The notes below the pieces were generated by a model. That model made no database searches and was not told the origin of the DNA. It saw nothing but the letters and a program-made list of their open reading frames with translations. Shown here in pieces: positions 1 through 64,000 of a stretch of 64,000 bases of DNA. The DNA lies in assembly GCA_948144175.1 (NCBI GenBank), contig CANXME010000320.1, positions 310,001 to 374,000 of the forward strand. The letters run 5' to 3'. The position numbers and the translations under genes are program-made. This DNA comes from Closterium sp. NIES-65. Taxonomy: Eukaryota > Streptophyta > Zygnematophyceae > Desmidiales > Closteriaceae. The number at the start of each line of letters is the position of its first letter. The first letter of the stretch is position 1.

Positions 1-3000
1 AGCACCCACCCCCTCGGCAGCAGCAGCAGCAGCAGGGGTGGCGTGGGACGGGGGCGCGTCAGCCTGAGCTGGGAGGTTAGGGGCTGAGAACGCACTGGTG
101 GCGGACGGTGACGCAAGGGGGGTCGTGGCAAGGGGGGTGGCAGAGGCAGTGGGGGGGAGGGAGGAGGGGGGCGTGGCGAGGGGGGGTTTGGCATGGCGGC
201 TGAAGCGGGTGAGCGCCGTGGCGGGGCGGCCAGGCACGTCCATGCTGCTGCTGCCCGTCCCCCCCCGCCGCCTGCTCGCCCTGCTGCCCCTGCCGCTGCC
301 GGCAGTGCTGCTGTCACTGGTGCTGCCAGCGTCAGTGGCATCGGGGGTGGCGGGCGGGAGTGTGAGTGCGGCTTGCATGGCGGTGAGCTCCTGGCCGCCA
401 TACGAGTGCCGCCTGCCCGCTGCCTTGCGCTGCGCCCTCTGGGGGAGAGGAGAAGAGGGTGGATTGGAGAGGAGGGTGGATGGGAGAGGAGGGTGGATGG
501 GAAAGGATGGTGTACAAGAGAGAAGGGTGAACGGGAGAAGAGAGTGCAAACGGAAAAACAAGCAGGATTGCAGAGGCGAAGAGATTGCAGAGGCGAAGAG
601 ATAGTAAAACATCAGATGGGAAGGGGGGGGAGGGAGCAAAGGAAGGTGGGCAGGGAATGGGGACATGGAGAGTTAGTAGCAGGGATGGGCGATGGAGGGA
701 GTGGAGAGTGGAAGTGCGATGGCCACTGACCAGAGCTGCCACCGATGAGGCACGCTGGGTGTTGCTGGGTTCGGCTGGTTCACCAGTGATTGCACTAGTG
801 GCGTCAGCGGCAGCATCAGCAGGATCTTCCCGGGCACCTGCTCGTGACGTTTGTGCTGCTGCTTGCTGCTGCTCGTGACGTTTGTGCTGCTGCTGCTCGT
901 GACGTTTGTGCTGCTGCTGCTGGTGACGTTTGTGCTGCTGCTGCTGGTGACGTTTGTGCTGCTGCTGCTGGTGACGTTTGTGCTGCTGCTGCTGGTGACG
1001 TTTGTGCTGCTGCTGCTGCAGCGTGTGCTGGTGCTGGTGCTGGTGGTGGTGCTGGTGGTGGTGCTGGTGGTGGTGCTGGTGGTGCAGCGGGGGCGGCATG
1101 GAAGGCTGCAAGCTCAGTGCTGCCGTACGACTGCGCGCGGCGCGATGCCTTCCTGCGTGGCTTGGCCCCCGCGGCTGGCTGGAAGGGTGGGAGAGGGGGG
1201 GGGAGACGAGAGGCGCGGAGAGGCGTGAATGCGGGGAGGGGGGGGGGGGGGGGGGGGAGGGCCAGAGAGGAGAGGATAGTGTGGACGTGTCAAAGGAAGG
1301 AGACGCACACAGAGCAGCAGAGATGACGAGGAGGGGAGAGGAAGTAGAGGGGGAAGGAAGGCAGGGGAAGCAGCGAGGGGATGTCCCGAGGGGAGAGTGT
1401 GAGGCCGAGGGGAGGGGCCGTACCTGAGGCCGAGGGGAGGGGGCATGGGTGGCAGCAGCGAGGCGGAAGGCGCGTGTGGCAGACATGGAGGAGGCGGAGG
1501 GGGGCGCGGATGCTGCTGGTGACTCCAGCGGCGAATGTGATGATGATGACGTCATGCATGCCGATGTGGATGCTGACGAAGCAGATGCTGACGTGGATGC
1601 CGAAGCTGACGTGGATGCCGAAGCTGACGTGGATGCAGAGGTCGCTGACGAGACAGAGGAGGAGCGCGAGGGCACAGGGGAAGCAGAGGCTGATGGAGGG
1701 TGGGAGGGAGGTCGTGATGAGGTGGATGAAGACGATGCTGACTTGGCAGACACTGCAAATGTGGAAGGGGGGGCTGACGTGGCAGAGACAGGTCCAGAAT
1801 CGCCCACTGCCACGTCACGCTCTACAGCGTCCTTTATCCGCACCTCCTCACTCACGTCTCCCCCCGTCTCCCTCCCGCCCCCCACCCCATCGCATGAGCC
1901 TGCCCTGCCTCCTCTGCGGCTCTTCCTCTGCTGCTTGCGCTTGCCCACCTCACCACCGCTCTGCACTCCTTCCCCTCTGCCTTCTTCTGCTACTGCCTCC
2001 ACCCTCCCCGCATCTTCCCCACGCGCCTCTCTCTCTGCTACAGCCTGCTCGTGCTGCCATGGCCCATGCGGCCCCTCGTGCGTGTGGCCCTGTGCATGCG
2101 CGCCCCCTGCCGCGGGGGGCAGCGCGGGCAGGGCAGGGAAGTCACCGTCGCCCAGCGACGACCCCGCGCTGCCTGCTGCTGCCACGGCGGGCGACGCGCA
2201 CCCTGATGCCGGAGGGGAGGAGGCAAGATGTGAGGGGGCAGCGGGGCAGTGCAGTGCGGTGGAGGGCAGCAGCGGTGAGGAGGCGTTGCGGCGATGACCC
2301 CTGGGGGCCGCCAGGCTGGGGGGGGAAAGAGGGGGAGGGGGGTGGGGCAGCATGGACGTATGGGGGGCACAAGAGCAGCGAAAGGGGAGTGAGCAGCAGA
2401 TGGAGAGGGGGCATGGAGTGGAGCGGCACGGATGGTGGCTTGCCCATGGTGGCTTGCCCATGCTGGCTTGCCCATGCTGGCTTGCCCATGCTGGCTTGCC
2501 CATGCTGGCTTGCCCATGCTGGCTTGCCCATGCTGGCTTGCCCATGCTGGCTTGCCCATGCTGGCTTGCCCATGCTGGCTTGCCCATGCTGGCTTGCCCA
2601 TGCTGGCTTGCCCATGCTGGCAGCCTTTGCACCCAAGGCTGACCCACACATGCCTCCCACCCCACGCATGGCGCTGACTCACAACGCATGCAGCACCAAG
2701 CAGCAGCTCTGGCAGCACACGAGCCACACCTGCCCGCACTCTGCCTGCCCGCACTCTCCCTGCCCGCACTCTGCACTCACCCCTCTCCCTCACCAACACT
2801 GCCTCGCCCCCACTCTCACCCCTGCACTTCCCCTTTCCTCACCTCACCACTCTATATTATCCCAACCCTCCCCCCATCGCATTCACTCCCCCTCACCCAA
2901 CCCACCTGCTTCTCCAATGCTATCATCCACACCCCATCCCACGCCCACCCTCTCGCTTCAACACCCATCACCCTAATTAAACCACTCCCTCCTCTTGCTT

Positions 3001-4762
3001 AGAGCCCATGCCCTGCGCCCATGCCCTGCGCCCATGCCCTGCGCCCATGCCCTGCGCCCATGCCCTGCGCCCATGCCCTGCGCCCCTGCCCTGCCCCTGC
3101 CCATGCCATGCCAGGCGTACATGAGGGCCTCCTCAGCGGCGGCCTCGCGGCTGAGCTTCTTCCCAACGCACTCCACGCTCACCACCAGCACCGCCCCCGC
3201 CGGCCTCTCAGCAGCCGCCACGTCAGCCAGCATGGCGGGCCCGGGCGCCACCTTGAGGCGGCGCTCCACCGCCCCGTCGCAGTCCGCCAGCTCAGCCAGG
3301 TCCAGCTGCGCCCGGCCCAGAGGCTCGGGCCGAGCCTGGAAGGCAGGCTCGGATGGTGCATCGGGTGGGTGGCTCGGGTGGGCGGCGGCGGCGGGCAGCG
3401 CGTGGTGGAGCGTGAAGGTGGCTGCCTTGCGCAGGTAGGGCGCCGTGGGGGCGCCCCTCTCCCTGTACAGCGTCACTGGGATCTGCCCGCAGGCGAGGGG
3501 GACAGGGCGGGCGGGAAATGGGGGGAATAAGGGGGGGAAAGGGGGGGAAAGGGAGGCAAAGGGGGAAAAGGGGGAAAAAAGGGGGAACGGGAGGGGGAAA
3601 GGGGGAAAAGGGAGGGAAAGTGGGGGAAAAAGGGGAAAGGGGAGGAAAGAGGGAAAAGCAGGGAAAGAGGGGCGAAAAGGGGGAAAGAGTGGGGAACGGG
3701 AAGAATGGAGGGAAATGAGGGGGGTAAGGGGTGGTTGAGAGGGCGGAGAAGAAGGATGGGAAGAGGTTGGTGTTAGAGAGGAGGGGAAGACGTTGGGAAA
3801 AGGGGAAGGGAGTGGGGGAGGGAGAAGGAGAGGATGCGAATGCAAGGAGAAGCTGGTGGGAGGTGGGGGAGATGGGAGGTGCATGCAGCGTGGGCGTGGG
3901 GTGGAGAGGGGTTTGTTGCTGCGTGGGGGACGCAGGTGTGACTGCCCGGTGCCACTCGCCCCGCGGCCCCCATTGTCTCTCCCACCGCCTCAACCACGCC
4001 CCGCCATCCCACCACAGCACCACCCCAGGAACCCAGATCCCCCCACCCCCAATCCGTCCCCCCCTCCCCCCTCCCCCCTCCCCCCTCCCCCCTCCCCCCT
4101 CCCCCCTCCCCCCCACAGCCGGGTGCACTCACAGCGTACCCGGAAGGTGTGGCTGAGCGGCACGTGGGGGCCGTCGGGGGGCCACACAGGCGCCGAGAGG
4201 CCCGCGCGGCTGTCCCCGCGCTGCCAGCGGATGATGAGCGGCGGGGAGGCGCGCAGCCACCCGAGCAGCTGCCGCCATGGTGGGCGGTTGGCGGGGTAGG
4301 GGGCACGAGGGGATGAGGGGAAGAGGGAGAGAGAGGGGGCGAAGAGGGAGAGAGAGGGGGCGAAGAGGGAGAGAGAGGGGGCGAAGAGGGAGAGAGAGGG
4401 GGCGAAGAGGGAGAGAGAGGGGCTGGAGATCGTTCAGAGGCGCGGCGTGCGGGGACGAGGGGAGACACGCAGATGTGGTGGGGAGCGGAAGACGCATGGA
4501 ACGACGACGGAAGCGGAACGGGGGGCTCCGGATGGGGGAAGCGGGACGTGGGAAGTGAGGAAGGGGAAGCGGGAAGCGGGAAGGGGGAAGGGAGAAGGGG
4601 GACGTGGGGCGGGCGGGGAAGTGGGACCAGCGGAGGCAGACGGGGGGCGGAGCTGACCTCGACGAGGTGAATTTTAAATTCGAATCGAACGGCCACCAGA
4701 TTCGCCTGCTCAATCTTGCCCGACCCCGATGACGTCAGCGTCTGCCTGCCAGCCGTCGCCAT
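1..4762 (-). CDS. NT-C2 (EEIG1/EHBP1 N-terminal) domain protein, spliced, 3' end off the window
   Basis: Exons that join in phase: 4658-4762, 4140-4268, 3121-3482, 1424-2315 and 838-1178, about 610 codons, followed by a likely sixth exon from about 436 to the left edge. The start is AAGATGGCG at 4762. Exon 1 gives FEFKIHLVE, exon 2 IIRWQRGDSRAG and SHTFR, exon 3 IPVTLYRERG, GRAQLDLAELAD and VLVVSVECVGKKL. This order (first C2 strand, W-x-x-G-D, then F-x-IPVTL) is that of plant NT-C2 proteins resembling Arabidopsis At2g25460-type proteins. Such domains are thought to bind membranes or anchor to actin and organelles; the exact role here is unknown. Exon 4 encodes a basic patch (GKRKQQRKSRRGG) and a Ser/Ala tract, typical of the disordered region after NT-C2. 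Exon 5 encodes Pro/Ala repeats and (AAAAQTSP)n. All assigned introns are GT-AG. Exons 1-5 are well supported by phase; exon 6 is tentative. Confidence 0.8.
838..1085 (-). repeat. Coding tandem repeats in NT-C2 gene exon 5
   Basis: A 24-bp unit repeats about seven times near 845-1018 and encodes the octapeptide AAAAQTSP or AAAAQTSR in the gene frame. A 12-bp unit at about 1027-1085 encodes APPP. Both periods are multiples of three, as expected for expansions tolerated inside an exon. Neighbouring intronic repeats have periods of 13, 14 and 20-21 bp. Confidence 0.8.
2436..2620. repeat. 14-bp minisatellite in intron 3 of the NT-C2 gene
   Basis: About 13 nearly identical copies of GGCTTGCCCATGCT. 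The period is not a multiple of three, and the array lies between the exon 3 donor (3120) and the exon 4 acceptor (2316), so it is intronic. The long open frames through it on both strands (for example SMGKPAWASQHGQA repeats) are by-products of the array. Confidence 0.9.
3004..3094. repeat. 13-bp minisatellite in intron 3 of the NT-C2 gene
   Basis: Seven copies of GCCCATGCCCTGC start about 26 bases inside the intron 3 donor (GTACGC, exon edge at 3121). The last copy is slightly altered. Confidence 0.9.
3500..3740 (-). repeat. About 230-nt pyrimidine tract before the exon 3 acceptor
   Basis: The plus strand is almost wholly purine (G and A runs). On the coding strand this is a C/T tract ending close to the 3' splice site CTGCGGGCAG at 3483. 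It is an exaggerated polypyrimidine tract in intron 2 (3483-4139). The other end of the same intron holds a G-rich run on the coding strand (4060-4112). Confidence 0.8.
4060..4112. repeat. CCCCCCT simple repeat in intron 2
   Basis: About seven copies of a CCCCCCT-type heptamer on the plus strand, G-rich on the transcribed RNA, about 30 bases inside the exon 2 donor (GTACGC, exon edge at 4140). It has G-quadruplex potential. Confidence 0.8.
4319..4425. repeat. 21-bp tandem repeat in intron 1 of the NT-C2 gene
   Basis: Five copies of a 21-bp purine-rich unit (GAAGAGGGAGAGAGAGGGGG plus C). It lies between the exon 2 acceptor (4269) and the exon 1 donor (4657). Read as RNA it is pyrimidine-rich, like the intron 2 tract. 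Confidence 0.85.
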
Positions 4763-5539
4763 CTTTGCGGCAGGCCGTCACACTAACGGCTTAGCAGCCG
4801 GTCCGCTGGCAGCTCAGGCAAAACGTGAGGAGGGCGCGGCGAAGAGGAGGCTCAGCGGCCCAACGGGGCCCGTCGGCGGTGTGCGCGATTGGGATTGCGG
4901 GGAGGCATGGGGATGAATGAGAGGCCACGGGCTTGATCGTCACTGCACTGGTGATGGCCACAGGCGCGAGCATGGCGCGCGCCGTTGATGCGCGGCGGAC
5001 GGGCGTCGCTGCACAGAGCGGGCTGGCCGCACCCGCGTGCTCCGCTAGCGATGGTCGTCCCGCGCGGTGCTGCGCACACGACGACGACGACAGCGAGCAA
5101 CGTGTGGGGCGCTACGAGCAGGTGGCGGTAATGTGGGTGGACAGGTGATACGGAGGCGATAGTTGATGCCGCATCGTTCGGAGTTGTGGGGATAGGGTAG
5201 CGAGCGAGTAGGAAGGTAGTAGCAACGTGCAGCTTCAAAGGTGGCGAGGCCAATAAGCAGATGATGGACGCGGTGCCAGGGAAAAGGAGAGAGCCCTGTG
5301 GCCGCCATACGCCAGCTACACGGGCTGTTGGCGAGATATGGCACAAAACAAGGCATACACCTTTTTCAAGTGCAGCTTATCATGTTATGAATGAACTTGC
5401 AGAGTGCGCAGTAAAACGAATAACGAGAATACTTGAACTACAGAATGACGATACAATGAGAAGGCACGCCTAAATAGGGTAAAAGCTGGCTAGGCGAAGA
5501 GGTAGGGCGAAGATGGTTCGGTGATGGTTGCGATTGGAG
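4763..5539. other. Upstream region of the NT-C2 gene
   Basis: No coding feature that I can support. GC-rich near the gene, more balanced toward 5.5 kb. It should contain the 5' UTR and promoter of the minus-strand gene starting at 4762. I see no clear TATA box. Open frames here lack recognisable domains. Confidence 0.5.
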
Positions 5540-5960
5540 CGGAGGCCGTAGTGCCATAACTACGGCCATGCCTTCATTCCTGTTTCTTCACATCTGCAAC
5601 TTGTAAAGGCATCGTGCTTCATTTCATATGGGCATCGTGCTTCTCGTGCTTCATTTCATATGGGTGTGAGTACATCAATCTCATCCAATGATAACTACGA
5701 TTACAGCAAGAAACTTGGAGACAATTACTACAGGGGTGGATGGGTGGGAAACTCAAACTTCGAAATTGAAAAGAAGAACGTGGGTGAGGCTGAATGGCCT
5801 CAATCCCCTCTTTTGTAGCCAAAAGATAGCGAGTAGCGATGCGACACTGCCTTTGCTGCGTTGGCAATCGCTACGCTTTCACAATACACAAATTTTTAAA
5901 AGTGTTACACACTTTCAAAATTTTACATATTTGCAACATTTGCATCGAGATTAAACACAA
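5540..5960 (-). mobile_element. Miniature non-autonomous relative of the YR retroelement
   Basis: 5,730-5,935 closely matches the terminal repeat at 24,390-24,570 in the same orientation (shared runs such as AAGAAGAACGTGGGTGAGG and CTTTGCTGCGTTGGCAATCG). 5,585-5,670 matches the sequence just past the recombinase gene at 13,745-13,790 (CATCGTGCTTCATTTCATAT, present twice here). No coding DNA lies between the two parts, so this looks like a short derivative made only of the ends. copia-1 inserted immediately to its right. Confidence 0.65.
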
Positions 5961-5965
5961 GCTAG

Positions 5966-6087
5966 TGAGAAAAGAAGAACGAGAATGGATTGACTAAGGA
6001 ATGGAAGTGATACAAATGTGCAACCCTAGAATTGTATACCCCATATAGGCTACCCCACTACAGCCTACACAACATTATAATTTGACA
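5966..6087 (-). repeat. copia-1 3' LTR
   Basis: 122 bp, TG...CA ends, 3 mismatches to the partner at 13360-13481. Confidence 0.95.
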
Positions 6088-6339
6088 CACCCCCATAGGC
6101 AAAGTGGGGGAGAACAAGGGGTCACAAGACCAGTCAAGCAGAGCAAAGCAAAGCTCAGGGTGGATCACAAAGTCACCACACATTCTGAGCACAAGTTCAA
6201 GGCCAGAAGGCCAGTTTACATGCAGGAGCACATATATATATATAAGAGACTAAGCAAGCATGAGCAAGAGTATATATATGTGACAGTACAAGCAAAGGTA
6301 AGGAAGTGAGCAAGTGAGGCAAGACAGGTACAAGACCAA

Positions 6340-9300
6340 GCTGAGTACAGAAGCGCTGATGATCACAAGACGCAAGCGCCTTGGTGAAAACATAAGCAGT
6401 GTTGGCCTCAGAGGCCACGTACGCAAGCCGCAACTGACCACGCTGCTGTAGCTCACGAGCAAGGAAGTAGCGAAGAGCAATGTGCTTTGTTCTGTGCTCC
6501 AGTCGCTGCTCTCGACACAAGGCCAGCATGGCCTTGTTGTCTACGTACAGGACTGGAGGAGAACGAGGTGGCTCTCCAAGGTCGGTCAGAAGGTAGGTGA
6601 GCCAGCGAAGCTCCTGGGCAGCCATGGCCCCGGCGTAGATCTCAGCCTCACAACTCGAGCCGAGAACAGACGACGAGCGAGTAGCCCGCCACGAAACAGA
6701 GCCGGAACCAAGGCTGAAGGTGTAACCCTGTGACGACCGCTGCGTAGCCTGGTCGTCAGCCCAAGAAGCGTCCGCGTGCCCAGTGAGGACCACTGGACTC
6801 CGCCCTCCAAGCACAAGCCCCATGCCCGACGTACTGCACAAGTAGCGCAACACCCTCTTCGCTGCAGCCATGTGCTCTGGTCGGTGTCTCCCAGGAGCAA
6901 CATAGCGTGCAAGAATGCTAAGAGGGTATGCAAGGTCAGGTCGTGTGCAGGTCATCAGGTATATGAGGCAGCCAACAAGCTCTGGATACGGGCCACTCGA
7001 CTCTACGGACTCATCCGAAGGCAGAGCTGAGAGTGAGTGACGAGTAGGCAGAGGAGTGGCCTGAGGCGAGGAGTACGTGAAGCCGAAGCGCTGAAGGACC
7101 TACTGCACCATGTGTGACTGAGTCAGAGTAATGGTGCGGCGTGCTCTGTCCCGGGTGATCTGCAAGCCAAGGTAGCTGCGCAGTTCACCCAGGTCAGTGC
7201 ACGTGTGTCTCTTCTGCAGCTCGGACTTCACGTAGGCGAGTCCAGTAGTGTCAGCTGTGGCAAAGACCAAGTCGTCGACGTACACGAGGATGTAGAACGG
7301 CGGCAGAGAGGTGTCGGTGCGCAGAAACAGCGACGGGTCGGCAGTAGAAGGAGCGAACCCAGGAGCCGCAAGCGTAGTCCTCAGTGTGTCGTGCCACTCA
7401 CGTGGCGCGTGGCGGAGACCGTAGACTGGACGCCGGAGACTCCACTGGGTACCAGGAGGGAAAGACCCAGTGAAGCCAGGTGGGCGGCGCAGCCAGATCT
7501 CCTCGTGCAGGCTGCCCTGCAAGAAAGCAGTGCTGAAGTCGAGAGAGTGCAGCTCGTACTCACGGTGAGCAGCAACGTGCAGCAGTACCCGAAGAGTGGT
7601 CATCTTCGGGGTGGGGGAGAAGGTCTGAAAGTAGTCAACTCCCTGCCGCTGACTGAAGCCACGAGCCACGTAACGCGCCTTGAAGACAGGCGGAGAACCC
7701 GGCGGCCGCTTCACCCTGAAGATCCACATGCCACTGACGATGTTCGCCCCAGGAGGGGGGACAGCGTCAACGTAGGTGCCTGTGGACTTCCAGGAAGCCA
7801 TCTCTGCATCCATAGCTGCCTGCCACTGAGAGGAGTAGGGACCCTCTATCGCCTCCGCGTAAGAGCGCGGAGTCGGGATGTCAAGTGCATCCGGGTCTCC
7901 CTCAAGGGTAAGCAGTACGGACACAAGATGAGGTGAAGCAGCTGCCAGACACTGGAACTCCTCCTGCCTGTCCTCAAGGACGTCCGTGCCAAGGGCACAC
8001 TCACCCCCGACGGACGGAGGACAGACAGACGCAGACTCAGCGACAAGACTGACAGCGTACTCTAGGCGACAGCGAGCAGCAAAGTCGACGAGCTCAGCAA
8101 CGAGGGCAGACGCAGCAGTAGACTCGAAAGAAGGGTCAGTGATGACAGTAGCAAGGAGACACGTGACAATAGGACTGGCAGCACGAAGAGAGTCCGACTC
8201 CGGGTCAGCAAGAGCAGGAAGAGAAGATTCAGAAAGGAGAAGGCAAAGGGGCACGCAGAGGAGCAGTGGACGGATGCAGAGACATCCGGTGCGTGCCAGG
8301 GACAAGAGGAGGACGCTGACGCGAATCGCGACCACTAGTGCGAGCAGCACGAACAGGCGACGCAGGACGAGACGCAGGCTCACGACGCTCAGTAAGACCT
8401 CCAGTAGGACCAGCGTAGGGAGAAGGAGCAGGCAAAGGGGAGGCAGGCTGTAGCTGTGACTGTGACGGGACAGGCTGTGGACCCTCTAAGGGAGGAGGAG
8501 GACCAGTAGAAGGTGGAAGACCAAGAACCTGCTGCAGGAGTGGAACGAAGTACGGTCGAGGCCGCGTGGCGATGCCAGAAACAGCAGGGACAGCACCAGT
8601 ACCCCCAGTAGGAGCACCCGCTCCAGCAGCACCTCCAGCAGCTCCAGAACCTCCAGCAGCACCAAGAGCACCCCCAGTAGGACCGCTAGTGGTAGTCTCA
8701 GCGCCAACACCCTCAGCAGCACCAGCTCCAGTCGAACCTGCAGGCCCAGCAGCTCCAGTACTCCCAGTACGAGCACCTCCGGGACCCGCGACAGCAGCAC
8801 CCTCAGTAGCCGAAGAACCTCCAGCACCAGCATCACGGCTCTAGCGCCGGGCAAACCACTCGCGCAGCTCCTGTGGAGAGAGTGGCTCCCGGCGAGACGA
8901 AGCACCCGGAGAACCTCCAGGCGAAGCACCTCCAGGCTCAGCACCCCCAGGCAAATCACCCCGAGGCGTAGTACCCCCAGACTCAGCACCCCCAGGCTCA
9001 GCACCCCCAGGCTCAGCACCCCTAGGCTCCGCACCCCCAGGCTCAGCACCCCCAGGCTCAGCACCCCCAGTCTCAGCACCCCTAGGCTCAGCACCCTCAG
9101 CAGCACCAGAGTCACCAGTGACCTCGACAGGCTCGACTGCGTCTACCTGGGACACACCTGAAGGGGCAGGACCCTGAGGGGGGAGGGGGTCTACCGGGGG
9201 GGGACCTGGTACAAGGAAGAGCTGGGGCGGGGGGAGGGAAGGAGTGCGGTAGGGGAAGAGGCGGTAGTAGGGGACCGACTCGTCGAACGTGACATCCTAG

Positions 9301-12142
9301 GAGGACAGAACACGGCGAGAGGTGGGGTGGTAGAACTGCCACCCAGGGGCGTCGGGGGGGAACCCCAGGAAGACGCAAGGAGTAGCGCGAGGGGACAGCT
9401 TGTCCGCAGACAAGTCGCGGACAAACGCCCGAGATCCCCGGACCCGGAACGCCGACGCATCGCCAACCTTCCCCGTCCACAGCAGGGCTGGGGAGGTCTC
9501 TGGCCTGGAGACCCTGGGGTGAAGGTTGATCTGATGCGCCGCGTACCTGACCGCAAACGGCCACAGAAAATGGGGGGCAGCCGCATGCATCATAGACGTA
9601 CGAGCAACGTCCATGACCATGCCAATGCGGCGCTCAGCAATCCCATTTTGCTGCGGTGAGTCCGGAAGCGTGAAGGTCTGACGGATGCCTCGTGCACGAC
9701 AGTAGGCTCGCAGAAGGCCAGAGGAGAACTCTCCGCCTCTGTCCGAGTGCAGAAGCAGAACAGGAAAGTCCGAGCCAAAGCTCTGCCTGAGCTGGAGACG
9801 AGTTGCGCGGATCCAGTAGATCATCACCTCAGTGACATCACCCTTGCTGCGCAAGGGGAAGACTGTGGTGTAACGCGAGTAGTCGTCAACAACAAGCAGG
9901 AAGTAGCGCTCGTGACCCTGTCCACGGACGCGGGCTGGGCCCCACACGTCCATTTGAAGCGTCTGCAACGGGGCCTCTGTCGGAGGAAACTGGGAGGAGT
10001 GAGGGGCAGCACGCTGGCGCCCCTCGACACAGGGGACACAGGCAGGGCCAGGGCCCTGAGGAAGGGGAGGGAGGGACCGGGGGAGACCAGACACAAGAAG
10101 ACGGGAGGCCATGCCTCTGAGCCGAAGCAGAGAGGGGTGACCAAGGCGGTGGTGCCAGAGGAGAGTCTCGTGAGACAGGAGACGACACGAACAGGGGGCA
10201 GACTCAGGACCAGACCTGGACGCTGCAGCAAACACCTGACCCGACGCAGCTACCCTACCAGACTCAGCAACTGGAGGAGACGCAGTGGTCAGTGTGTACA
10301 GGCTCGACCCCGGCTGACGGGTAAACGTAGCCAGGTGTCGGCCTGTGCGAGCCTCGGTGCAGTGCGTCACCCGCTGGCGCGCAGGAGTGAACTGGTGGAC
10401 ACCCGCATCCTATAGGTCAGCACCACTCACCAGGTTCATAGAGAACGAGGGGAGGTAGAGACCAGACAGGGTGCCAGAGGGAACCGCCGGACACGGGAGG
10501 ACTGTGGAGAAGCGAGACAGGACACGGCCCCCAGAGGGGTCAGCCAGAGACACCGCAACCGGCCGACTAAGCGGCGTGAGGGTGGTGCGGTCCCGAAAGA
10601 AGGAGCGAGAAGCCCCAGAGTCAAGGGTGAAGGTGAGGGAGGCCGAAGCCGACGTAGTACCTGAGAGCGCAGACTCACCAGTACCTGAGGGCGCAGACGC
10701 ACTGGCACCTAGAGCAGCAGCCTCACCAGCACCTAGAGCAGCAATACCAATGCCCGGGTCGGGCGGGAAACACCGGTAACAGTCACCCTCATCACTAATA
10801 GTCACAGCATACATGGCAGCAAGGATAGCATCAAAGTCAAGATCATAGATAGCTACGCCTGCCCTAGACAGCTCTCCCCAGCGGGGGATCTCACTGGCCT
10901 CCGGAAACTGCTGACGCCAAGCGTCCGTCAGGCGGCCAAAGCAGCGCTGGGTGGGGTGGGCACCCCCACACTGCTCACCCGCGCGGTCGCCGGTGCGAAG
11001 GACGTAGGTGCAGGGACCAAAGCCCCCACCACGCTGACGCTGCGTGTACCACTCACGGAGCTGCTGAGGGGGGGGGATGTCCCGAGAACGCTGCTGCTGC
11101 TGCTGGCGCTGACCACCACCAGTGCTGCTCCGCTGCGAAGCGCCACCCCGACCACCTCCACCTCCTCCTCCACCGCCTCGTCCACCTCCGCCACCACCGC
11201 CGCCTCCGCTAGGACCGCCGCCGCCTCCTCGGCCTCCACCTCCACTGCTGCCACCGACGCCTCCACCCCCGCCACCACTCCCACCGCCACCCCCACTCCC
11301 TCCGCCGCCTCCACCGCCGCCTCCACCGCCCCCGCTAGCTCCACCCGCACCCTTGCCCCCCTTGCCCTTGCCAGGGCGACGTCTCCCGCTAGGGGCAGAC
11401 GCCGCACCGACCGACTCAAGACCAACGAGGTCGGCCGCAGCGGCAGAGGCGAAAGAGGGCAAAAGGGGGGAAGGAGAACACCCCTCAAAGATGGGGGTGC
11501 GAGGGTCACCACGAGAGGCTCCTACAGCGACGATGCTCTTCTCCGCTGCTAGGAGGGCCTTCTCTAAGAGGTCAACAGTGAGAGTGGTTGGACAGACCGA
11601 GAGGAAGTGGTCCCTGACTACACGAAGGGAGTCAGGGAGGCGGGTGACTATAAAATAGAGAGTGATGTACATGGGGGGGGGGGTTCTTGGCGCAGAACTC
11701 AGTAGGAAGCGCGGCGCGGTAGCGAGTGTCGCTAGTGCGGAGGTGCGTAATGAGGTCAGCGACTGTGGGAAAGGCAGCAAGGTCAGGGAAGAGGAAGGGT
11801 AGCATGAGGCGGCTAAGTGCAGCAGTGGCAGGGGAAGAGTAGCGCGCAACTACAGCGTCGTACAAGGTCTGAGCACTCTTGTACTGACTAAAGTGCACGC
11901 GCTCAGCGGTAGGGAGGTGGCGACGCACAGCAAGACGTGCAGCAGCATCGCGCGTGGCCCACTGGGAGCGAACAGTGGGGTCAGCATCAGCAGCAGGGGC
12001 AGGAGAGGCGCCAGAGGTGAGGTCAAAGAGAGAGACCGTCTGCCCTATCGCACTGTAAGTACAGCTGCAGGTCGTCGACCGAGACCTCAAAGTTAATGGC
12101 GCGACCCTCAGCGTCAAAAGCGAGGACACTAGGGGTAGCCAT
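6340..12142 (-). pseudogene. copia-1 gag-pol remains
   Basis: In order along the minus strand: gag start near 12,142 with a UBN2-like capsid region (TVADLITHLR, SLRVVRDHFLSVCPTTLT), a very Gly-rich stretch, a Cys/His knuckle (CTYVLRTGDRAGEQC), protease (LDSGASRSFF), pre-integrase zinc motif (HHRLGHPS...CVPCVEG), integrase core (MDVWGP, LHSDRGGEFSS, NGIAERRIG), an Ala/Gly/Pro/Glu-rich spacer, RT (YVARGFSQRQGVDYFQTF, ILVYVDDLVFA) and RNase H (HADASW, SSCEAEIYAGA, VDNKAMLALCREQ). Broken; not a working gene. Confidence 0.9.
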
Positions 12143-12429
12143 GACAGAAGTAGACTAGCAGTACCAACTGTAGGACAGGGGCAGTGCAGTGGCAGAAGCG
12201 CTGCTCTCACCAGACAGGGCGGGTCGGGCAGCTCAGCAGCACAGCAACACGGCAACACGGCTCCTCGTACGGTCAGCAGCAACTGCGGCTCCGCGGAACC
12301 AGCGGCTCGGCTCCTCAGGCGGCTCGGGCGGCTCGGCTCCTCAGCGGCCCGGGCGGCTCGGGCGGCTCAGCAGGGTCGGGCAGCTCGGGCGGCTCAGGCG
12401 GTTCGGGCGGCTCGGCCCCTCAGCTGCTC

Positions 12430-13210
12430 AGGTGGCTCCTCAGGCGGCTCGGCTCGGCACGGGCGGAGCAGGCGGTGAAGGGCGGCGGGGCCGCAACGAG
12501 AGAGGCGGCGGGGCCGCGGAGTAGGGCGGTGGGGCCACGGGAGAAGGGTGGCGGGGGCCGCGACGAACGGCGGCGGGGCCGCGACGAACGGCGGCGGGGC
12601 CGCAGTGGGAGAGGCGGCGGGGCCGCTGAGAAGGGCGGCGAGGCCGCAGGAGAAGGGCGGCGGGGCCGCTGAGTAGGGCGGCGGGGCCACGGGAGAAGGG
12701 TGGCAGGGCCGCAGATTAGGGCGGCGGGGCCGCTGAGTAGGGCGGCGGGGCCGCAGGAGTAGGGCGACGGGGCCGCAGGAGTAGGGCGGTGGGGCCGCAG
12801 GAGTAGGGCGGCGGGGCCGCTGAGTAGGGCGGCGGGGCCGCAGGGGAAGAGCGGCGGGGCCGCTGATTAGGGCGGTGGGGCCGTTGCAGAAGGGGGGGGG
12901 GGGCGGGGTCGCTGAGTAGGGCGGCGGGGCCGCTGAGTAGAAGGGCGGCGGGGCCGCTGAGTAGGGCGGCGGGGCCGCTGAGTAGGGCGGCGGGGCCGAA
13001 GTGTGGGGCGACGGGGCCGCCGAGAAGGGCGGGGCCGCAGCAACGGGCGGCGGGGCCGCGAAGACGGGCGGCGGGGCCGCAATGCGGGGCGACGGGGCCG
13101 AAGCGACGGGCGGCGGGGCCGCGAAGACGGGCGGCGGGGCCGCAATGGGAGGCGACGGGGCCGAAGCGACGGGCGTCGTGGCCGCTAGGGGAAGGGGTCG
13201 CTAGGGCGAT
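12430..13210 (-). repeat. GC-rich tandem repeats in the copia-1 leader
   Basis: Many variants of a roughly 20-21-bp unit built on GGGCGGCGGGGCCGC fill most of the DNA between the primer site and gag. Open frames across it are repetitive on both strands and are unlikely to be genes. Confidence 0.8.
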
Positions 13211-13359
13211 AGGGCCACTAGGGCGTAGGGGCCGCTAGGGTGGCTCGTCGAGGTGAGAGCCCAAAGCGCGACTCGGGCGGAGCGCGCTTCGGGCAGGAAA
13301 AAAAAGTCGATGTGGTGGGCCCTAGGCACAGTTCCCACGGGGGAACCTGCTCGATACCA

Positions 13360-13481
13360 TGAGAAAAGAAGAACGAGAATGGTTTGACTAAGGAATGGAA
13401 GTGATACAAATGTGCAACCCTAGAATTGTGTACCCCATATAGGCTACCCCACTACTGCCTACACAACATTATAATTTGACA
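13360..13481 (-). repeat. copia-1 5' LTR
   Basis: 122 bp, followed on the minus strand by a primer site beginning TGGTATCGAGCAGG and a leader that resembles those of copia-2 and copia-3. Confidence 0.95.
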
Positions 13482-13549
13482 GCTAGTGCATGCTAATATC
13501 ACTAGATGTACCCTATCCAAGTGGCATTAGCAAGGCGTTCTACGCTAGG

Positions 13550-13790
13550 GTGGGTGGTGGGAATGTTGAGTGAGCCGTTTGAAATAGAGAAACGTGGGTG
13601 GAGGGAAATGAGCTCCAACCCACGGTTTTTGTAGTTGGAGAAGGGCGTTTAGCGCGCTTCGACGATGCCAATTGTGCAGTACTAGCAGGTTCACTTTCAC
13701 GATACACAATTTAAAAAAACGTAATGTGTGTTTAAAATTACATTTTTCTGCAACTTGTAAATGCATCGTGCTTCATTTCATATGGGCCTT
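13550..13790 (-). repeat. YR element downstream repeat (A2/B1-like)
   Basis: Shares with 24,390-24,575 the order ACGTGGGTG..., CTTTCACGATACAC and a T/A-rich end before TTACATTT. About 65-70% similar by eye. A short block TGCAACTTGTAAATGCATCG follows, which recurs at about 5,586. Confidence 0.6.
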
Positions 13791-14819
13791 CTGAGACATG
13801 CGAGTGGTCGGTCGGCGATGCCGCTGGATAGACAATTGGTGCTGGTTCGGGGAGGGAGCCCGTGTAGGATCCTGAATCAGCTGGGAGGCAGCCACCAGCT
13901 GGTCGTGGGTGATGGTGACGTAGAGGTCTTTTGCGTTGTCGCTGCGCCAATGGCCCAACCGCTTGAACATCCTGTCTGAGACTCCGATGCCTGCCGCCGT
14001 CGTTGCTGTTCCTTTGTGGAAGGAGTGCGTGCCAAGGTGGTTGGCGTCGAGGCCAACTTTTTTAAATGCTTCCAAGCACCAATTGCGGACAGTTGGGTAG
14101 GAAGGCGCGTGGTCGTGCGGTGTTGCTTTGGAGTCACTTGTAAACACCCGTATCAGTGGTCCTTTCGTCGAGGCGTCATAGCCGGCAAGCGAGATGAACT
14201 GTCTGGTGATCTTTACTGGGCAGTATGGTCCGGGTGTAGTCGCGATTGGGACCCATATTCCCTTGCCTTCTTGGTCCGTTTTGGAGTGGGGAATCAATAG
14301 CCACATCGCCGCCTCCTCAAACTGGATGTCTTGCCACTGAATTGCGACGAGGTCCGAGAAGCAGAGAAAGCCCGTATACATGAGCAGTGGGATGAGGCCT
14401 TTCTGGAATACGGAGGGAGTGTCGGATGCGATGAACTCGTGTGTCATCTGGTGAACCTGGTGAAGAGACACGGGTTCTTTAGTCCTGTTTGGGCGCGGGG
14501 AGTGGCGCTTGGCGAATTCTCGGACTTGGGAAGTGAAGGGGCCGTTCGTGGGATAAGTAAGGCCAGTCATCTTGTCTGCAAATGCAACTGCTGAACAGGT
14601 CAGCGTGATGGCGGACAAGGTGGCGTGCTTGTTGAGGGCGTATACCAGGTACAGCGTGAGTGTCAAGTCTGTGGCGGGTAGGTAGCTCAGTGATAGCTTG
14701 TTACAGAATGATCGGAATTTTCTCCAGTAGGGGTCGTAGGTGCGGATTGTTGAAGGCGCTCGTACTTGGCTGATTACCAAGAGGAGTTGGTTTTGAAGGT
14801 TGGATGATATCTCTGCCAT
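13773..14819 (-). CDS. Tyrosine recombinase of the YR retrotransposon
   Basis: 348 codons, a typical length for DIRS/PAT recombinases, with one continuous frame. The N-terminal part (STIRTYDPYWRKFRSFC, PATDLTLTLYLVYAL) resembles a SAM-like core-binding domain. The catalytic half shows LLMYTGFLCFSDLVAIQW, LLIPHSKTDQEGKGIWVPI, THSFHKGTATTAAGIGVS and LGHWRSDNAKDLYV, the usual arrangement of phage-integrase-type recombinases. In this class the enzyme inserts a circular cDNA without target duplication. It lies downstream of RT-RNase H, the standard DIRS/PAT gene order. Confidence 0.85.
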   Translation of the reverse strand: MAEISSNLQNQLLLVISQVRAPSTIRTYDPYWRKFRSFCNKLSLSYLPATDLTLTLYLVYALNKHATLSAITLTCSAVAFADKMTGLTYPTNGPFTSQVREFAKRHSPRPNRTKEPVSLHQVHQMTHEFIASDTPSVFQKGLIPLLMYTGFLCFSDLVAIQWQDIQFEEAAMWLLIPHSKTDQEGKGIWVPIATTPGPYCPVKITRQFISLAGYDASTKGPLIRVFTSDSKATPHDHAPSYPTVRNWCLEAFKKVGLDANHLGTHSFHKGTATTAAGIGVSDRMFKRLGHWRSDNAKDLYVTITHDQLVAASQLIQDPTRAPSPNQHQLSIQRHRRPTTRMSQKAHMK

Positions 14820-15043
14820 TCATGAAATATATATGAGTTACATTGTAAAGTCAATCGACAATGCAATAATCGGACTATTGGGAAATCCAGTCCCTGAGAA
14901 TGCGGCAGTGTGTGTGCCCGGTTGGAGGCACTGACTCCCGCTTGCGAGGCGAAGGTGGCTAGTAATTCCTATGGCCCATGTTTGAGGAACCAGTTGCACT
15001 AGGGGCCATCAGGCTGCCCCTGACCACTCAGGGATCACCAGGG

Positions 15044-15449
15044 TTAGCTTTGCCCGTGTGCGACGCGCGTGATGGAGCGTTGCAGGGACGAGGTGAGGGG
15101 GCGGAAATGCGAAGCCCCGTTCCCCGTGCCAATCATGGGAGAATGCGTTGATGGCCTCGGCTCACGGGTGAGGGACTTTAGAGAAGAAACGAGGCAGCAA
15201 TGCGTTCTGTGCATTTGCGAACAAGTCGAAAGAGTGAGGCCCACCGATGGTCCAAGAGACGGAACCAAGGTTGTTTCAATGTGTAGTCGTCGTGGTCTTG
15301 CAGCTTTGAGAAATCGTCTGCGCAAGTGTTTTGATCTCTGGAAATCCATTCGATGGCTAGTCGCACCTCGTTGTCCGTGCATAGAGTGATGATCTCTTTG
15401 CAAGTGAGCGTGAGCTCGTTATTGCGCGAGCCGCCTTTTCGTAGGATGA
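15044..15449 (-). pseudogene. YR element RNase H end region
   Basis: The sequence reads IITLCTDNEVRLAIEWISRDQNTCADDFSKL, the C-terminal RNase H signature of DIRS-like polymerases (shown here only as a family match). It is the continuation of the RT-RNase H block on the far side of copia-2, which is inserted at 15,450-15,454. Confidence 0.7.
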
Positions 15450-15454
15450 ACATG

Positions 15455-15586
15455 TGTCAAACATATATGACATAGTCTGTGTAGGCTGTAGTGGGGTAGA
15501 CTATATGGGGTACAACACTGCTAGGTTTTCTCACTTGTACCCATCTCCTTGCTAGTTCAGCCATTCCTTGTTCTATCCTTTTCACA
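15455..15586 (+). repeat. copia-2 5' LTR
   Basis: 132 bp, TGTCAAAC...TTTTCACA. Confidence 0.95.
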
Positions 15587-15766
15587 TGGTTTCAGAGCAG
15601 GTTCCCTAGTGGGACCGGTTTTTTTAGGGCCCACCACGAACTTTTTTCTGCCCTGCCCGAATCGCACTGTCATGCCTTGCTCCTGCCTACCCGCGCCCTC
15701 GAGCGCCTGCCTACCCGCGCGTCGCCCTTGCCTCGTCGCGACGCCCCAACGGGACCCGGTCGCCCC

Positions 15767-15802
<36 letters not shown>

Positions 15803-15929
15803 GTCGCGACGACCCTGCAGGACCCGCGTGGCGTCGCCCCTGCCCGCCGTGGCGCCCTGCCCTACCCCGCGTCCGCCCTTGGGACGTCCGCCCGTGCCCT
15901 GCCCTACAGCATCCTGCCGTCGCGGCCAT

Positions 15930-16240
15930 GCCCCGCCCTACAGCAGCGGCCGTTGCGGACTGCCTAGCCCTGCAGCAGCTGCCGTCGCGACTCTGCCCCG
16001 CCCTGCAGCAGCTGCCGTTGCGGCCCTGCCCCGCCCTGCAGCAGCTGCCGTCCCGGCCTGCCCCACCCTGCAGCAACTGCCGTCGCAGCCCTCTCCCGCC
16101 CTGCAGCAGCGACCGTCGCGGCCACGTCCCCGCCCTACAGCAGCTGCCGTTGCGGCCCGGCCCTGCCCTGCAGCAACTGCCGCGGAGCTCCCTGCCGCGG
16201 TCGCAGCCCCGCCCTGCAGCTGTAGCGGCCCCGCCGTCAC
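15930..16240 (+). repeat. GC-rich tandem repeats in the copia-2 leader
   Basis: About nine variants of a roughly 33-bp unit containing CTGCAGCAGCTGCCG. Different in sequence from the leader repeats of copia-1 and copia-3, but in the same place. Confidence 0.75.
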
Positions 16241-16399
16241 CGCCGTCTTGCGCCTGCCCTTCCCACCACTGGTGAGCACTGCCCTGCCCGCGCTGCTACC
16301 GCTGCTACTGCTGCTACTGCTTTTACTGCTCCTACTGCTACTACTACTGCTGCTACTGCTGTTACTGCTGCTACTGCTGCTACTGCTGCTCCTGGCGTG

Positions 16400-19300
16400 G
16401 CCAGATGCAGCTCCAGGTCCCGTCCGCGTGAGTCCCTCACGCCCCAGCAGCTTCGTGCGTGGTACGCTAGTTGGGGTTGTCGGGGTGGCCGTAGTGGGAG
16501 TCGTCCTGGAGTGGGTAGTTCGGGAGCTTCTTATAGTGGCCCGGTGCAGCTGCAGCGTCGTCCGCACGAGTCCCTCCCGCCCCAACAGCTTCGTGAGTGG
16601 TACGCTAGTTGGGGTTGTCGGGGTGGCCGTAGTTGGAGTCGCCCTGGAGTGGGTAGTTCGGGAGCTTTCGGTAGTGGCCAGGTGCAGCTACAGCGTCGTC
16701 CCCGCGAGGCTCTTTCGCCCCAGCAGCTTCGTGAGTGGTACGCTCAGAGTAGAGGGTCACTGAGTACTGCTCGCTGCCCGTACGTCATTCGTACGGGTGT
16801 CCGGACTGGTCAGCCTTGCGGGACACCTAGTCACACAGAGTCCCGTCTGAGCTACGCTTGGCGTACAGAGTTTGGCGACGACGCCGAGCTCCCCTCCTGG
16901 CTGGAGCTGCTTAGGGAGAGGGTAGATATCTTTGCTCTTGACTATGATGCTATCCTCACTGCCATGTATGCATTGTCTACTAGTGGTGAGGGTGCCTGTC
17001 ACCTGTGTGTGCCGCCTGACCCCGGTATCCACTCTGCAGCTCTAGGTGCTGGTGCGTCTCCTGCACCAGGTGCCGGTAAGGCTGCTGCTCTAGGTGCTCG
17101 TGCGTCTCCTGCTCCAAGTGTTGGTGAGGCTGCTGCTCTAGGCGCTCGTGAGTCTACTGCTCCAGGTGCTGGTGAGTCTGCTCTCTCTGGTGCTGCGCCT
17201 GTTGTGGTCTTGCACACCTTCACCCTTGACTCGGGTGCTTCCCGCTCCTTCTTTCGAGATCGCACCACACTCACGCCGCTTAGTCGGCCGGTTGCAGTCC
17301 CCCTGGCAGACCCCTCTTGGGGTCCTGTCCTTGCCCACTACTCCACTGTCCTACCGTGTTCGGCGGCCCCTTCTGGCTCCCTATCAGGTCTGTACCTCCC
17401 CTCGTTCTCTACGAACTTTGTGAGTGGGGCTGACAAACAGGATGGGGGAGTTGACCAGTTCACTCCTGCGAGTCAACGAGTGACCCACTCCACGTGTGCT
17501 CGGACGGGCCGTCACTTGGCCACGTTTACCCGTCAGCCGGGGTCGAGCCTGTACACACTGACTACCGAGTCTCCTCCGCTTACAGCATCTGGTCAGGTAG
17601 CTGCGTCGGGTTAGGTGTTTGCTGCAGCGTCCAGGTCTGGTCTGACCCTTGCTCGTGTCGTCTCCTGTCTTACCAGACTCTCCTCTGGCACCACCGCCTT
17701 GGTCACCCCTCCTTGCCTTGTCTCCAAGGCATGGCCCCTCAGGGTCACCCCCTTCCCCCTCAGGGTCCTGCCCCCTCTGGTGTGTCCCAGGTAGACGCAG
17801 TCGAGCCTGTCGAGGTAGCTGTTGACTCTGGTGCTGCTAGGGGTGCTGAGCCTGCGGGTGCCGGGTCTGGGGGTGCTGAGCCTGAGCGTGCGGAGCCTGG
17901 GGGTGCTGGGTCTGGGGGTGCTGAGTCTCGGGGTGCTGAGCGCGGGGATGCTGAGTCTGGGGGTGCGGAGCCTGAGGGTGCTGGGCCTGCTCGTGTGGAG
18001 TCTGGCGGTGTTGGGCCAGGAGGTTCTTCGGGTGCTTTGTCCCAGCGGGAGCTACTCTCTCCACAGGAGCTGCGCGAGTGGTTTGCTCGGCACTGGAGCC
18101 GTGCTGCTGGAGCTGGTGGTGATGCCGGGGCTGGAGGTTCTACTGCTGCTGGGGGTGCTGGAGCCACGGGTCCCGGAGGTGCTCGTACTGGAGGTACTAG
18201 AGCTGCTGGGCCTGGTGGTGCTACTGGTGCTGGAGCTGCTGGCGGTGCTGGAGCTGCTGGTGTTTCTGGAGCTGGTGGTGCTGCTGGAGTAGGTGCCGCT
18301 GGAGGTACTAGAGCCGTAGCTGCTGCGTCTTCTGGTGGTCCTGCTGGAGCTGGAGCTGCTGGAGGTGCTGGAGCTAAAGGTGCTGCTGGAGCCGGTGCTC
18401 CTGTGGGTGCTGGAGTTGGCGCTACTGGAGCAGCTGGTGGTGCTGCTGGAGCTGGTGGAGCTGCTGGAGTCGGAGCTGACGCTGGGGGTGCTGGTGCTAT
18501 CCCTGCTGGTTCTGAAGGTGCTGCGCAACCACGGCCATACTTCGTTCCGCTCCTTGAGCAAGTTCTTGGTCTTCCGCCTTCTACTGGTCCTGCTCCTTCC
18601 TTAGGGTGTCCACCGCCTGTCCAGTCCAAGTCATAGTTACAGCTGGCCTCCCCACTGCCTGCTCCTTCTCCCTACACTGGTCCTACTGGAGGTCTTGCTG
18701 AGCGTCGTGAGCCTGAGTATCGTCCTGCGTCGCCTGTTCGTGCTACTCGCACTGGTCGTCGTGTTCCGCGTCAGCGTCCTCCTGCGGTCCCGGGCACGCA
18801 CCAGATGGCATTGCGTCCTTCCACTGCTCCGCAGCGTGTCCCTTTGCCGTCTACTCCTGAGTCCTCTCTTCCTGCTCTAAGTGACCCGGAGTCTGACTCC
18901 TTTCGTGCTGCCAGTCCTACTGTCATGCGTCTCCTAGCTACTGTTGTCACTGACCCTTCCTTTGAGTCCACTGCTGCGTCTGCCTTAATTGCTGAGCTTG
19001 TCGACTTCGCTGCTCACTGACGTCTAGACTACGCCGCTAGTCTTGTTGCTGAGTCTGGGTCTGTCTGTCCTCCGTCCGTCGGGGGTGAGTGTGCTCTTAG
19101 CACGGACGTCCTTGAGGATAGGCAGGAGGAGTTCCAATGTTTTGCTGCTGCTTTACCTCATCTCGTGTCCATGCTAATTGCCCCTGAGGGAGACCCGGAT
19201 GCACTAGACATCCCGACCTTGCGCTTTTACGCAGAGGTGATAGAGGGTCCCTACTCCTTTTAGTGGCAGACAGCCATGGATGCAAAGATGGCTTCCTGGA

Positions 19301-20787
19301 AGTCCACAGGCCCATACGTCGACGAGGTTCCCCCACCTGGGGCGAACATCGTCAGTGGCATGTGGATTTTCAGGATGAAGCGGCCGCTGGGTTCCCCGCC
19401 TGTCTTCAAGGCGCGCTACATGGCTCGAGGCTTCAGTCAGCGGCAGGGAGTTGACTATTTTCAGACCTTGTCTCCCCCCCCGAAGATGACCACTCTTCGG
19501 GTGCTGCTGCACATAGCCACTCAGCGCGACTACGAGCTTCACTCTCTTGACTTCAGCACTGCTTTCTTGCAGGGCTGCCTGCACGAGGAGATCTGGCTAC
19601 GCCGCCCACCTGGCTTCACTAGGTCGTTTCCTCCTGGTACCCAGTGGAGCCTCCGGCGGCCAGTCTACGGTCTCCGCCAGGTGCCCCGTGAGTGGCATGA
19701 CACACTGAGGACTACGCTTGCGGCTCTTGGGTTTGCTCCTTCTACTGCCGACCCATCGCTGTTTCTACGCACCGACACCTCTTTGTCGCCGTTCTACATC
19801 CTCGTGTACGTCGACGACTTGGTCTTTGCTAATGCTGACATTGCTGGACTCGCCCACGTGAAGTCCGAGCTGCAGAAGAGACAGGCGTGCACAGACCTGG
19901 GTGAATTGCACAACTAACTTGGCTTGCAGATCACCCAGGACAGAGCACGGCGCACCATTACCCTGACTTAGTCACACATGGTACAGCAGGACCTTCAGGG
20001 CTTCGACTTCACGTACTCCTCGCCTCAGGCCACTCCTCTTGTCTACTCGCCACTCGCTCTTAGCTCTGCCTCGGACGAGTCCGTAGAGCCGAGTGGCCCG
20101 TACCCAGAGCTTGTTGGCTGCCTCTTATACCTGATGACCTGCACTCGACCTGACCTTGAAAACCCTCTTAGCATCTTGGCACGCTATGTTGCTCCTGGGA
20201 GACACCGACCAGAGCACATGGCTGCAGCGAAGAGGGTGTTGCGCTACTTGTGCAGTACGTCGGGCATGGGGCTCGTGCTTGGAGGGCGGAGTCCAGTGGT
20301 CCTCACTGGTCACGCAGACGCGTCTTGGGTTGACGAGTTGGTTGCGCAGCGGTCGTCACAGGGTTACACCTTCAGCCTTGGTTCCGGCTCTGTTTCGTGG
20401 CGGTCTACCCGCTCGTCTTCGGTTCTCAGCTCCAGCTGTGAGGCTGAGATCTACGCAGGGGCCATGGCTGCACAGGAGTTACGCTGGCTCACCTACCTGC
20501 TGAGTGACCTAGGAGAGCCGCCTCGTTCTCCTCCAGTTCTGTACGTAGACAACAAGGCCATGCTGGTCTTGTGTCGGGAGCACAGACTGGAGCACAGAAC
20601 GAAGCACATTGCTCTTCGCTACTTCCTTGCTCGTGAGCTGCAACAGTGTGGTCAGCTGTGCCTTGCTTACGTGGCCTCTCGGGCCAACACTTGTGATATC
20701 TTTACCAAGGCACTTCAGCCTTATGATCATCAGCGCTTTTGTGCGATGCTAGGTCTTGTGCCTTCTTGGCCTCACTTGCTCACTTCT
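16400..20787 (+). pseudogene. copia-2 gag-pol remains
   Basis: Recognisable parts in order: gag tail with knuckle (CPYVIRTGVRTGQPCG), protease (LDSGASRSFF), pre-integrase start (LLWHHRLGHPS), an Ala/Gly/Glu-rich spacer at about 17.8-18.5 kb, RT (MWIFRMKRPLGSPPVFKARY, LVYVDDLVFA) and RNase H (HADASW, VDNKAMLVLCREHRLEHRTK, RANTCDIFTKAL). Broken. Confidence 0.85.
16421..16760 (+). repeat. 138-bp direct triplication in copia-2 gag
   Basis: Units begin at 16421, 16559 and 16697 with exact 138-bp spacing (46 codons); the third is partial. Each carries the gag motif PQQLREWYA, which occurs once in copia-1 and copia-3 just before the Cys/His knuckle. Confidence 0.85.
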
Positions 20788-21023
20788 TGACTTTGCTTGT
20801 ACTGTGATCTATATATACATGCACTTGCATGCTTACCCTTGTTAGGTTGAGATCACTGTCTTGCTTGTTCACCTTGATATATAACTCTGCATGTGAACTG
20901 ACCTTGTGGCCTTGTGCTTGTGCTCAGATTGTATGGTGATGTTGTGATCCACCCTGAGCTTGCCTTGCTTTGCTTGACTGGTCTTGTGACCTCTTGTTCT
21001 CCCCCACTTTGCCTATGGGGGTG

Positions 21024-21155
21024 TGTCAAACATATATGACATAGTCTGTGTAGGCTCTAGTGGGGTAGACTATATGAGGCACAACACTGCTAGGTTTTCT
21101 CACTTGTACCCATCTCCTTGCTAGTTCAGCTATTCCTTGTTCTATCCTTTTCACA
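21024..21155 (+). repeat. copia-2 3' LTR
   Basis: 132 bp, 4 mismatches to the 5' LTR. Confidence 0.95.
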
Positions 21156-21205
21156 ACATGACCCCTTGGTTTTCCACGCGAACCAACGTGTGGCTGTGGC
21201 GAAGA

Positions 21206-22400
21206 CTAATCCATGAAGGTGCGTAGCGTCCAGAGCACGCCTTCGAACTCGCGTCGCATACTGGAGGTTGTCCACAGATTGTTGGGCATGCCAGCACTTG
21301 CGTTGTTCGGTGTTCCGTGAAAGGTAGAGAGGGTGGCACCCCAGCTGTGCGCGCTGGCGTCCACCTGGATGATGGCGTCGTAGTGATGCGGATGGTGGAA
21401 TGGTGCACCGTTGAAACGGTCGAACTGTTCCATCCAGAAGCGTAGCTCATGGATGGCCTCTGTTGACAACGACGCCTTCGAGTGCCATGAGGGCGCGTTG
21501 TTGATAAGTTGCAATAACTTGTGGCTGAAGGCTCGTGCGGTTGCGCCCAAAGCGAGGCTCATGGAAGCAAGCATTCCAGTCACTCGAGCGATTTGACGAA
21601 CGTTCACTTGGTGACCAGCGCATCCGGAATCGATGAGACTTGTAATTGTAGCTCGTAACAGGGAGTGCTGTTCTTCTCCGACCGAGAATTTGCCGACTTG
21701 TGTGTTCAACTCGAGTCCGAGGAAGCGAAGCTCCTGTGTGGGGACCAGACGCGACTTTTTCTCGTTGATTATAATGTCGGCATCCCTCAGGTCCCTTACG
21801 ATTTGTGCGCATGCGGCCCCCGCTTGTTGTGCGGTCTCTGCCAGGATCAGTATATCATCCACACACGGGATAACCTGCCACCCGAGAGATCTCCATCGTC
21901 GGGCCAACTGTTTGATGAGCTGCGTGAAGATGAAAGGGGCCGTGGCCAGACCGAATGGCAGGGACTGGAAGAAGTAGTAGTTGCCTTCGAACTGGAATCC
22001 TAAGTACTTCCAGCAGGTGGGATGGATGTCCACGTGATAATACCCTGACTTGAGATCAACCGATAGCATCCAGTCATTCGGCTGGATCAACCCCGCTACC
22101 CGCGCGAGGCCTTCGTACTTGAATTTAGGAATGCACAAGTGCTCGTTGACCTTCCGCAGGTCGAGGATGAGCCGACATTTTTCTCGCTGTTCGACCACAT
22201 TGAGTGGGCTAATGCATATTAGTGTTGATCGGTCAGGAGCTTTTGCCGCTGCTCCTGTTCGCAGGAGGTCCTTAATGGCATCGCGTGTGAAATCAGAATG
22301 CGCCTGGGCGCCTGCGTGGTTTTTCCTTTTGAAAGGTGCCGGGGGTCCATTCTTCCATGGGAACCAATATCCGTGTGAGATAATGGACAGGATGAGGCTA
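21206..22400 (-). pseudogene. YR element reverse transcriptase and start of RNase H
   Basis: DIRS-type RT motifs in order: CRLILDLRKVNEHL, MLSVDLKSGYYHVDI, SLPFGLATAPFIFTQLI, the catalytic CVDDILILAET, ELRFLGLELNT, then the RNase H start IIQVDASAHSWGATL. The frame is open well upstream of the first Met at 22,198, with SHGYWFPW and AHSDFTRDAIKDLLRTG, so translation of this block probably begins further 5'. Interrupted downstream by copia-2. Confidence 0.85.
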
Positions 22401-22559
22401 CTATCGCATCAGGAGCGCCACCAGTGTAGTGCTCAGTGGAGCCGTCCGCGCATTATAAATACTGTCTTGTCAGAAACCGGACAATGAGGAATCAGCTGAC
22501 TTCCAGAGCCTTTATACTAAGGAACTAAGGCTGAGAGGCTGAGGGAAGAGGCCTAGATG

Positions 22560-22560
<1 letters not shown>

Positions 22561-22644
<84 letters not shown>
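22561..22644. repeat. (CT)42 microsatellite
   Basis: 84 bases of pure CT dinucleotide inside the YR element between gag and RT. No interruptions are seen. Confidence 0.95.
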
Positions 22645-22647
<3 letters not shown>

Positions 22648-23138
22648 TTTTTAAGACGTGTGTGTGAACAACAACACAATGCATGATCCTCCATGCTGTT
22701 TCTTAGGTCCTCCTGGACCTTGATGGGTCGCTTGATGCGTGATGAGGCTCACGCGTCACTTGATTTCGTATTAAGGTGTATGAACCTTTCGGCTCGATTT
22801 TTCTCACCCGCCCCCTTTTTTTTTTTTTTTTGTTCTTCTTCTTCTTCTTTGCTTTGCACTGGTTGTTGCTGGTTGCCCATATCATAGTGCAGACCATCCT
22901 TGAGCCCAAGGTACCAAATTGAAGTATAAATGACAAGCACTTCCATAGGCAACTTATCATCACATAATAACCATTTCTTGCAAAAATACACAAAAGCACC
23001 AATAGCTAATGGCCCCTAGGGCTCCTCCTTGGGCCCCTTGGCCTTAGTTCCTTAGGCTGCTCCTCAGCCTTGCACCCCCTGGTGCAGCCCCGTTATGTCC
23101 CTTTGACATAAGGGGAAAGGGCTCCGCCCTTTGGTCCC

Positions 23139-24300
23139 TCACACTACGGGTGTGGGGCCTTGGCCTCCACGCCCCCCCATGGGGCAGGCGTTCGCCATGT
23201 GGCCGGGCTGGCCGCAGCGAAAACAGGTACCCTTGAAGGTCCTTTCCTGGCAAGAGCCTTGCCCGGAGCCTTTGTTGCCGAGTTCGCCGGCGTTGAGGCC
23301 ACCCCTGCGGGTGGGACGGTTGTAGGTCATGCGAGCGCGCATCGACGCGGCCACATCGGCCACGGCCATCTTGTACGAACGGGAGGTCAGCACGCTCTTG
23401 GACTTGTAGAGCTGGAAGCGATTGGCCGCCTCGAAGCCCGCCTCGTCCGCCACCAAGAGCACCTCAAATCACTTGTTAATGAGCGACTCGATTTGAGCAA
23501 TGTTGGTGCGAGTGCCTTCCGCATCGCCTTGCTAGAGCTTGAACTCAATGTGCCTGAGGTGGGCTTGGATAGCAGAGAAAACCTCTACCTGGTCGCGTAC
23601 GCCCTTGCGGTTGAACGTGGAGTTTGCGGTTGCGGGGTTGAGGGGGGGAAGCGTAGAGCAAGAGGCATGAGTGAAAATTGGGTTGTGACGGCGAGGGGAG
23701 GCCTCACCCTCAGCGTCGTCGGACTCGTCGCTGTCATCTTCGATGGGAGCGGGGGCCGGGTCCTTCTCGATGCGGGCAGTCTTGGGAGGGCGCGGTGCGA
23801 CGGCGGGAGCTTCTTCTTTCTTCTTATCATATTTTGCAGAAGTTGTAGCGTCCTCATTTTTTGAAGTCCCCGCCGTAACAGGCACGTGCTGCTGTAACAG
23901 CGCCAGTAGTGCTTGCAGTTGCGCCGGGTTGAACGGGGGGTTGGGGTCGGTCGTGGCTGGTGTGTGGCTCGAGGGTGCTGGCGCGTGCTGCTTGACACGT
24001 GCGCCTGAGGGGCTCGAGGTGGTGGTCAAGACAACCGCGTCAGCGGTTGTCTTTTTTGCCACTTTGCGCGGCTACCTGGAAGTCGAGCGAGGGGCGGAAG
24101 GCTCCTCGGAAGGCGCCGGGGAGCCTCCGCCCAGCAGGACCTCGACACCAGTGACGAGGTCCTCGTGTGACTCCTCGGCAGCCCGTTTCGGGCGACGGGC
24201 GGTTGTCCTGGTCGGAATGTTGGCATTCGGGGCGACAGGAGTGTCTGTCGCCTTGTTGCCCTCGCGATTAGCAGTGTTGTTCGCCAGCGCCATGGCTCCA
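23139..24300 (-). pseudogene. YR element gag-like region
   Basis: A Pro/Ala/Thr-rich N-terminal part with an acidic tract (IEDDSDESDDAEGEASP) precedes a helical stretch (QVEVFSAIQAHLRHIEFKL), then a CCHC knuckle, CFRCGQPGHMANAC, near 23,180-23,230. This is the expected place and content for gag in a DIRS/PAT element. A few breaks. Confidence 0.65.
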
Positions 24301-24389
24301 ATGTTGTGTTTAAAAATATCCGCAAGTAGAGTCGTCGGGGCAGTGAAGCGAGGGAGTGACTGCGTCTTCGCCGGACTGGACGAGATTGA

Positions 24390-24575
24390 AAACTCTAACT
24401 TCGAAATTGTAAAGAAGAACGTGGGTGAGGCCGAATGGCCTCAACCCCCTCTTTTGTAGCCAAAAGAGGGCGAGTAGCGATGCGACGCTGCCTTTGCTGC
24501 GTTGGCAATCGCTACACTTTCACAATACGCAATGTTTGAAAAGTGTTACACACTTTTAAATTTTTACATTTCTTT
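24390..24575 (-). repeat. YR element upstream terminal repeat (A1-like)
   Basis: Direct-repeat partner of 13,550-13,745 and about 90% similar to 5,730-5,935. Similarity stops near 24,570, taken as the element boundary. Confidence 0.65.
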
Positions 24576-24590
24576 TCATACAGTATACAG

Positions 24591-24718
24591 GATGTGGTGG
24601 AAATCAATACTTTTCCGGAGATGATGATGTGGGATATGTATGTGCTTCGCTCATTTCCTCCTCCTTGGTAACTCACATACCGTATTCTCCCGGATAAAAC
24701 ACCCCTCCGTAATTGTAC
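24591..24718. other. Short intergenic stretch with one arm of an unclassified repeat
   Basis: From about 24,677 the sequence ACCGTATTCTC then CGGATAAAACACCC appears. A close copy lies on the other strand at about 54,320-54,347. The left target duplication of the hAT element (AATTGTAC, 24711-24718) follows directly. Confidence 0.5.
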
Positions 24719-26573
24719 CAGGCCCTCAGAAGTCAGAGAAATTTGTCTGATTTGCTTGGAAAAGTCTGAGATTTCAGATATTTTTTTGGGTGTACTCTGT
24801 GAAATTCAGAGTTTTTTTTGGCCTCAACTATGTAAAAATCAGATTTTCTTTATATGCTGACTCTGAGATTTCAGAGTTTCCTGGGAGTGTACTCTGAGGA
24901 ATTCAGAGTACAAACGAGTACTGACTCTGATTGTAACTACCTGTGCACCGACACCCAGGATTACCGGTGGTACATTGTACCTGTGCAGTCAATCACGCGA
25001 AATCTGTGCCAACTGTCAAGTTCTGTAGGCGACGCCGCCCTGAGGCGCGGTGTTTCCCTCGTACAGCTGGATGATTCCCCCGCCCTGCGGCGCGATGTTT
25101 CCCACGCTGTAAGCTCCAGCACACACTCTGTTAGAGCATTGATTGGTCCGTTTGGCAGCTTTTGACTGCCATCACGAACCCCACCACCACCAGTGTCCAC
25201 AACGCTGCAGCAGTTGCCACCCACGTAAAGGTGATGGCAAGCAGACGTTGCCAAGAACACCCGTTAATTGGTCCCTTTGGCAGCATCGTGCACGGCAGAC
25301 GCGCCTCGTCGTTGCCGTGCATGCTAGGCAACCACAGCTCTACGAGCTAGGGTTTCATCCCCATCCCTCAAGCCAGCTTCAAATCAGGGGGCCCCTCCAC
25401 TGCCCAGTTCAGTAGCCTCAGAACCGCCTCTCGTACCTGCTCGGCAGGCTCTCTCAACTCTTCGCCATGGCTCAGCCCGACAATCCCGCTACCTCCGATG
25501 ACGACAACACTTCTTCCTGCCAGACGATTACCCACTGGATCGTGTCGAGAGGAAACGGCGGTGCCTTCAGTGGCTACAGTCACTGGTCACCTTGTTCAAG
25601 GCCGACCTGACTGAGGAGATTGTGCCAGGTATGCCTTATCATGTTGCTTCGTTGCTCTGCTTGTGTACTGTGCGATGCTTCAGTCGATGTGTTTGATTAA
25701 TCATTCAAAGATGTTCTATTGTTGTTTGTGTTTGTTTACTCATTCCATTCTGTTTACCCAATCCCGCCAGGAGTCAACAAGCACCGTGCAAAGAAGGAGC
25801 TGCGCATGTTTACCTCGGTGCTTGCAGCCTCTACCAAGGGCGACCGCAGCTTCCACGCGGGACTCACAGCCATGCTCAAGACGCCGGACTGGCGGGACAA
25901 CTACCCCAACCTTGTTCATCTGTGGGTGGCGGTAGCTGTCCTGCCGCTGAGCACCGTGGAGTGCGAGCGTGGGTTTTCGAGGCAGAACATTATCAAGTCG
26001 TGGAAGAGAGGCTCGCTGAAGGATGCACAGCTGGGCGACCTCATGTGCATGAGCCTCATGGACTACGAGCCCAACTGGGAGGAGATCGTGACAATCTGGA
26101 GGGCCTACAAGAAGCGCAAGCCCCACAGCAACGCTCCTCTCCCGCCTGCAGGAAAGCAACTGAACAGGGCCAAGGAGGCAGAGGAGGTGATGGAAGTAGA
26201 AGACATAGATCAGGATGATTATGATGATGATGATGCATCCGATGGTGATGATGATGGATTTGATGAGTAGACTAGAGTAGATAGGATAGGATATATATAG
26301 CTGCAAGCTAGGTACTAGTAGTATGACTCTGTTATGTGCTAGGGTGTATGTTGTAACTTGTAGGCCAGCCTTATGTAGTTGAAAAACACTAAATACAACT
26401 CACCAGCAATTCATCAGACTAATCATTAAGGTAAACTCTGATTGCTTCAGACTTTTTTTTAAAGACACTCTGAAGTTTCAGCCTTTGTTTCAAACCTAGT
26501 CTGATCAAATCAGACTAACTCAGTGTACTAAGTCTGACAAATCAGACAGGCAAACAACGAATCTGAGGGCCTG
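24719..26573 (+). mobile_element. hAT DNA transposon, internally deleted
   Basis: 1,855 bp bounded by inverted ends CAGGCCCTCAGA / TCTGAGGGCCTG and by a perfect 8-bp duplication AATTGTAC at 24711-24718 and 26574-26581, the hallmark of hAT insertion. The right end is slightly diverged from the left beyond the first 11-12 bases. Both subterminal regions hold many TCTGA/TCAGA palindromes (TCTGAGATTTCAGA, GTCTGATCAAATCAGAC), probably transposase sites. Only the C-terminal part of a transposase remains, so the copy should be non-autonomous. Confidence 0.9.
25490..26270 (+). pseudogene. hAT transposase C-terminal fragment with one intron
   Basis: Two exons: about 25,490-25,628 (HFFLPDDYPLDRVERKRR..., KADLTEEIVP) and 25,771-26,270, joined in phase across a 142-bp GT-AG intron. 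The second exon carries the hAT dimerisation domain: YPNLVHLWVAVAVLPLSTVE, CERGFSRQNIIKS, LGDLMCMSLMDYEPNWEEI, followed by an acidic tail (DQDDYDDDDASDGDDD). The N-terminal BED zinc finger and DDE catalytic region are absent from the element. This domain mediates transposase dimerisation. An alternative is domestication as a short protein, but intact terminal repeats and target duplications argue for a plain deletion derivative. Confidence 0.8.
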
Positions 26574-26581
26574 AATTGTAC

Positions 26582-27060
26582 ACCCCCGGGTAGCTAATAC
26601 GGAGTGGGTGTTATATCCGACCCCGTTTGTACTATACCCCCCCTTTTGGGGTGATTTTCTATAACACCCCCCTTTTCTTTTAGATTCATATTATAGTTGT
26701 TATCGAGTCCGATTCCTTACGGGAAGATATCGCGAGAATTGTTCCCTATGTGAAATTTCGCGTGTACTTTCACTTAGAATCTGCCAAGATTTCCCCCCTC
26801 CCACAATCTCGCTGTCGCCACGCTGGCGAATCTTCCGCTGCAAGTGGCCCAATAGGTGAAAATCACCTTCTCACATGAGGCACAGACACGTGACCAAACC
26901 AGTCAAGAAGTGACTGGTACAGTAAGAACGCACCACCGTGCGCGATTCTGGCCTCGGCGGTTGCATGAACCCTCGCCACGCAATTGGCTTTGTTTTCACC
27001 CTATCAAGTGCCAGAATTGCCCACTCGAATTTGCCACGTGGCAGATTCCAGTGGGCGGTC
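26582..27060. other. Non-coding flank between the hAT and copia-4
   Basis: No coding feature that I can support. 26,582-26,620 reads as the continuation of the repeat interrupted by the hAT (GGGTGTTATATCCG is near-inverted to CGGATAAAACACCC). A perfect 12-bp palindrome with a G-box core, TGCCACGTGGCA, lies near 27,032. The target duplication ACGTT of copia-4 is at 27061-27065. Confidence 0.5.
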
Positions 27061-27065
27061 ACGTT

Positions 27066-27280
27066 TGTTGGGAACAAATAGCCTTAAGCGCCTCTGTCGT
27101 GTCGAAACTCAAGACACAAGCGAAGCGGCTCAAATCGAAGCACCGCGAGTCAACCCTCGGAGGTTAACGTAACCGCTGGAGGTTACGCGAAGGTCAAAGG
27201 TCAGCGACCTTTGACTTGACAAATGCAGCGCGACAGCAAGGACATACAACTGACTCGACATTGAGCAGTTGCCCGAGTCG
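27066..27280 (+). repeat. copia-4 5' LTR, first part
   Basis: The left half of the LTR up to the insertion site of copia-3. Contains the palindrome GTCAAAGGTC-AGC-GACCTTTGAC. Confidence 0.9.
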
Positions 27281-27412
27281 TGTCAGAACATTATAGCTTA
27301 CTTATTTGTGTAGGCTATAGTGGGGTATCCCATAGGGGGTACAACCCAATTAGGGTTTCCTATTTGTACTCACTTCGTTCATAGTTCATCCATTCTCGTT
27401 CAATTCTTCTCA
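27281..27412 (+). repeat. copia-3 5' LTR
   Basis: 132 bp, TGTCAGAAC...CTTCTCA. Confidence 0.95.
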
Positions 27413-27539
27413 TGGAATCAGAGCAGGTCCCCTCCTAGGGACTGTTCCTAGGGCCCACCGAAGCGCGCCCCGAGGCGCGCGTTCTTTTTTTTAGCGACCC
27501 TGCGTGTCGCCCTTACCTTCGCGATCCCGCCGCCCTTTA

Positions 27540-28230
27540 GTCGCGGCCCCGCTTTACCCCTACGGCCCCGCTTCGGCCCCGCTTAGGCCCCACTACGGCC
27601 CCGTGTCGGCCCCGCTTAGGCCCCGTCGGCCCTGCTTAGGCCCCGCTACGGCCCCTCGTCGGCCCCGCTTAGGCCCCGTCGGCCCCGCTTAGGCCCCGTC
27701 GGCCCCACTTAGGCCCCGCCACGGCCCCGCGTCGGCCCCGCTTAGGCCCCGTCGGCCCCGCTTAGGCCCCTTCGGCCCCGCTTAAGCCCCACTACGGCCC
27801 CGCTACGGCCTCGCTACGGCCTCGTCGGCCCCGCCTAGGCCCCGCCGACCCTACTACGGCCCCGCTACAGCCGTCGTCGGCCCCGCTACGGCCCCGCTAC
27901 TGCCCCGCTTAGGCCCCGCTGCAGCCCCGCTACGGCCCCCATTGCGGCCCCGCCGCCCGTGCTGCAGCCCGCCGCGCCACCCGTGCAGCCGCCCGTGCGC
28001 CGCCCGTGCACCTGCTCGTGCAGCCGCCTGTGCAGCCGCTCGTGCAGCCGCCCACCGTGCCGCCCGTGAGCCGCCCCAGCCGCCCGTGAGCCGCCCGTGC
28101 AGCCGCCCGCGCCGCCCGTGAGCCCCCGCGTCACCCGAGCCGCGCGAGCCGCCCGAGCCGCCCGAGCCGCCCGAGCCGCCCGCGCCGCCTGAGCCGCCCG
28201 AGCCGCCCGAGCCGCCCGAGCCTCCCGATC
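27540..28230 (+). repeat. GC-rich tandem repeats in the copia-3 leader
   Basis: First GGCCCCGCTTAGGCCCCGTC-type units, then GTGCAGCCGCCC, then CCCGAGCCG repeats, filling the DNA between primer site and gag. Confidence 0.8.
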
Positions 28231-28363
28231 CGTCTACGGTGCCGTGAGCCGGATCCTGTGGGACTGCTGCTACTCCTGGGCCAGCGGAGTTGCTGAGCTG
28301 CTGTGTTGCTGTCCTACTGAGCTGCTCGACCCTTCTTCTCTGGTGAGACTGTCGCCTGCTATC

Positions 28364-29419
28364 ATGGCCACCCCCAGTGTCCTGGCCTTTGACGCTGAGG
28401 GTCGCGCCATTGACTTTGCGGTCTGGGTCGAGGACCTGCAGCTGTACTTGCAGTGCGATTCAGTAGATGACATCTCTCTCTTTGACTTTGCCTCTGGCGC
28501 TGTCCCTGCCCCTCCTGCTGATGCTGACCCCACTGTTCGCTCCAAGTGGGCCACACGCGATGCTGCTGCACGTCTTGCTGTGCGTCGCCACCTCCCTTCC
28601 TCCGAGCGTGCCCACTTTAGTCAGTGCAAGACCGCTCAGGCCTTGTACGACGCTGTAGTTGCACGCTACTCCTCCCCTTCCACTGCTACACTGAGCCGCC
28701 TCATGCTACCGTACCTCTTCCCTGACCTTGCTGCCTTTCCCACAGTCACTGACCTCTTTACCCACCTTCGCGCTAGTGACACTCGCTACCGAGCTGCGCT
28801 TCTTGCTGCCTTCTGCGCCGAAAACCCCCCTCCCATGTACATCACCCTCTACTTTCTCGTCACCCGTCTCCCTGAGTCCCTTCGTGCTGTTAGGGACCAG
28901 TTTCTCTCTGTCTGTCCCACCACCCTCACTGTCGACCTCCTCGAGAAGTCCCTGCTAGCGGCCGAGAAGAGCATAGTCGCTGTAGGGGCCTCTCGTGGTA
29001 ACCCGCGCACCCCCATCTTTGAGGGGTGTTCTCCTTCCCCCCTGTTACCCTCTGTTGCCTCTGCTGCTGCGGCCGACCTCGTTGGTTTAGAGTCGGTCGG
29101 TGCGGCGTCTGCCCCCAGCGGTAGGCGCCGCTCTGGCAGGAGCAAGGGGGGCAAGGGAGCGGGTGGAGATAGCGGGGCCGGTGGCGGAGGAGGTGGGGGC
29201 GGCGGGGGGAGTGGGGCTGGCGGTGGGGGTGGAGGCGGGAGTGGAGGTACTGGTGGCGGCAGTGGAGGCGGAGGTGGCGGCGGCGGTGGTGGTGGAGGTG
29301 GCAATGGGAGCGGCAGGGGCGAGGGTGGCGGTGGCAGCGATGGCGGCGGAGGTGGGGGTGGCAGTGGTGGAGGTGGTCGGACTGGCTCGTCCCAGAGGAG
29401 CAGCTCTGGGGGTGGTCAG

Positions 29420-29460
<41 letters not shown>

Positions 29461-32400
29461 CTCTCGCGACGTCCCCGCCCCTCAGTAGCTCCTTGAGTGT
29501 TACTCGCAGCGTCAGCGTGGTGGGGCGTTCGGTCCCTGCACCTACGTCCTTCGCACCGGCGACCGTGCAGGCGAGCAGTGAGGGGGCACCCACACCACTC
29601 GCCGCTGCTTTGCCCGCTTGACCGACGCTTGGCGCCAGCAGTTTCCGGAGGCCTCTGAGATCCCCCGCTGGGGAGAGCTGTCTAGGCCTGGTGTGGCTGT
29701 TTTTGATCTTGACTTTGATGCTATCCTTGCTGCCATGTATGCTGTGACTGTTAGTGATGATGGTGACTGTTACCGGTGTTTCCCGCCCGACCCGGGCATT
29801 GGTACTGCTACGTCAGGTGCCAGTGAGGCGGCTGCTCTAGGTGCCAGTGCGTCTGTGCTCTCAGGTACTAGTGAGTCTGCCCTCTCAGGTACTACGTCGG
29901 CTTCGGCCTCTCACACCTTCACCCTTGACTCTAGGGCGTCTCGCTTCTTCTTTCGGGACCGCACCACTCTCACGCCGCTTAGTCGGCCTGTTGCGGTGTC
30001 CCTGGCTGACCCCTCTGGGGGTCCTGTCCTGTCTCACTTCTCCACAGTCCTCCCGTGTCCGGCGGCTCCCTCTGGCACCCTGACTGGTCTCTACCTCCCC
30101 TCGTTCTCTACGAACATGGTGAGTGGTGCTGACCTACAGGATGTGGGTGTCCACCAGTTCACCCCTGCTCGTCAGCGGGTGACACACTGCACAGAGGCTA
30201 GCACAGGTCGCCACCTGGCTACGTTTACACGTCAGCCAGGGTCGAGCCTGTACACACTGACCACTGCTTCTCCTCCCGGTACTGAGTCTGGTAGAGTCCC
30301 TTCTTCTGGTCAGGTGTTTGCTGCAGCGTCCAGGTCTGGTCCTGAGTCTGCCCCCTGTTCGTGTCGCCGTCTGTCTCACGAGACTCTCCTCTGGCACCAC
30401 CGCCTTGGCAACCCCTCTCCGCTTCGGCTCAGAGGCATGGCCTCCCGTGTTCTTGTGTCTGGTCTCCCCCGGTCCCTCCCTCCCCTTCCTCAGGGCCATG
30501 GCCCTGCCTGTGTCCCCTGTGTCGAGGGGCGCCAGCGTGCTGCCCCTCACTCCTCCCAGTTTCCTCCGACAGAGGCTCCGTTGCAGACGCTTCACATGGA
30601 CGTGTGGGGCCCTGCCCGCGTCCGTGGACTCGGTCACGAGCGCTACTTCCTGTTGGTGGTTGACGACTACTCGCGTTACACCACAGTCTTCCCCTTGCGC
30701 AGCAAGGGTGATGTCACTGAGGTGCTGATCGACTGGATCCGCGCAGCTCGTCTCCAGCTCAGGCAGAGCTTTGGCTCGGACTTTCCTGTGTTGCGTCTGC
30801 ACTCGGACAGAGGCGGAGAGTTCTCCTCTGGCCTTCTGCGTGCCTCTGTCGTGCGCGAGGCATCCGCCAGACCTTCACGCTTCCGGACTCACCGCAGCAA
30901 AATGGGATTGCAAAGCGCCGCATTGGCATGGTCATGGACGTCGCTCGTACGTCTATGATGCATGCGGCTGCCCCCCATTTTCTGTGGCCGTTTGCGGTCA
31001 GGTACGCGGCGCATCAGATCAACCTCCACCCCAGGGTCTCCATGCCGGAGACCTCCCCAGCCCTGCTGTGGACGGGGAAGGTTGGCGATGCGTCGGCGTT
31101 CCGGGTCTGGGGATCTCGGGCGTTTGTCCGCGACTTGTCTGCCCCTTCAGGTGTGTCCCAGGTAGACGCGGTCGAGCCTGTCGAGGTCACTGGTGACTCA
31201 AGTGCTGCTGCGGGAGCTGGGCCTGGGGGTGCTGGTACTGGAGGTGCTACGCCTGGGGGTGCTGAGCCTGGGGGTGCTGAGCCTGGGGGTGCGGAGTCTG
31301 GAGGTGCTGAGCCTGGGGGTGCTGAGCTTGGGGGTACTGAGTCTGGGGGTGCTGAGCCCTGGGGTGCTGGGCCTGGGGGTGCTGAGACTGGGGGTGCTGA
31401 GACTGGGGGTGCTGAGCCTGGGGGTGCTCCACCTCGAGGTGCTTTGCCTGAGGGTGCTGAGCCTGGAGGTTCTCCGCCTGGAGGTGCTTCGTCTCGCCGA
31501 GAGCCACTCTTCCCACAGGAGCTGCGTGAGTGGTTTGCCCGGCGCTGGAGGCGTGCTGCTGGTGCTGGAGGTTCTTCGGCTGCAGAGGGGGCTGCTGCCG
31601 CGCGTCCCGGAGGTGCTAGTGCTGTGGGTACTGGAGCTGCTGGGCCTGAGGGTTCTCCTGGAGCTGGTGCTGCTGAGGGTGTTGGCGCTGAGACTACCGC
31701 TGGCGGTCCGCCTGGCAGTGCTCCTGGTGCTGCTGGAGGTTCTGGTGCTGCTGGAGGTGCTGCTGGAGCGGGTACTCCTGCTGGGGGTACTCGTGCTGTC
31801 CCTGCTGTTTCTGGCGTCGCCACGCGGCCCCGACCGTACTTCGTTCCGCTCCTGCAGCAGGTTCTTGGTCTTACACCTTCTCCTGGTCCTCCTCCTCCTC
31901 CCTTAGAGGGTCCACAGCCAGTCCCGTCACAGTCACAGCTACAGCCTGCCTCCCCTTTGCCTGCTCCTTCTCCCTACGCTGGTCCGACTGGAGGTCTTAC
32001 TGAGCGTCGTGAGCCTGCGTCTCGTCCTGCGTCGCCTGTTCGTACTGCACGCACTAGTGGTCGCGGTTCGCGTCAGCGTCCTCCTCCTGTCCCTGGCACG
32101 CACCGGATGTCTCTGCGTCCGTCCACTGCTCCTCTGCGAGCCCCTTTGCCTTCTCCTCCTGCTTCCTCTCTTCCTGCTCTTGCCGACCCGGAGTCGGACT
32201 CTCTTCGTGCTGCCACTCCTACTGTCACGCGTCTCCTTGCTACTGCTGTCACTGACCCTTCTTTCGAGTCTTCTGCTGCGTATGCCCTTGTCACTGAGCT
32301 TGTCGACTTTGCTGCACGCTGTCGTCTAGACTACGCTGCTAGTCTTGTCGCTGAGTCTGAGTCTTCCTGTCCTCCGTCCGTCGGGGGTGAGTGTGCCCTT

Positions 32401-34093
32401 GGCACGGACGTCCTTGAGGACGGGCAGGAGGAGTTCCAGTGTCTGGCCGCCGCTTCACCTCATCTCGCGTCTGTACTGCTAGCCCCTGAGGGAGACCCGG
32501 ATGCACTTGACATCCCGACTCCGCGCTCTTACGCGGAGGCGATAGAGGGTCCCTACTCCTCTCAGTGGCAGGCAGCTATGGATGCAGAGATGGCTTCCTA
32601 GAAGTCCACAGGCACCTACGTTGACGCTGTTCCCCCTCGTGGGGCGAACATAGTCAGTGGCATGTGGATCTTCAGGGTGAAGCGGCCGCCGGGTTCTCCG
32701 CCTGTGTTCAAGGCGCGTTACGTGGCTCGTGGCTTCAGTCAGCGGCAGGGAGTTGACTACTTTCAGACCTTCTCCCCCACCCCGAAGATGACCACTCTTC
32801 GGGTACTGCTGCACGTTGCTGCTCACCGTGACTACGAGCTGCACTCTTTCGACTTCAGCACTGCTTTCTTGCAGGGCAGCCTGCACGAGGAGATCTGGCT
32901 GCGTCGCCCACCTGGCTTCACTGGGTCTTTCCCTCCTGGTACCCAGTGGAGTCTCCGGCGTCCAGTCTACGGTCTCCGCCAGGCGCCACGTGAGTGGCAC
33001 GACACACTGAGGACTACGCTGGCGGCACTCGGGTTTGCTCCTTCTACTGCCGACCCGTCGCTGTTTCTGCGCACCGACACCTCCCTGCCGCCGTTCTACA
33101 TCCTCGTGTACGTCGACGACTTGGTCTTTGCCACAGCTGACACTGCTGGACTCGCCTACGTGAAGTCCGAGCTGCAAAAGAGACACACGTGCACTGACCT
33201 GGGTGAACTGCGCAGCTACCTTGGCTTGCAGATCACCCGGGACAGAGCACGCCGCACCATTACCCTGACTCAGTCACACATGGTGCAGCAGGTCCTTCAG
33301 CGCTTCGGCTTCACGTACTCCTCGCCTCAGGCCACTCCTCTGCCTACTCGCCACTCACTCTCAGCTCTGCCTTCGGATGAGTCCGTAGAGTCGAGTGGCC
33401 CGTATGCAGAACTTGTTGGCTGCCTCATGTATCTGATGACCTGCACACGACCTGACCTAGCATACCCTCTAAGCATTCTCGCACGCTATGTTGCTCCTAG
33501 GAGACACCGACCAGAGCACATGGCTGCAGCGAAGAGGGTGTTGCGCTACTTGTGCAGTACGTCGGGCATGGGGCTAGTGCTTGGAGGGCGCAGTCCAGTG
33601 GTCCTCACTGGGCACGCGGACGCTTCTTGGGCTGACGACCAGGCTACGCAGCGGTCGTCACAGGGTTACACCTTCAGCCTTGGTTCCGGCTCTGTTTCGT
33701 GGCGGGCTACCCGCTCGTCTTCTGTTCTCGGCTCCAGTTGTGAGGCTGAGATCTACGCCGGGGCTATGGCCTGCACAGGAGTTACGCTGGCTCACCTAGC
33801 TGCTGACCGACCTTGGTGAGCCACCTCGTTCTCCTCCAGTCCTGTACGTAGACAACAAGGCCATGCTGGCCTTGTGTCGAGAGCAGCGACTGGAGCACAG
33901 GACAAAGCACATTGCTCTCCGTTACTTTCTTGCTCGTGAGCTACAGCAGCGTGGACAGTTGCGACTTGCGTACGTGGCCTCTGAGGCCAACACTGCTGAT
34001 GTCTTCACCAAGGCACTTGCGCCTTGTGATCATCAGCGTTGCTGCACGCAGCTGGGTCTTGTGCCTGTCTTGCCTCACCTGCTCACTTCTTGA
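28364..34093 (+). pseudogene. copia-3 gag-pol remains
   Basis: Gag from ATG 28,364 (MATPSVLAFDAEGRAIDFAV, TVTDLFTHLRASDTRYRAAL) with a long Gly-rich tract and a Gln run; knuckle region near 29.53-29.62 kb; protease-like region near 29.93 kb; pre-integrase motif (CVPCVEGRQ) and integrase core (MDVWGPARV, LRLHSDRGGEFSS); a spacer of GGAEPG-type repeats at 31.14-31.86 kb; RT (YVARGFSQRQGVDYFQTF, ILVYVDDLVFATAD) and RNase H (HADASWADDQ, VYVDNKAML-type, EANTADVFTKAL). Broken. Confidence 0.88.
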
Positions 34094-34305
34094 TCTTGCT
34101 TGTACCTTCACCTATATATTCTCTTGCTCTTGCTTGCTTGACTCTTATATATCTCTATATATGATCTTGCATGTGAACTGGCCTTGTGGCCCTTGAACTT
34201 GTGCTCGGAATGTGTGGTGACTTTGTGATCCACCCTGAGCTTTGCTTTGCTTTGCTTGACTGGTCTTGTGACCCCTTGTTCTCCCCCACTTTGCCTATGG
34301 GGGTG

Positions 34306-34437
34306 TGTCAGAACATTATAGCTTACTTATTTGTGTAGGCTATAGTGGGGTATCCCATAGGGGGTACAACCCAATTAGGGTTTCCTATTTGTACTCACTT
34401 CGTTCATAGTTCATCCATTCTCGTTCAATTCTTCTCA
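34306..34437 (+). repeat. copia-3 3' LTR
   Basis: 132 bp, identical to the 5' LTR. Confidence 0.95.
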
Positions 34438-34442
34438 AGTCG

Positions 34443-34662
34443 CACTGTATCGAACCGCAATAGTAAAACAGTTTAATTATATCTATTCGTATTCCTTGTA
34501 CTCTTATATAAACCTTTGTATTTGCTTGTTTTCAATTAACTTACTTTGCCCTCACCTACTAGCGCAAGGTGGTTCAAGGACTTTCATTCAAACGCTTCCG
34601 CTATTACATCATCCTACTCAGACTTTAACTCTACAAAGATCCTAGGGCACCTCAGCCCAACA
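34443..34662 (+). repeat. copia-4 5' LTR, second part
   Basis: Resumes after copia-3 and its target duplication, carries the TATA box, and ends at the primer site. Confidence 0.9.
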
Positions 34663-34726
34663 TGGTATGAGAGCAAGTTAGAGTTCAAAGTTACTCTTTT
34701 TCTTCAACACTCAATACAAAAAAGAC

Positions 34727-37700
34727 ATGTCTGCTAGAAAGGAGAGGAGCTCCTCCAACGGCTCTCCCGGCACTACCCCTACTCCACCTCCTGTCTCTGG
34801 CCTACAGACAGAGGAAGGGACAACAACGAGACCAGCAGGTGGGTCTACGGAAACACCCGCGGGCTTCGATCCAAGTATGATGGAGAAGTTTTTCTCCTTC
34901 ATGTCCTTCTACGAGCAGCATCAGCAAGGAGTACCTGCGCAGTCAAACAACAGCAACAACAACAACAACGTTACGCCCATGAGTCTCGATGGCCCATCCT
35001 ACGCACGCGGGAATCAACAACAGCAACAACCTACCTTCGCTCCATACGAGCCCCAGCGCGGCTCCGTCAGCTTCATGCCGCAACCGCAATCTGCACCGGG
35101 ACAAGAAAGAGCACGAACGCATTACAAGTTCAGTCGCAATTCGCGCATGTCCTAAAACTTCAAACGACAAAACCTTTCGACGGAAAGGATTTCTTCACCT
35201 GGTCGTTTGAATTCGAGCTGATGATGGAAGGAGCACAGATCCTTGGCTTCTTCGACGGGTCCCTACCATATCCAACAAACGGCACGCAGTATGAGAAGCA
35301 GCAGTACACCTATCAATCGATGATGGCGTACACAACACTATTGAGGAACATCACCCCGACCCAACAGCAGAATATCAGGACTTACCGAGGTTACGGTAAC
35401 TCCGCGGAGCTCGCGTACAACCACCTGAAGAACCTGTATCAAGCAACAGACAGTGTAAACCAAAGCCGGTTAATGGCGCAGCTGACAACAATCGAAATGA
35501 AACCAGGCGAGAAGGGTATGGCATATATCAGTCGCTGCCGCGAACTGCGCGACAAGCTTCTTCGATGTGGAGGATCGATTTCAGAAGACGCCTTCGTCAG
35601 GGTAGTCATCGGCGGTCTTGGCCCCCACTGGCGCTCCACTCGCGCCATACTACGAGCACACGGGAGAATCTCCGAAGCAGCACTCTGCGCCGAAATCCAT
35701 GCCGAGCAGCAGGACATGGACCTGCAAGAAGAACGACACAAGAAGAAAACGTTAGTACCAGAGTTCGCATTTCACACTCAGCGACGCTAAACAACAACAA
35801 CCGGCAACAACAACAAGTGAAGACAGTACCTCCGTTCTGCCACATCTGCAAGACTTCAGGTCATCCTCATACGCACTGCCCGTCTCGTCAGCAATCGACA
35901 ACACCACAGCGACAACTTCGGCCTTCAAGCTCCCAAGTCACCTCAACGCAAGCAAATCCGACAACTTCAGTCCAAGCCTCAACGACTCCAACAGGACAAC
36001 CTGCACAAGGAGCAAGAAACATCGTCAACTGCATGGTAAAGATAACAGACTCCTGCACAACCGAGTCACCACCTTACTACTCACCAGAAGAACAACTCGA
36101 CAACAGCACGCCTCGCCGCGAGTTACTTCAACCGAACCCGACGTACGCTGCCATCGCTCAAAGCGAACCGTCCGGGCAAGACACTTGGTTCTTGGACAGT
36201 TGCTGCGGACAACACATGTGCTCCTCAGGACGCTTCGTTCAACGCGAACATCGACTTCAACGAGAGGTCGTCATCACAGTCGCCAACAACCAGAACCTGC
36301 GCACACGACGACAAGGAGTAGTACAACTTCAGTCACGAGAGACAACTGTTATATTGCACATGTCAAAAGTGCTAATCGCGGAGGGACTCGGCTACAACTT
36401 ACTGAGCGTCAGCCAGTTGATGGCGAAAGGCCATCCACTTGGAAGCCGACAGCACCACCCAGGAGTTCAAGTTGTACCACGGGAAGGGCGGTCTCTACAT
36501 CGGAAAGGCGGTCTTGAAGAACAACGTCTTCGTCCTTGACTTCGTTCCAGACCTGGGTGTCAGAATCCCAACCACTAGACCATTGGGATAAAAGGGCTTG
36601 TTTCAGTAGCGGGTGAGTGCGCCCATAACCCCCCAGGCGAACGCGCCTGTAACCCTCTCCAGGATCAATCAGGCATCCACAGTGCAGATCTACTGACACC
36701 CCCCCACACTGGGAGGCCCAGGACTAAGCACAGCGGCAACGGCCTACATGTGCATACACCGAGAATCGAACCCGAGACCGCTCTGATACCATGTCAGAAT
36801 CCCAACCACTAGACCATTGGGATAAAAGAGCTTGTTTCAGTAGCGGGTGAGTGCGCCCATAACCCCCCAGGCGAACGCACCTGTAACCCTCTCCAGGATC
36901 AATCGGGCATCCACAGTGCAGATCTACTGACACTGGGCACTGCAGACAGCGATGCCATCGTTAACTTCACCGACTGGACACATCCCCCGGATCTCGATCC
37001 CGACTTCAGCCCGGGAGGCTTCTGGTATTCGCATACCATCCCTGAAGCAGAACGAACACGCGCGTTAGCAACAATTCAACAATCGGCAGCAGCAGAGACA
37101 ACATCGGCAGCAGCAGAGACAACATCGACAGCAACAAAAACATCATCGGCAGCAGCAGGACCAACGACACCAGTCTTCGTCGACGAAGCACCACCAACAC
37201 CCACACAGCAGCTGAACCCAACTCAACGAGAAGTCCACAGAAGCACAAACTTCGTCGCCAGCTTCTACTCCAACTCCGACGCGTATCAACGCTCACCCGG
37301 ACATCGCGCCCCCGAAGACATCTGGCATGCACGCACAGGACATCCAAGCAACACCGTGTTAAACAATACAATACGAGCAGGAGTCCTAGACAAGGATTCA
37401 TTACTACTACCCGATGGCAGAGAACTTCAACGGGCACGAGGAACTTGCCTCATCTGCCCCGAAGCCGACTTACCACATCGACCGTTTACTTACCACCACA
37501 ACCCGAGCGCACCCGCGTACGCACCACTCGAGAAGGTGTACAGCGATATTCTCTTCAATCGAGAACCAGGACAAGTTACTTACAACTACACGATAACCTT
37601 TATCGATGCCGCCACTCGATACGTCTGGCACCGAAACCTACCCAGCCGCGATATGGCACTCGCAGCATTCGCCGCCTGGCTACCAGTAGCAGAGAGAGAG

Positions 37701-40163
37701 TCGGGAACACAGCTGAAAAGCTTCCAGTCAGACGGAGGAGGAGAATACACCTCTCAGCGATTCAAGCAGTACCTGGCGGAAAGGGGAATCAAGCAACTTC
37801 TCTCCCTTCCCTACGCCCATCAGCAGCAAGGTGTCGCAGAAAGAATGAACAGGACCTTACAGAACAGCATGCGCAAACTGCTACGTGGCATGCGGCTACC
37901 CAACCACCAGTGGCCTGCAGCAATGGACCATGCTGTCATGCTGCACAACTTGTTGTCGTCGTCCTCACTTCCGAACAACGCATCACCGCATCTGCTGTGG
38001 ACAGGGAAGCAGGGCAGCACAAAAATGTTACGAGTTTTCGGCTGCATGGTACAGTACCGACCCCTAGAAGCACGAGCGGGAAGATTTTCACAACGGGCAC
38101 AGTGGGGACTACACCTCGGCATCGAAAAGAATTACAACGCGTGGAAAATCTTCGACATCCACTCAAAGGAAACAGTAGCAGCACGTGACGTGATCTTCTA
38201 CGAGCGACTCACACTTCAGACGTACCTCGCCAACTTGCACGAAAATCAGGACCCCACAGGTGGCTTTCGTGGTGACCGAGCCTTCGCCTCAGCAGCGGAC
38301 GAAGCAGACTGGGATGAGCAGAATGTCGACAACGCATCGGAAGAAGCCGGACCTCTACCGTTCTGCTCCGTCAACGTCCCCATGGACGAAGAAAATCCTC
38401 GCGACAGTGTCAACGCCGAAGTCTTCTACCACTTCGCCGACAACGTTTACGTAACACCTGCGTCAGTCAACACCAACGAAGCAGAACGGATAGGCCCGAA
38501 TTTCATACCCGGCCCAGAAGCGGGAGATGAAGCGGCTTATCCCGAGGACACAACACTCCCCCGCTACTCACAGACTGGACTGCAGATTCTCGGCCTCGTC
38601 ACCGCAGTCCACGGCAATGCTCTTCCTAAAGAGCCTGCGACGGTTCAGCTGGCGTGAAGCCATGGACAGAGAGTTAAAGGCGCTGGAGGAACGCAACACC
38701 TGGAAAGTCGTTCCCGCAAGCGTGGCAAGGAACAAGACCATTCTCACCGGGAAATGGGTCTTCCGCATCAAAACGAAGGCAGACGGCACAATCGAGAAAT
38801 TCAAAGCACGCTGGGTCGTGCGTGGATTCGACCAGGAGCACGGACGGGATTTCACCGAGACATTTGCTCCGGTCAGCCGACATACCTCTCTCCGAATTCT
38901 TCTCGCGATTGCCGCCATGAAGAAGAAGAAATTGCGACAAATTGATGTCGCCAACGCATACCTCTACGCACCCCTCGACGCCGAAATCTTCGTCGAGCTC
39001 CCACACGGTACCCACGGGAAACCTAATCAGGTTTGCCAGCTGCTGAAATCGCTCTACGGAATCAAACAAGCCCCGCGGCTGTGGCAACAGCACCTACACA
39101 CTCGCCTCACTCGCATCGGATTCCGCCAACTGCCTCACGACCAAGGGATGTATCGACTCACCAAAAACGCCGACTATATCCTGCTGATCATCTACGTCGA
39201 CGACCTACTCTACATTGGCTCCACCGGCGACATCACCACCTGGTTCGAAGGGGAGCTGAAGAAGGACCTCACACTCACGGTCTCCTCTACCGTCACTCAG
39301 TATCTCGGACTCAACATCCGCGAAGAAGAGAATGCGATCTACCTCAGCGCCGAAAAATATACCGACACTATCGCCAAGCGCCTACCACTATCTCCACGCC
39401 ATACCGCTACACGGCAGGGAACGACAAGGCTGGTTCCACTCTACTCAAAACTGCCGGAATACGCGACTACCAGAGGAAGCTGGGCTGCCTTCTCTTCGCA
39501 GCCGTCACCTGCTGCCCAGATCTGTCCTACTCCGCAATTCAACTCGCCACCTACCTTAAAAGACCCGAAGCAGAGCACATGGCGAAGCTCAACCGCGCAC
39601 TACACTACTTCGTAAGCACCTCAACGATCGGTCTGACATATCACAAGACCACAACTACATCGACGAAACTAATCGGCTACGTCGATGCCGATCACGTCGG
39701 CGACTCAGACAACAGGCGCTCCCGCACTGGCTACATCTATCGTCTCGAACCTATCGGACCTATCTCCTGGCAATCGAGCAAGCAGGAACTAATCGCTCTC
39801 TCTTCAGCTGAAGCAGAATAGATCGCCCTCTGCTCAGCCACCAAGGAAGGACTCTATCTTCGCGAGCTGTTGGAAGAAGCGAAGTTAGCCGAGTTACCCA
39901 ACTTCACTTTGTTCTGCGACAACCAATCTGCGATTCGCATTGCCAACAAGAGCGGATTCGCGAACAGAACGAAGCATATCGCTTTGCGATATTTCTTCGT
40001 GAAAGACGAGATCGAGAAGGGGAAACTCGAACTATCCTACTGTCCCACGTCCGAGATGGCAGCCGACTACTTGACCAAGAAACTCGGAAAACAGAAGTTC
40101 GAGTACTGCATGTTGCTGACTGGACAAAGCCACGTCACCATCAGCGACACTCCAGAAGCGAAG
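34727..40163 (+). pseudogene. copia-4 gag-pol remains
   Basis: Starts MSARKERSSSNGSPG at 34,727. Parts in order: UBN2-like gag (FDGSLPYPTNGTQYEKQQ, YLKNLY-like repeats region, ISRCRELRDKLLRCGGSIS), knuckle (CHICKTSGHPHTHC), protease (DTWFLDSCCGQHMCSSGRF), integrase zinc motif (HARTGHPS...CLICPEA) and core (YSDILFN, FQSDGGGEYTSQ, QQGVAERMN), RT (TGKWVFRIKTKADGTIEKF, LLIIYVDDLLYIGS) and RNase H (GYVDADHVGDSDNRRSRTG, CDNQSAIRIANKSGF). A TRIM is inserted between protease and integrase. Broken. Confidence 0.88.
36558..36932 (-). mobile_element. TRIM-1, terminal-repeat retrotransposon in miniature
   Basis: 375 bp with 141-bp terminal repeats (36558-36698 and 36792-36932, 3 mismatches), 93 bp between them, and target duplication CTGGG at 36553-36557 and 36933-36937. 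On the minus strand the 5' repeat is followed directly by TGGTATCAGAGC, the primer site for initiator tRNA-Met, and the 3' repeat is preceded by GTGTGGGGGGG, a polypurine tract. There is no coding capacity, so mobilisation must have been in trans. It sits inside copia-4. Confidence 0.9.
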
Positions 40164-40168
40164 GGGAG

Positions 40169-40310
40169 TGTTGGGAACAAATAGCCTTAAGCGCCTCTGT
40201 CGTGTCGAAACTCAAGACACAAGCGAAGCAGCTCAAATCGAAGCACCGCGAGTCAACCCTCGGAGGTTAACGTAACCGCTGGAGGTTACGCGAAGGTCAA
40301 AGGTCAGCGA
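40169..40310 (+). repeat. copia-4 3' LTR, first part
   Basis: Begins TGTTGGGAAC after the purine tract GAAGCGAAGGGGAG and is cut by copia-5 at the centre of a palindrome. Confidence 0.9.
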
Positions 40311-41347
40311 TGTCAACGGGAGTTGGGTATTGGCCCCGTCCTCGCTTGGGCGGAGCCGACTTCGTGGTCGGGTGTGAGGGGAACAGCCGACCTGCAGCAG
40401 TGGGTGAGCAGGGTGTGAGCTGGTCGACTTCGGGGAGGTCGACTTGGAAGTCGACCTGCGGAGGACGTCGAAGCCGACTCCGGCGGTCGGCTAACGGACC
40501 GCTGGTCGACCTGCGGGTGGTCGACTGGACCTGGTGGTCGACGAAGGAGGGACTGACGTCGACCTTGACGCAGGACGCCGAGCAGTCGGGCGTCGAGTAG
40601 CGGGGCGTCAACTTCGTGACGCGCTTCGGGCGGCCGACGTGGGTGGTCGGCCGACTGTGCTGGTCGACGTGGAGCTGGTCGACCAGAGGGGACGTCGACC
40701 TGGAGGAGGTCGACCTATGGTATCGTCGACCTGGTGAGATCGACGTGGAGGTGGTCGTCGACTTGGGAGGTCGACGGACGGGAGCTGCTGGTCGACATGG
40801 TTGCCTGGTCGACCAGGTTACCTGGGTGACGAAGTGCTGCGGAGGAGTGCGACGGTCGACCAGGCGAAGTTGGCGAGCCCGACCTCGGTGGTGGTATCCC
40901 GAGGTCGTCGTGGCGAATCAGAGGCAGTCGCCAGCTCAAGGTTGACGTGGTGTGTGCGCTGTGCAGGTGACAAGACTCTGCGCGGCGCGCAGGGTGCACT
41001 GCTGTCTTGCGTGAGCAACGCTGTCACGCCGTCGACCTGCGACGTTGGCACGCCATCGACTTTGCCTTGCTGGAGCGCGATCGACCAAGTCGTGCTGGAA
41101 CGCGGTCGACCAAGCTGCGCTGGCAGTTGGCCGACCTGAATGCTTGCTCTGATGTAGTGTTGGTATGCCAACTTCATTGTAACAATTGTTCTGAACTTTT
41201 CCTAGTGAAACTCTTGCCAATTTTCCCCGTGGACTAGCAAGTAGTGTGTGCACAAGGAAACCGACTAAGGAAGAGAGAACGCAGAGATCACACGAGCACA
41301 CGTGCCTAGCCCGTAGCCTAGCTCCCGTTGCTGCAGTTATCTCCGCA
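40311..41347 (+). repeat. copia-5 5' LTR
   Basis: 1,037 bp, TGTCAACGGG...ATCTCCGCA, with about 20 GTCGAC palindromes. Confidence 0.93.
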
Positions 41348-41423
41348 TGGTGCGGTGAGCGTGGAAGGCACACGACTTACCTTTCAGTCAGGTCGACGTA
41401 GACACCACTTACCTATTTCGTAG

Positions 41424-44400
41424 TTGCATGCCGGCAACTGTGCGGTAGTCACTATGGTAGGAGCCGTAGGTGACGCGGGGGTGGTGGACACCCTAGAGGC
41501 ACGGTTGGAGAACGCGAGGAGGAAGCACGAGGCCAACGAGTACGGCGACTTGCCCTGGCCGGTCGTCGAGGCTGGACTCCGCTCCATGTGGGCGACGGAG
41601 CACCCGTCTCGACCTGCCTCTCCTCGTCTGGTGAACAACGAAGGCGGCGTCGACGTGGGCGTCAACGCCGGTGGTGGTCAAGTCGGCAGCAGTGCTGGAG
41701 GCACGTCGAGGCAAAGAGGTGTGATACACGCCGGTGAAGTCGGCGGCGTTCAGGCGCGAGGGATGCAGTCGTCGGCGGCTGTAGGCTCTTCGCGGGGTGA
41801 CGTCGGAGGTCGACGGAGTGGGCTGTCGCCGATGTCAGCGTCCCAGGTGACGGCAGGTGGGATTGCGCCGAGCTACGGCTACTTCAAGTTCACGCCGGAC
41901 AGGATCTCGGTCACCCCTCCGCTGGTCGGTCGACCCGACATTCTCACCTGGAAGGAAGCCATCGAGCCCCAGCTGGAGATGGCCGGGCTGATCGGCTTCG
42001 CCCGAGGGACCGTGGCGACGCCGGGGGAGCACCACCCCGACTTGCGGGCGGAGTTTCGCGCCGTGCAGCTGTTGACCTTCACGGTCATCTCGCGGTGCTG
42101 CTCGCCGGGCGTGCAGATCGCCTTGAAGTGGTGCCGGGAGTACCTCGACGCCGGCCACCGGGCGTGGCACTTCATTGAGTCGACGTACCAGGTCACCGAC
42201 GACCTGTTCATCGCCCAGCTGGAGGAACAGTTGACGCACCTGCGTATGGGTGACGAGGAGACAGCAACCGACTACTGCAAACGGGCACGGCGAATTCTCG
42301 CCACCATTAGGATGGCCGGCGCGCAGTACTCCACGGCGTCGTACATCACCCATGTCATGCAGGGACTATCTAGCAGCTACAACCTGCTGAAGCGGCTGTC
42401 TATGGCGCCGAGCACAAGGGCGACGCTCAACGAGGACAACCTGACCTCGTATATCCTGCAGGACGAGGCGATGCAGGAGGCTGAGCGGTCGCAGGAGCTC
42501 TTGGCGCAGGCCAACTTCGTCGCCCCGGCGAAGCAAGGAGGCCGACCAGGACAGCGCGGACAGTCTGGTGGCGGCGGGAGCGGTGGCTGGAAGTCGACCA
42601 AGGAGGTCGAGAAGAAGTCGACCAAGGACGGCGGTCGAGGAGGAGGAGGTCGACGTCGGGAGTGCTAGATCTGCCACAGCCCCGATCACCTCTCCTTCGA
42701 GTGTCCCGACCGCAGTGACTCCGACGACGACGACAAGGGCGGCCGCGGGAGGTCTGGCAGCCGTCGTCCTCGTCGTGGAGGAAACCAGCCGCGCAAGGAG
42801 AAGCAGTCGACCAAGACATCGACTTCGGCGAAGGACGCCGACTCCCCTGCTGGCGGCAAGGGGCGAGACGACAAGACGGCGTCGTGCTCGCTGGTCGGCG
42901 TCGTGGAGCTGACCATCTCGCTGGCGCCGGAGGCCGGAGAGGACTTCCAGGCGGTGGCGGCAGCTGTGCAGGCGAACCCGGCGGTGGTCCTGCTCGACAG
43001 CGGTTGCTCCCACCACCTGATGGGGACGAAGGAGGTCTTCGTCGACCTGCAGCCGAGTGGCTCCATCAAGCACGTGCGCGGCTTCAATGGGGCGCTGCAG
43101 GACGTTCAGGGCCGTGGCACCGTCGCCCTGCAAGGAGAGGTCGGGAAGGAGGTGCTCATCCCCGACGTGTTATACGTCCCGAGTGTGCGAGCCAACCTGC
43201 TGTCGGCCGGCCAGCTGAAGGAGCATGGCGTGAAGCTGCAGGAGGACGGAGACGGCATGCTGCTTGTCTCGGCAGCAGGGGAGGTGCTCGGGCGGGCGAC
43301 GTACTCTGGGCGAGTCCTCTGCACCGACCCGCGTCCCTGCACGACGGCGTCTGCGTCGACAACGATGGAGGTTGTGGCTCTGCGGGCGATCGTCTCGACG
43401 ACGAAGTCGACGCCAGACCGGATGCATGCGCGGCTTGCACATGTCGGCATGGACACCATACAGAGCTCGGCGAATAACGAGGTCGCCATTGCGCTGGACC
43501 TCAAGTCGGCGACGGACGCCGACTCCCCGTGTGTCTCGTGCGTCGGCGGGAAACTGGCGCGGCACACCTTCCCCGACCAAGGCTCCGACGCCGACGACGT
43601 GCTGGCCGTCGTGCACATCGACCTGTGCGGGCCGTTCCGCGTGGCTGCCAAGGATGGTAGTCTGTACTTCTTGCTGCTGAAGGACCGCAAGACCCGCTAC
43701 GTGTGGGTGAAGCCGGTCGCCAAGAAGTCAGATGCGTTTCAAGCGTTCGTGTAGTGGCTGGCGGTGGCTGAGCGGCAGACGAAGAAGTCGGTGTTGATGC
43801 TGCGCTCAGACCGGGGAGGGGAGTTCCTCGGGAAGCAGTTCACCGACTTCGTGAACGGGAAGGGGATCGTCCACGACCTGACCTGCCCATACACCCCGCA
43901 GCAGAACGGCATGGCGGAGCGGGAGATGAGGACGGTGGTGGAGTCGGTGCGGACAATGCTGCTGCACATGGGTGTGCAGCACCACTGGTGGCACCTCGCC
44001 CTGCGGCAGGCCGTCTGGGTCCGCAACTGCCTTGAGAGGTCGACGCTGCCACCAGGGACGACGCCGTACCAGCTGCTGACTGGGAAGAAGCCCGACTTGT
44101 CGCTGGCGCGGGTGTGGGGCTGCATGGCGCAGTTCCTTGTTCCTGAGCTGCAGTATGGTGGGAAGCTAAAGCCGAAGGCCCGGTGGGGCCTGCACCTTGG
44201 CGTGTCAGAGGCGAGCAAGGGCTGGGAGCTCCTTGACGTCACCACTAACCGAGTGGTCACCACGTCGGACGTGGTGTTCTACGAGGAGCTGTCGCTGGCC
44301 GAGTGGAAAACAGAGCATGGGCCGGTGTCCGGCCGCTTGTCGTCCACACCGCCCTCTGACACCTCGTCGGCGACGCTGCCGCTGCTTGCCGAGGTCGGTG

Positions 44401-46593
44401 AGCTTGCTACTGAGGACGTCGAGGACGTCCGCCCCCCTGCCCCTCCCCTTTTGGCCGACGTGCGTGGGCTGGCCTCGGTGTCGGCCTCCGGCGATGAGGG
44501 GAGTAGTGGGACGCCGCCTTCGGCGCCGGCCAAGTGCATCGCCGGTGGCCGACGTGACGAGCGGCGAATCGACGTGGGATTGCAGTCGACAGGGGAGGAG
44601 CAGGTCGAGGAGCAGCAGCAGACAAGGGAGCAGGCTGCCGTGAAGCCGACCACGGAGCAGTCGGCGACCGGGCCGTCGGCAGGAGAGCCGACCCCAGGGG
44701 AGATGTCGGCTGGGACGCCGACCACAGGGGAGCAGTCGGCTGGGACGCCGGCTGAAGAGCAGCAGGACGCTGAGGGCAGCGACGATGGAGGGGACGCCGA
44801 GGAGGTCCAGCAGGGACCACGGCGTTCGGGCCGACTGCGGAGGCCGCCTGACTTCTTCGTCCCCGCTGCCTTCACCACGGTGTATGACGTGGACTATGAC
44901 GACGACCTGCTATACGACGACGCCGAGGAGGATGAGGAGTTTCCGGAGCTCGACCCCGACATGCTAGCCGACCCCGAGCACCGTTGAGACATCTCGACGA
45001 TGACGGTGAAGGAGGCGTTGGCAAGCTGGAAGGGCCCGGCGGTGAAGGCCGCCATGCAGGAGGAGATTTGCAGCCTCATCAACATGGGCACTTGGGAGCT
45101 GGTCGAACGCCCGCCGGGAGTGAACGTCATGAAGAACCGGTGGGTGTTGACGACGAAGTACCACATCGACGACACCGTCGAGCGAGAGAAGGCGAGGCTG
45201 GTCGTGAAAGGCTTCACACAGGTGTACGGCGCCGACTACGACGAGACGTTCGCGCCGGTGAGCAGCTACGTCACGCTGAGGATCTTCCTCAGCATCGTCG
45301 CCGTTCTCAACCTCAACCTGATGCAGCTCGACATGAAGAACGCCTTCCTGCAGAGCAAGCTCGATCGGGTGCTGTACATGTCTCAGCCGGACTACTTCAA
45401 CGACGGAACCGGCCGGGTGTGTAAGCTGCTGAAGAGCCTGTACGGGCTGACGCAGTCGCCGCTGTTGTGGTACTTGGCGCTCAACGATGTGCTGGTCGGC
45501 GCCGGGTGGAAGAAGAGCCAGGTCGACGAGGCTCTCTACTTCAAGGTCGGCGAGGGTGAAGTAGTCTGCTGGGTGCTGGTCTACAGTCGACGACCTGCTT
45601 GCCGCCAGCAGCAGCGCCACGATGCTGAAGGAGCTGAAGGTGCTGCTGGAAGCCGCCTTCGAGCTGCGCGAGATCTCGCCGGTGCAGAAGTACCTCGGGC
45701 TGGAGATCGTGCGCGACAGGTTGGCGGGGAAGCTGTGGCTGCACCAACAGGGCTACGCCGACAAGCTGCGTAGGCGCTTCCTCGACGAGGAGCAGACCGG
45801 GCGCACCCCGAAGACGCCGGTCACGGTCGGTGCCTACGCCGAGCTCACCTTCGATAACGAGGAGGCGCAGGAACGGCAGGAGGAGGAGTACCGGCAGAAG
45901 GTCGGCTCACTGTAGTTCGCGGCGACGACGACGAGGCCGGACGTCGCCTTCGCCTGCAGCAAGCTGGGGAGCGGCCTCACGGTGAGGAGCGACCAGCACT
46001 GGCGCGAGGTCGACCACTGCCTCGCCTACCTCGCCAACACACGTGACACCGCCCTGGAGTTCGGCGGTGGACCTGAGTCACTGGAGCTGGTAGGCTACGT
46101 AGACGCCGACGACGCCGGTGACAAGCAGAACAGGACGAGCACGGGTGGCTACGTGTTCGTCTACGGAGGGGCTGCAATCTCCTGGTCGAGCCAGCACATC
46201 AAGTGCGCGACGCTGTCGTCGACCGAGTCGGAGTACGTGGCGGCCACTGCAGCTGGCAAGAAGGGACGCCGCCTTCGCTTCCTCCTCGCAGAATTCCGGC
46301 AACTGGACGCCGGGAAGCCGACTGTCCTGCGCGTGGACAACAAGTCGGCCATCACGGTCGCCGAGGGCATGGGGTTGACGGGCAACCTCAAGAACATGGA
46401 GCGGCGCCAGGCCAGGCTGCAGCACATGGTGAAGTGCGGGAAGTTCTCGCTGCAGTACATCCCAACCGCTGAGCAGCCGGCCGACTTCCTGACGAAGGCG
46501 CTGCACTATCCGGCCTTCAACCGGTGCTCTGTCGCAATCGGTCAAGTGCGCCTGGCCGACGTGGGCGACGGCGACAACGAAGTGCAGCAGTAG
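41424..46593 (+). pseudogene. copia-5 gag-pol remains
   Basis: Gag at 41.42-42.67 kb (DILTWKEAIEPQLEMAGLIG, IESTYQVTDDLFIAQLEEQ, ATDYCKRARRILATIRMAG); a knuckle near 42.67-42.72 kb; protease (VVLLDSGCSHHLMGTKEVF); pre-integrase motif (HARLAHVGMD...CVSCVGGK); integrase core (VHIDLCGPFR, LRSDRGGEFLGKQ, QQNGMAEREMR); an acidic Thr/Pro/Ser spacer; RT (KARLVVKGFTQVYGADYDET, LMQLDMKNAFLQSKLDRV) and RNase H (GYVDADDAGDKQNRTSTGG, STESEYVAATAAGKK, VDNKSAITVAEGMGL). Broken. Confidence 0.88.
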
Positions 46594-46721
46594 GTGCCAT
46601 GCCCTTTTGCATGGCTGGTGCGGTGGACGACGTGCTATGTGTTGGGTGCACGTCAACGAGCTAGTCTCCAAGCTGTACTGCCGTGTGGGCTGGGTACCCA
46701 AGCGTGAACGCGGTAGGGGAG

Positions 46722-47757
46722 TGTCAACGGGAGTTGGGTATTGGCCCCGTCCTCGCTTGGGCGGAGCCGACTTCGTGGTCGGGTGTGAGGGGAACAGCCG
46801 ACCTGCAGCAGTGGGTGAGCAGGGTGTGAGCTGGTCGACTTCGGGGAGGTCGACTTGGGAGTCGACCTGCGGAGGACGTCGAAGCCGACTCCGGCGGTCG
46901 GCTAAAGGACCGCTGGTCGACCTGCGGGTGGTCGACTGGACCTGGTGGTCGACGAAGGAGGGACCGACGTCGACCTTGACGCAGGACGCCGAGCAGTCGG
47001 GCGTCGAGTAGCGGGGCGTCAACTTCGTGACGCGCTTCGGGCGGCCGACGTGGGTGGTCGGCCGACTGTGCTGGTCGACGTGGAGCTGGTCGACCAGAGG
47101 GGACGTCGACCTGGAGGAGGTCGACCTATGGTATCGTCGACCTGGTGAGATCGACGTGGAGGTGGTCGTCGACTTGGGAGGTCGACGGACGGGAGCTGCT
47201 GGTCGACATGGTTGCCTGGTCGACCAGGTTACCTGGGTGACGAAGTGCTGCGGAGAGTGCGACGGTCGCCCAGGCGAAGTTGGCGAGCCCGACCTCGGTG
47301 GTGGAATCCCGAGGTCGTCGTGGCGAATCAGAGGCAGTCGCCAGCTCAAGGTTGACGTGGTGTGTGCGCTGTGCAGGTGACAAGACTCTGCGCAGCGCGC
47401 AGGGTGCACTGCTGTCTTGCGTGAGCAACGCTGTCACGCCGTCGACCTGCGACGTTGGCACGCCATCGACTTTGCCTTGCTGGAGCGCGGTCGACCAAGT
47501 CGTGCTGGAACGCGGTCGACCAAGCTGCGCTGGCAGTTGGCCGACCTGAATGCTTGCTCTGGTGTAGTGTTGGTATGCCAACTTCATTGTAACAATTGTT
47601 CTGAACTTTTCCTAGTGAAACTCTTGCCAATTTTCCCCGTGGACTAGCAAGTAGTGTGTGCACAAGGAAACCGACTAAGGAAGAGAGAACGCAGAGATCA
47701 CACGAGCACACGTGCCTAGCCCGTAGCCTAGCTCCCGTTGCTGCAGTTATCTCCGCA
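46722..47757 (+). repeat. copia-5 3' LTR
   Basis: 1,036 bp, over 99% identical to the 5' LTR. Preceded by the purine tract GTAGGGGAG. Confidence 0.93.
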
Positions 47758-47762
47758 AGCGA

Positions 47763-47945
47763 CCTTTGACTTGACAAATGCAGCGCGACAGCAAGGACAT
47801 ACAACTGACTCGACATTGAGCAGTTGCCCGAGTCGCACTGTATCGAACCGCAACAGTAAAACAGTTTAATTATATCTATTCGTATTCCTTGTACTCTTAT
47901 ATAAACCTTTGTATTTGCTTGTTTTCAATTAACTTACTTTGCCCT
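47763..47945 (+). repeat. copia-4 3' LTR, middle part
   Basis: Lies between copia-5 and copia-6 and matches the corresponding stretches of the 5' LTR almost exactly. Confidence 0.9.
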
Positions 47946-48378
47946 TGTTGGGCTGAGGTGCCCTAGGATCTTTGTAGAGCTTAAAGTTTGAGTAGGATTG
48001 TAATAGCGGAAGCGTTTGAATGAAAGTCCTTGAACCACCTTGCGCTAATATGTGAGGGCAAAGTAAGTTGATTAAACAAGCAAATACAAAGGTTTATATA
48101 AGAGTGCAAGGAATACGAATAGATAAGTTCAAACCGTTTTACTGTTGCGATTCGATACAATGCGACTCGGGCAACTGCTCAATGTCGAGTCAGTTGTGTG
48201 TCCTTGCTGTCGCGCTGTATTTGTCAAGTCAAAGGTCGCTGACCTTTGACCTTCGCGTAACCTCCAGGCGGTTACCCTAACCTCCGAGGGTTGACTCGCG
48301 ATGCTTCGATTTGGACTGCTTCGCTAGTGTCCTGAGTTTCGACACGACAGAGGCGCTTAAGACTTATTATTCCCAACA
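47946..48378 (-). repeat. copia-6 3' LTR
   Basis: 433 bp; related to but distinct from the copia-4 LTR. Confidence 0.95.
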
Positions 48379-48389
48379 CTCCCCTTCGC

Positions 48390-49898
48390 TTCTGGAGTGT
48401 CGCTGATGGTGACGTGGCCTTGTCCAGTCAGCAGCATGCAGTACTCGAACTTCTGTTTTCTGAGTTTCTTAGTCAAATAATCGGCTGCCATCTCGGACGT
48501 GGGACAGTAGGATAATTCGAGTTTCCCTTTCTCGATCTCGTCCTTCACGAAGAAGTATCGCAGAGCGATATGCTTCGTTCTGTTCGCGAATCCGCTTTTG
48601 TTGGCGATGCGAATTGCAGATTGGTTGTCGCAGAACAGGGTGAAGTTGGGTAACTCAGCTAACTTTGCTTCTTCCAGCAGCTCGCGAAGGTAGAGTCCTT
48701 CCTTGGTGGCTGAACAGAGGGCGATATATTCTGCTTCAGCTGAAGAGAGAGCGATTAGTTCCTGCTTACTCGACTGCCAGGAGATAGGTCCGATAGGCTC
48801 GAGACGATAGACGTAGCTAGTGCGAGAGCGCCTGTTATCAGAATCGCCGGCATGGTCAGCATCGACGTAGCCGATTAGTTTCGTCGTCGTAGCTTCGCCC
48901 TTGTAGTAAGTCAGGCCGATCGTCGATGTGCTCACCAAGTAGTGTAGTGCGCGATCGAGCTCCGCCAGGTGCTCTGCTTCGGGTTTCTTGAGATAGGTGG
49001 CGAGTTGGCTTGCGGAGTAGGATAGATCCGGGCGACAGGTGACGGCTGCGAAGAGGAGGCAGCCCAGTTTCCTCTGGTAGTCTCGTATTCCGGCAGCTTT
49101 GAGTGGAGCGGAATTTCCTTTGTCGCTTCCTGCCGTGTGGCGGTATGGCGTGGCGATAGCGGTAGGTGTGAGCAAGAAGCGCTTGGCGATGGTGTCGGCG
49201 TATTTCTCGGCACTGAGGTAGATAGCATTTTCCTCTTCGCGGATGTTGAGCCCGAGGTACTGGGTGACGGTGGAGGAGACGGTGAGCGTGAGGTCCTTCT
49301 GCAGCTCCCCTTCGAACCAGGTAGTGACGTCGTCGGTGGAGCCGATGTAGAGCAAGTCGTCGACATAGACGATCAGTAGGATGTAGTCTGCGCCTTTGGT
49401 GAGACGATACATTCCTTGGTCGTGAGGCAGTTGGCGGAATCCGATACGAGTGAGGCGGGTGTGTAGGTGCTGTTGCCATAGTCGCGGAGCTTGTTTGATT
49501 CTGTAGAGCGATTTTAGTAGTTGGCAGACCTGACTGGGGTTTCCGTGGGTACCGTGGGGGAGTTCGACGAAGATTTCGGCGTCGACGGGTGCGTAGAGGA
49601 ATGCGTTGGCGACGTCAATTTGTCGCAGCTTCTTCTTCTTCATGGCGGCGACGGCGAGAAGAATTCGGAGAGAGGTATGTCGACTAACTGGGGCGAAAGT
49701 CTCGGTGAAGTCTCGTCCTTGCTCCTGGTCGAATCCACGCACAACCCAGCGTGCTTTGAACTTCTCGATTGTGCCGTCGGCTTTCGTTTTGATGCGGAAG
49801 ACCCATTTCCCGGTGAGAATGGTCTTGTTCCGTGCCACGCTTGCGGGAACGACCTTCCAGGTGTTGCGTTCCTCTAATGCCTTCAATTCTCTGTCCAT
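48390..49898 (-). CDS. copia-6 reverse transcriptase-RNase H block
   Basis: A frame of about 510 codons. RT: NKTILTGKWVFRIKTKADG, FKARWVVRGFDQEQGRDFTE, VANAFLYAPVDAEIFVELP, catalytic LLIVYVDDLLYIGS, YLGLNIREEENAIYL. RNase H: GYVDADHAGDSDNRRSRTS, LSSAEAEYIALCSATKEGL, CDNQSAIRIANKSGFANRTK. Retroelement gene. Confidence 0.9.
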
Positions 49899-49959
49899 GG
49901 CTTCACACCATTTCTCCCTGTGTTCCCCCCCCAGAGCCTGCTGAACTGTCGCAGGCTCT

Positions 49960-52900
49960 TTAGGAAGTGCGTTGCCGTGGACTGCGGTGACGAGACCAAG
50001 GATTTGCAGTCCAGTCTGTGAGTATCGGGGGAGTGTTGGGTCCTCGGGATAAGCTGCTTCGTCTCCCGCTTCTGGATCGGGTATGAAATTTGGCCCTATC
50101 CTTTCTGCTTCGTTTGTGTTGACTGTCGCAGGTGTTACGTAACCGTTGTTGGCGAAGTGGTAGAAGACTTCGGCGTTGACACTGTCGCGAGGATTTTTCT
50201 TCGTCCATGGGCATGTCGACGGAGCAGAACGGGAGAGGTCCGGCTTCTTCCGATGCGTTGTCTACGTTCTGTTCATCCCAGTCTGCTTCGTCCGCTGCTG
50301 AGGCGAAGGCTCGGTCACCACGAAAGCCACCTGTGGGGTCCTGATTCTCGTGCAAGTTGGCGAGGTACGTTTGAAGGGTGAGTCGCTCGTAGAAGATCAC
50401 ATCACGTGCTGCTACTGTTTCCTTTGAGTGGACATCGAAGATTTTCCACGCGTTGTAATTTTTCTTGATGCCGAGGTGTAGTCCCCACTGTGCCCGTTGC
50501 GAAAATCTTCCCGCTCGTGCTTCTGGGGGTCGGTACTGTACCATGCACCCGAAAACTCGTAACATTTTTGTGCTGCCCTGCTTTCCTGTCCACAGCAGAT
50601 GCGGTGATGCGTTGTTCGGGAATGACGACGACGACAACAAGTTGTGCAGCATGACAGCATGGTCCATTGCTGCTGGCCACTGGTGGTTGGGTAGCCGCAT
50701 GCCACGTAGCAGCTTGCGCATGCTATTCTGCAGAGTCCTGTTCATTCTTTCTGCCACACCTTGCTGCTGATGGGCATAGGGAAGGGAGAGGAGTTGCTTG
50801 ATTCCCCTTTCCGCCAGGTACTGCTTGAAGCGCTGAGAGGTGTATTCGCCACCTCCGTCTGACTGGAAGCTTTTCAGCTGTGTTCCTGATTCCCTCTCTG
50901 CTATCGGTAGCCAGGCGGCGAACGCTGCGAGTGCCATGTCGCGGCTGGGTAGGTTTCGATGCCAGACGTATCGAGTGGCGGCGTCGATGAAGGTGATCGT
51001 GTAATTGTAGGTGACTTGTCCTGGTTCTCGATTGAAGAGGATGTCGCTGTATACTTTTTCGAGTGGTGCGTATGCAGGTGCGCTCGGGTTGTGGTGAGAA
51101 GAGAACGGTCGATGTGGTAAGTCGGCTTCGGGGCAGATGAGGCAAGTCCCTCGTGCACGTTGAAGTTCTCTGCCGTCAGGTAGTAGTAGTGAGTCCTTGT
51201 CTAGGACTCCTGCTCGTATTGTGTTATTTAACACCGTATTGCTTGGATGTCCTGTGCGTGCGTGCCAGATGTCTTCAGGGGCGCGATGTCCGGGTGAGCG
51301 TTGATACGCGTCGGAGTTGGAGTAGAAGCTAGCGACGAATTTGGCGCTTCGGTGGAATTCTCGTTGAGTCGGGGTCAGCTGATGTGCGGGTGTTGGTGGT
51401 GCTTCGTCGACGATGACTGGTGTCGTTGTACCTGCTGCTGCCGATGTTGTCTCTCCTGCTGTCGTTGTTGTCTCTGCTGCTGCTGATGTTGTCTCTGCTG
51501 CTGTCGTTGTTGTCTCTGCTGCTGCTGATGTTGTCTCTGCTGCTGCCGTTTGTTGGATCGTTGCTAATGCTCGTGTTCGTTCTGCTTCAGGGATGGTGTG
51601 CGAGTACCAAAAACCTCCCGGGCTGAAGTCGGGATCGAGATCCGGAGGATGTGTCCAGTCGGTGAAGTTGACGATGGCGTCGCTATCTGCAGTGCCCAGG
51701 TCGGGGACGAAATCAAGAACGAAGACGTTGTTCTTCAACACTACTCTTCCGATGTAGAGGCCGCCCTTCCCGTGGTATAACTTAAACTCCTGGGTGGTGC
51801 TGTCGGCTTCCAAGTGAATCCCTTTCGCCATCAGCTGGCTAACACTCAGTAAGTTATAACCGAGTCCTTCTGCGATGAGTAACTTTGACATGTGCAGTAT
51901 GACGTTTGTCTCTCTTGATTGAAGCTGAACTACTCCTTGTCGTCGTGTGCGCAGGTTCTGGTTGTTGGCGACCGTGATGACTACATCTCGCTGGAGTCGA
52001 TGTTCGCGTTGTACGAAGCGTCCGGAGGAGCACATGTGTTGTCCGCAGCAACTATCCAAGAACCAGGTGTCTTGCCCGGACGGTTCGCTTTGGGCGATGG
52101 CGGCGTACGTTGGATTCGGCTGGAGTGACTCGCGGCGAGGCGTCCTGTTGTCGAGCTCTTCTTCCGGTGAGTAGTGGGGTGGTGACTTGGTTGTGCACAA
52201 ATCCGTTATCTTCACCATGCAATTGACAATGCTTCTTGTTCCTTGTGCAGGTTGTCCAGTTGAAGTTGTTGAGGCTTGGATTGTGGTCGTCGGATTTGCT
52301 TGCGGTGAAGCAAATTGGGAGCTTGAAGGCCGTAGTTGTCGCTGTGGTGTTGTCTGACGAGACGGGCAATGCGTGCGAGGATGGCCCGAAGTCTTGCAGA
52401 TGTGGCAGAACGGAGGTACCGTCTTTACTTGTTGCTGTTGTCGATTGTTGTTGCCGTTGTATCGTCGCTGAGTGTGAAACGCAAACTCCGGTGCTAATGC
52501 TTTCTTCTTGTGTCTTTCTTCTTGCAGGTCCATGTCCTGCTGCTCAGCATGAATTTCGGCACAGAGTGCCGCTTCGGAGATCCTCCCGTGTGCTCGTAAT
52601 ATGGCGCGAGTGGAGCGACAGTGGGGGTCGAGACCGCCGATGACCACCGTGACAAAGGCGTCTTCTGAAATCGACCCGCCGCATCGAAGAAGCTTGTCGC
52701 GCAGTTCGCGGCAGCGGCTGATATAAGCCATGCCTTTCTCGCCTGGTTTCATTTCAATCGTTGTCAGCTGCGCCATTAACCTGCTTTGATTTACGCTGTC
52801 TGTTGCTTGATACAGGTTCTTCAGGTGGTTGTACGCGAGCTCCGCGGAGTTGCCGTAGCCTCGGTAAGTCCTGATGTTCTGCTGCTGGGTTGGGGTGATG

Positions 52901-53523
52901 TTTCTTAGCAGTATCGTGTACGCCATCATTGATTGATAGGTGTACTGCTGCTTCTCATATTGCGTCCCGTTTGTTGGATATGGCAGGGACCCGTCGAAGA
53001 AGCCGAGAATCTGTGCTCCTTCCATCATCAGTTCGAACTCGAACGACCAGGTGAAGAAGTCTTTGCCGTCGAAAGGCTTTGTCGTTTGCAGTTTTAGGAC
53101 ATGCGCGAATTGCGATTGAACTTGTAACGCATCCAATGCCCTTTCTTGTCCCGGTGCAGGTTGAGGTTGCGGCATGAAGCTGACGGAGCCACGTTGGGGC
53201 TCGTACGGCGCAAAGGTAGGCTGCTGTTGTTGTTGTTGAATACCGCGTGCGTAGGATGAGCCATCGAGGCTCATAGGAGTCACGTTGTTGTTGTTGCTGT
53301 TGTTTGACTGCGCAGGTACTCCTTGCTGGTGCTGCTCGTAGAAGGACATGAAGGAGAAGAACTTCTCCATCATGCTTGGATCGAAGCCTGCAGGAGTTTC
53401 CGTGGACCCAGCTGCTGGTCTCGTGGTAGTTCCTTCCTCTGTCTGTAGGCCAGAGGCACGAGGTGGAGTAGGAGTAGTGCCTGGAGAGCCGTTGGAGGAG
53501 CTCCTCTCGTTCCTTGCAGACAT
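49960..53523 (-). CDS. copia-6 gag-protease-integrase block
   Basis: A single open frame of 1,187 codons starting MSARNERSSSNGSPG. Gln/Asn-rich N terminus, then UBN2-like gag (TKPFDGKDFFTWSFEFELMM, ISRCRELRDKLLRCGGSIS), knuckle CHICKTSGHPRTHC, protease DTWFLDSCCGQHMCSSGRF, a Thr/Ala repeat (AAAETTTTAAETTSAAAETT), the integrase zinc motif HARTGHPS...CLICPEA, core residues in YSDILFN, QSDGGGEYTSQRF and QQQGVAERMNRTLQNSM, then GYNAW-type C-terminal sequence ending in the spacer. Retroelement gene, not a host gene. Confidence 0.9.
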   Translation of the reverse strand: MSARNERSSSNGSPGTTPTPPRASGLQTEEGTTTRPAAGSTETPAGFDPSMMEKFFSFMSFYEQHQQGVPAQSNNSNNNNVTPMSLDGSSYARGIQQQQQQPTFAPYEPQRGSVSFMPQPQPAPGQERALDALQVQSQFAHVLKLQTTKPFDGKDFFTWSFEFELMMEGAQILGFFDGSLPYPTNGTQYEKQQYTYQSMMAYTILLRNITPTQQQNIRTYRGYGNSAELAYNHLKNLYQATDSVNQSRLMAQLTTIEMKPGEKGMAYISRCRELRDKLLRCGGSISEDAFVTVVIGGLDPHCRSTRAILRAHGRISEAALCAEIHAEQQDMDLQEERHKKKALAPEFAFHTQRRYNGNNNRQQQQVKTVPPFCHICKTSGHPRTHCPSRQTTPQRQLRPSSSQFASPQANPTTTIQASTTSTGQPAQGTRSIVNCMVKITDLCTTKSPPHYSPEEELDNRTPRRESLQPNPTYAAIAQSEPSGQDTWFLDSCCGQHMCSSGRFVQREHRLQRDVVITVANNQNLRTRRQGVVQLQSRETNVILHMSKLLIAEGLGYNLLSVSQLMAKGIHLEADSTTQEFKLYHGKGGLYIGRVVLKNNVFVLDFVPDLGTADSDAIVNFTDWTHPPDLDPDFSPGGFWYSHTIPEAERTRALATIQQTAAAETTSAAAETTTTAAETTSAAAETTTTAGETTSAAAGTTTPVIVDEAPPTPAHQLTPTQREFHRSAKFVASFYSNSDAYQRSPGHRAPEDIWHARTGHPSNTVLNNTIRAGVLDKDSLLLPDGRELQRARGTCLICPEADLPHRPFSSHHNPSAPAYAPLEKVYSDILFNREPGQVTYNYTITFIDAATRYVWHRNLPSRDMALAAFAAWLPIAERESGTQLKSFQSDGGGEYTSQRFKQYLAERGIKQLLSLPYAHQQQGVAERMNRTLQNSMRKLLRGMRLPNHQWPAAMDHAVMLHNLLSSSSFPNNASPHLLWTGKQGSTKMLRVFGCMVQYRPPEARAGRFSQRAQWGLHLGIKKNYNAWKIFDVHSKETVAARDVIFYERLTLQTYLANLHENQDPTGGFRGDRAFASAADEADWDEQNVDNASEEAGPLPFCSVDMPMDEEKSSRQCQRRSLLPLRQQRLRNTCDSQHKRSRKDRAKFHTRSRSGRRSSLSRGPNTPPILTDWTANPWSRHRSPRQRTS

Positions 53524-53585
53524 GTCTTCTTGTATTTGAGTGTTAAAAGGAAAAATAACTTTAAACTCTAACCGCTCTCATACCA

Positions 53586-54016
53586 TGTTGGGCTGAGGTG
53601 CCCTAGGATCTTTGTAGAGCTTAAAGTTTGAGTAGGATTGTAATAGCGGAAGCGTTTGAATGAAAGTCCTTGAACCACCTTGCGCTAATATGTGAGGGCA
53701 AAGTAAGTTGATTAAACAAGCAAATACAAAGGTTTATATAAGAGTACAAGGAACGAATAGATAAGTTCAAACCGTTTTACTGTTGCGATTCGATACAGTG
53801 CGACTCGGGCAACTGCTCAATGTCGAGTCAGTTGTGTGTCCTTGCTGTCGCGCTGTATTTGTCAAGTCAAAGGTCGCTGACCTTTGACCTTCGCGTAACC
53901 TCCAGGCGGTTACCCTAACCTCCGAGGGTTGACTCGCGATGCTTCGATTTGGACTGCTTCGCTAGTGTCCTGAGTTTTGACACGACAGAGGCGCTTAAGA
54001 CTTATTATTCCCAACA
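53586..54016 (-). repeat. copia-6 5' LTR
   Basis: 431 bp; the TATA motif and GTCAAAGGTC palindrome are conserved with copia-4. Confidence 0.95.
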
Positions 54017-54021
54017 GCCCT

Positions 54022-54131
54022 CACATACTAGCGCAAGGTGGTTCAAGGACTCTCATTCAAACGCTTCCGCTATTACATCATCCTACTCAGACTTTAACTC
54101 TACAAAGATCCTAGGGCACCTCAGCCCAACA
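54022..54131 (+). repeat. copia-4 3' LTR, last part
   Basis: Resumes after copia-6 and ends CAGCCCAACA, followed by the target duplication ACGTT. Confidence 0.9.
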
Positions 54132-54136
54132 ACGTT

Positions 54137-54409
54137 ATCCTCGTACACTCGGTTTTGCGGCACTGGTCAACAATCTTGAAGTGGAGTCAGGCCCTGATTT
54201 TGTTTCACATCTTTTCTACTTGATAAAAAATATACCATATAATAAGACCCGGGTATTATGTAGGATTTTCCTTTGAGGAGACCCCCCCCATTTTTTCCCA
54301 GTGGTTTTCATAATACCCTAGGGTGTTTTATCCGAGAGAATACGGTTATCCAACCATGCCAACTGCTGCCTTAATATGTGTGATATACAGCATAATGGAG
54401 TATCTTTGT
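54137..54409. other. Intergenic stretch between copia-4 and the coatomer epsilon gene
   Basis: No coding feature that I can support. On the minus strand, 54,347-54,230 begins ACCGTATTCTC then CGGATAAAACACCC and forms an imperfect inverted repeat (ACCCTAGGGTATTATG against ACCCGGGTATTATG). It is related at its end to the repeat interrupted by the hAT at 24.7 kb. Confidence 0.5.
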
Positions 54410-57280
54410 TCAGGCATATGCAGCAACTGCTTGGTCAAAGGCAGCTTCAGATGCTAGTTGGCGCTGTACAAGAATGTGATCCGGTGCCACCGTCCTCAGT
54501 TGGCTGCACAGCACAGCGCAACAGCACTCCAGGTTAGACACACTTGAGCCCTCATCACAGGGTAAATTCCCTCGCAGCAGCGGGCGGCAGTGAGCACTCA
54601 CTTGAGGTAGCGCGTGGCGGGCTTCCCTCGGTGCAGCGAGCAGACGACGAGGTTGGCGAGCGTGTTGGCGTCCTTGGCGTCCTGCCACCACCAAGCACCA
54701 AGCACCAAGGACGGACCAGTGGACACAGCAGCGCCAGCACGGCAGGAGAAGACGGGATTGGCAAGAGCACACATGCGAGTCTCAGCATCCAGAGGCAGCA
54801 CAACAGAACCCAGCAGCTCACCTTGTTGAGGGCGTCCAGCAGCAGCTCACCTTGTTGAGGGCGTCCAGCAGCAGCTCACCTTGTTGAGGGCGTCCAGCAG
54901 CAGCTCACCTTGTTGAGGGCGTCCAGCAGCAGCTCACCTTGTTGAGGGCGTCCAGCAGCAGCTCACCTTGTTGAGGGCGTCCAGCAGCAGCTCACCTTGT
55001 TGAGGGCGTCCAGCAGCAGCTCACCTTGTTGAGGGCGTCCAGCAGCAGCTCACCTTGTTGAGGGCGTCCAGCAGCAGCTCACCTTGTTGAGGGCGTCCAG
55101 CAGCAGCTCACCTTGTTGAGGGCGTCCAGCAGCAGCTCACCTTGTTGAGGGCGTCCAGCAGCAGCTCACCTTGTTGAGGGCGTCCAGCAGCAGCTCACCT
55201 TGTTGAGGGCGTCCAGCAGCAGCTCACCTTGTTGAGGGCGTCCAGCAGCAGCTCACCTTGTTGAGGGCGTCCAGCAGCAGCTCACCTTGTTGAGGGCGTC
55301 CAGCAGCAGCTCACCTTGTTGAGGGCGTCCAGCAGCAGCTCACCTTGTTGAGGGCGTCCAGCAGCAGCTCACCTTGTTGAGGGCGTCCAGCAGCAGCTCA
55401 CCTTGTTGAGGGCGTCCAGCAGCAGCTCACCTTGTTGAGGGCGTCCAGCAGCAGCTCACCTTGTTGAGGGCGTCCAGCAGCAGCTCACCTTGTTGAGGGC
55501 GTCCAGCAGCAGCTCACCTTGTTGAGGGCGTCCAGCAGCAGCTCACCTTGTTGAGGGCGTCCAGCAGCAGCTCACCTTGTTGAGGGCGTCCAGCAGCAGC
55601 TCACCTTGTTGAGGGCGTCCAGCAGCAGCTCACCTTGTTGAGGGCGTCCAGCAGCAGCGCCTCGGCGTCCTCGAAGTTACCGGAGTGCATCTGGGCGAGC
55701 GCGCTGCCGTTGAGCAGCGCCACCGTCGGGCTGAACTTGTCCGCCAGCTCCTGAAACACGTACGTCGCCTCCTGCACCTTCGACCCGCCCTGCTTGCATG
55801 CACACATGCACACACACACACCCGCCACACAGCCCACCGCACCACACCATGTGAGCGGCCATAATTGCGGAAGCACAGAGTGTGCATGAGGGTGAGAAAG
55901 AGCAGGGGTGGGCGGGTGGGCAGTGGAGTGGAGTGGAGTGGAGTGGAGTGGAGTGGAGTGGAGAGGAGAGGAGTGGAGTGGAGTGGAGAGGAGAGGAGTG
56001 GAGTGGAGTGGAGAGGAGAGGAGTGGAATGGAGAGGAGAGGAGTGGAGTGGAGAGGAGAGGAGAGGAGAGGAGAGGAGAGGAGAGGAGAGGAGAGGAGAG
56101 GAGAGGAGAGGACGAACCATGGCGAGGCTGACCCAGCCGAGGGCGAGCTGTGTGAGCGTGGCGTCCTCGTCCACCTGCTGCATCGCCTTCACCTGCTTCT
56201 CCGCTAGGTCCGCACGGTCCATCAGTAGAAACACCTGCACGCTCAACGCCATGCTGGGGGGAGAAGTGGCAGCACCACAGCACATCCCAGCACACCCCAG
56301 CTCAGCACACCACAGCCCAGCACAACACAGCGCGGCACGGCATGGTTCAGCACAGAACAGCAGGCACAGCACAGCAGGGCACAGCACCACACAGCACTCG
56401 ACATTTGTCCTTCCGCCTACACACATGCCACCAGCACCAAAAGCAGCAGCACAACCACCCCATCCCATCCGAGCAGCACCACCCCATCCCACTGCCCCAC
56501 CCCTGCCCAACCCCCCACCACGCCCCGTCCCCCCACCCACCCCACACCCTCCCACCGCCCCACACCCTCCAACCGCCCCGCCCCATCCACCCAGCCCGCC
56601 CCGTCCCGCACGTACAGCTCGAGGTTGCCGGGGAGGGCGTGCGCGATCTTGAGCGCGTCGACGAAGTTCTGTTCGCGCGCGTACACGGTGCCCGCCACGA
56701 GCAGCAGCGTCGCGTTCTTGCAAATCACGGGGTCCGACAGATACCCCTCCAGCCCCGCCACCACCGCGTCCTGTCGGCCCGCCCCGCGCACCAAGTCAGA
56801 CACCAGATTCCACCCCAATTTGAACGAACTCAACACTTGCGACGAACGCGGAAAGCGCGACGAATGCGAAGCGCGCAGGGTGGGCGGCGCACCTTGTTGC
56901 TTTTGTCGGCGAGGTAGGTTGCGAGCAGCTTGACGGCCTGCAGCGCCGTGGCGGACGACTCCGTGATCTCGTCCATCACCAGCTGCCGCGGGCCACGTGG
57001 GAGGGAAGGCACGCTCGTCAGAGCACGGACCACGAGGAATGCCGGAAACGAGTGTTACGCGTGAGGGCGGCGGCGCACCTGGTAGCTGCCGAGCGCACCT
57101 GGTAGCTGCCGAGCGCACCTGGTAGCTGCCGAGCGCGATGTAGGAGCGGTACACGATGGTGTCGCGCTCGATGCTCTCCGCCTCCGACAGCCCTCCCACG
57201 CCGCTCTCGTTGATCGCCGCCTGGTACGCGCCCAGCTGAAAGTTGTTCCGCAGAGAGAATAGCGCATCCGGACCGCTCAT
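54410..57280 (-). CDS. COPE: Coatomer subunit epsilon (epsilon-COP)
   Basis: Seven exons: 57119-57280, 56893-56982, 56616-56770, 56118-56253, 55634-55789, 54602-54681 and 54410-54503. All join in phase through GT-AG introns to give 290 codons, the usual length for plant epsilon-COP. It is a cytosolic subunit of the COPI vesicle coat that works with alpha- and beta'-COP in Golgi-to-ER and intra-Golgi traffic. The protein is a TPR-like helical solenoid: start [20 protein letters not shown], then [95 protein letters not shown] and the C-terminal [20 protein letters not shown]. Oddities: the donors of exons 1 and 5 are tandemly multiplied, and the exon 4 donor (GTTCGT) is followed by a GAGTG/GAGAG repeat. 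A gypsy LTR lies about 300 bp upstream. Confidence 0.95.
54822..55654 (-). repeat. 29-bp array of tandem splice donors, exon 5/intron 5 of COPE
   Basis: The last 20-21 bases of exon 5 plus GTGAGCTG form a 29-bp unit repeated without visible change. Exon-type ends CTCAACAAG|GTGAG occur at exon edges 55634, 55605 and so on down to 54822, that is 29 donors at exactly 29-bp spacing. The proximal copy is the functional exon end, because only it is preceded by the unique coding sequence GAGGACGCCGAGGCG. The array is over 85% of the 952-bp intron 5. Confidence 0.95.
55918..56111. repeat. GAGTG/GAGAG pentamer repeat in COPE intron 4
   Basis: About 38 pentamers, starting 7 bases inside the exon 4 donor. 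The coding-strand RNA is C/T-rich. Confidence 0.9.
57079..57139 (-). repeat. 20-bp triplicated splice donor, exon 1/intron 1 of COPE
   Basis: Three copies of GCGCTCGGCAGCTACCAG|GT. Donor exon edges are at 57119, 57099 and 57079. Only 57119 gives the family-standard [15 protein letters not shown] join in frame. Confidence 0.93.
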
Positions 57281-57590
57281 CTTGGCGACGGGAGCTCGGT
57301 GCGCTGAGCGACGAAATCCCTAGCTGTTCTTCGATAGTTAGTCACGCAGCAACGCAGATCCAGTTCGGGGAGTAACACAATTCAGGCAGTGTCGTGGAAC
57401 AAAGGAGGCAAGCGGGATTTCCTACTGGTGTGAGGAAGGGTTGTGTTACGGGTGCAATGGAACGAGATAGCGAGGATTGCACTAAGTTGGTCAAAAGTAC
57501 AAAGTCAGTTGTAAAGAATGAAAGTGTTGATTGATGCAAGGAAATTTCATTTTCCTTACTTCACGTCCCTGCTCAGCGCGTACACCACTG
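57281..57590. other. COPE 5' UTR and promoter region
   Basis: No coding feature that I can support. About 300 bp between the COPE start and the likely gypsy LTR; no clear TATA box seen. Confidence 0.4.
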
Positions 57591-58069
57591 TTCCCGCCAA
57601 CAGCACCCAACAGTAATCCGTTACCACTCGCGACACTCGCCTCAACACTGTTCCCGCCACTGTTCACGACGCGACCCAACCTCACGGTTCGGTTGGTCAC
57701 CCGCGCTCCGGACCTCCGCCTCGACATTTCCCAACCTCGGCGCTAGGCCCATCGCGCACCCCATTTTCCACACATTACCGTTACCACTGTAGTTTCGCTA
57801 TATATTCTTCGGTCATGCCTTCGCTCATTGTGCTCTTGCTTCGATAGTGCAATTTTCGTTTGTTCACTCAATTGCACTTGTAACACTTGGTATTCAGAGC
57901 CTACGATCTCTTCTCGGACCACACCCGCACCTTCGCTTCCCCACTATCTCAATTCTTGGGGGGGGTAGACGTCTCTCAGCGAAAAAAGAACCGCCGCTCG
58001 TAGTGCTCTCTTGTAAGCACGCACGGCCACGACAGAGGCTATCGCTGAGCTTGCCCGACACCCCCGCCA

Positions 58070-60620
58070 TGGTCGAATTCACTCTCGCGACAGACACTGA
58101 CGCAGGAGCAACTCGACCGTCTTGTGCGCCAAATCGAAGACTTGGCGCTCGAAATTGCGACACTCACGGCGGAACGCGACTCCGCTCGTAAGCAATCCAC
58201 GGTGAATGCTCCAACGCCACCACACGCACCTGCAAATGCACCTGCAAATGCACCTGCACAATCGGAGGAGCCGATCATCATTTCATCAGGCACACCGACA
58301 GAAAACGACAGCGTGGGACAGCGCTCAGGCGCAGCCAGTGATGGCGCCGCTCAATCGATGCCTGGCATGGAGAGGAACAGGACCACGCCAAGCCCGCGGG
58401 GACCTCGCGAAGCCCGTCGGCACGTGAAGTTTGCAGCGACAAGTGGCGACCACACCATCATGGCACCAATGCCACTCAAGCCACAACGCTCGCCCTATTT
58501 CGACCCGAGCCAGCGTGGAGGTTCGACGGTTCAATCGTAGGTCTTCACGATGAACGTCTTTTTCGACGCGAACTACGTCCAGTCGGACGCAACGAAGATC
58601 CGATATGCCGTCTCGCTGCTGAGGGGCCCCGCCATGGACTGGTGGCGAGTCATCGTGACGTCGTCACACGCCTACGAGCCACCGTCGCAAGAGGAAGGGC
58701 CCACGGGTCCAGCCGTCACCTGGAGTTCATTTTACGAAACCGCCCAGTACATCACGTGGGGCGCGTGGTGCGCATGGCTTCGGGCGCACTTCGAGCCGAT
58801 CGCGGCTTCTATTTCAATGCATCAGAGACTGCGTACTTGGCAGCAGCTCGGGTCGGTTCAAGACTATACGAGCGGTTTTCTCGCATTATGCGAACAAGTC
58901 GGCTATATGCACGAAGCAGAGTGGGTGGACCATTACGTCGGAGGGCTGAAACCGGACGTCTCGCACGAAGTCATGCTACGCGGGCTCTCAAATTTCAACG
59001 AGATTCTCACGCTCGCCGAGAAAATCGTCATTTTACGCCGTCTGAGACCGGAGTCCTGATACGGACATCGCCCTCAGGGACTGATCGAGCACGCCACCGT
59101 ACATGCCGTTGCGACAAATGCAGCTGCCGCGCCATTTAAAGGGCGCTGCTTTGCTTGCAATAGGCCGGGCCATCGCAAGAGTGAGTGCCTGGAGGAGCTA
59201 AGGCGCCACGGAGCAGAGCAGGGGAGGGAGTCTCCAAGGCAAGGAAACGCCAGCAGTCAGTAGGAATCGGGCCAACTACTGACGAGACTGGCTGCTCGCC
59301 CAGCCTCACTAACCCTCACCGAGTCACAGTACCAATTCACGCCATCGATCGGGCTCAGACGAACAAGGAGGGTACATCGACGGATTGCCCAGTACTGATC
59401 CATGGGAAAATAGAAGGAGAAGAAGTGCCCAGTTTAGTTAATACCGCGACCGTACGGAAGCTGCAGCTGGTACTTTGTTGGTGTTTACCAGAGATAGATG
59501 CATGCTTAGTTGATGGCACACCGCTGGCCATATGGGAGAAGGTGGAGAAAGTAAAAGTCCGCTGCGGGAGGAACTTCGGGTTTACACAGGAAATGCTTGC
59601 GACGACACTGGATGGGCATGACATTTTACTGGGACGTGACTGGCTGCGACAGTACAACCCGCGAATCGACTCGACGACGGGTAGTTGCACTGTGTGAAGT
59701 AGCGGTAACTGGGTGAACTGCCTCGCTGGCAGTTGCCTGAGTCTTCAACGGTCCACGTCAACGCCATCACAATGAAACGAGCTATCGCCGATGGAGCTGA
59801 CGTATACGCAGTGGACATTGCAGTGGTAGAGGAAGCAGAGCAGCCGAGCGATTTCAAGAAACTGCTGGCAGCGGTACCGTCTGAACTACAACTGGGGATT
59901 TTTCCTGACGACTTACCGGAGGGACTGCCACCTCAGCAAGCACACGACCACCAAATGTCAGAATCCCAACCACTAGACCATTGGGATAAAAGGGCTTGTT
60001 TCAGTAGCGGGTCCGTGCGCCCATAACCCCCCCAGGCGAACGCGCCTGTAACCCTCTCCAGGATCAATCGGGCATCCACAGTGCAGATCTACTGACACCC
60101 CCCCACACTGGGAGGCCCACGACTAAGCACAGCGGCAACGGTCTGCATATGCATACACCGGGAATCGAACCCGAGACCGCTCTGATACCATGTCAGAATC
60201 CCAACCACTAGACCATTGGGATAAAAGGGCTTGTTTCAGTAGCGGGTCAGTGCGCCCATAACCCCCCCAGGCGAACGCGTCTGTAACCCTCTCCAGGATC
60301 AATCGGGCATCCACAGTGCAGATCTACTGACACCAAATAGAGTTAGATCCGGGGGCACAGCGAATAGTACAGCGACAGTTCAGGCTGACACAGCCCGAGC
60401 TCGCCGAATTGAGGACGCAGTTAGATTACCTGTAAGAGAAGAAATTCATCCGACAGAGTTCGTCACCGTTCGCCGCACCGATAATGTTCACACCGAAAAA
60501 AGCTGGAGGGTTTTGCATGTGCATCGATTACAGAGCACCGAACAGGTAACAGTCAAGTTGCGATACCCCATTCCCCGCACCGACAAATTGATAGATCAAC
60601 TGTGAACAGCACGGGTCTTT
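58070..60620 (+). pseudogene. gypsy gag, protease and start of RT
   Basis: Gag (58.55-59.06 kb): ATKIRYAVSLLRGPAMDWWR, MHQRLRTWQQLGSVQDYTSG, WVDHYVGGLKPDVSHEVMLR, all typical of Ty3/gypsy capsid. Knuckle CFACNRPGHRKSEC near 59.15 kb. Protease-like region with DGHDILLGRDWLRQYNP near 59.65 kb. RT start near 60.34-60.62 kb (ELDPGAQRIVQRQFRLTQPE). Broken. Confidence 0.8.
59956..60332 (-). mobile_element. TRIM-2, second copy of the TRIM family
   Basis: 377 bp, 142-bp terminal repeats (59956-60097 and 60191-60332, 2 mismatches), 93-bp middle, target duplication CCAAA at 59951-59955 and 60333-60337. Same primer site (TGGTATCAGAGC) and purine tract as TRIM-1, about 95% identical to it. Inserted in the gypsy element between protease and RT. 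Confidence 0.92.
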
Positions 60621-60635
60621 TCAAAAATAGATTTA

Positions 60636-63600
60636 GGGCAGACTCACCCCCGACGGCCAGAGGACTGGTAGGAGGAGCAGCCATGAGACAAGTGGTGTAG
60701 TCAAGGCGGCGAGTAGTGGCGAACTCAGTGACGGCGGCAGTAAGGGCGGAGACAGAGGACAGAGAGCCACGAGGGTCCGTTACAAGAGAGGTGAGAACAC
60801 GAGATAGAACAGGTCGGTACGTGCGGTAGTAGTCAGTGACAGGAGTAGAGAGGGAAGCAGTGAAGGCTGACGCAGGGGGAGAAGGAAGCACAGACGAAGA
60901 CGAACGAGGCGGACTAGGACGGAACAGGATAGTACGAAGGTCAGTGAGAGGGACAGGGGACGAAGGACGAGCACGTGGAGAACGAGAAGTCCAAGCGTGA
61001 GAAAGAGGAGGGGACAACGGAGGTTGAGAACGGGGGAAAACAGCAAGGGAGGAGTCAGGAGGAGGAAACGTGGGACCGTAGACAGGGGAAGAGGGAGTGT
61101 GGAGACCGAGGGCTCGAAGGCCGGAGACAGGAGGCGGAGGTGGCTGCTGCTGCTGCTGCTGCTTCTGCTGCGGCGACTGCTGATGCTGCTCCCACTGCTC
61201 CTGCTCCGGCGGCTGCGGCTCCTCCAGCTGCGGCTGCTGCTCCTCCAACTGCTCCCGCAGCTGCGGCTGCTGCGCCTGCTGCTGTAGCTCCAGCTGCTGC
61301 CGCTCCAACTCTCGCCCCTCCCGCTCCAACTCCGGCTGCTCCTCACGTGCAAGGCGAAGACGCGCATGGTGCCTGGTCGGGTAGGGGTGGGGGGGAGGAG
61401 TAGTGTCCGGGGAGGCAGTAGCCCCAGGACCGCTCTCCAAAGCACCAGTCGCACCACCCCCAGAGCCAGCACCACCAGCAGCAATGTGGCCAGTCCCAGA
61501 CTCTCCAGGTCCCGTAGAGGGCGCACCCGCACCCCCAGTCCAAGCACCCCCAGGGCCAGCTCTCCGAAGACTAGAACCCCCCGTAGACACAGGCTCAGCT
61601 CCAACTCTTGCACTCCCAGCACCAGGGCCTCGTGCAAGCATAGTCTCAGCTCCAACTCCAACACCTCCAGAGGTAGCACCCCCAGGGTCCTCGAGACGAG
61701 CACATGCTCCCGCAGGGTCTGCAGTAGGCTGTGAGGAGGACTGTGGGAATGGGACGTCACCTGAGGGGCTACCAAGGGGTGGGGGGGTTAGCGTGTGACA
61801 CACCTGACGGGGCTGGACCAGGGGGGGGTGGGGGGGTGTACCGGAGGGGCAAGAGGGGGAGCAGGAGTCAGGATGAGAGGGGGGGGAGGAACCGAAAGAT
61901 CTCGACAGGGGTACCGGATCTTTTAGGGGGCTGACTCGACAAAACAAACGTCGCGGGAGTCAAAGAGCCGGGGGGGGGGGGGGGGGGGTGGTAAAAGGTG
62001 AAGTCAGAGGAGTTCTCGGGGAAACCAAGGAAGACACAGGGAAGGGCGTGAGGGGAGGGCTAGTCCGCGGAGGTGTCGCAAACAAGCGCCAAGCAGCCCC
62101 AAACACGAAAACGCGATGCAACACCAGGGGACCCGGTCCAAAGACTGGTCAGTGAAGCCTCTTGCCGAGAGACACGTGGCCAGAGGTTCAGCTGGTGAGC
62201 GGCGTACCGAACTGCGTAGGGCCATAGAAAATGGGGCGCGCGGGTGTGGATCATGGAGGTGCGAGCAATCTCCATGACCAAGCCTATGCGGAGTTCAGCA
62301 ACCCCATTCTGCTGTGGGGACTCTGGAAGCATCCAAGTCCGACGGATGCCCTGTTCGCGACAGAATCCAGCGAGAATGCCGGAGCGAAACTCACCCCCGC
62401 GGTCGGAGTGAAGACAGCTGACACGATGAACACAAGTGTCCGGAGTGGTAAGTAACCACCGGATCAGCGTAGAAGTCACCTCAAACTTCTTTGCCAGGGG
62501 GGACATTCTGGTGTAGCGAGAGTAGTCGTCAACGACCACCAGAAAGAAACTCTCTCGCTTAGGGCCAGGGCGAGGAGCGGGGCCCCAGACGTCCAAGTGG
62601 AGAGCCTCGAAGGGCTCGGTGGCCGGACAAAGGGAGGAGGAGAAAGGGGTGGCGCAGCCGGCCCTCAACGCAGGGACCGCAAGATGGTGCAAGCGAAGGC
62701 GGCCGCGACGGCAAAGCACGCGGGAGGCCTAAGACAAGACGTTGACTAGACATAGTGCGTAGGCGAGGAATGGACGGGCCATGCGGTGGTGCCACAGAAC
62801 GGTGGGGTGAGCAAGCGACCGGCAAGAAGACGCAGCAACTGGACCAGACACGGGAACCTGACCAGACACAGCTACCTAGTGAGACGCGGCAACTTGGTGA
62901 GACGCGGGAACCTGACGGGGGGCAGTGACAGGTGTCGGGGGCAGCAGCTCCTACCGCTACTGCTGCTGTTGCTGCCGCTACTATTGCTGCCGCTGCTGCT
63001 GCCGCTGCTGCTACTGCTGCTTCTGCTGGTGCTGCTGCCCCCGGGGGCCAGTGTGAAGGGTGCAAAGACTAGAGCCCGTCTCAATGGTAAAGTTGGCCAG
63101 AGGCGCGTACGTGTCACCGTCTACACAGACTGCAGTCTCCCTAGAAGGCTCAATCCAAACACCCACGTGACTACTCACGAGCGGCCTCACACCCTCCAAG
63201 TTTTTGGAGAACGAGGGGATGTGGAAGCCCGTCAGGAAACCCGAGGGAATAGCTGGGCACGGAAGCGTAGTAGTGTAGCGAGTAGTGACTGGTCCCGAAG
63301 TGGGATCAGTCAGTGCTACAGAGACCGGCGCAGGAAGCGGAGTAAGTGTCGTGTGGTCGCGGAAGAAACAGTGCGAAGCTCCGGAGTCCAGAGTGAAAGA
63401 CAACGAAGTGTCTTCCGGAGCAGCTCCTAGACTAGTGTCTACACAAGTTCATACGCTAGCAACAGGCACCTCAGCAACACTAGCACCTAAGCTAACAACA
63501 CTCAAGTCAACAGAGTCAAAAGCACTAGAGTCAACAACAACATACACAACATGAGGAGTTCCTTAGAGATCAAGCAACTGAGAAGCCGCCATGCCCCACA

Positions 63601-63878
63601 GAGCGGGGCCGCACGTCTGAACAAGGGGAAGCCAGTCAGGGGCAGGGCCGCCAACGCCGTAGGCCGCACAAAGTGTGTCAGTGAGCTGAGCAGAGCATTG
63701 ACCCGGTGGATGGGTGCGGCCACAGGAAGGGCCTCGGCGAGCACCTGTCCGAACGAGATAGGTGTAGGGAGGGTGGCTGGCACCACGCGATGGCTGACGC
63801 GGTCCTGACCCCTACCCCGGAGTCTGCTGCTGCCACTGCTGCTGCCACTGCTGCTGCTGTGGCTGCTGCGAGAGGAGT

Positions 63879-63928
<50 letters not shown>

Positions 63929-64000
63929 AGTCAGGTACCAAGCCAACACTCCAGCACCTGCAGCTAGTGAACCAGCAGATGCCTGACGAGCCCGAGCGTC
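60636..64000 (-). mobile_element. copia-7, partial Ty1/copia element running off the window (fossil)
   Basis: Distant relative of copia-1/2/3 by the integrase-RT spacer. Present from left to right: end of the spacer (TRRLDYTTCLMAAPP, LAVGGESALN), a Gln/Glu-rich and Gly/Ala-rich spacer (60.7-61.9 kb), integrase core (LDVWGPAPRP, CLHSDRGGEFRSG, NGVAELRIG) at 62.06-62.64 kb, protease (FTLDSGASHCFFRD) near 63.38 kb and a gag tail. The RT and 3' LTR are not present; the element stops at the gypsy fragment. Several breaks. Confidence 0.85.
63871..63930. repeat. CTG trinucleotide run in copia-7
   Basis: About 15 uninterrupted CTG units at 63,883-63,928 within a longer CTG-rich stretch from about 63,820. 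On the minus strand it reads as poly-Ala, poly-Ser or poly-Gln according to frame. Confidence 0.9.

Follow-up and report, generated by a model that had tools for sequence, protein, structure and literature searches.

How a gene can carry 29 consecutive copies of one splice donor and still encode its protein, and by what route such copies arise, are the questions raised by a locus in Closterium sp. NIES-65. The locus lies in a stretch of 64,000 nucleotides (hereafter, the window) that is part of contig C320, and searches covered a genome of 874 Mb in 2400 contigs. The explanation we favor, with a probability of roughly three in four, is a recent and fast tandem amplification of the donor junction, tolerated through use of the first donor, with the remainder staying intronic.

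Twenty-nine donors in COPE

The gene at this locus has seven exons on the minus strand and encodes a complete membrane-traffic protein of 290 amino acids, residues 4-289 of which match Pfam Coatomer_E (E = 1.2e-106); the protein also matches epsilon-COP in the PDB (E = 3.1e-74). These values bear out the name COPE given to it in an earlier, sequence-only reading of this DNA, which also called the gene essential, as COPI genes are generally taken to be. According to the gene model, exon 1 (57119..57280) begins with the ATG and is followed by exon 2 (56893..56982), exon 3 (56616..56770), exon 4 (56118..56253), exon 5 (55634..55789), exon 6 (54602..54681) and exon 7 (54410..54503), which includes the stop. 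Intron 5 spans 54682..55633 (952 bp). COPE was found once in the assembly: a protein search of the genome gave seven matches, all on C320 and inside the gene.

The end of exon 5 and the start of intron 5 form the unit of an array at 54811..55658 (minus strand), for which TRF reports a period of 29, 29.2 copies, 100% matches and no indels. By exact count the 29-bp unit occurs 29 times at a constant spacing of 29, with a 7-bp partial copy in addition, and its 23-bp core occurs 29 times across the whole window. CAACAAG|GTGAGC is present in 29/29 exact units, i.e., each carries AAG|GTGAG, and the duplicated segment contains AG|GT. Hence, 29 invariant and complete donors at exact 29-bp spacing are found at the end of exon 5, as had been proposed, and the span first given for them (54822-55654) is this array less a few bases. 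The exon part of the unit had been put at 20-21 bases; exon 5 actually matches the unit exactly over 25 nt, and 7 bp are common to both ends. With head-to-tail units of 29 bp in 29.2 copies, the array falls in the minisatellite or VNTR class (units of roughly 10-100 bp), and that 848 perfect bp are not attributable to chance is not in question.

The outcome of choosing each donor was obtained by translation. The first donor (55634|55633), at the 3' end of exon 5, gives the full-length 290-residue product and is the only one of the 29 to do so. The second shifts the frame, and translation stops after 271 residues; from donor 3 to donor 29, one common TGA is read (55601..55603, minus strand; bases 31-33 beyond the first donor), and the product ends after 243 residues. 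These consequences, including the count of 28 unproductive donors out of 29, agree with those predicted earlier. Given that the gene is intact and the other 28 donors are unproductive, donor 1 is probably the one used in RNA, and with its use the COPE gene still works. With a single unit in place of the array, intron 5 would measure 140 bp (952 - 28 x 29) and still be a GT-AG intron.

Masking of the later donors by RNA structure was considered and rejected, as predicted accessibility does not clearly favor the first donor (0.42): the second has 0.41, the last 0.40 and the intermediate ones 0.27-0.33. In mammals, passages of PMC5585400 describe a tendency of SRSF1 to favor the downstream (intron-proximal) donor; enhancers between competing donors are there said to favor the downstream donor likewise, although this effect is unclear in that paper's own global data. 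First-donor use among identical sites is therefore not a given and, since predicted accessibility does not single out donor 1 either, what would make it win is a real question.

Other repeats are also seen in and around COPE. An array of (GGAGA)n of about 190 bp lies in intron 4 (window 55922-56112) and begins near the donor. At 53570-54130, inverted arms of about 115 bp (GTTGGGCTGAGGTGCCCTAGGATC... and its reverse complement) were found by eye around about 300 bp; this structure, which resembles the end of a mobile element, ends about 280 bp beyond the COPE stop. The same tandem arrays, of 31-bp and 17-bp units, are present at 40663-40825 and again at 47074-47236, about 6.4 kb apart, which suggests a duplicated element.

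Donor arrays in other genes

What the sequence-only reading did not contain is that the exon 5 array belongs to a genome-wide class, of which COPE itself carries a second member: at the end of exon 1, a 20-bp unit in 3.2 copies (57073..57136, minus strand; 100% by TRF) straddles the donor according to its breakpoints. The best non-self match to the COPE array region is a synaptotagmin-like (SYT) gene (Pfam SMP_LBD, 5.8e-10) in which an exon ends in a 26-bp x 14.2 array. Genome-wide, three AAGGTGAG words at gaps of 6-36 gave 5743 matches (796 for the reversed-word control) and three CAGGTGCG words at gaps of 8-34 gave 2796 (460 for the control).

For each word pattern, the arrays listed come from the first 100 or so matches, in contig order. 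Outside COPE, 20 of the 36 donor-word arrays examined begin, by eye, at a coding exon end. For AAGGTGAG, these are 7 of 16 inspected, two of which belong to copies of a single GST-like gene, out of at least 18 distinct arrays listed (C53:1633412 and C68 left out); for CAGGTGCG, they are 13 of the 20 retrieved from those listed (C88 left out), L063 and L080 being less sure. The 16 arrays not at a coding exon end include several plain satellites or element-like repeats.

Genes bearing such arrays include glucosidase II beta, with two arrays within one gene (matches of 5.9e-6 and 4e-6), a GST (1.5e-6), eIF2B epsilon (2.4e-9), serine palmitoyltransferase LCB2 (1.6e-4) and, by a weak match (0.039), a WD-like gene; kinase-like (GEGAYG) and AP2-like names were assigned by eye. 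Profile and sequence matching gave nothing significant for the L073 and L076 proteins, and no Pfam match was obtained for 8/8 short exon fragments of array genes or for three more array-gene proteins, one of which was later matched in the PDB. In the arrays seen, unit lengths range from 16 to 42 bp, and in the exon-anchored ones the units resemble the end of their own host exon and differ from gene to gene; the exact exon-unit match in L065 and L072 is merely 3-5 nt. The array of L047 (C53:930674) has 27-bp donor units with one frame free of stop codons, such that use of a later donor would insert in-frame 9-residue repeats into the WD-like protein.

Direct repeats are present in the clean arrays. 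The exon and intron parts together exceed the unit, the excess being the direct repeat, in 9 of 16 exon-anchored arrays: 7 bp in COPE exon 5, 4 in COPE exon 1, 4 in SYT, 6 and 2 in glucosidase II beta, 8 in L070, 1 in L078, 12 in L063 and 8 in L073, the ends of the last two being harder to place. For the other seven, the two parts fall short of the unit and no direct repeat is readable. Only 3/16 arrays have a unit length divisible by 3, so the units bear no visible sign of coding constraint, as expected if the extra units remain intronic.

Variation among units could be followed in the kinase-like array L003, where 9 of 78 units had other lengths and were set aside. The donor GT is constant in 69/69 full-length (32-bp) units, and the donor word presents 4 changes in 552 cells, compared with 39 in 1656 for the remaining positions, 23 of these being one common variant. 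From these values it is evident neither that the extra donors are maintained nor that they are being lost, and there is no sign of selection against them.

Long minisatellites also occur in the same gene loci, at L039 5839-6228, L060 3717-4204, L040 4411-4679 and L044 3623-4398, with units of 25, 33, 20 and 17 bp, respectively, that are 96-100% alike.

Origin and tolerance of the arrays

The strongest evidence on the origin of the arrays is provided by the SYT-like gene, which has its 14-unit array on C1686 and a paralog with a single donor on C1650. The C1650 junction, CAACAAG|GTGAGCCTG, is exactly that predicted by collapsing the 14-unit array, i.e., an array-less junction of ancestral type. 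In the flanks, 572 of 578 aligned bases are identical, with gaps of 10, 11 and 18 bp; the joined-flank match is 84% when the gaps and a local divergent stretch are counted. Two diverged relatives (75%) of L044's gene also have a single AAGGT at the array position, and array length is the same in three close copies of that gene (C27, C1809 and C485).

Copy number differs between close copies in four sister genes, mostly by whole units. Glucosidase II beta has 7 vs 10 units of 38 bp between flanks that are 99-100% identical, and the WD-like gene has 8 vs 7 units of 27 bp. Across 2391 bp, the GST-like pair differs by 3 mismatches and by a single 62-bp gap within the array, 62 bp being the higher-order period of that array. 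The kinase-like arrays have about 78 (L003, C1691), 82 (L004, C1279) and 82 (L005, C1271) donor units of 32 bp, counts that depend on our own splitting rule. Some helicase exons with Helicase_C matches are present in two or three copies with equal scores on separate contigs, which is consistent with widespread segmental duplication.

That the COPE expansion is recent, as the sequence-only reading held, gains support by analogy with these sister arrays, the array-less state being seen in the SYT paralog and not in COPE itself. The absence of differences among the 29 COPE units fits either recent expansion or ongoing homogenization.

Under the favored explanation, a direct repeat common to the exon end and the intron start (the 7 bp in COPE) would have led to tandem duplication across the exon 5 donor, and slippage or unequal exchange would then have added units rapidly and held them identical. 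The spliceosome would take the first, exon-anchored donor, and the remaining 28 units would be spliced out with the enlarged intron whose 5' part they form; the COPE array would thus be near-neutral intron sequence and one instance of a process acting on many donors in the genome. Among the buffering, braking and neutral roles suggested earlier, neutrality with the first donor used seems to be the best fit. The raw excess of donor-word arrays over controls with the donor GT changed to CT might nevertheless mean more than passive tolerance.

These controls gave 175 matches for AAGCTGAG (reversed, 31) and 414 for CAGCTGCG (reversed, 85), and the acceptor word CTTGCAGG gave 304 (reversed, 0). In terms of distinct arrays in contigs up to C84 among the matches listed, AAGGTGAG has at least 18 and AAGCTGAG 5, CAGGTGCG has 20 and CAGCTGCG 1, and CTTGCAGG has 0, a weak comparison in that it depends on the share of real acceptors among CTTGCAGG words; at least three listed CTTGCAGG arrays (C450, C479 and C1385) run on into GTG and resemble donor arrays. 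As single words in a sample of 142,030 bases, array-masked and gene-biased, AAGGTGAG occurs 18 times, AAGCTGAG 5, CAGGTGCG 18, CAGCTGCG 11 and CTTGCAGG 12, and the reversed words GAGTGGAA and GCGTGGAC occur 10 and 7 times. Hence, the CAG pair presents an array excess beyond single-word frequency, while the AAG pair has no excess of distinct arrays after this normalization; its excess persists in raw matches, which give long arrays more weight. The same gene loci often contain other types of array, and a general minisatellite-forming tendency, tolerated at donors, explains most of the word excess.

It is possible, though we consider it doubtful, that donors are mutation hotspots, i.e., that exon-intron donors give rise to arrays more often than the rest of the intron does, either through GTGAG/GTGCG meeting direct repeats in exons or through transcription. 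This would be compatible with the favored explanation. The counts for the CAG pair (20 arrays vs 1, with single words at 18 vs 11) point in this direction, whereas those for the AAG pair follow its single words (at least 18 arrays vs 5, with single words at 18 vs 5) and the other arrays in the same loci speak against it. The intron part is less than half of the unit in 14/16 arrays, placing the right-hand end just past the donor, although degenerate array ends may bias this part downward.

A stronger proposal, which we regard as improbable, is that donor-targeted amplification seeds arrays of identical donors at very many exon ends, together with a strict first-donor rule or a copy-number dial for mis-splicing and decay. 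As each unit has both AG and GT, the junction would be the same again after any whole number of units had been spliced out, and stepwise shortening of the arrays, in the manner of zero-length recursive exons, would also be conceivable.

That the array acts as a brake on expression, with some transcripts using donors 2-29, meeting early stops and being degraded, so that copy number would tune COPE output, is quite unlikely. The early stops from 28 of the 29 donors and the intact state of all 29 are in line with it, but the diversity of unit lengths and genes is not, and copy number that shifts between close copies would be odd for a tuned setting. Slightly less likely still is that the arrays are favored as platforms on which serial donors attract U1 snRNP and aid splicing or shield the transcript from early polyadenylation. 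Both the raw excess over the GT-to-CT controls (5743 vs 175 and 2796 vs 414) and the constant GT of the L003 units would agree with this, yet single-word frequency accounts for part of that excess and the AAG pair loses it in distinct arrays after normalization. An assembly artefact (a repeat collapsed or inflated), which the perfect identity of all units could suggest, is very improbable and was rejected as the main reading, given that other genes have arrays of this class built from different units, that segmental copies of sister arrays share internal variants, and that 848 bp is short relative to long reads if the assembly is the NIES-65 long-read assembly.

Relation to known repeats and introns

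Like minisatellites or VNTRs, the arrays have head-to-tail, nearly identical units of 16-42 bp whose copy number shifts mostly by whole units. They differ in being anchored at the exon and in having a unit made of the host exon end plus the donor, so that any copy could serve as a splice signal. Introner-type mobile introns are one element sequence inserted at many sites, whereas the units here follow their own host exon end and vary between genes; an introner-like insertion was rejected as the units derive from each host exon. In the human CBS 844ins68 allele, a duplicated exon-intron boundary is reportedly tolerated in a similar way, one splice-site copy being used; that duplication, however, is of 68 bp, on the acceptor side and in two copies.

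Tandem duplication of AG|GT segments is an established source of introns, known as the Rogers model (PMC4974935; PMC2891723). Described cases are a tandem-duplicated AGGT segment that spans an intron-exon boundary in potato RdRp (PMC4974935), introns gained in Drosophila when segments with AGGT were duplicated in tandem (PMC2891723), and two fission-yeast genes, cited in PMC4974935, in which a 24-bp exonic AGGT segment is repeated several times. The arrays share with this model the duplication of an AG|GT segment, in potato also across an intron-exon boundary. The difference is that a new intron results there, while here the intron appears to have pre-existed, judging from the single-donor SYT paralog and from the 140-bp intron left in COPE on collapse, and the donor side alone has multiplied, reaching 29 copies in COPE and, in the kinase-like gene, about 82. 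The intronic minisatellite CeRep25B of C. elegans is linked to splicing decisions and over-represented near alternative splicing regions, according to PMC4039745; it resembles the present arrays in lying near splice decisions, but is a named repeat, whereas the units here are built from each local exon and donor.

For Closterium NIES-65, PMC10407611 gives a genome of 876 Mb, about 5 introns per gene, a mean intron of 485 bp, a haploid phase and a long-read assembly; the terms "minisatellite" and "donor site" are absent from its main text. Among the titles and abstract openings listed in searches of an open-access library, none reported multi-copy donor-straddling arrays. To our knowledge, the choice among identical donors has been studied mostly with few competing sites. 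In this genome, natural series run from 3 to about 80 near-identical donors and amount to a natural experiment in the selection of one start site among many identical ones by the splicing machinery, and the array-less or different-length copies of some genes are built-in controls for donor choice. With a donor junction going from 1 to 14 copies within about 1% sequence divergence, the arrays would also be a fast route to intron growth.
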